A stretch of DNA of 37,125 bases from a virus, in IMG/VR virus record IMGVR_UViG_3300030098_003854, positions 6,863-43,987 of that record. One strand, 5' to 3'. Position numbers and translations under genes: made by a program. Positions 1 through 37,125 of this stretch are shown here, piece by piece. Below the pieces are notes generated by a model that was given only the letters and a program-made list of their open reading frames with translations, was not told where the DNA came from and did not search any database. Position 1 is the stretch's first letter. Every line of letters begins with the position of its first letter.

Positions 1-2208
1 ACCGATCTTTTCCCATCTAATACCTATCTTAGGGATGTAGGCCCTTATAGTTATGTTGATCAAGGAGTGGCTTACGTTCATAAAGAATCCAACCATGTTG
101 CGATGGCAGGATTAGGCCCTGTCCACATCCTTGATGCATACCTCGCCGCCGCAGACATTAAATCGTATCAAACGGCATATTATTCAAAAGACGGGCTCAA
201 TTTTGGATATCCTCAAAGATTGAATAACGCAGACACTGAGTTCAGAAGCGATGGGACTACAATAGTAGCTCACAAATATCCAGGCTTTGTTGGGCCTGAT
301 ACCTATAAGGGTGAATGGGGTAATACCGTAGAGACTTACGGTCTTGGATACACTGACGACTATGGCTCTTACGCGAACTTAGACGGGTTCTGGCAGACAG
401 CTAGGATTAAATCTACTAGTTTAAGTGCGCCATCTATAGAATCTACTGATAGGTCTTTCGATGTCGGACGATACATCAGAGCTTTCAATTCCAAGTATGC
501 AATTGATAGATGTCAGCTTCCGGGTATTTATGCAGCTATGCATAGAATTAAAGAACGTCAAAAATATTTAACATCCGATCTTACTGTTGGTATTCCTGGA
601 ATTCAAGAAGATATCAATGAATTAGCTCCATTTTCCTCTACGCCCTCGGTGGCTAGTGCCATATCTATCCTTGAAGATCGCCTTGCTAATTGGACGAGCG
701 CGGTCACGGTATCTTACGTAAATAGTGCGACTAATGGCGATATAGAGTTTATCGTAGATCCTGGAGACAATCAGAAAAATTTATATAACTTCCCTAAAAA
801 TGTAGACAACTACTACGGCTTTGAGTTTGGTAGAGACCTTCACAGGTTATATAGGATTTACCAGCAAAAATTCCAATGGCATAGGCTTAGTCCTGATGTT
901 CAAAATTTAGATGGTGCTAATATATTCTCACACGCTTTTGGCCCTCTTTTGTACAATCATAATTTAAATGAATTAGGCATTGAATCAGATCTTGTAGCTT
1001 CTTCATTCTCAAATCCTGATAAGCTTACGGTTGACTCTGCTGCTTTTACAGGTACCGCATCATTTGCAGCCTCCACCGATGATAGCATGTATTTGGATGT
1101 GCCGGAGAGAGTATCGTCGGGTATAGTAGACGGCGTAGAGTTGGTCTTAACCTCTGGTGTAAGTGAAAGCTCGTTCTCTGTTTTAAAAATACCAGGAACC
1201 CAGAGACAATTATTTGAAGATGATTTCTTGTTCGATAAAACTTTTGTTTTAATGAGGTCTGGGTCCGAGTCCGCTGCCAGGATGAGGTTTGACATTTCAA
1301 AGTATGCAGCAGAACCTAGCAGGCCAATATCCAATAACTTCTTACTACCTGATCACGAATTTAAGATTTCCTTGGAAAGCCTTGTTAGTCAGGATTCGGG
1401 CGAAACCGTAGGAGGTCGAGGCGTGGGTGTTTGGATTCACACAAAGCCTGAGAGTGGGAAGATGTGGACTTATACCCCTGAAGGTGTATGGATTCAACAC
1501 GATCAGTTGGTCACACGAGAGCAGATGATGAGAGTATACGCTCATCTCAATTCCAAACCTTTAGAAACAAGGAGTGCTGGATCAACAAATTATGCCACTG
1601 ATTATGCTTGTTTAGATCAGGTAGCTACGACTAGGCAGTCTCCAATAATGGGCTTCAGTTCTACAGACTTCGATAATTTCAACATAAGCTTTAACACCGA
1701 TAATAGAAAGCTAAGGATTCCTAGAGATTATCAGAGAGAGTATGGACAGCTTCACAGAGAAAATCAAAAATATGTAATTGAAGTCTTTATGAGCCCTGGC
1801 GCTCAACCTGAGGAATTCTTATTGGTTAATAAATTAGAGGTCCAGGACCTTACTTTAAAAACATTATCTGAGATTTTTGCTGCGGGAACTTTAAATAATC
1901 CTTTATCTAGACTTTCGGACTACCCCAAGAAATGCCTAGAATACCGAGTTGAGTTGTCCAAGGAGGACTTGTTCGATGTATTTAAACATTTTAACAATAT
2001 AGCAGGTAAGAACGCCGCCACCGCATACGCGAGCAGAGACAAAGATAAGACTGCGACTATAATGGAATCTCAGGGCGGGTCCAGAGTTGATTATAGGATG
2101 AGTTTTACAATGCTTGATGGTAGTGATACAAATCCAACCAATACCAGAAACCGTATAACGTTTGCAGCTTCTGGTAACTTCTTAAGTGAAATGAGGATTC
2201 AAATGTAA
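1..2208 (+). CDS. Large virion structural protein, 5' end cut by window
   Basis: This frame is open from the first base, so the gene begins upstream of the window. A GTG at 67 would be only an internal start, because coding sequence continues in frame before it. At least 735 residues are visible, with no signal peptide, membrane segment or enzyme motif that I recognise. The composition is rich in Ser, Thr, Asn, Asp and Tyr, typical of phage baseplate or fibre proteins. The stop overlaps the next start by one base (TAATG), so it is translationally coupled to the following virion genes. It leads a run of six large genes on one strand, ahead of the head module. A baseplate or tail-periphery role is inferred from position and composition only. 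Confidence 0.75.
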   Translation, partial: TDLFPSNTYLRDVGPYSYVDQGVAYVHKESNHVAMAGLGPVHILDAYLAAADIKSYQTAYYSKDGLNFGYPQRLNNADTEFRSDGTTIVAHKYPGFVGPDTYKGEWGNTVETYGLGYTDDYGSYANLDGFWQTARIKSTSLSAPSIESTDRSFDVGRYIRAFNSKYAIDRCQLPGIYAAMHRIKERQKYLTSDLTVGIPGIQEDINELAPFSSTPSVASAISILEDRLANWTSAVTVSYVNSATNGDIEFIVDPGDNQKNLYNFPKNVDNYYGFEFGRDLHRLYRIYQQKFQWHRLSPDVQNLDGANIFSHAFGPLLYNHNLNELGIESDLVASSFSNPDKLTVDSAAFTGTASFAASTDDSMYLDVPERVSSGIVDGVELVLTSGVSESSFSVLKIPGTQRQLFEDDFLFDKTFVLMRSGSESAARMRFDISKYAAEPSRPISNNFLLPDHEFKISLESLVSQDSGETVGGRGVGVWIHTKPESGKMWTYTPEGVWIQHDQLVTREQMMRVYAHLNSKPLETRSAGSTNYATDYACLDQVATTRQSPIMGFSSTDFDNFNISFNTDNRKLRIPRDYQREYGQLHRENQKYVIEVFMSPGAQPEEFLLVNKLEVQDLTLKTLSEIFAAGTLNNPLSRLSDYPKKCLEYRVELSKEDLFDVFKHFNNIAGKNAATAYASRDKDKTATIMESQGGSRVDYRMSFTMLDGSDTNPTNTRNRITFAASGNFLSEMRIQM

Positions 2209-3227
2209 TGTTTGTTCAAGGTTTCGGAGAAATTTTAACTGATATCATGACGGTTAACCCAGCGTTATCCGAGATACCCTCAACTAGCGCCATCCTAGAT
2301 GCATCTAACTATACCTTCCAGGCGGTTACTTTTGGAAAGGACGCGGGAGGTTATGTTCAACATTCTCACGCAGTATCTTCAACTCAGCATGTTAGTGGTG
2401 ATACTTCCTTAGCGGTTAGCTCATTTGATTCTGGTATTCTAAATATTATAAATTATGGATCGGATGTCGCTAGCGGAGCGTCTTCGTATGTATTTTCAGC
2501 AACTTACTCTAAGTTTATTTCAAATTACGATTCAATGCCCAATGATCCCTCCCCATTAGATACTAGGCTAGAGAGGGGCTCAACTCTATCGACAAATCTG
2601 TCAGGGTACCAATACGCTAGCGCATTACCAGATCTGGGGCACTATCCTAATGCAGCTTTAGATCCGCAGCTAAGTGCTATATGGAATAAGGTCGGAGCTT
2701 TTGCCCCTTCTGGCGATTATGATGATTATGAGTTTAGATTTCACGATAAAAATTTAAGTGGCATCTTTAGTTTTTACGTAAGCAGCTTTTTCAATAGACA
2801 GCAAATAATGGACAAGGATGGCTATTTGACAATGACTGCCTCTAGTGTTACCGACTGGGATTTGGCGGGCGGAGTAAGTTTCGAGAACGGCTCAATCGTA
2901 GCATCGAGCACCATTTTTGATCCTGCCGAAGGATTACTCACCGTTCAAACTAGTTTAAGACCTGGGGACAACCTCAGTTTAGCTGCCTTTGGGGGTGTTA
3001 AACATTTCGGAATCTATTGCTTTGATTTAAAGTCAATGCTTGCTTCTGGATTAATGCCTCCTTATACCTGGAACGCTCTAAATAATAACAGAAAGTATAA
3101 ATTGGTGGCTAAGGCAACTACTTTATACGACCCACTTTTCCATAGGGATGTGGGAACTTCATCAGGGCTGCTAGATGGGTTAAACGTAAACAATGTGTTA
3201 ATCACTAAAACTTTCGATTTCAAATGA
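2208..3227 (+). CDS. Putative virion structural protein (baseplate/fibre region)
   Basis: A 339-residue protein that starts on the A of the upstream stop (TAATG) and shares four bases with the next gene (ATGA), so it sits in a coupled operon. The sequence is rich in Ser, Ala, Gly, Asp and Tyr and lacks charged clusters, signal peptide or membrane segments, as expected for an extracellular beta-rich virion part. I recognise no family. Its position between two other virion genes supports a structural role in the baseplate or fibre assembly. The function is inferred from context. Confidence 0.7.
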   Translation: MFVQGFGEILTDIMTVNPALSEIPSTSAILDASNYTFQAVTFGKDAGGYVQHSHAVSSTQHVSGDTSLAVSSFDSGILNIINYGSDVASGASSYVFSATYSKFISNYDSMPNDPSPLDTRLERGSTLSTNLSGYQYASALPDLGHYPNAALDPQLSAIWNKVGAFAPSGDYDDYEFRFHDKNLSGIFSFYVSSFFNRQQIMDKDGYLTMTASSVTDWDLAGGVSFENGSIVASSTIFDPAEGLLTVQTSLRPGDNLSLAAFGGVKHFGIYCFDLKSMLASGLMPPYTWNALNNNRKYKLVAKATTLYDPLFHRDVGTSSGLLDGLNVNNVLITKTFDFK

Positions 3228-3838
3228 TCAAATCACTAACAAATCAACTAGGCATAAAAGGTCACTTAACTGTCCATAAAGTCTTCGAAGGCCAGGAAGA
3301 GCTTGTATACGACGAAGACAATGTCATTGTCTCAGGCTTCGGATGGTCCCTGTCCCAGTTATACAGTAAGATTGGGTCCAGTGACATCACTGACTATCAG
3401 ATTGATAGGTTTAAACTAGGTGTTAGCGGCGGCGCTGCATTACAGGTAAGCAGCACCAACGATCTTTCTGGACCGCTGACCTCAAATGTAGAATACGTAG
3501 GTACGGGTGACAGCAATATTGAAGTGGTTACAGGCTTTCGATGGGCTAATAATGTAGCGACTACTGACTTGGAGTCATTTGCTAAAATACCGTTTAGTAA
3601 AGTGACCAAGGTTGACGATCGAACCGTTAGGTATACGATATTTGTAGACGAGGATTCGTGTAATAATCTTCAAAGAGATGGTACAGATGCAGACTTAAAT
3701 GAGATTGGGTTGTTTATTAAGAACCCAAAGGCAAGTGCCACTACTACCTCTATACTCGCAGCCTACAGGTATTTTAGTAATATTAGAAAAACATCAGAGT
3801 TTGGTTTGATGTTTAGATGGACAATATCATTCGGATAA
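3224..3838 (+). CDS. Putative virion structural protein, 204 aa
   Basis: The start overlaps the preceding stop by four bases (ATGA). The C-terminal third contains a pattern I associate with small tail-associated proteins of T4-like phages: a segment reading LNEIGLFIKNP (about residues 157-167), then a stretch with AAYRYFSNI and a final FRWTISF strand. The N-terminal part reads like a beta domain with a KGHLTVHKV strand. No catalytic motif is visible. It probably assembles with the two preceding proteins in the baseplate or fibre base. The exact role is unknown, and the family memory is not backed by a search. Confidence 0.7.
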   Translation: MIKSLTNQLGIKGHLTVHKVFEGQEELVYDEDNVIVSGFGWSLSQLYSKIGSSDITDYQIDRFKLGVSGGAALQVSSTNDLSGPLTSNVEYVGTGDSNIEVVTGFRWANNVATTDLESFAKIPFSKVTKVDDRTVRYTIFVDEDSCNNLQRDGTDADLNEIGLFIKNPKASATTTSILAAYRYFSNIRKTSEFGLMFRWTISFG

Positions 3839-3839
3839 A

Positions 3840-6800
3840 ATGTTAAACCCAAGTGACGTATATGTATCGGGAGGATCTGACAATCTCTTAGCCTGTTGGA
3901 CTGAGAATGTTACTAAGTATGACGCTAGCTCTTTCTACAATTGGGAGCAGGATAATTTACCTCTTCATGATTTAGATGAAAGAACACACCTTCTTTGGGA
4001 AAAGGCTGGACACCCAACTTCGGCTCTCACCGGCATGTCCTTCGTTGTATCTGCCGATGCTACGTCTTCTTGCAACCCTCTCTATTTTACCACATTAAGC
4101 TCCTGTGTCAACGCTCTCCCTGAGGTTATTACCTGTCCGATACTAATTGAGGTAGCTAGTTTTGGGAACTTGGGGAGCTTAAACCTTTCTAACAAATCTT
4201 TTGGACCTAACGGGGCTCTTGAAATTGTAAACAGGAATTTTGGTTATCAAGGAGCTAAATCTCTTAATGGCACCCAACCACTTTTAGACAACCAAGTTGA
4301 CTCGGTTGCTAAATACGGGCAAACGTCTGCTATCGACCCAGGTGGTACTTACGCATTAGCACTTGCTGCTGACTCCAACTCCCCCGAGTTGCCAAATCTA
4401 GTCTATGACATTTTCAGGTCTAGGCTGCTGACCAAGGATAGTGAAGGTGGCTTCATATACATTTCTTCGGGAGCAATCTCTAATAGTTCAGGCTTTGAAG
4501 ATGAGAGGTATGTTAACCCGTATGTCTTTAGCCGCAGGAATGACGATAGGTGTTTAAACAGATTGACAGCCTCTCTTCAGAGTTCTTTGACTCCTTGGGC
4601 ATACGATACGAACCTATCAAGTGTCGCTGTTCTGTCCTCTGTGCCTTTCGATAAAGCCGCTACCGCTGAGATGACCACCTTTGATGTCAGCACCTTGAAT
4701 CCACTGACAAACTCTGAAGTTAATTGGGGCGACAAGGTAACCACGGCAGGAGTATCAAGGGCTGTGAACTCCTTTGTCTACTTCAACTACCTTGATGGAA
4801 TTACAGTCAGCGAATGCAACGGACCTGTATACATTAGGAATTTCACTGTAGATGCTAACCACTCTAAAGATAGGGGCATTGAGATTAGAAACTCTAAGGT
4901 TCATCTTGAAAAGTGCTCATCCTCCAGGGCTAACTTAGCGGGACTTTATGTTGACAACTCCGAGGTAGACCTAGTTAAAGGCTTTGTAGGTTATCGAAAT
5001 TATAAACTGGTGGACGGCGTTAGAACCGGAACGCCCTTCGCCCAGAAACAACACACCTACGATGTGCAAGACTCTTACGGAGTGGGTATTTATGCTGTGA
5101 ACTCCACAGTTAATATGAAGTCCACTTACGCTAGAGATCTTGAAAAATCGATTCAGGCATCAGGTTCTGATTTATATGCTAGATTCGCTCAGTTGGTCGC
5201 TGCGGCTGGCTATGCTAGCGGTGTAACGCTAGCAAACCCATCAACGGAAGACTTGTACTGTCTTTCTAGGAATGATATTGGCATCCACGCTGTTAACTCA
5301 AATATAGTAGGCGGTCTAAATGAGTTGGGTGGGGAGAGCACCAACGCCTTACATGCAGATGCTACTCAGATATTCTCTGAACTTAATACCGAGGCTGGCA
5401 TCAAGTTAGAAAATAGTGTCTTGGATTACAGCGGCAGACTCTTGCTAGATGGTAATTACTTCGGTATGGATGCTGACAACTCTAAAGTTAGCATTGACTC
5501 TATCGCTGCTAGGTACAATCAATCAACTGGTTTAAAGCTCACTAACTCTAAATTCATATATAATAAAGATTTGTATGCAAGAGCTAGCCAAGCGACCCCA
5601 GCAGATGTTGAATCTTACAAGCAATCACAGGTCGCGTGTATCGATAATGGGCAGGACATCTTGTCTAACAATTCTACTATCGAACCTCTTTACACAAGCG
5701 CAATGCCGAGCATTTATAGCATGGTATACACCAGTGGCGCGTTTGGTATTGATGAGACTTCTGAGAAGCTTTTACCCTCTGTTCATTTAAAAGGAAACTC
5801 GAATGCTGATTTAATTCACGCACACATGGTTAGAGTTCCCGGTTCACTAAAGACTTTAACTGCTCAGTATGGGCTAATGGCTAAAGTTGAAGATAATTCA
5901 ACGTTAGCTGTTCGAGGGTCAGGCAATTACGCAAACATTTTCTTAGGTCCAAGAGATCGTTTGGATAGCGTTAATGTTGCTGGGTTATATACTAGTAATG
6001 GATCTACAATTAAAATTCAAGGACCAACAACTATTGGAAGGTTTGGCGTTGATGTTTTAGCTGAGGATAGCTCTAATATCGAAATAACTCCTCATCAATC
6101 TATCAATGGTAGTTTACTGGTGTCCTCGTTTGATCTCTCTAACATTGCTAACCAAACAATGGTAGAGCTTCACTCAACAAGGTCTTGCTTGGTTGCGAAT
6201 AGAAACTCTAACATTCTTATGGAGAATGTAGGAGACTATCAAAGCTTCTGGGATAATGGCGCTTATGGTTCTTCAATTGTTACGCCTTACGATTATGTCG
6301 ATCCTAATTATAGGACCTACACTAGCGGAGGGTATGTTCAGTTCTACCCGAATGCTAACGTGGACTCTACGGACGTAGTGGATGACCCAGCAAGTGTAAC
6401 AACGCCTGCGTATGTCTTCCAGCCCATAAGTAATCAGCCTGTAACTCACAACTTAATCCACACCTTATCTAATAACATTACCTCTATATCAACTGGAGGT
6501 ATGTGCGTTCGGGCGGTGGATAACAGCTTAGTCGAGGCTAATAACGTTCACTTCCCGGCCACTTGGCCCAATACCTCGTCTGTGGCTTATGATATTGATG
6601 GTACGAGTCCGCTACCTGGACCTACTTGCTCTAGGTTGTTTATGTGGAACATAGCTGACAACTCGTTGTTAAAAGCTACCTATTTGACCGTTAGTGCGCT
6701 ACACCCTAGAGACGCTGGCTATCATGGACCTTCGGGTTTGTGGGGTAACACTGTATCTGGTGCTCCCAACTCAACACCGGACACAAGCAGCCTTTCTGTA

Positions 6801-7307
6801 TTAGACTACTATGGCGCAGCTTCTATCAATCCTTTCGGGAAGTCGTTCCTAGAGAACTTTGGCCCATTCAGGCTTTTCTTCTCGGTAGATCCGGCATCAT
6901 ACTCACTAGTAGCAAGCGACGGCGCGTTAGAACTATCTGGTCTCGCTGCTCAGGTATTCGCTCAAGGTTATAACTTCTCAGGGCCTTTAGTCGTATCCTC
7001 TACTGCTGCATCTTCACAATTCACATCTCTTTTAAAGAGAAATTCGGATGATGATATTCATGCCTCAGGATTCTACTATGCTTCAGCGATGGTTACTAGC
7101 CCTAACACTGTCAAAGCCGTTCTAGATGACTCCGCTTTGAATACTTTTTCTAACGCTAAACATAACACTGTTGGTAAGTCCGGCCTAGCTAAGGTTGTGC
7201 AGGGTTACTATTCTACAAGTGCGTTTGGCGGAGAGTCCTATAATAATTATGCGTATGGCCAAGGCCTTGCATCCGTAAATAACTTTGACCTGAAGAAGGG
7301 TAACTAA
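3840..7307 (+). CDS. Right-handed beta-helix tail fibre/spike-like protein
   Basis: At 1155 residues this is the largest complete protein here. The N-terminus (about 33-55) carries a Y-x-x-E-x-D-N-L-P-L-x-x-L-x-E motif also found at the start of the next gene product. From about residue 320 to 780 there are repeated coils of the form G-(I/L/V)-x-h-x-(N/D)-(N/S)-S-x-h-x-h, such as GIEIRNSKVHLEKC, GLYVDNSEVDLVKG, GIHAVNSNIVGG and GLKLTNSKFIYN. This is the signature of a parallel beta-helix, as in phage tailspikes and pectate-lyase-like folds. No catalytic residues can be assigned, so it could bind or degrade a surface glycan or be purely structural. It starts two bases after the preceding stop and ends coupled to the next gene by TAATG. 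Confidence 0.8.
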   Translation: MLNPSDVYVSGGSDNLLACWTENVTKYDASSFYNWEQDNLPLHDLDERTHLLWEKAGHPTSALTGMSFVVSADATSSCNPLYFTTLSSCVNALPEVITCPILIEVASFGNLGSLNLSNKSFGPNGALEIVNRNFGYQGAKSLNGTQPLLDNQVDSVAKYGQTSAIDPGGTYALALAADSNSPELPNLVYDIFRSRLLTKDSEGGFIYISSGAISNSSGFEDERYVNPYVFSRRNDDRCLNRLTASLQSSLTPWAYDTNLSSVAVLSSVPFDKAATAEMTTFDVSTLNPLTNSEVNWGDKVTTAGVSRAVNSFVYFNYLDGITVSECNGPVYIRNFTVDANHSKDRGIEIRNSKVHLEKCSSSRANLAGLYVDNSEVDLVKGFVGYRNYKLVDGVRTGTPFAQKQHTYDVQDSYGVGIYAVNSTVNMKSTYARDLEKSIQASGSDLYARFAQLVAAAGYASGVTLANPSTEDLYCLSRNDIGIHAVNSNIVGGLNELGGESTNALHADATQIFSELNTEAGIKLENSVLDYSGRLLLDGNYFGMDADNSKVSIDSIAARYNQSTGLKLTNSKFIYNKDLYARASQATPADVESYKQSQVACIDNGQDILSNNSTIEPLYTSAMPSIYSMVYTSGAFGIDETSEKLLPSVHLKGNSNADLIHAHMVRVPGSLKTLTAQYGLMAKVEDNSTLAVRGSGNYANIFLGPRDRLDSVNVAGLYTSNGSTIKIQGPTTIGRFGVDVLAEDSSNIEITPHQSINGSLLVSSFDLSNIANQTMVELHSTRSCLVANRNSNILMENVGDYQSFWDNGAYGSSIVTPYDYVDPNYRTYTSGGYVQFYPNANVDSTDVVDDPASVTTPAYVFQPISNQPVTHNLIHTLSNNITSISTGGMCVRAVDNSLVEANNVHFPATWPNTSSVAYDIDGTSPLPGPTCSRLFMWNIADNSLLKATYLTVSALHPRDAGYHGPSGLWGNTVSGAPNSTPDTSSLSVLDYYGAASINPFGKSFLENFGPFRLFFSVDPASYSLVASDGALELSGLAAQVFAQGYNFSGPLVVSSTAASSQFTSLLKRNSDDDIHASGFYYASAMVTSPNTVKAVLDDSALNTFSNAKHNTVGKSGLAKVVQGYYSTSAFGGESYNNYAYGQGLASVNNFDLKKGN

Positions 7308-10042
7308 TGGCAAACGAAACTAGGTACTACGATACGAATTACACATTTATTAGCCCGGTAAGGCACTTCAAGGCTAATGATCCTTACTATTACGAGATTG
7401 ACAATATACCTCTTAAGCAGTTAGAGGAGTCTCAAAACTTCTTAAAGGACCAAGTGGATGGTATTATTACTAAACAGAACAACAAGAAAGAGATAGAAAT
7501 TGACAGATCTAACTTCTCTGAATTAAAGCCTTTTGCCAATGGTAATGATAGGAAGGTTAGAGTTAAGCCGGGTAGATACTCTTCTAGGATTAATAATGCA
7601 TACTCTTTAACTCCTCTTCAGATAATTGAACAGATAGCGGGATTTAGTAACACTCTAAACGAGTCTGGAGAAGTTTCTAAACTTAATACTTGGAGGATAG
7701 GCACTAGCCAAAACACAGAGCTTCAAGCTGTTCTTGATGAGTTCCAAGACGGTCTCAATGGAGACGCTCTAAACATGAATGGTCTCGCAGAGAGGTCATT
7801 CGTGTTTCCTATAGATGATGAGGACGGCCTAAGCGCGTCGGACGATTTAGACTTTCTTAACCCAAACGGCCCAGGATACTCTCAGTTCGATTCAGAGTTG
7901 AGCCCTAATCAGAGACCCACATACCCTAATTACATTGGAAGTATCCTACAGCACACCACTAATGAGTTAAGTAGGGACTTGACGCTGATAAGAAACGTCT
8001 TCAGCAATGATGTGACTGAGGAGAAGCCAAACGGCAGTGAGCAAGGAACACTAGAGTCTGCTTTTATTAAAAGATGGAGAGGTGCGATTCGCACTTCTAT
8101 CGTGGACGTTCCTGAAGAGTTGGAAATTTCAGTTCCTGACTTTGATTTAAATGATTTTTATTATTTTGACTCTGCTGGGATTAAACAGCCTTTAAACGCT
8201 ACTCAGAGAATCGATCTTTTATTTATATACTCAAAAGCAGTGGATGAAGAATCCACGACCATACCTAAATTTGATTCGGCTGGACAGCCTCAAAACCTGA
8301 CTAAACCTCAGTTAGGTATTTTAAAAGGGGCTGGCATCGGTCTTTCCAGACAGTTAGCATCCAATAGTGAAGATGCTGAAAATAGAGTTAATCTTCAAAC
8401 CCTTGATGGCACACCAATCATGCTGGCTCACCCAGGTGATGAGAACAGTAATAATAATGGTTTTGCTACCTCTTCTGGTGGGTTTATTCGAGGATCTTTC
8501 CCATCACCGGACGACTTGATGAATTTAGCTCCTGTTCTCTCGGAGAATCTTGAAGCAACTGCGCTCCCTTTGATCGGGCAGACTATATTACCAGTCGCTT
8601 ACATTAGAGTTCAGACAAATACTGGGCTTATCGCAGATATCTTAAATGATGAGGATATTATTGATATTAGGCCATTCTTTAGAACCACAGAGTTGGCTTA
8701 CAATGAGAGGGCTGGTATAGCTGCTGCAACCCCTCAGATTTCGATGGCTAACCCAGTTGTTAGTGAAGCTCATTTGGAAAAAGTTAGAACAGAAGTTTTT
8801 GGAAGTCTTAATGATAGAGTAAACTCTGTTGAGGCAGCATTATCAGATCAAGGTACTACACTTGCTTCCGTTGCAGGCCCCGGTAATACTTGCCGCCCTA
8901 TCGCCGCTGGAAATGTGTTGGGAGGTTTCTGGGGACCCGAGGGAGCCCTGATTAAACATGCCCGAGAAAACACTCTTGGAGGGATTCAAAACGCCTCGAT
9001 GAATCAATTTGTTGATTTAATTGAGGAAGAGTTTGGTTACCCCGCAGGGTCAGTTCCTTATTTGCCTGATTGGGATAAGGCTACTTGGTATGGTAAGGGT
9101 GGCTTTACTGGAAATGAAGTTTGTGATTCAGTCAACATGAGTCTAGCTTATGCCGCAGAATTTAACGGACCTAATAATGATGTTAAATTTATGCCTCCTT
9201 GGAAGGCGAATCTTATAAACGGTCTGAATGATACCGTCGCAGAGATTAGAGATGAGTTTGGGACTGAAAGGGTCGGCATGTATCACTGGGGTGAGAACGT
9301 GAACGGAATGTATTCTGGAGCGCGTCCAAGTATACTAGCGGGGACTGCGGGCGCGGAAAGTGTTTTTGGAACTCAAACACCAAACTTCACCGGAGATCAG
9401 TTGGACTCTATTAACAGGAGAAATGTTCAGATAAACTTTGTAAGAAAAAGAATTAGGTTGGACTTAACTAAAACTCCTTGGGTAAGTGATTATCAGGTTA
9501 AAGTCAACTTACTGCATTGTGCCCCCTTATGTGATTACACCTCCCCAACGCCTAGGGGTAAGAATCAAGGACAAGGTATATCCTCTGCTAGAAATTCATG
9601 TCAGGTGTGGGTGCAAAAGTACAGTGATTACTTTGTAATTTGTGTTGCTTGGGCCGGAACTAACTCCTTTGGAAAGACTGCTAATCAATTCTTCCCTTGG
9701 AATAATAGAGATAATCCCGAAGCCTTTGCAGGATTTGTTCACCCTAGAATGCAGCTTAGGTCTGGCGGTCCATTCTCTACTGGAGATAGTGTAGCATTTG
9801 GGCAGTCTGTAAATTATGGAAACCTAGCTCAACGAAATGATTTCTTCAAGCAGCAAGTTGGTGATAATCACCCGGCTGGCACCGTTAGGACTCAACCTGA
9901 GTTCTTTGACAGTGTCGTGCCGTTGTTGTACCCTTCGGTTCAATGGGAAGTTGTCGGTGTTCCGTCCAACTTTACTCAAAGGTCATCCGGCCCTACCGGC
10001 ACTAAAATGTCGCAATCCGACCCTATTATTGAGTGCTTGTAA
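7307..10042 (+). CDS. Large virion protein sharing an N-terminal motif with the beta-helix protein
   Basis: A 911-residue protein with an AAGGG site seven bases before the ATG, overlapping the upstream stop by one base. Residues 27-46 (YYYEIDNIPLKQLEESQNFL) match the N-terminal motif of the preceding beta-helix protein at about 9 of 20 positions, suggesting both dock on the same baseplate component. The rest shows no repeat or enzyme motif. The C-terminal 200 residues hold several Cys and Trp residues and look like a compact globular domain, perhaps receptor-binding or baseplate. The paralogous-docking idea is inference; the virion role rests on context. Confidence 0.75.
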   Translation: MANETRYYDTNYTFISPVRHFKANDPYYYEIDNIPLKQLEESQNFLKDQVDGIITKQNNKKEIEIDRSNFSELKPFANGNDRKVRVKPGRYSSRINNAYSLTPLQIIEQIAGFSNTLNESGEVSKLNTWRIGTSQNTELQAVLDEFQDGLNGDALNMNGLAERSFVFPIDDEDGLSASDDLDFLNPNGPGYSQFDSELSPNQRPTYPNYIGSILQHTTNELSRDLTLIRNVFSNDVTEEKPNGSEQGTLESAFIKRWRGAIRTSIVDVPEELEISVPDFDLNDFYYFDSAGIKQPLNATQRIDLLFIYSKAVDEESTTIPKFDSAGQPQNLTKPQLGILKGAGIGLSRQLASNSEDAENRVNLQTLDGTPIMLAHPGDENSNNNGFATSSGGFIRGSFPSPDDLMNLAPVLSENLEATALPLIGQTILPVAYIRVQTNTGLIADILNDEDIIDIRPFFRTTELAYNERAGIAAATPQISMANPVVSEAHLEKVRTEVFGSLNDRVNSVEAALSDQGTTLASVAGPGNTCRPIAAGNVLGGFWGPEGALIKHARENTLGGIQNASMNQFVDLIEEEFGYPAGSVPYLPDWDKATWYGKGGFTGNEVCDSVNMSLAYAAEFNGPNNDVKFMPPWKANLINGLNDTVAEIRDEFGTERVGMYHWGENVNGMYSGARPSILAGTAGAESVFGTQTPNFTGDQLDSINRRNVQINFVRKRIRLDLTKTPWVSDYQVKVNLLHCAPLCDYTSPTPRGKNQGQGISSARNSCQVWVQKYSDYFVICVAWAGTNSFGKTANQFFPWNNRDNPEAFAGFVHPRMQLRSGGPFSTGDSVAFGQSVNYGNLAQRNDFFKQQVGDNHPAGTVRTQPEFFDSVVPLLYPSVQWEVVGVPSNFTQRSSGPTGTKMSQSDPIIECL

Positions 10043-10045
10043 GTC

Positions 10046-12940
10046 ATGGTGGATCGCTCAATAAATGATCCTACTCAGTTTCCTTGTGGAGTTGGCCCTA
10101 TTGCTGGATCTCAAGGGGGCGGAGGATCTGAGCCTCCTGTTACGGGGGGAGTTCTGGTTCCAAAACCTAGTCGGATCCCCATACCTCCTTTTCAACCTTC
10201 CATACCTCCCGATCGTCCAAATATAAAATGCGTTCTTATCTTTGACCTTGAGAATGCTCCACCTCCTAAGAAAGGATTTAAATATAAAAATAATGTATAC
10301 CGAGAGTGCTTCCCTTGTGATGGAGGTCAAAACACTAGAGGATACGGACCCGCTGCTAACCCAAGCCCAGGGGATGCTGGCTGCGTTTACGTAGATATAA
10401 ACACATGTGAAGTGCAATGCGACAACCCCCTACAGCGACTGCCTGGAGATATTGTACCCCCACCACCCGGCGGGGGTGGGGGTGGTGGCCAGCAGCCTCA
10501 AGGACAACCGGCGGCGGCAAAGCCCGCTCAGGGCATTCAGCCCCCTCCCACGGGAAACATTCAATATTACAAGTGTGTTGCAACTCAGTTAGGTATTTGC
10601 CCAGACCAACAACAACTTGACCTAAGCGAAGCTACCTTATTAGCGGTGGGAACCGAGTGTGTACAGTGCAGCCCTGTTTTTGTATCTAGTAATGGAGTAG
10701 TTGTACCAGATCCTGAATGTCAATTTTCTAGTTTAGCACTCTGTCAAGCCAACTGTATATCGCCTACATTCACTAATCTTACTTGCCCAACACCTCAGGA
10801 CCCTCCTTTGACTGGTGTAGGGGGTACCACAACTACGAATGAACCTACTTCTCAAGGCGGCGCCACATTAGGTCAAGCGACTGGTCAAGGTGGATCACAA
10901 CTTCCAGTTACCCCTCTAGGAGACCCTATTTTATTTATTCCAATAGGACGCAACATTATCCCAAGCGTAGGCACAACGCCTCAAGGTGTTACCACTCAAT
11001 CGCCTTCTGTTAATGTTAACACTTTTGGTCAATCGGTGCAAATCACCAACGCACAGCAAGCTATCAACGGAAATGTGATTAATGTCAATAGTTTAGTAGC
11101 AGAGGAGAGTGGCTCTCAAAGACTGCCTTTTGGAACTTCTCAACCATTTTTATTTGATCCAAACCTTAATTTTTTTAAGACTGAGCCTAACACTTTGCTT
11201 ACAAAGGTATACAATAGGTCATACCCAAAGATATTTAAAGAAAATATAGCCATTGAGATTTCAGAAATTCTTGTTAGAACAGGAAGTAACTCCCCTTGGA
11301 GTGAAGTGACTCTTCAAAACCTCTCAGATGATAAGCTAATAGAAAGCATACAACCCATTCTTCTTAATAGTTTTCAATACTTAAGATATTCGGGTGGGGA
11401 AATTATTGGCTTGCCAACGTTTTTAAATATAATCAGGAAGCATATCCTAAGAGGAACTTTAGATGAGTTTGATCCTGATTTCTATATTGAAGCAGCAAAA
11501 GCGCAGTTTGAACAAAAGTTCGACATTTTGGAAAAGCCTGATCAGAAGGAACGAGCAGAAAGACTTGCAATTAATTACCTTAAAGATAATTTAAACACCT
11601 ACTTGAGTGATAAACCTTCTCCCCGTAGGAACTTTTATATAAATAGAGTAAGACCTCTCAATGAGGATGTTAAAATTCATTTAGATGTTACCCTTGTAGA
11701 TAATTCCAAAAAAGATTTAAGCATACCTAACGAGGGGGTTGAGGTTGAAAAGCTAGTGGCCTTAAGTCAGGTTACTAATCCTGCCTTAGGCTCCCCCAAT
11801 AAGTTAAATATTGGAGATGGAGGAGGATACTACGTCAGTGGTGAGGATATTGAAGGTCAGGGTGTTGCTGTTTATACTGAAAATATCATTGACCGCTCAT
11901 ACTATGCGCCACCAGCGACAAGATCTAAAGTCTTAAATATGCTAGGGGTAGACCCTTCAATAACAATTACCGCTAATTCGCATACGAATAAACATGAGTT
12001 CGCTGCTAGTGATTCAGGGGCTAGCTCAATAGCTCCTCTTTTCTTTATTTTAGATTTAAATACTGTAAGTGGAGATTATGCAAGCAACTCTCTAATTGAA
12101 GATTACAGTGGCACCTATGTTCGTATTTCTTCCGACTCGGATATTGAAAAGCATGTTAATAACAATGCTTTAAATACTCCAATGTTGACTGTTGATTACC
12201 GAGATCCCATTTATAGATACATATTGGATACTTCTAGCTTTGTTGCATCTCTTAAAGATTTTAATCTTTTAGGTTTTAAAGATAAGGCTTTCTCTTCAAT
12301 AGGCTCTAGATTTGTAAACAATATACCCTTTGGATTTGTGGTAACACCTGTAGCTGGTGGCAAGTATAATCCGTTCAATGGGGAATCAACCCTACTAAAG
12401 TATGGAGATATTCACACGAGATCCTTATCTATCCTCCCTGCCTTAGATTCAAGCATAGAATCTAGTCCTGAAGCTCAATTCAGGGTTTATAATCTTAATA
12501 AAAAGGATGGTATAAATAGTGTTGGCATTGGAGAGGGCGAAGACCTACAAAATATAGGATTTGAGTATGTAGAATCCGATTACCTTAATACATTTTATTC
12601 AGCTAGCGCACAGGAATATGGTCTCAGTACGACTCCCCCATCGGCGCAAGGAACGGCCTACATGCTTAGGGAGGTTTTAGACTACTTATCAACAACGTAT
12701 GATGCCTCAACCGTAACTTGGTATGATGTATTCAGCAGGATGCCTATGACTCAAGTAGCTGAGATGTTTTACGATAGCGATGATGCCCTAATTAATGCCA
12801 TAGCTAATGGCCTTCGAGGAAACTTAAAAATAGAAAATGTAGAGGCTGGATACGAGACCTCTACTAGAATTATCCCTGAGGACTCTAAAACTATCATAAC
12901 AGAGCAAGATCGCAAAGGTGTATCCACCACTGTAGGATAA
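10046..12940 (+). CDS. Pro/Gly/Cys-rich virion protein, modular
   Basis: A 964-residue protein with a distinctive N-terminal 300 residues: Gly- and Pro-rich linkers, including a run encoding PPPPGGGGGGG at about residues 138-148, alternating with two cysteine-rich segments. The first runs about 92-129 (CFPC, later C-x5-C-x3-C), the second about 178-247 (KCVATQLGIC, then CVQC and C-x7-C-x3-C). These may be small disulphide or metal knuckles. From about residue 370 onward the composition becomes an ordinary globular virion type. It lies just before the head-module late promoter, and its stop is followed by a 59-base gap. I do not recognise a family; a flexible tail-tip or fibre protein is a guess. 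Confidence 0.7.
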   Translation: MVDRSINDPTQFPCGVGPIAGSQGGGGSEPPVTGGVLVPKPSRIPIPPFQPSIPPDRPNIKCVLIFDLENAPPPKKGFKYKNNVYRECFPCDGGQNTRGYGPAANPSPGDAGCVYVDINTCEVQCDNPLQRLPGDIVPPPPGGGGGGGQQPQGQPAAAKPAQGIQPPPTGNIQYYKCVATQLGICPDQQQLDLSEATLLAVGTECVQCSPVFVSSNGVVVPDPECQFSSLALCQANCISPTFTNLTCPTPQDPPLTGVGGTTTTNEPTSQGGATLGQATGQGGSQLPVTPLGDPILFIPIGRNIIPSVGTTPQGVTTQSPSVNVNTFGQSVQITNAQQAINGNVINVNSLVAEESGSQRLPFGTSQPFLFDPNLNFFKTEPNTLLTKVYNRSYPKIFKENIAIEISEILVRTGSNSPWSEVTLQNLSDDKLIESIQPILLNSFQYLRYSGGEIIGLPTFLNIIRKHILRGTLDEFDPDFYIEAAKAQFEQKFDILEKPDQKERAERLAINYLKDNLNTYLSDKPSPRRNFYINRVRPLNEDVKIHLDVTLVDNSKKDLSIPNEGVEVEKLVALSQVTNPALGSPNKLNIGDGGGYYVSGEDIEGQGVAVYTENIIDRSYYAPPATRSKVLNMLGVDPSITITANSHTNKHEFAASDSGASSIAPLFFILDLNTVSGDYASNSLIEDYSGTYVRISSDSDIEKHVNNNALNTPMLTVDYRDPIYRYILDTSSFVASLKDFNLLGFKDKAFSSIGSRFVNNIPFGFVVTPVAGGKYNPFNGESTLLKYGDIHTRSLSILPALDSSIESSPEAQFRVYNLNKKDGINSVGIGEGEDLQNIGFEYVESDYLNTFYSASAQEYGLSTTPPSAQGTAYMLREVLDYLSTTYDASTVTWYDVFSRMPMTQVAEMFYDSDDALINAIANGLRGNLKIENVEAGYETSTRIIPEDSKTIITEQDRKGVSTTVG
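10456..10483 (+). repeat. GC-rich inverted repeat inside the Pro/Gly linker
   Basis: ACCCCCACC at 10456-10464 is perfectly complementary to GGTGGGGGT at 10475-10483, with two further inner pairs after an A/G mismatch and a four-base loop. It encodes the Pro-then-Gly run of the 964-residue protein. In an otherwise AT-leaning genome this would be a very stable RNA hairpin within coding sequence. It may be only a by-product of CCN-GGN codon runs. Confidence 0.6.
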
Positions 12941-12973
12941 TTTTATCGTTTTTATTCATACAAACAGGATACA

Positions 12974-12981
12974 TATAAATA
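12974..12981 (+). promoter_or_regulatory. T4-type late promoter TATAAATA
   Basis: A perfect match to the T4 late promoter -10 element lies in the 59-base gap before the head module. AGGAG at 12983-12987 and ATG at 13000 follow. In T4 this element is read by gp55 sigma with gp33 and the gp45 clamp, and a gp55-like sigma factor is encoded at 29161-29514. No -35 element is needed. The start would be about six bases downstream, giving a very short leader close to the ribosome site. Confidence 0.7.
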
Positions 12982-12999
12982 CAGGAGTATACTACTATT

Positions 13000-13392
13000 A
13001 TGCGTTACATTAATGTCGATGACGATTTTGTTGGCAAGATTCTTGCCGCTAACCAGCTTTCGAATTCGGAGGGCCTGAATGAGTCCCAAGAAGTTGAAGT
13101 TGTTGAGGAAGCATGTGAAGAAGGCCACGTTTGCCCGCTTTGCGAGTCAGAGCTAGATGCGCCGATTTCGGAGGAGGCAATGCAAGAGTGTGTTGACTTC
13201 ATTCTCGGCACTATCAATGAGGCTCTTGAGCAGGAAGGGGAGTTCCTTGAGGAGTCGGAAGACGATTCAGACGAGGATCTTGATGAGGAGTATGAAGTTG
13301 GCTCTGATGAGGACGAGGATGAAGGCGATTGCCCCTCTAAAGATAAAAAGAAGAAGAAAAAGAAAGCACCTATGATGCCAGCAGAGAGCTAA
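13000..13392 (+). CDS. Small acidic protein, possible prohead core protein (gp67-like by position)
   Basis: A 130-residue protein with AGGAG 12 bases before the ATG and a late promoter just upstream. The middle and C-terminal half is extremely acidic (Asp/Glu run about 77-109) and ends in a seven-lysine run. Cysteines at 39, 45, 48, 64 and 111 include a CPLC knuckle (45-48) that could be half of a zinc site. In T4 the gene before 68 and 21 is 67, a short very acidic prohead core protein, so position and charge suggest an analogue; I see no direct sequence identity. Candidate protease sites are ISE (56-58) and LEE (83-85). Confidence 0.7.
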   Translation: MRYINVDDDFVGKILAANQLSNSEGLNESQEVEVVEEACEEGHVCPLCESELDAPISEEAMQECVDFILGTINEALEQEGEFLEESEDDSDEDLDEEYEVGSDEDEDEGDCPSKDKKKKKKKAPMMPAES

Positions 13393-13403
13393 GGAGATAA
13401 TTA

Positions 13404-13811
13404 ATGAGTGCTAGCACTAAAAATCTCCTAGCTCTTACTGAAGGTATACTCTCTGAGACACCTCCTGTGCAGAAGGTGACTATCCCTAACCACGAAGGTC
13501 AGCCAGTCAAAGACGATGGCCTAAAGGATGTGATAGTCCCTAATGCATTTGTTGATCAGGTAGTTGGCTTTAATGACGCATTGAATGAATCATCGGATCC
13601 TGATAAGAAGCAGGATCTGATGCCCGAGTTTGAGCCCATAACTGAGGCTTCCCTTCTTAAGGAAAGGCTTGAATCGCTCGTTGAAAACTTAAAAAATCTA
13701 CTTAAAGAGGCTAGAGTGGTCATGGAGGAAATGTCCTCAACAGGCATGATTGCTCCTAATTTTGCCGCTAGAAAGAAGAAGAAGAAAAATGGACCTCGTA
13801 GGCGTAATTAA
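13404..13811 (+). CDS. Small head-module protein, possible prohead core protein (gp68-like by position)
   Basis: 135 residues, with AAGGAG eight to nine bases before the ATG, in the gap after the acidic protein. It contains three good matches to the T4 prohead protease site (I/L)-x-E: LTE before Gly (11-13), LSE before Thr (16-18) and ITE before Ala (79-81). The region 82-112 is predicted helix or coiled coil, and the tail is basic (KKKKK then RRR). The place between the acidic protein and gp21 matches T4 gene 68, a core protein cleaved during maturation. Core function is inferred from position and sites. The 3' end overlaps the next gene by 23 bases if that gene starts at 13789. Confidence 0.7.
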   Translation: MSASTKNLLALTEGILSETPPVQKVTIPNHEGQPVKDDGLKDVIVPNAFVDQVVGFNDALNESSDPDKKQDLMPEFEPITEASLLKERLESLVENLKNLLKEARVVMEEMSSTGMIAPNFAARKKKKKNGPRRRN

Positions 13812-14187
13812 AGAAACTAAAGCCACTAAGGCTCAAGGCTCTGCTGAAGGTAGGTCTAAGATGAGTAAGTCTGGGGCCAAGACAAAGGCTTCTAAGTCTC
13901 GTGTTAAAGTTTATGATTCGATTACGACAGCTTTGAAAAAAGGTTACGTTGGTCAAATCTTTTCTACTAAAAATTCAAATCGTTTATATGTCATCACTAA
14001 GCGCAAATGGGGCAAGGATGATGAGCAAGAGGTTGGGGGTCGTGTTGCTAAGGGATTTTCCCCTGGCACAATACCTTCCAAGTTTTCAGATGTAAAGAAA
14101 TATGCCGTGAGAACTCTCGTTAGGCATGGTAAGCAAAGGTCCGGTAAATTCAAAAGCAAGAAATACTGGTCTCGTAAGCAGAAATAG
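13789..14187 (+). CDS. Small basic head-module protein, function unknown
   Basis: About 132 residues, strongly basic throughout, with no membrane segment. A central stretch (YVGQIFSTKNSNRLYVITKR) looks like a small beta-barrel, KOW/SH3-like strand pattern, but that is weak. The start is uncertain. ATG 13789 overlaps the previous gene by 23 bases and follows a GAAGAAG purine run. ATG 13861, with AGG six bases and GAAGG ten bases upstream, would give 108 residues and no overlap. An earlier ATG at 13750 lies deeper in the previous gene and is unlikely. Its basic nature and location among core genes suggest a DNA- or scaffold-binding internal protein; this is inference. Confidence 0.65.
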   Translation: MDLVGVIKETKATKAQGSAEGRSKMSKSGAKTKASKSRVKVYDSITTALKKGYVGQIFSTKNSNRLYVITKRKWGKDDEQEVGGRVAKGFSPGTIPSKFSDVKKYAVRTLVRHGKQRSGKFKSKKYWSRKQK

Positions 14188-14195
14188 GATTTATT

Positions 14196-15278
14196 ATGTT
14201 ACTCGTCGAGTGCAATGTTCTAGAGAAAGTAGAAGTTATTAATGAAGGCACAGAGGGTAACACCCGCCTTCGTCTGCGAGGCAAATTCCAACAATGCGAC
14301 GAGCAGAACAACAACGGTAGAATCTACCCGCGCAACATCCTTGAAGCTCAAGTTCAAGCTATCCAAGAAAAGATCGGTGATCGTTCTTTAGTCGGTGCTC
14401 TTGATCACCCAGCCAATGATGCTATTCATCTTTCGCAAGCCTCCCACCTTATCACCGGCCTAAGTGTTGGCAAGGATGGGTCGGTCATAGGTGAGTGTGA
14501 GATTCTCTCGACTCCTAATGGCAAGATTGTCGAAGCTCTGATCAACGACGGTGTGAAGATTGGTATTTCCAGCCGTGGTGTTGGTAGCGTCACGGAAGGC
14601 ATCAAAGGCAAGATCGTTAACGAAGACTTTAAACTTATCACATTTGATCTTGTCTCGGATCCGTCCACACGAGGCGCTTTCCCTGAGCTTTCGGAGTCGA
14701 TGCGTGAGAATAGCCAACGTGCCCAGGAGATTGTCTCCAAGCACAAGAAGGATCGTGTCCTGCTTACCATGCTTGAGAGCAAGATTAGCGAGGCCATGAA
14801 AAAGTCTAAGAAGAAGGCTGAGAAGAAAGATGATAGCTCTGATGATAGCGGTCTGGGTATGTTGGATGGTGAGCCCGGTGTTACCATGAAAGACGTTCTG
14901 ATTGGTCGAGGAGTAATTACTAAAGACGGAAAGAAGACAGGCAAAGTTAAGAAGGCTAAGAAGGCTGTTAAGCGTGAAGATAGCTCAATCGATATCAGAG
15001 CGGCTGTCGTAGAAGGCTTCAAGCGTGTTTGTTGGGGTGACCGCTACGATGAATTCACTGGGCAAGGCGTTATGAAAGCAGCACAGAGAAAGGCGCGTTC
15101 GACGGCGGATCACGTAGGAGTTGCCCGAGGGGAAAAAGAAACGGATGTTATGCGTGGCACGCGCAAAGACCCGAAAACGGGCGCAGAGGTTACAGGAACT
15201 ACTGTCATTAGAAAAGGCTACCAAAGATTTATCCCAGATAAGCCTGTTCGTCAAAAGAAGCCTGCTGTTAGGCGATAA
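14196..15278 (+). CDS. gp21: Prohead core scaffold protein and protease (T4 gp21 family)
   Basis: This serine protease degrades the scaffold and trims capsid proteins after prohead assembly. Family hallmarks are the NNNGRIYP segment (38-45), LDHP with the likely catalytic His71, and GISSRG with the catalytic Ser at 125 or 126; an Asp in FDLVSDPS (150-157) may complete the triad. Peptidase family S80 is the expected assignment. T4 gp21 is about 212 residues; this one is 360. The extra C-terminal 160 residues are Lys/Arg-rich and follow ISE before Ala (197-200), a fitting self-cleavage site. The start follows a weak GGAT site in a short gap. It lies upstream of gp22 and gp23 as in T4, though three genes intervene. 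Confidence 0.92.
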   Translation: MLLVECNVLEKVEVINEGTEGNTRLRLRGKFQQCDEQNNNGRIYPRNILEAQVQAIQEKIGDRSLVGALDHPANDAIHLSQASHLITGLSVGKDGSVIGECEILSTPNGKIVEALINDGVKIGISSRGVGSVTEGIKGKIVNEDFKLITFDLVSDPSTRGAFPELSESMRENSQRAQEIVSKHKKDRVLLTMLESKISEAMKKSKKKAEKKDDSSDDSGLGMLDGEPGVTMKDVLIGRGVITKDGKKTGKVKKAKKAVKREDSSIDIRAAVVEGFKRVCWGDRYDEFTGQGVMKAAQRKARSTADHVGVARGEKETDVMRGTRKDPKTGAEVTGTTVIRKGYQRFIPDKPVRQKKPAVRR

Positions 15279-15305
15279 AATACCAATAAACCCAAGGAAT
15301 GAACC

Positions 15306-15794
15306 ATGTCAAAACATGAAGACTATGACGATTACAACACCGGAAAGCAGACATTTATTGTGAAAGACGAAAAGGCAGCACTGAAGATGAAACGGGAGGA
15401 GGCGAGAGCCGCCCGTGATAAGTACAAGGCTGTCGTAGCTCGTGAAAGAGAAGAAAAAGCTGCTGAACGTGCTCTTCAAAGGGATAGGATTCAACTTGAA
15501 TTAACTAAGCTGAAGCTGTCTCAGAGTGCTAGTGAGAAAGCTCGTACTAACATCGCTCTCACAACGCCTGCTCTTCTTGTTTTATTAATTGGTGGCTTCA
15601 TTGCAATGCTAGGATTTGGTGCATTGCCAAGCGATCAAGTGTCGGTTGCATCTGCACTCCTAACTTTAGTCGCAACCGCTTTAATGCAAAACTTACGATC
15701 CATTGTGTCTGAAGGTGCTGCTGAAGCATCCGATGCCAATGGTAATGGTAACGGCCATGATGATAAGAAACCCAAGGAATCAGCTAAGAAATGA
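15306..15794 (+). CDS. Two-pass membrane protein with N-terminal coiled coil, in head module
   Basis: 162 residues; AAGGA lies seven bases before ATG 15306, while an ATG at 15299 runs into an early stop. Residues about 20-80 are a charged Lys/Arg/Glu/Ala helix, probably a coiled coil. Two hydrophobic segments follow, about 85-106 and 112-129, separated by a short GALPSDQ turn, then a polar Gly/Asn/Lys tail. A hairpin of two membrane helices is unusual among T4-like head genes. Possibilities are a holin-like lysis protein, a membrane anchor for prohead assembly, or an internal protein inserted at DNA entry. T4 assembles its prohead on the inner membrane, which fits the second idea. No family recognised. 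ATGA overlap with the next gene. Confidence 0.75.
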   Translation: MSKHEDYDDYNTGKQTFIVKDEKAALKMKREEARAARDKYKAVVAREREEKAAERALQRDRIQLELTKLKLSQSASEKARTNIALTTPALLVLLIGGFIAMLGFGALPSDQVSVASALLTLVATALMQNLRSIVSEGAAEASDANGNGNGHDDKKPKESAKK

Positions 15795-16483
15795 CTGATT
15801 TGAAACTACCACGCGGAGTCCAAAAGGTTTTAAAAGCCGAAGACAAGGACTACGATAGGGGCTTACTAGTTAAGCTCCTAGAGAATGGTGGTTACACGAT
15901 GGCTTACTGGTATGAGAAGCCAGATAAGCCTGCTCCTGTGGAGGTCTTAGTTGATGGTAAGAGCATTAAAAAAGATGCTAAGGTGGTGGAGATGAAGTTC
16001 CACCCCAAAGAATACCACGAAAAAAACGAAAACACTAACTCCAAGTATAGTCTTTCTGAGGATCTACGTAAGTGGGTTCAACAACGCTGGGTTGATATCG
16101 GCGCTCCTAAAAAGGGTGGTGGTTTCAAACCCTGCGGTCGTTCTAAAGGCGAGAAGCGTAAAGGTTATCCAAAGTGTGTGCCTGCTGCAAAAGCGGCTAG
16201 CATGAGTAAAGGTCAAAGAAGATCTGCTGTTAAACGCAAGAGAGCAGCAGGTAATCCAGGAGGTAAACCTACCATGGTTTCTACATTTAAAAAATCTAAT
16301 AAGAAAAGAGAAGCCCTTGAAAGGCTTGGTCAAATAATCGAAGGCAAGCTTTGCCCTAAAGGTAAAGCGGCTGCGAAGCGTAAGTTCAAAGTCTACCCTT
16401 CAGCTTACGCTAATATGTACGCCTCTGCTGTTTGTAGTGGCAAAGTGACTCCTGGAGGGAAAAAGAAAGGTAAGAAGAAATGA
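15791..16483 (+). CDS. Basic Cys-containing protein with CPKGK-type module
   Basis: 230 residues, start overlapping the previous stop (ATGA). Three parts are visible: an N-terminal domain (1-75); a middle Lys/Gly-rich module (about 88-155) with WVDIGAP, PCGRSKG and YPKCVP; and a C-terminal module (185-218) reading CPKGKAAAKRKFKVYPSAYA then C-SGK. I recall the last two as recurrent small modules of unknown function in cyanophage and other marine phage proteins. Between them IIE before Gly (182-185) fits the prohead protease site, so maturation would free the C-terminal module. The tail ends in a Lys run. A packaged internal or DNA-condensing protein is my inference. Confidence 0.75.
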   Translation: MTDLKLPRGVQKVLKAEDKDYDRGLLVKLLENGGYTMAYWYEKPDKPAPVEVLVDGKSIKKDAKVVEMKFHPKEYHEKNENTNSKYSLSEDLRKWVQQRWVDIGAPKKGGGFKPCGRSKGEKRKGYPKCVPAAKAASMSKGQRRSAVKRKRAAGNPGGKPTMVSTFKKSNKKREALERLGQIIEGKLCPKGKAAAKRKFKVYPSAYANMYASAVCSGKVTPGGKKKGKKK

Positions 16484-16935
16484 GTCATACTCCTAAAGAA
16501 GCTTCCATCATAAAAAAAGTTGTAAAGGCTTTGCGTAAGGCTAGCAAGCTTCATGCACAACAGGCTGATATGCTAGATGGTATTGATGAGACCTCTCTAT
16601 TTGAAGCTAAGGGTAAGCACGCTGCTAAGAGATTTAGAATGATGATAAGGAAGGGCATTAAACCCGATGCATCAACTGCACGCAAAGCTGCTAAGTATAA
16701 CATGAAAAATAAAGGCATGGGTTTCGATGAGACCGATGCCGAGATGCGTAGTGATGAAGCTAAAGGTAAGTTCGCTAGCAAAAGATACTTTGATAATGAA
16801 AGAAGGGGTAAACGATCTGATTCTAAAACCGTTCGTGGTCATAAAAGATTCCAAGGCGTAAGAGACGAAAAGGTAGCAAGAGGTCAAATAGTACCTAATG
16901 ATACAGAGTATCGTCCCGATCCCGACCATAGGTAA
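16480..16935 (+). CDS. Basic repeat protein, candidate internal head protein
   Basis: 151 residues, ATGA-coupled to the previous gene. Two related segments are visible: 42-74 and 93-124 both begin EAKGK-x-A-(A/S)-KR-(F/Y) and continue in basic residues. LFE before Ala at 40-43 matches the prohead protease rule and sits exactly at the start of the first repeat, so the first 42 residues could be a removable capsid-targeting peptide, like those of T4 internal proteins IPI-IPIII. The remaining body would be strongly basic. No family recognised. A packaged, co-injected protein is inference from charge, site and neighbourhood. Confidence 0.7.
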   Translation: MSHTPKEASIIKKVVKALRKASKLHAQQADMLDGIDETSLFEAKGKHAAKRFRMMIRKGIKPDASTARKAAKYNMKNKGMGFDETDAEMRSDEAKGKFASKRYFDNERRGKRSDSKTVRGHKRFQGVRDEKVARGQIVPNDTEYRPDPDHR

Positions 16936-16991
16936 AAATAATTTATATTTAAAATACTTAAGTACCCTACATACCTACATAGAGGTTTAAC

Positions 16992-17645
16992 ATGTCGCAA
17001 CAAAAAAATATTTTAGATTCGGTTGCTGAGTATCTTCCTGAGGGTCTGGATGAGAGCACCCTTGAAAAGGTATCTGAGCTTGTCGCTGTTATCATTGAAC
17101 AGCGCGTCGAAGAGCAAGTTAGTGACCTGTCCACGAAGGTCCAATCTTTTATTCGTGGTAACATCGAAAAGCTGAAAGAGCAAGCCCTTAAAGAGCTTGA
17201 GCTTGAGAACGAGACGTTCCGTAACGCTCAAATGTTCGAAACTGTCCGCTCGATGTTTGCATTAGAGAACACCCAGCAAGACGAAATGAATGGCATGGAA
17301 GTTCTCGCATCCCTTGGAGAGCAGCAGGAAGAGAAGAATCAAGCTCTGCTCCGTCAGGTCGATAAACTTCTTAAGGAGAACATCAGCCTGAAACGTCAGT
17401 CCAAGGTTGCAAATGATAAGAACCAAAAGTTAGAGGAGGCATTACAAGCTGTTCACAATCAAGTGGAAAGCCTGCAAGAATCTGCTAGCGCGGAGAGGAA
17501 GCTCTCTGACTCGGCACTGGTCATCAGTGAGGATAACTTCAAAGTGAAGGAAGCTGATGAAAAGTTAAATGAAAACCACGCTGGTTCCGACAATGAGTGG
17601 ATCCATCAAGGCGTGTTAGAAAAACTCAACAGTTATAGAGGTTAA
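16992..17645 (+). CDS. gp22: Prohead core scaffolding protein (T4 gp22-like)
   Basis: 217 residues, directly before the capsid gene as in T4. It is almost entirely predicted alpha-helix and coiled coil, acidic overall, with many Glu/Gln/Lys heptads (30-75, 100-170), which is the character of T4 gp22. The segment FETVRSMFALEN (81-92) resembles the conserved Phe/Phe patch in gp22 relatives. Several (I/L)-x-E sites would allow digestion by gp21. AGAGG lies seven bases before the ATG, behind a 56-base AT-rich gap without a clear late promoter. It forms the inner core around which gp23 assembles. Assignment rests on position and helical composition more than on a unique motif. Confidence 0.8.
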   Translation: MSQQKNILDSVAEYLPEGLDESTLEKVSELVAVIIEQRVEEQVSDLSTKVQSFIRGNIEKLKEQALKELELENETFRNAQMFETVRSMFALENTQQDEMNGMEVLASLGEQQEEKNQALLRQVDKLLKENISLKRQSKVANDKNQKLEEALQAVHNQVESLQESASAERKLSDSALVISEDNFKVKEADEKLNENHAGSDNEWIHQGVLEKLNSYRG

Positions 17646-17647
17646 TT

Positions 17648-19345
17648 ATGACCGCATTAGATAGAAACGATTTACTGAAGCGTTGGGAACCACTCCTTGA
17701 AGGTATCGGGGATGATCACATCGCGTACCAGACCGCTCGTCTCTTTGAAAACCAAGCCAAAGAATTCACGAAGCAAAGTCTGAACGAAGAACTAAGCCCT
17801 GGTGCTACCACCACGGGTAAGATTGGCACTTTCCAAAAGTTCGCCTTCCCGCTCATCCGCCGTACCTACCCGGAACTCATGTTCAACAAGATTGGTGCCA
17901 CCCAGGCCATGGACGGCCCGGTTTCGCAAATCTTCTACATGGGTAACTCGCGTGCTATTGGTGGCTCGGAGCAAGTGATGTACTCGAAGTTCAACATCAC
18001 GCCGCGCAACCTTGTTGCTAGCCGTATTGGCTCGCTTTCGGGCGACGGGGCTGGCGAGCCGCTCCCGAGCTTTGATCCGGCGAATGGTGCTAGTGCTTTA
18101 ACGAGATCCGATGCTGCGAACGGTTTCGACCTCTCGAACGTTCTTGAGAGCAACGCGGACCCTCAGTCGTTCAACGGCTCGCCCTCGACAACGATGGGTG
18201 GTAAGTTGGCTTCATTCCCGAGTGCGACCACGATCCTCGGTTACTCGGTCTCGTCTGCGGAGCGTCTCAAGAACAATGAGATTCCTGAAGTCAACATGCA
18301 CATCCAGAAGCAAACCGTCCAAGCGCGTGAGCGTAAGATGAGAGCCCTCTGGACCCTGGAAGCCGCTCAAGACCTGAAGGCTTACCACAACCTGGACATG
18401 GAAGCTGAACTCACGGATCTCCTGTCGAAGGAAATGAACCTGGAAATCGACCGTGAACTGATCGAAGACATTCGCATGATCGCCTACGGCCCTGGTGCTC
18501 TTGGTGGTGGTTACGCTGGCTGGTACCTCGATTCGCTCTACCAAGGCAACGCGGACAACTTCACCGGCAACGGGGGTTCGGGCGAGGCGCGACCGGGTGA
18601 CACGTTCATCGCGGGTGCTTACGAGTATGACTTCACTTCTGAACTTGCGGCTGAGGAAGTTACCGCTGGTACAGGTGGCCTTGCTGGGACGCCGGGTGAC
18701 GGTATCAGACGCCGTTACTCCAACGTTTACGTCATGGATCTGAACCACTTTGCGACAACTGGTACGAGCTTTGCACCTCAGACCCTGGGTCACATCTACT
18801 CGAATGTCCTGGCTCTGATCAACTTCGCGAGCACGGATATCTACCGCACGACACTGCGTGGTGCTGGTAATGTCCTGATCACATCGCCGGTCATCGCGTC
18901 GATGCTTGAGTCGGCTGCGAAGCTTGAGGGTGGCCTCCCGGCTGCTGATGGTCCGACTGCTGGTGCGGCGGGTAACCAAATCACTTACGTTGGCAAGTTT
19001 GCTGGTAAGTACGATCTGGTTGTTGACCCGATGTTCCCAGAAGACGAAATCATCGTTGGCTACAAGGGTGCGAACGCGATGGACGCGGGCTTCTTCTACT
19101 GCCCGTACATCCCGGTCCAGCCGCTGGACACGGTCGTCGATCCTGAGACCTTCCAGCCGAGAAAGGGCATCCTGACTCGCTATGGCAAGGTCGCGGTCCA
19201 ACCTGCATCGCGCTTCTACCGCGTGATTCGACTGATTGGTACGGGCTCGGATTACCTGACGCCGGAGATCTTCAGACAGACCACGGTTGCGGGCACCGAG
19301 TTCAACAGTAACGGCCTGTATGACACCAAGGGTCCGATTGGCTAA
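17648..19345 (+). CDS. gp23: Major capsid protein (T4 gp23)
   Basis: 565 residues, HK97-fold capsid subunit by family. The N-terminus aligns by eye with T4 gp23: LLKRWEPLLEG (9-19) against LLNKWKPLLEG, then RLFENQAKEF (31-40) against KIFENQEKDF. The delta region probably ends at LNE (45-47), an (I/L)-x-E protease site where T4 cuts after Glu65. Downstream PLIRRTYPELMFNKIGATQ matches the MVRRAIPNLIAFDICGVQP region, and QIFYM follows. AGAGG precedes the ATG. Codon use changes sharply from neighbours: C- and G-ending codons dominate, as expected of the most abundant virion protein. A terminator hairpin follows the stop. Confidence 0.97.
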   Translation: MTALDRNDLLKRWEPLLEGIGDDHIAYQTARLFENQAKEFTKQSLNEELSPGATTTGKIGTFQKFAFPLIRRTYPELMFNKIGATQAMDGPVSQIFYMGNSRAIGGSEQVMYSKFNITPRNLVASRIGSLSGDGAGEPLPSFDPANGASALTRSDAANGFDLSNVLESNADPQSFNGSPSTTMGGKLASFPSATTILGYSVSSAERLKNNEIPEVNMHIQKQTVQARERKMRALWTLEAAQDLKAYHNLDMEAELTDLLSKEMNLEIDRELIEDIRMIAYGPGALGGGYAGWYLDSLYQGNADNFTGNGGSGEARPGDTFIAGAYEYDFTSELAAEEVTAGTGGLAGTPGDGIRRRYSNVYVMDLNHFATTGTSFAPQTLGHIYSNVLALINFASTDIYRTTLRGAGNVLITSPVIASMLESAAKLEGGLPAADGPTAGAAGNQITYVGKFAGKYDLVVDPMFPEDEIIVGYKGANAMDAGFFYCPYIPVQPLDTVVDPETFQPRKGILTRYGKVAVQPASRFYRVIRLIGTGSDYLTPEIFRQTTVAGTEFNSNGLYDTKGPIG

Positions 19346-19368
19346 TAGCTAACGGATAACAACGGAAG

Positions 19369-19400
19369 AAAGGGCTCAGTTTTATACTGAGTCCTTTTTT
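19369..19400 (+). terminator. Rho-independent terminator after gp23
   Basis: GGGCTCAGT at 19372-19380 pairs with ACTGAGTCC at 19386-19394 (nine pairs with one G-T) around a five-base loop. Preceding A residues can pair with the first T residues of the following six-T run (19395-19400). It lies 26 bases after the capsid stop and would end the head-module transcript before the neck genes. Confidence 0.9.
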
Positions 19401-19410
19401 CATTTCTAGG

Positions 19411-19417
19411 GTAAATA
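19411..19417 (+). promoter_or_regulatory. Possible late-promoter variant GTAAATA before gp13
   Basis: GTAAATA lies in the gap between the gp23 terminator and gp13, with TATTTG following. It resembles the last six bases of the T4 late element, and GTAAATATATT is identical to the sequence before 22561. Only eight bases separate it from the ATG, leaving almost no leader, so its function is doubtful. Confidence 0.3.
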
Positions 19418-19425
19418 TATTTGAT

Positions 19426-20298
19426 ATGCCTGAGTACGGAGACAAAGTAGGAATACCAGTCGTTAGATCTTATGGCTCTTCATATGGAACATATGGAGGC
19501 AATAGACTTAAGGATTATAAAAGTCCAAAGGATACTGATCTTAATAACAAAGATGCAAAAGACGTAAACGAATTTAAAACGTTTAATAGAACCATAAAAG
19601 ATTACGTATTAGCGAAGCTTGGCCATCCTGTAATTGATGTTGAACTTGATGACTTTCAAATTCAAATTTGCATTGACGAAGCTATTTCTAAGTTAGAGTA
19701 TCACGCTCCTGATTGGATGACTCAGTATGCGGTATTTAAAACCGAAGCTGGTGTCAACGTATATGAGCTTCCTCAAGAAATCGCAGACAACTTAAATGAC
19801 TGTTGGTATCGGAGAGACTTTTTCAAATTTGGTGCAAATCCTGGCTCACTTGAGTTTGATTTTGCTATCATGTTCTTTACGAATACTGGGCTATTTAATA
19901 ATTATAATGTTAGCCAGTATCTTCTTATGCAACAATACCTGAAACAGGTTAAAAATGTTTTAGGTAAAATGTCTACATGGCAGCTTGTTAATAATAAGTT
20001 TTTGCATATTTGGCCTAAGCCCGAGGAGAATGATGAAGATGTTCTTTTAGAGTTTAGAGCTTTCGACCCTTCCAATCTCCATCACGCTTACAAGAGTTGG
20101 TTGCAAAGGTATACACTAGCCTTATCTAAAGAGATTTTAGGGGGTATTAGAGGTAAGTATGCCACTCTTCCCGGTCCTGGAGGCGGCACAAGGCTGAACG
20201 GCGCTGAACTCATCTCAGAAGCTCAGAGAGAAAAGGAAATGTTGGTTGAAGAGCTTAAGAGTGAAATAGAACCACCTGCGTTATTTGATATCTTCTAA
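19426..20298 (+). CDS. gp13: Neck protein (T4 gp13-like)
   Basis: 290 residues; T4 gp13 is 309. Gene 13 products join the head to the tail as part of the neck. The C-terminus shows the pattern I recall for gp13 relatives: IRGKYATLPGPGGG, then LNGAELISEAQREKEMLVEEL and a short hydrophobic end. The core has helices with aromatic-rich stretches (IMFFTNTGLFNNYNVSQYLL). The first 60 residues are polar, Gly/Tyr-rich and probably disordered. It opens the neck/tail operon right after the capsid terminator and is followed by gp14-, gp15-, gp18- and gp19-like genes in T4 order, which strengthens the call. Confidence 0.8.
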   Translation: MPEYGDKVGIPVVRSYGSSYGTYGGNRLKDYKSPKDTDLNNKDAKDVNEFKTFNRTIKDYVLAKLGHPVIDVELDDFQIQICIDEAISKLEYHAPDWMTQYAVFKTEAGVNVYELPQEIADNLNDCWYRRDFFKFGANPGSLEFDFAIMFFTNTGLFNNYNVSQYLLMQQYLKQVKNVLGKMSTWQLVNNKFLHIWPKPEENDEDVLLEFRAFDPSNLHHAYKSWLQRYTLALSKEILGGIRGKYATLPGPGGGTRLNGAELISEAQREKEMLVEELKSEIEPPALFDIF

Positions 20299-20843
20299 TG
20301 TCTAGATTTAAGGTAAACACACCTCCTACGAACTTTCCCGAGGAGAGGGATACAAGGTTGTCGTTATTCAAGAAGAAGAACGACAAGAACTTGTTTAACA
20401 TGGTGGATTACGAAAACATTAAGCTTTCGGGTTCTAGGATAAAAGTTTTTGAATACATTGCATCAAATGACGTTGACGATGTTTATCAAGAGTCCAGGCA
20501 AAAAACAATAGCACAAGAACCAGTAACTGTTTGGGCTCACTATGACCCCAGGCCAATTGAAGAGAATCTTTCTCAATTTGGTGTTGAGATGCAAATAGAT
20601 CAGGTGTTTGTGTTCAACAAATCATACACTGAGAATCTGTTGGGGAGATCTGTAGCTATTGGAGACGTTCTTCAACCTGAGTTTCAAGAAATGAAATTTG
20701 AAGTTTTCGAGGTTCAGGAGGATAGCTTTGAAGCTTACGGTGTGTATCACTTAATGGTCCATGCGAAGCTTCTGAGAGACACGCAAGATATACACAACCA
20801 AGACTTCTTTGATCGAACTGAGCAGGCAGGAGGGAGATACTAA
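20298..20843 (+). CDS. gp14: Neck protein (T4 gp14-like)
   Basis: 181 residues, coupled to both neighbours by TAATG overlaps. T4 gp14 is 256 residues, so this is a shorter version. The middle (LSQFGVEMQIDQVFVFNK, about 91-108) resembles the FSNFGMQVQDEVTLSINP strand of T4 gp14, and the following region (VLQPEFQEMKFEVFEV) fits its next strands before a conserved-looking YHLMVHAKLL. Together with gp13 it would form the neck platform that accepts the finished tail. The call relies on synteny plus this one weak alignment by eye. Confidence 0.7.
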   Translation: MSRFKVNTPPTNFPEERDTRLSLFKKKNDKNLFNMVDYENIKLSGSRIKVFEYIASNDVDDVYQESRQKTIAQEPVTVWAHYDPRPIEENLSQFGVEMQIDQVFVFNKSYTENLLGRSVAIGDVLQPEFQEMKFEVFEVQEDSFEAYGVYHLMVHAKLLRDTQDIHNQDFFDRTEQAGGRY

Positions 20844-21496
20844 TGGTTGATAAAGATTCTTTGACTGTTAGAAATAGAATAGTTCAATTAACTACGACTA
20901 AATCATTACCAGTTATTGATAATGTCTATAAGGAAAGTCTTAGAAGTATGTTGCATATCTTTGGTAACATGTATTACTTGGACGCAAATACCAATAGGGT
21001 TAAGGTTAACTGTAGTCATGGAAATCCTGAAAGGATAGCAGGTAGGTTGAAAGCCGATAACACTCTTATCCTACCTATGATTACGGTGGTTGAGACAGGG
21101 ACTACTAGTGATAACATCAGGATGCGTTACCAGAACATAGTGAGTGAAACTCATTGGGACGATAAAAAGAGAAGAGCTACTAGAGTTTTAAGCCTACCTC
21201 CAAGGCCTATTAATATAACCTATGATATTAATATTTGGTGCAAGTATAAGGCGGATATGGACATGTTAAGGTCTAGTATCTTTGCCCTGTTCAGCCCCGA
21301 CATTAACATCCCTACAAAATACTCCGTCCATAATAAAGCTTTCATTAATAGTGAAAGGGATGTAGGGAGTGTTACAGCCAATGATACTGGAGATAGAATT
21401 CTTCAAAAAACTATTAGTGTTAGTTTGGAAACTTATATTCCAAGTCCAAAGTTCTTCTTCACGAATACAGGAGAGGTTAAGGAGTTTAACACCTAA
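20843..21496 (+). CDS. gp15: Tail terminator / sheath stabiliser (T4 gp15-like)
   Basis: 217 residues (T4 gp15, 272). gp15 forms a hexamer capping the tail and locking the sheath before head joining. The pattern LPMITVVETG then MRYQNI, PINITYDINIWCKYKADMDML and FSPDI matches the order in T4 gp15 (LPRINLHLVDF, then PIKMIYELSIFTRYEDDMFQI and PYFQPHF). The C-terminal strand KTISVSLETYIPSPKF parallels the T4 WSLTFEVNGWMYPP segment. It overlaps neighbours by single bases. It shares this fold with terminators of other contractile tails. Confidence 0.82.
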   Translation: MVDKDSLTVRNRIVQLTTTKSLPVIDNVYKESLRSMLHIFGNMYYLDANTNRVKVNCSHGNPERIAGRLKADNTLILPMITVVETGTTSDNIRMRYQNIVSETHWDDKKRRATRVLSLPPRPINITYDINIWCKYKADMDMLRSSIFALFSPDINIPTKYSVHNKAFINSERDVGSVTANDTGDRILQKTISVSLETYIPSPKFFFTNTGEVKEFNT

Positions 21497-21954
21497 TGCC
21501 CATTACATTTAACGTTACCATAGTAGAAAGGGGAAGACCTAATATTACTAGAAGCTTAACTAGAGGTGTAGATTCCACAAGCGATGCAGCAAGAAACGCT
21601 GTTGCCCGTGCGTCTGAGGCTACTCAACAGGAACAAGAGGACGCCCCTCCCAGCGCACCTTCTGTTAACACTAACTTGTCAGTATCACCTATAATCACAC
21701 AGCTAACTAATCAATACATTGCAACTATTAATCCAGGAACAGACGGTGAAATTCCAGGCAGTGATATTGGGTTAGATTATGGATCAAAGGATAGGCAGGT
21801 TAACTTGGCCTTATCCCTGCAACAATTAATTTCTGACAGATCTCTTCAAGTAGCTCAGGTAGATCTAACTCTCTCAAGAACTGCAACACAAGATGTGGGT
21901 ATTAATCTAGGCTTGCCCTCTGGTATGTCAACATCATCTGACTTTGATGTCTAA
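21496..21954 (+). CDS. Small virion-region protein of unknown function
   Basis: 152 residues, TAATG-coupled to gp15. The N-terminal 20 residues look like a beta strand. A low-complexity Ala/Glu/Gln/Pro stretch (about 33-57) follows, then Ser/Thr/Leu-rich sequence. No signal peptide, membrane segment or enzyme motif is present. It lies in the neck/tail operon between gp15 and the sheath gene, a place where T4 has the terminase genes, which are absent here. A minor tail or connector role is likely but not shown. Confidence 0.6.
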   Translation: MPITFNVTIVERGRPNITRSLTRGVDSTSDAARNAVARASEATQQEQEDAPPSAPSVNTNLSVSPIITQLTNQYIATINPGTDGEIPGSDIGLDYGSKDRQVNLALSLQQLISDRSLQVAQVDLTLSRTATQDVGINLGLPSGMSTSSDFDV

Positions 21955-21986
21955 TGTTTTAAGGTTAGTTTTGAATGCAGTTAAGG

Positions 21987-21993
21987 CTAAATA
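21987..21993 (+). promoter_or_regulatory. Possible late-promoter variant CTAAATA
   Basis: CTAAATA sits in a 57-base gap, six bases before the GGAG ribosome site and 18 bases before ATG 22012. This is the same geometry as the perfect TATAAATA before 13000, making it the best of the variant late elements in the window. Confidence 0.4.
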
Positions 21994-22011
21994 TTATTGG
22001 AGTTTCATATA

Positions 22012-22509
22012 ATGGTTTGGACAAACTTAGGTAAACAAAGAATGTTTGAAGAGTTCTTCTGCTCAGGCGCAGTGGATGCTACGTTTAGAGTTGTTCTGTT
22101 GGATAATACTGCATCTTCACTTACCGCTGATACCAGTTCGACTGGGCAATCTGATCTTAGCGGTACAGTCGTTTCTTCATTACCAGCAGGCAATCTTGGA
22201 GGAACCTCAGGGCTTGTGGTTCTAAGGGATGGCACGGGAGATCAAGCTAACTTTGATGTTTCAAGTGCCTCACAGCTAAGTGCTAGTGCAGCAAGGGCTG
22301 TTTTACAAACTGCAAACAACGCTTTTCAATTTTCTGGAGCATTCAATAATGCTAGATACGTAGCATTAGTTGAAGCAGGTGCTGTAGACTCAGCTTTTAC
22401 TTATGCTGATAACAAAGAAATTTATGCTTGGTGGGATATCGGGACTGACACTGATATAGCAGCAGGGAATACCCTTACTATTACCAACCTATCATTGCAA
22501 GGCCAGTAA
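22012..22509 (+). CDS. Putative virion protein, 165 aa
   Basis: The start is taken at ATG 22012, which has GGAG at 21999-22002; a TTG at 21997 would place the ribosome site inside the gene. The protein begins MVWTNLGKQRMFEEFF and ends in a strand pattern with YAWWDIGTDTDI and TLTITNLSLQG. I associate that ending with small tail or fibre-associated beta proteins of many phages (start with a TNLGK-type motif, end with a W-D-I-G and an L-T-L strand). It is Ser/Ala/Gly-rich with no membrane segment. Exact role unknown. Confidence 0.65.
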   Translation: MVWTNLGKQRMFEEFFCSGAVDATFRVVLLDNTASSLTADTSSTGQSDLSGTVVSSLPAGNLGGTSGLVVLRDGTGDQANFDVSSASQLSASAARAVLQTANNAFQFSGAFNNARYVALVEAGAVDSAFTYADNKEIYAWWDIGTDTDIAAGNTLTITNLSLQGQ

Positions 22510-22536
22510 ATTAATCAATTTTACATCTCAAGAGTA

Positions 22537-22543
22537 GTAAATA
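22537..22543 (+). promoter_or_regulatory. Possible late-promoter variant GTAAATA
   Basis: GTAAATA followed by TATT lies in the 51-base gap before ATG 22561, four bases before TAGGAG (22547-22552). The spacing to the start codon, 17 bases, resembles the TATAAATA element before 13000. The next gene but one is the tail sheath, so a promoter here would be useful. Confidence 0.4.
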
Positions 22544-22560
22544 TATTAGGAGCTTTTTAC

Positions 22561-22797
22561 ATGAAAGTCATAAAAAATATAAGTATGCAGGGTCTTGAAC
22601 TTTCTTTTGCCACAACAGAGGGGATTCAGTCTGTGTTTTTAGCTCCAAAAAAAAATATCGAAATTCCTGATCGATGGACTAGTAAAGTTGCTGAAAATCT
22701 TGTTCATCGTAGGATGATTAAGATTACTCACTTAGCTGATCCTGAACCAACCGAGTTAGCATATTCGATTAGAAAAAAAGTTCGAAAAGGTAAATAA
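22561..22797 (+). CDS. Small conserved-type protein upstream of tail sheath
   Basis: 78 residues with a strong TAGGAG ribosome site. The sequence has a beta-like first half and a segment (VAENLVHRRMIKITHL, about 43-58) resembling small proteins often found just before phage sheath genes, then a basic tail ending KKVRKGK. It ends three bases before the sheath ATG. The function is unknown; a regulatory or tail-assembly role is possible. The family memory is from general pattern only. Confidence 0.65.
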   Translation: MKVIKNISMQGLELSFATTEGIQSVFLAPKKNIEIPDRWTSKVAENLVHRRMIKITHLADPEPTELAYSIRKKVRKGK

Positions 22798-22799
22798 TC

Positions 22800-24773
22800 A
22801 TGGCAATCCCAACCAGTCCGTCCGTTGTAGTCCTTGAAAACGATGTTTCGATCTACACCCCGAACATTAATTCGAGTGTTGTAGGTATCGTAGGCTTCGC
22901 CAATAAAGGACCTATTAATAAACCCACTCTGCTTACAAGTCAAGAGGCAGCACTTAGGCTTTTTGGTAAGCCAGACACCGACCTTCCCGGTCAAGGTCTT
23001 GAGGGCGTACTTGAAATTTTAGAAGCTACAAACCAGCTTTACTTTGTTAGGGGTATAGACACAGATGCGGTCTCAGGCTATGCGTCGGCTGCGGTTACGG
23101 TTGGAGCATCCCCCTCGTTTTATGTTAGTGGGTATGTCCCTAGTCCAAACCCTTCTTCAATTTTCTACTCGATTACGGATAATGCTGGTGCGACAACTGT
23201 AACCTCTATTGTCAATCTTGTTAGCTCGACAAACTTTACGACAGAGGTTGATATCTTTAAGAACGCATTCAACTCGGATGTTCTAGGTGAGCAGAGTGTC
23301 ATTGCTCATATTGAGGACTCAAAAGTTTACTTAGCATCTAAGTTTGCTGGTTCAGGGGCTACATTCCAACTTTCGGCTGCCGGTGGGCTTGGGTTCTCTG
23401 GACTTGGTGTTGACGGTGATCCTAGCTCTGCTGGCGGTCTTAACATAAAGACTACTGGGTACACAGCTTCAAATGTTGATGCTCGTGCTTACTCGGTATA
23501 TCCTGGCGCAGGCTACAACCTTACTGGTCTTAGGGATGGGACGACACAAGGGGTCTCAGTTGAAATTAATAATAAATCATCAAGAGATCAAGTTGTTATT
23601 AATAACGATGGGAGCCAAGTAGAGTCGTTCAACACTATTGAGCTAAGTCCTTCTAGCAACCAATCTATTGAGTTTGTTTTCAATGCTGACATTGACAACA
23701 ATCAATCTGATTACGTCTTTATTGATTTACTCAAGGATGGCGCTTCATACACTGCAAAGGATGATTTTGGTGCAAAGGCAACCGCAGGTGGGTTTGTGGG
23801 CGGACTCGGACACGATCCAGCCGGAACTCCTAGGTTTGCAAAACTGGTTCCAGGGACTTACGGCCTTGCTGGTGGCGATAGTGGTGCTGGTAGCATTAGC
23901 TCCTTAATTGGAACACCGTCACTCAAGACGGGTATCTACGCATTAGACGATGATGGTCTTAACATTTCGATAGGTGTTATCCCAGGTGTCTCAGATCAAA
24001 CCGTTCAGAATGCTTTCGTTACTTTAGCTGAAAGTTCTAAAAACTTCTTAGCTCTTGTCGCCCCTCCTTATGGGTTAGATGAGGTTCAGGATGCTATCAA
24101 CTGGATCAACGGTGCATCTCAAGATGTTAGAGACTCTGCTCTCAACTCGTCTTACGCTGCGGTTTACTGGCCTCACGTACAGGTGTTCAACGCTTTTGCA
24201 GGCGCTGAACAATGGTATGATCCTTCCATCTTTGCTGCTCGCCAGTGTGTGTTTACGGACGCTGTTTCTGAGCCTTGGTTTGCCCCTGCGGGCTTCAGAA
24301 GAGGTCGTCTAACCAAGCCGACAAACACTGAAGTTAAACTCAATCAGGGTGATAAGGACTCTCTCTACTTAAACTCTATCAACCCTGTTGTGAATGATCC
24401 TACCACGGGCATCACAATCTTCGGTCAAAGAACAACTCAGAGAACTCCAACTGCTCTTGATAGAGTAAATGTTCGCAGATTGATGATCTACCTCCGCAAG
24501 GTTCTGCTTGAGCTTGGCAAACCGTTCCAGTTTGAGCCGAACGATCAATTTACATGGGAACTGGTTGAAGATTCGATTAACCCATTCTTGGATGATCTTT
24601 TAGCGAGAAGAGCCATTGTTGAGGGCGCTGTCAAGTGCGACTCCACCACGAACACTCCAGCGCGAGTTGACAGAAATGAGCTTTGGTGCTCGGTTACGAT
24701 CAAGCCTACGAAGGCTGCTGAAACCATCGTATTCGAGGTCAACCTCACAAGCCAATCGGCAACCATTAACTAA
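22800..24773 (+). CDS. gp18: Contractile tail sheath protein (T4 gp18)
   Basis: 657 residues, essentially the T4 gp18 length of 659. The N-terminus (VVVLENDVSIYTPNINSSVVGIVGFANKGP in its first 40 residues) has the Val/Gly pattern of sheath proteins. The C-terminal domain carries the conserved sheath block: YLRKVLLELGKPFQFEPN, then WELVEDSINPFLDDLLARRA and a final beta strand that would link to neighbouring subunits. It forms the contractile tube around gp19 and drives the tail through the envelope. Codon use is moderately enriched in C-ending codons near the 3' end. Followed directly by gp19 as in T4. Confidence 0.95.
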   Translation: MAIPTSPSVVVLENDVSIYTPNINSSVVGIVGFANKGPINKPTLLTSQEAALRLFGKPDTDLPGQGLEGVLEILEATNQLYFVRGIDTDAVSGYASAAVTVGASPSFYVSGYVPSPNPSSIFYSITDNAGATTVTSIVNLVSSTNFTTEVDIFKNAFNSDVLGEQSVIAHIEDSKVYLASKFAGSGATFQLSAAGGLGFSGLGVDGDPSSAGGLNIKTTGYTASNVDARAYSVYPGAGYNLTGLRDGTTQGVSVEINNKSSRDQVVINNDGSQVESFNTIELSPSSNQSIEFVFNADIDNNQSDYVFIDLLKDGASYTAKDDFGAKATAGGFVGGLGHDPAGTPRFAKLVPGTYGLAGGDSGAGSISSLIGTPSLKTGIYALDDDGLNISIGVIPGVSDQTVQNAFVTLAESSKNFLALVAPPYGLDEVQDAINWINGASQDVRDSALNSSYAAVYWPHVQVFNAFAGAEQWYDPSIFAARQCVFTDAVSEPWFAPAGFRRGRLTKPTNTEVKLNQGDKDSLYLNSINPVVNDPTTGITIFGQRTTQRTPTALDRVNVRRLMIYLRKVLLELGKPFQFEPNDQFTWELVEDSINPFLDDLLARRAIVEGAVKCDSTTNTPARVDRNELWCSVTIKPTKAAETIVFEVNLTSQSATIN

Positions 24774-24776
24774 ATA
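24770..24776 (+). promoter_or_regulatory. CTAAATA overlapping the sheath stop codon, doubtful late element
   Basis: CTAAATA includes the gp18 TAA stop and lies five bases before the gp19 ATG. As a promoter for gp19 it would leave no leader, so it may simply be a stop codon in AT-rich context. It is listed because the same seven bases recur at 21987 and 25404. Confidence 0.2.
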
Positions 24777-24781
24777 TAATC

Positions 24782-25372
24782 ATGGTAGACAGTTACTTAA
24801 AGAATGACTACAGGGCAAATTTTAAGCCTGGGGAGACCCTTCCTAAAATTTCAACGAAACTTGACTCTGTTAGATCGTATCAGTTCGAAGTGAGATTCTT
24901 CGGTGTTCCTCAGGAGTTTATTAACTCTCAGCAGGTTCTTACGGCAGCAGCAAAGCAGGTAAGTCCAGTAGGTGGAGCTACAGACGAAATTGTTGTTGAC
25001 CGTCTTAACGACAAGATGTACTACCCTGGCAAGTTCAGCCCTGAGGCAGTTACTATCACCTTTGATAATCAATTACTTTCTCAGACCACTCCTACTCTTT
25101 GGAACTGGTTTAAGACAATCTATGATCCGATCACAGGAGATATGACTAAGCTGGCTGCTCCTGGTGGTCCCGGTAATAAGTCTTTTAAGGCATCGAAGAT
25201 GACCATTCTAGAACTCGATAACACCAATGAGCCACATGCTTTTATTGAGATGTATGGTGTGTATCCGACTGGTGTCCGGTTCTCAGAGAAGAACTACGCT
25301 ACGAATGACTTTTCCACAGTTGAAGTGACATTCCGCTACGACTTTGTGGATTACGACAAGATCAATAACTAA
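24782..25372 (+). CDS. gp19: Tail tube protein (T4 gp19)
   Basis: 196 residues; T4 gp19 is 163. It forms the inner tube through which DNA passes. Family signs: an early SYQFEVRFFGVP strand (about 31-42), VTITFDNQLLSQTTPTLWNW (82-101), and a closing block with FIEMYGVYPTGVRF, FSTVEVTFRYDFVDY, the usual beta-barrel edge of tube proteins. It follows the sheath gene by eight bases. The extra length relative to T4 lies in the N-terminal lead (about 1-25) and a loop with GGPGNKS around 126-132. Confidence 0.92.
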   Translation: MVDSYLKNDYRANFKPGETLPKISTKLDSVRSYQFEVRFFGVPQEFINSQQVLTAAAKQVSPVGGATDEIVVDRLNDKMYYPGKFSPEAVTITFDNQLLSQTTPTLWNWFKTIYDPITGDMTKLAAPGGPGNKSFKASKMTILELDNTNEPHAFIEMYGVYPTGVRFSEKNYATNDFSTVEVTFRYDFVDYDKINN

Positions 25373-25392
25373 CCTCTTAGATCTAATTCGGG

Positions 25393-25423
25393 TAGCCTTC
25401 TCTCTAAATAAGGGAGAGGGCTA
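25393..25423 (+). terminator. Hairpin after gp19, possible terminator
   Basis: TAGCCTTCTCTC (25393-25404) pairs over 12 positions, two of them G-T, with GGGAGAGGGCTA (25412-25423) around the loop TAAATAA. TTTGTCTATT follows, a poor T-run. It sits in the gap between gp19 and the 859-residue gene and could be a partial terminator or an mRNA-stabilising hairpin. The loop contains the CTAAATA-like sequence. Confidence 0.6.
25404..25410 (+). promoter_or_regulatory. CTAAATA in hairpin loop, doubtful late element
   Basis: CTAAATA spans the last stem base and the loop of the hairpin after gp19, 30 bases before ATG 25441. As DNA it could act as a late-promoter -10 element for the 859-residue gene, giving a leader of about 24 bases. 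There is no other evidence. Confidence 0.25.
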
Positions 25424-25440
25424 TTTGTCTATTATAAGTT

Positions 25441-28020
25441 ATGGATTTTTTTACGGAACTGTTGGAGAGCTTTAGTCGGCATCACGGTCGCAGCTTAAAA
25501 TTATTGGAGCAGGAGTCTGATCCTAGAGTTGATAAGGCTTCACAGATGGTCGCGGATGCTTTGAGACAAGGGCAGGTAAAGGGTACCTCCACGGTCGCCC
25601 AGATCCAAACATTCAATTCTGGTCCTAAGAATCTTAGTCTGACTGCTAATGGAAGTCTTAAGATTGGATATCCAACAGCTTCATGGGATGCTCAGAATCA
25701 AAAAATAATACCAGGATCAGACCCCAAACAATTCAAGCAAATAATTTCCATGTTAGTTGGAGCGGAATTAACACCAGATGAGGAAAAGAGAAAAGAAAAA
25801 ATAACTCAGAAAACAGAAAGATCTCCAGAAGAAGCTGAAGCTATTCTTCGAGACAAGAGAAGAGAGCAGATCCTAAAGTCTAGCATGGCTGTGAATAACT
25901 TTGAGGACGTTGCAAAAATCATTGATAATGTAGCTACCTTTGAGCAGAAAATGAATGACTTACTTTGCAATGAAGGACAAATAGATTTAGATTATTTAGA
26001 AGCCGTCAGGGATGATATTAAAACTTATGAGACTAATACCTCTTTCTGGACTGAGTGCGGCAATCACACACAATTCTTAACGGGTAATCAAATCGGGAAT
26101 GTAGAAAGGCAACTAGTTAGTAATGCTCCTACATTACGGTATGAAGGTGAGTCTGGTGATTGGGTTGTGGGAAGTTCGGATCAAGACCCCATAGCTTCTA
26201 TTGAAGTATCAAGACTGCTGAATGTGTTGGCAGACGCAGCAGATGGTGATGAGAAAGCAAAAGAAGAGGCATGTGGTAGATTTAAAGTGACTGAAGGTGG
26301 TGGTCTTAAAGCTGTTACAGTATACACCGAACTAGGAGAAAACGGAAGAGGGATGAGTGGTAGAGTATTCAACAATGAAGCTTCTGCTAGATCCTTAAAA
26401 GGTTTGATGAGTATGGCAGGTTGTAGTATGGAAGCTCAGTCTGCTAGGAAAGCCACTGTGATTGGTAGCGTCGGAGCGGAGAGTGCCGTCAGAGGGGAAA
26501 TGGGTGAAGTTGCAAAAATTGCAGTTGTAGATGTTTTAAATCTTGGCAGGGGTCGTGGGCAAGGGCAAGGTGATTCAGGAGAATTAGAAGAACGTAGATC
26601 GCTCGCAATTGATAGCATAAAAAGTGTTTATTCACAGATTCGTAATTTAAGCGAGGAGCGTGAGACTTGGTTAGAGAAAGCTCAGGGTGCAGTTGTCAGT
26701 GAGGAGGAGCAAGCTCAATTCGAAATGCTTTCTGAGATGGCAGATGTTCCAGAGAAGTTTATTCGAGCGATATTCAGTACAGCGATTACCACTGCCAAAG
26801 TTAGACAACCTCTCTTAGCTGTTCAGGTCGCTGAACAAACAGGGTCTGGTGAAAAGCAAGATGTTCTCGAATGCTGGTCAAGTAGGGAAAAGGCATTGAA
26901 GGCTCTTAGAAAGTCTGAAGAGTTTGAGGTTGATGGTGAGACCAGATCTAGACTATCTGAGGATAGTGTTGTTGAAGTGACTGTGGAGGATATATTTAAG
27001 AACAAACCTGATCTACTAAAACGGTATATCAAAGCCGGTGTTGTTAAACCAGGACAAAGTCTTTTCGTATCAGAGATTAGCTTGAAAACACTTTTAAGCC
27101 TTAGTTCAGCAAAGAAGGGAGAGACAACTCGTAACTCAGTTTCTGAATCCTTATCCGATCCGACAGCTTCTGATCCTAGAGCTTCCAACTTTTTCAACCA
27201 GTTTGATCCGGCTGGTAATATCAAACCGTCAGATGTTAGGGGTGTGCAAGAAGTAGCCGATAAGATTTCGGATGGTGTAGAAAACCTGAGTGCCAAAGTA
27301 AAGATAGGAAACATTACAGAAAACTCTGTAAAAATGTATGCTACCGCCTTGCTCAAGAATTTACAAAAGAATAGAACTTTCAAGGAGCTTAATGAGGATG
27401 ACTACCGCACACTTGAAGAAGATATAAAAAAGTTCGCAGAAGGGAGGGATGCTGATAAGAATTTTGTAAAAAAAGTGAAAGAGAAATTATTTAAAATGAC
27501 TCTGTTTAACAATCTTACCTTAAAAGCTCAAGGCCAAGATAGTAGAACTGGCAGGCCCAACAAGAACTCTAGGGTTGCGGCTATGTATGCTTTAGCTGTT
27601 TATAATCAGGCTGGTGGATCCGCTCGAAACGGAACAGTATTTCAAGTTGATGCTCTTGATGAACTTGCATCTTACATATCAACACAAAATGGTGAGATGC
27701 TATCTGTGCTTGATTCAATTCAAGCAAATGATGGCAAATGGGAGTTTGATCCTAGTCAAGGATCATTAACCTTCAGGAGATCAGATGATCCAAACAGAAC
27801 GATATCTGTCACTCTTAAAGGTGGTAAATGGGTCGCACACAGATCTGCTACCTCGATTCGAAAGGCATCAACTCGAAAGAGTTCTAAAGATGTAAGTAAC
27901 CAGTTATCTGGAGAAGAGGAAAGTAAGAAAGAATCTGCAACGCTTGTCGATGTTTTGTCTAAGCTCACAGAAGCTTTAGGTATCGTCAAGGAAAAAGTAA
28001 GAATCCTCGATGCAAACTAG
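25441..28020 (+). CDS. Large protein of unknown function, candidate packaged/virion protein
   Basis: 859 residues in the place where T4 has the portal gene 20, but I see no portal signature. It is mostly charged and helical, rich in Glu, Lys, Ser and Ala, with no signal peptide or membrane segment. A Gly/Arg/Gln patch (GRGRGQGQG) occurs near 365-373, and a C-terminal helix (about 830-857) may be a coiled coil. The first residues, MDFFTELLE, resemble the removable N-terminus of T4 Alt (MELITELFDE, from memory), and LLE sites could be cut by gp21. It could therefore be a packaged internal protein. No Shine-Dalgarno site is obvious. Its 3' end overlaps the convergent nuclease gene by 45 bases. 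Confidence 0.7.
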   Translation: MDFFTELLESFSRHHGRSLKLLEQESDPRVDKASQMVADALRQGQVKGTSTVAQIQTFNSGPKNLSLTANGSLKIGYPTASWDAQNQKIIPGSDPKQFKQIISMLVGAELTPDEEKRKEKITQKTERSPEEAEAILRDKRREQILKSSMAVNNFEDVAKIIDNVATFEQKMNDLLCNEGQIDLDYLEAVRDDIKTYETNTSFWTECGNHTQFLTGNQIGNVERQLVSNAPTLRYEGESGDWVVGSSDQDPIASIEVSRLLNVLADAADGDEKAKEEACGRFKVTEGGGLKAVTVYTELGENGRGMSGRVFNNEASARSLKGLMSMAGCSMEAQSARKATVIGSVGAESAVRGEMGEVAKIAVVDVLNLGRGRGQGQGDSGELEERRSLAIDSIKSVYSQIRNLSEERETWLEKAQGAVVSEEEQAQFEMLSEMADVPEKFIRAIFSTAITTAKVRQPLLAVQVAEQTGSGEKQDVLECWSSREKALKALRKSEEFEVDGETRSRLSEDSVVEVTVEDIFKNKPDLLKRYIKAGVVKPGQSLFVSEISLKTLLSLSSAKKGETTRNSVSESLSDPTASDPRASNFFNQFDPAGNIKPSDVRGVQEVADKISDGVENLSAKVKIGNITENSVKMYATALLKNLQKNRTFKELNEDDYRTLEEDIKKFAEGRDADKNFVKKVKEKLFKMTLFNNLTLKAQGQDSRTGRPNKNSRVAAMYALAVYNQAGGSARNGTVFQVDALDELASYISTQNGEMLSVLDSIQANDGKWEFDPSQGSLTFRRSDDPNRTISVTLKGGKWVAHRSATSIRKASTRKSSKDVSNQLSGEEESKKESATLVDVLSKLTEALGIVKEKVRILDAN

Positions 28021-28497
28021 ATCACACAATCTAAACATTGCAACTTTGACATCACCAGAAGAACCTACAAAACTTGGACCCTTAACTGGGAGATCCAAGT
28101 CATTGGTTATAGCCATGGGTTCTTTACGATTCTGACCGATAAACAGTAAAAACTTTCTAGAAGATTTCTTGGAATCTCGATGTGCCTGAGCTATCATTTT
28201 TGAAATTATTGATTTAGGATTTAATAAATCACTTACTTGTTCTTCATTGTATCCTTTCTTACATTCAATAATGAACTTAAACTTTTCTGGAGTAATTAAA
28301 TCTCCATGTACTTTCAAATACTCAGGTAATGTATGAGTTGTAGCGAATGCTCCTGATCCTGGTGTCCGACAGAACTCTTTTGTGTCAAATCTTTTATTAA
28401 GAGTTTTAGCAATTTTGTTTTCAAACCTGTTGCCCTTTGCTCTTGAGTTTACCTTTTTTTTCTTTTTCAGCGGTGATACATCAAAATCGTCTTTCAT
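27976..28497 (-). CDS. PD-(D/E)XK nuclease, Holliday-junction-resolvase-like
   Basis: 173 residues with AGAGGA seven bases before the ATG on the minus strand. The core pattern fits the restriction-endonuclease fold: SRAKGNRFENKIAK helix with Glu26, RTPGSGAF (45-51), then G-D66-L and I-I-E78-C-K80, the metal-binding D...ExK. Later KFLLFIGQNRKEPMAI (about 113-128) matches the strand after the active site in Hjc- and VRR-type nucleases. The basic N-terminus (KKKKK) probably binds DNA. Likely role: resolving branched replication or packaging DNA, the job of endonuclease VII in T4. It is divergent from the next gene and overlaps the upstream convergent gene by 45 bases. Confidence 0.75.
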   Translation of the reverse strand: MKDDFDVSPLKKKKKVNSRAKGNRFENKIAKTLNKRFDTKEFCRTPGSGAFATTHTLPEYLKVHGDLITPEKFKFIIECKKGYNEEQVSDLLNPKSIISKMIAQAHRDSKKSSRKFLLFIGQNRKEPMAITNDLDLPVKGPSFVGSSGDVKVAMFRLCDLVCIEDSYFFLDDT

Positions 28498-28513
28498 TTC
28501 AAATCCTCTAAGC

Positions 28514-28519
28514 TATAAT
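28514..28519 (+). promoter_or_regulatory. Sigma-70-type -10 element TATAAT
   Basis: AGCTATAAT (28511-28519) lies in the 27-base gap between divergent genes. The same nine bases recur at 33938-33946 in another divergent gap. The start would fall on or next to ATG 28525. Only a weak -35 (CTTTCA at 28491-28496, spacing 17) is seen. Read on the other strand it is TATTAT, possibly serving the nuclease gene. Confidence 0.5.
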
Positions 28520-28524
28520 AGACC

Positions 28525-28827
28525 ATGGATAAAGTATCACTATCGTTAAAGGATACCAAATTTAAATTAGTTGAAAGGAGTAGAGGACGTATGAAAATTC
28601 AAATTAAGTTTTCCAAAGAAGAAGCCGAGGGCTTTAAGAACTTCTGTAGGTTAAAGCCGCCAGAGCTTGAGGACGATACGTTCTACAAGCAAATATTCTT
28701 TGCTGGCTGCAATGCCATGACTGAGCAGATTCAGTCTCTTGTTAATGCCCACAAGGCTTCCCAAGAGGAGGGAACTCAAGAAAAGGAAAAAGATGAGCAG
28801 ACCGAAGAACAACTTCAAGACAAGTAA
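28525..28827 (+). CDS. Small protein with acidic Gln/Glu tail, unknown function
   Basis: 100 residues from ATG 28525. The alternative ATG 28591 (78 residues) has AAAGGAG ten bases upstream, while 28525 has no ribosome site and lies five bases after a TATAAT, so it would be leaderless. The core KIQIKFSKEEAEGFKNF, then a stretch with FYKQIFFAGCNAMTEQI, looks like a small helical protein type common near replication genes in T4-like marine phages. The tail (about 78-100) is Glu/Gln/Lys-rich. I cannot assign a function. Its 3' end overlaps the next gene by 35 bases. Confidence 0.65.
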   Translation: MDKVSLSLKDTKFKLVERSRGRMKIQIKFSKEEAEGFKNFCRLKPPELEDDTFYKQIFFAGCNAMTEQIQSLVNAHKASQEEGTQEKEKDEQTEEQLQDK

Positions 28828-29164
28828 AATTTACAACTCTAAGCATTTAGAGTCTGTAGTTAAGTCAAATATTGAGAGTAAGCAAAACTCTTATTACTTA
28901 ATCACTAATAGTTGGGACAAAGCTTGCAACTACTTCAACGATAGGTTACCTACGGAGGGTGATGTATATTTGAATGTTGTAGACATCTTTAATGTGCCTA
29001 ATGCTTTGGATGTTTTTAGATCATCTATTAAGGCGCATAAGGAGACCATTTCGACATCATGCTTATCTCAGTACGAGCAGCTTCCAATGTTGGTGGTAAT
29101 CCACAAGTCTTTCCCCAGGGTCGTTTCCTATAACGGATCGGTAGGCGCAGAGATTGGGATTTAA
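28793..29164 (+). CDS. Unknown protein beside late sigma factor
   Basis: 123 residues from ATG 28793, chosen because AAGGA lies five bases upstream and because the reading frame before it is only the antiparallel-like Lys/Arg shadow of the previous gene. It shows an alpha/beta pattern: NSYYLITNS, GDVYLNVVDIFNV and LPMLVVIHKSFPRVVSYNGS look like beta strands alternating with helices, vaguely thioredoxin- or Rossmann-like. No catalytic motif. It ends on a TTAA shared with the stop of the convergent sigma gene. The partner gp33 of gp55 would be expected nearby, but I see no similarity to it. Confidence 0.6.
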   Translation: MSRPKNNFKTSKIYNSKHLESVVKSNIESKQNSYYLITNSWDKACNYFNDRLPTEGDVYLNVVDIFNVPNALDVFRSSIKAHKETISTSCLSQYEQLPMLVVIHKSFPRVVSYNGSVGAEIGI

Positions 29165-29514
29165 ATAGAGCTTGGATCTTTTGGGATGCCCAGTTTGTGG
29201 TTCCTATAAGATTCAAGCTTTTCGTTGTACTTTTTATTTTTAGAGTACAACAGCCGTAGATTATTTAGAATCACGGTGGTAAAGTAATTAAATGCTTGCC
29301 CAGAGTCTCTATTGAAGTTCTTTAATACTTTGAGTATAAGTAGGAAGCACTCTTGTTTTGCCTCCTCATGATCCACGTTGAACTTAAAAGACAACATTAG
29401 ACGGTTAATCAGAGTGTCGAACATGCCAAACAGTTCATTTTCATGTGACCTATCCCCATGTTTGAATTGTTGTATTAGCGTCTCAAACCTTTTATTGTCG
29501 ATATAGTGACTCAC
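29161..29514 (-). CDS. gp55: Late-transcription sigma factor (T4 gp55-like), short
   Basis: 117 residues; T4 gp55 is 185. It starts with GTG, with AGG three bases upstream. Residues 30-100 read as sigma region 2: a helix with LINRLMLSFKFN, then EEAKQECFLLILKVLKNFN (51-69), then AFNYFTTVILNNLRLLYSKNKK (74-95), matching the core-binding and -10 recognition helices seen in gp55 (HNFDE, [20 protein letters not shown]). There is no region 4, as expected for a factor that reads TATAAATA with clamp help. It would direct transcription of the structural genes from the TATAAATA site found at 12974. The missing C-terminal part may affect clamp or flap binding. Confidence 0.72.
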   Translation of the reverse strand: MSHYIDNKRFETLIQQFKHGDRSHENELFGMFDTLINRLMLSFKFNVDHEEAKQECFLLILKVLKNFNRDSGQAFNYFTTVILNNLRLLYSKNKKYNEKLESYRNHKLGIPKDPSSI

Positions 29515-29519
29515 TTACC

Positions 29520-29525
29520 TATGAT
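29520..29525 (+). promoter_or_regulatory. Possible -10 element TATGAT before polymerase genes
   Basis: TATGAT lies in the 17-base gap between the divergent sigma gene and the UDG/exonuclease gene. A start seven bases downstream would fall on the A of ATG 29532. CTATGATAG resembles CTATAATAG at 28513. The minus strand reads TATCAT, possibly for the sigma gene. Confidence 0.35.
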
Positions 29526-29531
29526 AGTCTC

Positions 29532-30566
29532 ATGCCACAACTAAGCTTTAAGGGTTTAAACTCCAAGTGTGAGGGGTGCCCAGCCCTTAGCATGAATCTT
29601 CCAACTCATACTATTTTGGATTACGAGTATAAGGATGCTCCCGTCGATATCCTATTTATCTCGGATTCTGCTAAAATGTTTGAGGGTGAGTTCACTGCGT
29701 TTCGCCCACAGGAATACAATGTTATTCAGCGTGAGCTTGCCAGATTCTCACATGATTGGGAGGTTGGCTACACAACTGCTGTGAAGTGTCCTAACATTAC
29801 TTCTGAAAACCTCAGCACCGGCATTAAGAAATCATGTAAGATTCACTTACATGACACTATCGATCACTACAAGCCTCGTCTTGTCTTTGCCTGTGGCAAG
29901 GTCGCTACCACTCTTTTGTATGGTAAAGCAAAGGAAGAAAGTAAAATTCGTGGTAAGGTAGATACGTTATTCACCGAATCCAAAACGCAGTTCCAGGTAG
30001 TGCCTATAATTCACCCGTTCCAGGTCGTAGCAGAGCCCAAGAACGCCTATCTTTTTCGTACTGACCTGGAGAACGCTTTAAATAATGAGCTTTTAGGGAA
30101 GGCTACAGACGCTCAGGTAGACCATACTCTTGCCATGAGCATAGGGGAACTGGATGAGGTAAGCGGTGAGTTTATCGATACCGAGATGGATCTTGCTGTA
30201 GATATTGAGACCACTGGTCTTAATTTCCTTGAGGATACAATTCACACAGTATCCATGACGCTCGTTAATCGTGATACTGGAGATCTCGGTAGGACTTTAG
30301 TACTGCCCATTGATCACAAAGAAGCAAAACTTGGCTACAAGGTAAAGGGTGCTTTCATGCGATTCGTCTGTCAGGCTATGGCAAATAAAAATAATAGAAA
30401 GATATTGCAGAACGCAGGCTTCGACCTTAAGTTCTTGAAACGGTATGGAGTCGAGGACGTATATAATGTGTATGATACGAAGCTACTTCAGCATCTGTAT
30501 AAAGAGGATGTTCCTAAGTCGCTGGCTGATCTCGTTTATTACTACTTTCCAGAAGAAAAGTTCTAA
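29532..30566 (+). CDS. UDG-like domain fused to first part of DNA polymerase 3'-5' exonuclease
   Basis: 344 residues. The N-terminal part (1-185) is of the family-4 uracil-DNA glycosylase type: Cys13-x2-Cys16, Cys86 and Cys102 fit the four [4Fe-4S] ligands, and IHPF (160-163) stands at the usual HPS/HPA motif. The catalytic GEAPG motif is replaced by SDSAK (44-48), so glycosylase activity is doubtful. Residues 218-344 begin a DnaQ/Pol I type exonuclease, with Exo I D224-I-E226 and Exo II N294 to D298. The Exo III aspartate lies in the next gene. No ribosome site precedes the ATG, but losing the start would lose Cys13/16. The stop overlaps the next ATG (TAATG). UDG-like domains ahead of PolA enzymes are known in other phages (SPO1 type, from memory). 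Confidence 0.82.
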   Translation: MPQLSFKGLNSKCEGCPALSMNLPTHTILDYEYKDAPVDILFISDSAKMFEGEFTAFRPQEYNVIQRELARFSHDWEVGYTTAVKCPNITSENLSTGIKKSCKIHLHDTIDHYKPRLVFACGKVATTLLYGKAKEESKIRGKVDTLFTESKTQFQVVPIIHPFQVVAEPKNAYLFRTDLENALNNELLGKATDAQVDHTLAMSIGELDEVSGEFIDTEMDLAVDIETTGLNFLEDTIHTVSMTLVNRDTGDLGRTLVLPIDHKEAKLGYKVKGAFMRFVCQAMANKNNRKILQNAGFDLKFLKRYGVEDVYNVYDTKLLQHLYKEDVPKSLADLVYYYFPEEKF

Positions 30567-31090
30567 TGCTCACAGTTGAAGGTAAGAAGTTCGATTGGAA
30601 GAACATCCCATTGATTCAATGCGTTGAGGGTAATGCAAAAGATACCTACGCCACCGCAAAGGTGTATGTAAAACTACTCGAAGAGGTCCGTCAGAAGAAG
30701 TTAGAGCACCTATACGAGAAGTTAATCGCACCTCTGACAGTTGCCTTTCGTGATATGGAGTTTGAAGGATTGCTTATCGATGAGGATAAGCTCAATGAGT
30801 TGGATCAGCAACTTCAAGACAAGCTTAAACTAGCGGATATTGCTTTACGAGAGGCTGCTGGTTTGGATGAGGATGCCAATCTTAATTCCACTAATCAGCT
30901 TGTGAAAATTATCTACTCATTTGAGAAGAATGATGAAGGTGAATGGATTCAAGTTGACGACTTCGGTCTTGGATTGTATCCTTTCGAGTTTACTAAAAAG
31001 GGCGCACCTTCTACCAACGAAGAGACGCTGACTAAGGTTAAAGCCATGGTCGAAGAAGAGTTCATAGCGAGAGGTTTGAAGGTTGAATAA
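30566..31090 (+). CDS. DNA polymerase PolA family, middle part (end of exonuclease and thumb)
   Basis: 174 residues, TAATG-coupled to the UDG/exonuclease gene. NAKDTYAT (23-30) is the Exo III region with Asp26. GLLIDEDKL (68-76) matches the G-x-x-(I/V)-D block that starts the polymerase part of Pol I. NLNSTNQL (105-112) matches the NLNSPKQL element of the thumb, and PSTNEETL (148-155) is the P-S-T-x-E-x-x-L element. In ordinary Pol I proteins these are continuous with the exonuclease before and the palm/fingers after. The three products probably reassemble into one enzyme. Frame changes and overlapping stop/start signals occur at both ends. Confidence 0.85.
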   Translation: MLTVEGKKFDWKNIPLIQCVEGNAKDTYATAKVYVKLLEEVRQKKLEHLYEKLIAPLTVAFRDMEFEGLLIDEDKLNELDQQLQDKLKLADIALREAAGLDEDANLNSTNQLVKIIYSFEKNDEGEWIQVDDFGLGLYPFEFTKKGAPSTNEETLTKVKAMVEEEFIARGLKVE

Positions 31091-32147
31091 CGAAGAAGTA
31101 AACATTGCAAAGGCAGTCCTGAACAACATGTCGAATGACCAGTTGAAGGCTGCTAAGAAGTTCTTTGATCGGTTCTCGGAGTATAAGAAGCTGACCAAGC
31201 TTCACTCTGTTTACATTGAAGGTGCTCGCACCGCACTACAGAACACTGGTAACAGTAGAATGTATGTGAAGTATAACATCGATGGTACGGTTACAGGGCG
31301 CATCTCAAACTCGGGTGCCAACGTTGGTAGGAAGAAGACTGATAAGATTGGTGTGTCTTTCCACACTCTCCCTCGTGAGTCGCTTGATGTAAACATTCGT
31401 GATTACGTGATAGCTCCAGAGGGTCACGACTTTATCACGATCGACATGAAAGCGATGGAGCTAAGAGTTCTCGCTCATGTTGCTAATGAGGAAAACATGA
31501 TTCACGCCTTTAAATCTGGCGTGGACTTGCACAGCTATTCTGCTGGGTTGACCTTCAATAAGGACCCCAAGGATGTGAGTAAACTTGAACGACAGATCGC
31601 AAAAGAAGTGAGCTTTTTAACAGTGTATGGTGGAACTGCATACACTCTCGCTTCAAAGCGTAATATTCCCGAAGATCGCGCTGAGGAGATTATCAATAGT
31701 TGGCTTGCGGCTTTTCCAGGTGTAGGTCGCTATATGAACACTATTGACGAATACATTAAACAGTTTGGTTACGCTAAGACCATCTTCGGTCGTTATCGCC
31801 ACCTCCCTAATGTCCGCTCACCATTCAAGGGCGTTCGTCGTGAGGCGTTCCGACAAGGTTTGAACTTTACAATTCAATCTTCTGCCAGTGATATTCTACT
31901 TTGCGGTATGCTTGGCGTAATCGAAAAGCTCAAAGGCATGAAGGCTAAGGTTGTAGCCACGGTTCACGACTCAATTGAACTCATAGCCCCTAAAGAAGAG
32001 ACTAGGAGGGTCGTTGAAATTGTTAGCGACGAGCTTGAAAACTACCACTATCTAAAAGAAAACTTCAACATTCACTTGAAGGTTCCACTGGGTGTTGATG
32101 TTGAAGTTGGTTCTAGCTTTGGTAATGGTGTCGAGTATGAACTTTAA
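31083..32147 (+). CDS. DNA polymerase PolA family, catalytic palm and fingers
   Basis: 354 residues from TTG 31083, which has AGAGG eight bases upstream and overlaps the previous gene by eight bases; ATG 31128 is a later alternative. TGRISNSG (71-78) matches TGRLSS. Motif A is ITIDMKAMELRVLAHV with Asp121, in place of the usual D-Y-S-Q-I-E-L-R. Motif B has R170, K174, F178, Y182, G183. Motif C is VHDS with Asp296, Ser replacing the usual Glu. NFTIQSSASDI (261-271) corresponds to N-x-P-I-Q-G-x-A-A-D. Both metal-binding aspartates are present, so the enzyme should be active. Phe178 predicts ordinary dideoxynucleotide discrimination. T4 itself uses a PolB enzyme. Confidence 0.92.
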   Translation: MNNEEVNIAKAVLNNMSNDQLKAAKKFFDRFSEYKKLTKLHSVYIEGARTALQNTGNSRMYVKYNIDGTVTGRISNSGANVGRKKTDKIGVSFHTLPRESLDVNIRDYVIAPEGHDFITIDMKAMELRVLAHVANEENMIHAFKSGVDLHSYSAGLTFNKDPKDVSKLERQIAKEVSFLTVYGGTAYTLASKRNIPEDRAEEIINSWLAAFPGVGRYMNTIDEYIKQFGYAKTIFGRYRHLPNVRSPFKGVRREAFRQGLNFTIQSSASDILLCGMLGVIEKLKGMKAKVVATVHDSIELIAPKEETRRVVEIVSDELENYHYLKENFNIHLKVPLGVDVEVGSSFGNGVEYEL

Positions 32148-32163
32148 CGATCTGGGTAATCCA

Positions 32164-32628
32164 TTACTGAATCCTATTGAATACGAAATACTGAATAGGA
32201 TTAGTTTGAGATAAGTTGTCCATTCCGAATGGAGGCCATACAGTGCCATTGGAGGTGTAAGGATATACCTCCATTAACAGTGGGGAATACGCAGTAAGCC
32301 CAGCGTTTACATAAGGTGTAAAGATCCATCTATCTCTTGGCATCAATACAAGATAAGTGGGTAGAGTAGTTTGAAAAGGGAAAAACTCAGTTGTAACATC
32401 AAATGTTACATTTAAGCTGTCTTCGGCTCTGTTTAAAATAGCTATCAACCCTGAATTATCTCTCTGGAACTGAAGAGCTACATTCCAATCTCCATACTCA
32501 GTCGAGTATATTGTATCGACCATATCTCTCTCGTAGCGAGGAAGAGGCGTTTGAATTTCATTATTAATTGTTTTCTTTTCACATGCAAAGAATGCAAAAG
32601 GTAAGGCGAGTAAAGTTAGTAGTTTCAT
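32164..32628 (-). CDS. Predicted lipoprotein, unknown function
   Basis: 154 residues with AAGGA six bases before the ATG. The first 16 residues (MKLLTLLALPFAFFAC) are a lipoprotein signal with the lipobox cysteine at 16, then EKK. The mature part has about 138 residues with no further membrane segment and looks beta-rich (alternating Thr, Tyr, Val, Phe). Phage lipoproteins are typically outer-spanin-like lysis proteins or superinfection-exclusion factors such as T5 Llp. This one is long for a spanin and lacks the Pro-rich linker, so exclusion or envelope modification is more likely. It may have been taken from the host: the Cys-Glu-Lys-Lys end resembles Bacteroidota lipoproteins. Convergent with the polymerase gene. 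Confidence 0.72.
   Translation of the reverse strand: MKLLTLLALPFAFFACEKKTINNEIQTPLPRYERDMVDTIYSTEYGDWNVALQFQRDNSGLIAILNRAEDSLNVTFDVTTEFFPFQTTLPTYLVLMPRDRWIFTPYVNAGLTAYSPLLMEVYPYTSNGTVWPPFGMDNLSQTNPIQYFVFNRIQ
32170..32202. repeat. Inverted repeat near convergent gene ends
   Basis: AATCCTATT (32170-32178) and AATAGGATT (32194-32202) form a perfect nine-base inverted repeat with a 15-base spacer, at the 3' end of the lipoprotein gene and just after the polymerase stop. It could be a weak bidirectional stop signal, but there is no T-run. Confidence 0.45.
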
Positions 32629-32642
32629 TCTTTTCCTTACTT

Positions 32643-32702
32643 TTACTTTTGTAAAGCCTGATCGCCTGCTTGACGAGCCTCCTGAAGTATTTTACTCTTC
32701 AT
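32643..32702 (-). CDS. Possible 19-residue micropeptide gene
   Basis: On the minus strand an ATG overlaps the TGA of the preceding gene (ATGA) and has AGGAG seven bases upstream, a better ribosome site than many genes here. It encodes MKSKILQEARQAGDQALQK, which would be an amphipathic basic helix, and ends 14 bases before the lipoprotein ATG. It could be a real micropeptide, a coupling leader for the lipoprotein, or chance. Confidence 0.35.
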   Translation of the reverse strand: MKSKILQEARQAGDQALQK

Positions 32703-33937
32703 TTGGGGACTCCTGCTCCAAATTTATCATCATCATTTGCTGCCTTTCGTGAGATTCGATGACCTATTGCCTTTAGCAAGTCTTTACGAAGTGTATCGTT
32801 TATAGGCGTGCCTTTTTTAGATAAGTTGTTCATATCACCTATAGTAACGCCTACAGGGGGCGTTTGATCGGAAGACTGTCTCTGACGCGTGGTTCGCGGC
32901 AGGGCTTTAAGGGGAGACCGTATCCGCTTGTTGCTTGGCGGTATTAACTTATTGAAATCTCTCTCCGCAGCCCTCTGTCCCCTAGCTTGCCTCATTCTGG
33001 AGACTTTCTTCCCAAGTGAGTATCCTGCCTTATCTATCGCTGGTTTAGCAAACGCACCAACCTTATCCGCTGTGTAATCGGCTGCTTTTCTAAGACCTCC
33101 CAAACCTTGACGAAGTCTGGTCCCTAGCCTCGTCCCAATTGGCGTATCGCCGCTTAAGCCCTTGTAGAAGTTTTTAGCTCCTTGGTAGCTACCCCTTGCA
33201 ACATCCGTAGCTACTCTAGCACCAGCGTCGTAAACACCACGGCCAATACCCTTAGCTAATTTAGATCCGGCATCATATATGCCTCTTTTCAAACCCGATC
33301 TAAAGGAGGGTCTAGCTGGAATTTTAATCGCAGCAGGGTTGACCTTTTCATCAAACCTTCGTATGACAATCTCTTCGAAGTCTTCGGCAGACTCATTAAG
33401 GGGGTTGTTAATTTCTTCAAAAATAATAGGGGTCAAGACACTCTCCATGAAGAGAGCATCGTCGATCATTTCGTCTGTTATCTGGTCAATACTATCAATC
33501 GCACACTCTAAAAGACTTGCAACTCTATCATTTCGACCTTCAAGAAATAGCTCAAAAGCTACCGCGTTGTGGATAGATTCAGACATCCTGTCAAGAGTAT
33601 TAGGGTTAACATCAGTGGAGCAATTCCACTTACGCAGAGCCTTGTTGATACGGCTATCGGGATTTCTACGAGTCTTGGCAGAGGTCAGACGTTTTTTCAT
33701 TCCACCCATACGGGCACAAAAAGATTTACGACGGTTGGCCGATTTGCTGTCCTTTTTAAGTTTTGAGGGCTCTGTAGTCACAGCAGTTTTAAGTTTGGAC
33801 CCAGGGTTAGCAGCCCTGTAGCGTTTTACGCCTTTGGACGTGAGTCCACCCTCTTTGGATTTGTCCCCACTTTTGACTGAGAACTTCTTAGGCATCTTGC
33901 CTTTTTCTAATAATGCTTCCTTAAACCTACCTACCAT
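32699..33937 (-). CDS. Basic protein with DUF6321-like N-terminal domain and YDAG repeats
   Basis: 412 residues from ATG 33937 (AGGAG 12 bases upstream), or 398 from ATG 33895, which has AAAGG five bases upstream and reads MPKKFSVKSG. The N-terminal domain (about 29-106) has GGLTSKGVKRYR, SFCARMGGMKKRLTSAKTRR, DSRINKALRKWNC. I recognise this as a widespread phage module (DUF6321 in my memory) with conserved Cys74 and Cys106 and unknown function. A central acidic helical part (115-195) follows, then RGIYDAGSKLA (218-228) and RGVYDAGARVA (233-243), an internal repeat, and an Arg/Lys-rich end. A DNA-binding or packaged role is inferred from charge. It is divergent from ThyX. Confidence 0.75.
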   Translation of the reverse strand: MVGRFKEALLEKGKMPKKFSVKSGDKSKEGGLTSKGVKRYRAANPGSKLKTAVTTEPSKLKKDSKSANRRKSFCARMGGMKKRLTSAKTRRNPDSRINKALRKWNCSTDVNPNTLDRMSESIHNAVAFELFLEGRNDRVASLLECAIDSIDQITDEMIDDALFMESVLTPIIFEEINNPLNESAEDFEEIVIRRFDEKVNPAAIKIPARPSFRSGLKRGIYDAGSKLAKGIGRGVYDAGARVATDVARGSYQGAKNFYKGLSGDTPIGTRLGTRLRQGLGGLRKAADYTADKVGAFAKPAIDKAGYSLGKKVSRMRQARGQRAAERDFNKLIPPSNKRIRSPLKALPRTTRQRQSSDQTPPVGVTIGDMNNLSKKGTPINDTLRKDLLKAIGHRISRKAANDDDKFGAGVPK

Positions 33938-33940
33938 AGC

Positions 33941-33946
33941 TATAAT
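33941..33946 (+). promoter_or_regulatory. Sigma-70-type -10 element TATAAT before thyX
   Basis: AGCTATAAT (33938-33946) is identical to 28511-28519 and lies in the 42-base gap between the divergent DUF6321-like gene and thyX. A start near 33953 would leave a 27-base leader before ATG 33980. No convincing -35 is seen. Confidence 0.5.
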
Positions 33947-33979
33947 GCTCCTATCCTATTTACCCGAAGAACCGACTTC

Positions 33980-34768
33980 ATGGACAATAAAATTATAGAC
34001 TTTCTTCAAGATGAAAAAAGCGGTGTAGCCCTTGTTGATCGTATGATTGCTGACTCAGCACTTAAAACAGTGAATGCAGCAAGGTGTTCCTACGACTTTC
34101 AGAAGGATGAATTTGATGAAAAAGATCAGAGACTCACTAAGTTTCTGTGGAAACATGAACACACATCTCCCTTCCGTCACAGCTACTATACATTTCAAGT
34201 GAAGCTGCCTATTTTTGTGGCACGGCAGTTGATGAAATATCAAGTTGGTTCGGGGTTTAGGTCAGTAGAGGCTGACGGAAGGGAGATATTTATTGAGGAG
34301 TTTGACCACCTGTATGATATCGACAAGGGATGCTCTTGGAATGAGGTCAGTGGCAGATATACTCAGACTTCCGATGACTACTATATTCCAGCGGAGTTGA
34401 GATCCAATCCTCCCCATGGGAACAAGCAATCATCTGGTGAGTATGAGAATCCCATGGATGAAAATACCATGGGTTACATGTATCCCGGTGAGGTGCTTGA
34501 GTATATGAATCAATTATGTACCAATGCTCTGTATACATACAATCGCATGGTAAAGAATGGTGTGGCAAAAGAGCAGGCTCGGGGTATTCTTCCACAATGC
34601 ATGTATACTAAGGCATACTGGACTCTCAGCTTGCAGAGCGTTATCTGGTTCTTACACCAACGCCTAAAGCCAGACGCTCAATATGAGATTAGAATGCTTG
34701 CTGAGGGCATCTATGAGTTGATGAAAGATGATCTTTGCAAACTAGGCATTACAAAGGAGAGTCTGTGA
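33980..34768 (+). CDS. thyX: Flavin-dependent thymidylate synthase with insertion in signature motif
   Basis: 262 residues. ThyX converts dUMP to dTMP using methylene-tetrahydrofolate, FAD and NADPH, supplying dTTP for phage DNA. FVARQLMKYQ (79-88) followed by SWNEVSGRYTQ (119-129) is the ThyX motif (normally RHR-x2-S-x-N-E-x-S-x-R-Y), but RHR reads KYQ and about 28 extra residues (around 90-117) separate the halves. PFRHSYYTF (64-72) and the C-terminal ARGILPQCMYTKAYWTLSLQSVIWFLHQRL block, including the R and Q of the substrate site, are intact. Adjacent to gp47 with a GTGA overlap, in a nucleotide/recombination operon. The annotation is firm; the insertion's effect is not known. Confidence 0.93.
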   Translation: MDNKIIDFLQDEKSGVALVDRMIADSALKTVNAARCSYDFQKDEFDEKDQRLTKFLWKHEHTSPFRHSYYTFQVKLPIFVARQLMKYQVGSGFRSVEADGREIFIEEFDHLYDIDKGCSWNEVSGRYTQTSDDYYIPAELRSNPPHGNKQSSGEYENPMDENTMGYMYPGEVLEYMNQLCTNALYTYNRMVKNGVAKEQARGILPQCMYTKAYWTLSLQSVIWFLHQRLKPDAQYEIRMLAEGIYELMKDDLCKLGITKESL

Positions 34769-35817
34769 AGAAATGCCTGATTATTGGAGATACTCATTAT
34801 GATACTAAATGCGAAGGGTATCTTGAAAGCCAAATAGAATCTACGATTAGGCTTGTTAATGAGCACAAGCCTACTCATGTTGTTTTTCTTGGCGATATTT
34901 ATCATCATCGAAAGCCTTCTCCCGATGTAATCGTAGCCACTCATAAAATGTTTCAGAAGCTGGCCCTGACTCCAGGCTTGAAATTCATGTATGTGCTCAG
35001 AGGAAACCACGATTCGCAAAATAGAAACGATGACGGGTTGACTGCGCTGGAAACACTTTGCTACCCAGGGTCGAAAGTGCGGCTTGTCCAGCAGACTTTG
35101 GTTGATACCAATCTTAAATTCTTACTAATACCACACTATGAAAATGAAGAGACGATTAAGGAGCACCTACGTAGAGGACCTGATGATAATTATATCGCTT
35201 TCGGCCATTTCAGCTATTGCCCTGATCATCTTGGCATCCGTGGCTTTGATTCTGACCTTAAGCTAGCTAACTTTGAATGCCGAACCATTCTTGGTCACAT
35301 TCATAAATACCTAGAGGACGAGCACGTAACCATTTTAGGGACTCCCTGGTCTACTAACTTTGGAGAGGCTGATAACGAGCATTACGTAGGAATTCTGGAA
35401 GAAACTCCTAGCGGCTGGGGTCCACTTAATAAATTTAAAGTGGGATTCGGACCACGCTTTTACGAGGCTCCTTACGATGCTCTTGAAGCAATGGAGGGTG
35501 AGATCTCAGATCCTAACTACTTCACTCTTCTGCGAGTAACTATTGATAAATTCTCAGAAGATCCACCTTCTCTTCTCCGCGCCGACATTGCTAATAAATT
35601 TAAAGTGGCTTATGTCGATCTAAAGTTTCAACCCGTTTATGATGATACTTTAAACGAAAGATTGTCGGGCTATGATCCTAATGTGCCTTTGACTGTAATT
35701 GATGCAGACATCATTGGTAAGTACATCGAGGAGCAATGCTCGACGATACCTAAGGATAGACTAGAGGCAGGCTTAAACCTTATCAAAGATTATGCAGATC
35801 AAGAAGATCACAGCTAA
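34765..35817 (+). CDS. gp47: Recombination nuclease subunit (T4 gp47, SbcD/Mre11-like)
   Basis: 350 residues from GTG 34765, which overlaps the ThyX stop (GTGA) and has AAGGAG six to seven bases upstream; an ATG at 34735 lies inside thyX. All metallophosphoesterase motifs are present: D9-x-H11 (GDTHYD), G43-D44 (LGDIYHHR), G80-N-H-D83, H148 (FGHFSY) and G177-H-I-H180. With gp46 it forms the Mre11/Rad50-type complex that resects DNA ends for recombination-dependent replication. The last 26 bases overlap gp46, consistent with co-expression. Confidence 0.93.
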   Translation: MKKCLIIGDTHYDTKCEGYLESQIESTIRLVNEHKPTHVVFLGDIYHHRKPSPDVIVATHKMFQKLALTPGLKFMYVLRGNHDSQNRNDDGLTALETLCYPGSKVRLVQQTLVDTNLKFLLIPHYENEETIKEHLRRGPDDNYIAFGHFSYCPDHLGIRGFDSDLKLANFECRTILGHIHKYLEDEHVTILGTPWSTNFGEADNEHYVGILEETPSGWGPLNKFKVGFGPRFYEAPYDALEAMEGEISDPNYFTLLRVTIDKFSEDPPSLLRADIANKFKVAYVDLKFQPVYDDTLNERLSGYDPNVPLTVIDADIIGKYIEEQCSTIPKDRLEAGLNLIKDYADQEDHS

Positions 35818-37125
35818 AAACTTCTACTCATTCAAACTTTTAGACTTAAACTTCTCCGACCTCGATGGCATTACCAGAGTCCTCGGTCGGAATAAAGATA
35901 GTGGAGGATCTAATGGCGCTGGCAAGAGTGTCCTGTTTGAGGCTGTAACTTGGGGGATCTACGGCACCACGATCCGCAAGTCTACTGAAGCGGCTCTAGT
36001 TAACTCTCAAACGGGCAAGGATTGCTCTGTATGCGTTAAAATCGAGAAGAAGGGTATTGGGACCATTATAATTACAAGGTCTAAAAGGCCCACTGGTTTG
36101 GACGTAGAAGTTAACGGGACCTTGATAAACAAGGCTAATGCGACACATACTCAAGAGGCATTAGAGGGATTACTTGAGAGTGATTATAAGTCTTTCCTGG
36201 CATCGGTAGTATTTGGCCAGCACTCTACGTTCACCTTTCTCGACTCGACCCCAGAAGATAAGCGCAAGATCATTAAGAACTGCTTCAATCTTGATGACAT
36301 CTTTTCAAAGCGTGCTTCCGTCAAGCAACTGAAGTCTTCATACCAGGGCGAGTTAAAAGTGATCGCAACGCTGTTAGCTAATCTTATCAACGAGAGAGAT
36401 AAGTTGCAGGTTGAAGTGCCCGATGAGAAGTATAAGCTTATGAAGCTCCCAAGCCTGGAGAAAATCTTAAAGGATGAATCTAAGATTGCTGAAAATGAGA
36501 AGCACATACGAGAGTATCAACGAGCGGTAAAGAAGGAGCGTGACCGCCTTCGTAGAATTAACGATGCGATTAAAGAAGGAGTCTACGAGGATCAAAAAGA
36601 GTGTCACGTATGTAGGAGCAAATACACCAAGTCTCAAACCAAGCAAGATGTTATCAACCTCGGCGGAGACGCGGACGAACTCGCCCATCAGATCAAAGAA
36701 AAAGAGATTCTGATTAAGGATCTAAGGGATATAAACGAGACACTAGTTCCTAAGATCTCTTCGTCTGACTGGGCAAAATATAATAAGAAAAATAAACAGA
36801 TTGAGAATGCTCAAGGCAGCATACATAGATTATCCCAAGTATCAACGCAGTTAGAGGAATACGAAGCCAAAAGGCTGGAGCTTGATTCTTTACTTGAGGT
36901 TATGAAGTTCTGGGAAATTGCCTTCTCAGAAAAGGGACTTATTCGTTACATCATTAGGAACATTTTGGATTACTTCAACTTACGATCTAACGAGTATGCT
37001 TCAATACTTACTGGTGGACAGTTCTCTTTGGAGTTCAACGACGAGTTATCAGAAACCATTTGTAACAACAACGTAGAGACCAAGTATATTTCTTTATCTG
37101 GGGGTGAGAAAAGGAAGGTCAACCT
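35792..37125 (+). CDS. gp46: Recombination ATPase (T4 gp46, SbcC/Rad50-like), 3' end outside window
   Basis: Open from ATG 35792 to the end of the window, 444 codons and still open, so the gene is cut by the edge. The Walker A loop is GGSNGAGKS (38-46). Coiled-coil arms flank a zinc-hook CHVC (271-274), and the ABC signature LSGGEKRK (435-442) lies in the last visible codons. Walker B must be beyond the window. FGQHSTFTFLDSTPEDKRKI (about 147-166) matches the Q-loop region (VVFGQ) followed by the F-L-x-x-x-P-x-x-K-R segment of SbcC/Rad50. It partners gp47, whose gene overlaps it by 26 bases. Confidence 0.93.
   Translation, partial: MQIKKITAKNFYSFKLLDLNFSDLDGITRVLGRNKDSGGSNGAGKSVLFEAVTWGIYGTTIRKSTEAALVNSQTGKDCSVCVKIEKKGIGTIIITRSKRPTGLDVEVNGTLINKANATHTQEALEGLLESDYKSFLASVVFGQHSTFTFLDSTPEDKRKIIKNCFNLDDIFSKRASVKQLKSSYQGELKVIATLLANLINERDKLQVEVPDEKYKLMKLPSLEKILKDESKIAENEKHIREYQRAVKKERDRLRRINDAIKEGVYEDQKECHVCRSKYTKSQTKQDVINLGGDADELAHQIKEKEILIKDLRDINETLVPKISSSDWAKYNKKNKQIENAQGSIHRLSQVSTQLEEYEAKRLELDSLLEVMKFWEIAFSEKGLIRYIIRNILDYFNLRSNEYASILTGGQFSLEFNDELSETICNNNVETKYISLSGGEKRKVN

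What the first reader, a model, noticed from the sequence alone, without database searches (positions are those of the whole stretch)
29532..32147. Replicative polymerase split into three overlapping genes, one split inside the exonuclease domain
Joined end to end, the products of 29532, 30566 and 31083 reproduce one Pol I-type enzyme. Exo I and II lie in the first, Exo III and the thumb in the second, motifs A, B and C in the third. Both joins use overlapping stop/start signals (TAATG at 30564; TTG start eight bases before the stop at 31083) and change frame. A two-part PolA split is known from RM378-like phages (from memory), but a break between Exo II and Exo III, giving three pieces, is new to me.
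Basis: partly seen in the sequence, partly recalled or inferred. Interest (0 to 1): 0.85.

Follow-up and report, generated by a model that had tools for sequence, protein, structure and literature searches.

The report
DNA polymerase in three genes
A large, uncultured group of bacterial viruses makes its DNA-copying enzyme as three separate proteins instead of one, with one cut running through the proofreading site, which raises the question of how and why a copying machine works when built from loose pieces.

Summary
Confirmed and extended. ORFs A (29532-30566), B (30566-31090) and C (31083-32147) tile one family-A DNA polymerase. Cut 1 lies between Exo II and Exo III. Cut 2 lies inside the thumb, not after it. 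The split is neither a sequencing error nor a programmed frameshift: 127 distinct IMG/VR loci carry B and C, and none fuses A/B or B/C. Start codons at the joins are kept while the surrounding residues change, and the relative reading frame varies between loci. In 34 of 114 measurable loci other DNA lies between A and B. Two clades (B about 35% identical) share both cut sites and form one group (100/100 support), so the split is probably old. The genes are under purifying selection, and no second polymerase was found on ten long contigs. Fused single-gene relatives keep the Exo III tyrosine; the split forms have glycine. Most likely A, B and C assemble into a heterotrimer whose exonuclease site is built from A and B; assembly itself is inferred. 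Naturally split phage polymerases are known. RM378's, however, is family B, and MEP401's PolA is cut elsewhere. I found no published three-piece PolA.

The parts
29532..30566 (+). Gene A: UDG-like domain plus the first part of the 3'-5' exonuclease domain (344 aa)
   Evidence: Pfam UDG 7.9e-07 and DNA_pol_A_exo1 8.2e-11; AF2 model pLDDT 89.7; fold matches family-4 UDG and PolA/DEDD exonucleases
29559..30092 (+). UDG-like Fe-S-type domain in A (residues 10-187); Cys13, 16, 86, 102 invariant
30195..30218 (+). Exo I (A-V-D-I-E-T-T-G, D224/E226)
   Evidence: invariant D and E in 57 sequences
30411..30425 (+). Exo II (N-A-G-F-D, D298)
   Evidence: invariant D in 57 sequences
30564..30568 (+). Join 1, TAATG stop/start overlap
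   Evidence: same +2 offset in 75 loci
30566..31090 (+). Gene B: Exo III plus the first part of the thumb (174 aa)
   Evidence: profile of B matches Klenow fragment 2.5e-16 over chain residues 159-294; NCBIfam PolA 446-585; AF2 pLDDT 82
30629..30643 (+). Exo III, G-N-A-K-D: Tyr replaced by Gly22, Asp26 kept
   Evidence: alignments with fused relatives and Klenow Y497; G in 120 of 127 loci
31070..31074 (+). Shine-Dalgarno-like AGAGG, 8 nt before the C start
   Evidence: such sites before C in 97 of 125 loci against 12% at internal start-like codons
31083..31090 (+). Join 2, TTG start overlapping the B stop by 8 nt
   Evidence: start codon varies TTG/GTG/ATG at the same place; -5 offset in 80 loci
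31083..32147 (+). Gene C: end of the thumb, palm and fingers (354 aa)
   Evidence: Pfam DNA_pol_A 2.3e-72, positions 60-380 of 381
31434..31466 (+). Motif A (ITIDMKAMELR)
31590..31631 (+). Motif B (RQIAKEVSFLTVYG), Phe at the 762-equivalent position
31956..31973 (+). Motif C (TVHDSI)

Best explanation
The phage's family-A DNA polymerase descends from a single UDG-like/exonuclease/polymerase protein whose gene was cut twice. Each cut lies in a loop: one within the exonuclease domain between Exo II and Exo III, one within the thumb. The three products are translated separately, by stop/start coupling where the genes touch, and assemble non-covalently into one enzyme. B is the bridge: it gives its Exo III aspartate to complete the metal site begun by Exo I and II in A, and it gives the first part of the thumb to complete the polymerase in C. 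Shown: the gene structure, conservation of both cuts, a pattern that fits a single origin in the sampled tree, independent genes, purifying selection. Inferred: assembly, the composite exonuclease site, and the replicative role.
For: The products tile one PolA model, and concatenated they align end to end with fused phage enzymes, with both joins at nearly the same place in two divergent clades. No fused A/B or B/C in 127 distinct loci. Genes or other DNA between A and B in 34 of 114 measurable loci, and in L192 between both pairs. Start codons kept while residues change. Shine-Dalgarno enrichment before C and B. dN/dS medians 0.03-0.06. Split clades together 100/100 in the tree. No PolB or DnaE on ten contigs of 44-112 kb, and one PolA hit each. 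The catalytic carboxylates D224, E226, D298 (A) and D26 (B) are invariant in the aligned sets. A folds confidently as UDG-like plus exonuclease fold; B resembles PolA thumbs. Precedent: T7 RNA polymerase works when divided into four co-expressed fragments (PMC4299498).
Against: No biochemical or complex-level evidence. Foldseek E-values for B alone are weak (best 0.027, TM 0.46). The Exo III tyrosine is lost, so proofreading chemistry may be altered or weak. The contigs are fragments, so a second polymerase elsewhere in the genome is not excluded. dS is near saturation, so dN/dS values are rough, and only the pairs that could be estimated count.
Confidence: 0.85

Rival explanations
1. Sequencing or assembly errors broke one continuous gene at two points.
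For: The window is metagenomic, and frames -1 then +1 restore the original frame.
Against: Same joins in 127 distinct loci from many samples, with start codons conserved, and whole genes between pieces in some.
Confidence: 0.01
2. Programmed ribosomal frameshifting produces one fused protein from overlapping frames.
For: Overlapping genes with -1 and +1 offsets in the window.
Against: The relative frame differs between loci (A to B 87/15/12, B to C 108/17/2); L032 and L036 change frame at one join; 34 loci have more than 100 nt between A and B; real start codons and Shine-Dalgarno sites are conserved.
Confidence: 0.04
3. The pieces are rejoined by protein or RNA splicing (split intein or trans-splicing intron).
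For: Introns and inteins are known in phage polymerase genes (PMC10580990, PMC6892783); an HNH gene lies just upstream of A in L115.
Against: No extra sequence at the joins for an intein; no intein domain; no Rfam match in the window or in eight loci with inserts; in most loci the genes touch or overlap.
Confidence: 0.02
4. A decayed polymerase gene: the pieces are relics or serve another role, and the phage uses the host's polymerase or one elsewhere in its genome.
For: The Exo III tyrosine is lost; contigs are incomplete.
Against: Low dN/dS, invariant catalytic residues, no second polymerase found.
Confidence: 0.06

Closest known systems
Single-gene UDG-exonuclease-PolA of phages (PaBG gp205, PMC7412058; LysYB1 WAB25010, PMBT14 AUM59762, ctfzr933 UOF77006)
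   Same: Same order of parts: UDG-like, exonuclease, polymerase
   Different: One ORF; all five fused relatives aligned keep the Exo III tyrosine; about 30% identity or less to this lineage
Methylophilales phage MEP401/402 split PolA (PMC10580990)
   Same: Phage PolA encoded by two ORFs, marine phages
   Different: One cut, just before motif A, with a small ORF between; exonuclease and thumb intact in one piece; the authors suspect an intron
Rhodothermus phage RM378 polymerase
   Same: Exonuclease and polymerase on separate genes in a T4-like myovirus
   Different: Family B motifs, cut at the domain boundary, genes far apart (p024 and p092)
Split PolIII alpha subunit of jumbo phages (PMC7824862)
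   Same: Phage polymerase catalytic module in two proteins thought to reconstitute an enzyme
   Different: Family C, two pieces, distantly located genes
Engineered four-fragment T7 RNA polymerase (PMC4299498)
   Same: A single-chain polymerase working as co-expressed fragments
   Different: Artificial, RNA polymerase, different cut sites

Membership tests
Family A DNA polymerase | Palm/fingers motifs A, B, C | tested here: met
   Pfam 2.3e-72, aligned motifs
Family A DNA polymerase | DEDD 3'-5' exonuclease carboxylates | tested here: met
   D224, E226, D298 in A; D26 in B
Family A DNA polymerase | Exo III tyrosine (Klenow Y497), usual in proofreading members but not essential to membership | tested here: not met
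   Gly in 120 of 127 loci
Family A DNA polymerase | DNA polymerase activity | not testable with these tools
   No experiment
Single-gene UDG-exonuclease-PolA (PaBG type) | All domains on one polypeptide | tested here: not met
   Three ORFs, none fused in 127 loci
Family 4 uracil-DNA glycosylase (A, N-terminal half) | Fold and four Fe-S cysteines | tested here: met
   Fold match E 2.7e-07 to 4zby; C13, C16, C86, C102 invariant. Iron binding itself not tested
Family 4 uracil-DNA glycosylase (A, N-terminal half) | GEAPG-type catalytic motif | tested here: not met
   Replaced by SDS/SDxxK; the fused ctfzr933 has GEAPG
MEP401-type split PolA | Cut just before motif A with an ORF between | tested here: not met
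   Cuts lie elsewhere
RM378-type split polymerase | Family B, cut at the exonuclease/polymerase boundary | tested here: not met
   Family A here; profiles do not match RM378
Programmed-frameshift gene | Fixed relative frame with overlapping ORFs | tested here: not met
   Variable frames, intervening genes
Split intein or intron-interrupted gene | Intein domain or intron RNA at the joins | tested here: not met
   No Pfam intein hit, no Rfam hit, no extra sequence

The most novel reading that the evidence does not exclude
A natural heterotrimeric family-A replicase, kept through the divergence of two large phage clades, with an exonuclease active site shared by two polypeptides. B would be an exchangeable bridging subunit, so that the balance of proofreading and synthesis could be set by subunit supply.
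Probability: 0.35. Interest if true: 0.88.

Novelty: new variant of a known kind. Interest (0 to 1): 0.72.

Why it matters
Pol I-type enzymes are textbook single-chain polymerases. A widespread environmental lineage that keeps its apparently only polymerase in three pieces, both cuts falling inside domains and one separating catalytic residues of one active site, makes directly testable whether and why a replicase can be a multi-subunit assembly of subdomains. It also gives naturally optimised split sites for protein engineering. Practically, annotation pipelines may call such genes truncated or miss B, which found no match in 50,697 phage records.

Tried and rejected
Sequencing error, frameshifting, introns/inteins and gene decay were tested and rejected or marked unlikely (see rivals). 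RM378 was fetched as the supposed precedent; its annotated 'similar to DNA polymerase I' gene p012 did not look like a 3'-5' exonuclease piece (by eye it resembles a 5'-3' nuclease, not tested), and p025 is not a B-like piece; its polymerase proved to be family B. A genome-contig scan for hosts or prophages gave only ordinary distant PolA genes. tblastn of B against known phages gave nothing for the window and only distant fused enzymes for clade 2. Literature searches found no three-piece PolA; the library covers open-access papers only, so absence there is weak evidence. A two-piece intermediate was looked for in all fetched loci and not found.

Full report
What is there. The window is part of a 44-kb virus record of a contractile-tailed phage: a T4-type major head protein, head protease, tail sheath and tail tube lie upstream of the polymerase region, and the head protein's nearest known relatives are T4-like cyanophages at about 33% identity. 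Three same-strand ORFs follow: A 29532-30566 (344 aa), B 30566-31090 (174 aa) and C 31083-32147 (354 aa). A stops and B starts at TAATG; C starts with TTG 5 nt before the B stop codon, an 8-nt overlap. Frames shift by -1 and then +1.

Parts. Pfam puts a UDG domain and the front of a PolA 3'-5' exonuclease in A, a weak PolA start in B, and PolA positions 60-380 in C. Against one NCBIfam PolA model (889 positions) the pieces cover 287-426, 446-585 and 576-885, so nothing substantial is missing between them. A profile of B aligns with Klenow fragment from just before Exo III to the middle of the thumb. The AF2 model of A (pLDDT 89.7) matches family-4 UDGs and PolA/DEDD exonucleases. B alone (pLDDT 82) resembles Taq, Bst and Klenow thumbs, but with weak statistics.

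Not an error. A scan of viral contigs with C returned 38 loci; the 37 that hold all three genes show the same split, A being 52-96% identical to the window. At join 1 the ATG is kept; in L020 the stop changed to TAG and the start to GTG, so both signals still work; in L032 the signal became TAATATG. At join 2 the start is TTG, GTG or ATG at the same place, while the B residue that the same bases encode varies (V, S, N, I and others); in L036 it moved to +5. Selection therefore appears to keep a start codon, not a frame.

An old split. Scans with alignments of B and C reached a second clade, with B 32-41% identical to the window's B, with the same three genes. In some members other genes lie between the pieces: L192 has a 2OG-Fe(II) oxygenase between A and B and another ORF between B and C. 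Across all loci, 127 distinct cases with B and C (122 with A) contain no A/B or B/C fusion. The A-stop to B-start offset is +2 in 75 loci and above 100 nt in 34 of 114; relative frames are spread 87/15/12 and 108/17/2. Shine-Dalgarno-like sites precede C in 97 of 125 and touching B in 35 of 80, against 12% at internal start-like codons. The deduplication used identical B DNA, so near-identical loci still count separately.

Origin. Fused relatives exist: single ORFs of 804-891 aa in ctuI7215, a Desulfofustis phage, ctfzr933, LysYB1 and PMBT14. In a joint alignment both joins fall at nearly the same columns in both split clades, in loops relative to the fused forms. In a tree of the polymerase part the two split clades form one group at 100/100, apart from 18 fused enzymes. 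With the root unknown this fits one origin of the split. PaBG shows that UDG-exonuclease-polymerase in one gene is known (PMC7412058).

Function. dN/dS medians are 0.06 (A), 0.06 (B) and 0.03 (C) over the pairs that could be estimated, with dS near saturation. Ten long contigs (44-112 kb, both clades) each have one PolA and no PolB or DnaE hit. The exonuclease carboxylates are invariant but distributed, three in A and one in B. The Exo III tyrosine, present in the fused relatives and in Klenow (Y497), is glycine in 120 of 127 split loci; six did not match the simple motif search and one had proline. The UDG-like domain keeps four cysteines but not the GEAPG-type motif, so I expect a structural or DNA-binding role rather than glycosylase activity (inference). 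The simplest mechanism is non-covalent assembly with B as bridge. Divided T7 RNA polymerase shows that single-chain polymerases can work in pieces (PMC4299498).

Comparison with what is known. MEP401-type OM43 phages have a two-piece PolA cut just before motif A (PMC10580990). Jumbo phages have a two-piece PolIII alpha (PMC7824862). A broad survey of phage polymerases (PMC11348598) and a virioplankton PolA study (PMC6302109) showed no three-piece PolA in the passages searched. I therefore call this a new variant of a known kind, with the caveat that only open-access papers were searched.

Noticed in passing
window 29161-29514 (-) and 29519-29527: A 117-aa protein divergent from gene A resembles sigma-70 region 2 (weak in the window, E 0.016; E 0.00014 for its counterpart in L347). 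The palindrome CTATNATAG sits just before the starts at 28525 and 29532, between divergent genes; two exact copies against 0.75 expected by chance. Possibly a phage sigma factor and its promoter.
   Followed up: partly
L158, L159, L177, L179, L188, L193, L195, upstream of B: Where DNA separates A from B, an AT-rich CTATTATATAG-like motif lies directly before the B start and Shine-Dalgarno sites are rare (6 of 34), as if B had gained its own promoter.
   Followed up: no
window 29532-30092: The UDG-like domain has lost the GEAPG-type motif seen in fused ctfzr933 while keeping four cysteines.
   Followed up: partly
L115:4514-4996: An HNH endonuclease gene lies directly before gene A; homing elements are a possible cause of gene splits.
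   Followed up: no
L192:4366-4923 and L192:5452-6078: A 2OG-Fe(II) oxygenase gene and a DUF6445 gene (described by Pfam as unknown) are inserted between the polymerase pieces.
   Followed up: partly
window 32702-33937 (-): A 412-aa basic protein with DUF6321 near its N terminus, overlapping several PHROGs of unknown function.
   Followed up: no
L347 (IMGVR_UViG_2716884398_000001, 130,604 bases): The contig name differs from the metagenome series, so this member may come from an isolate or single cell; its neighbourhood includes SbcC/D-like, ribonucleotide reductase-like and ferredoxin-like ORFs by eye.
   Followed up: no
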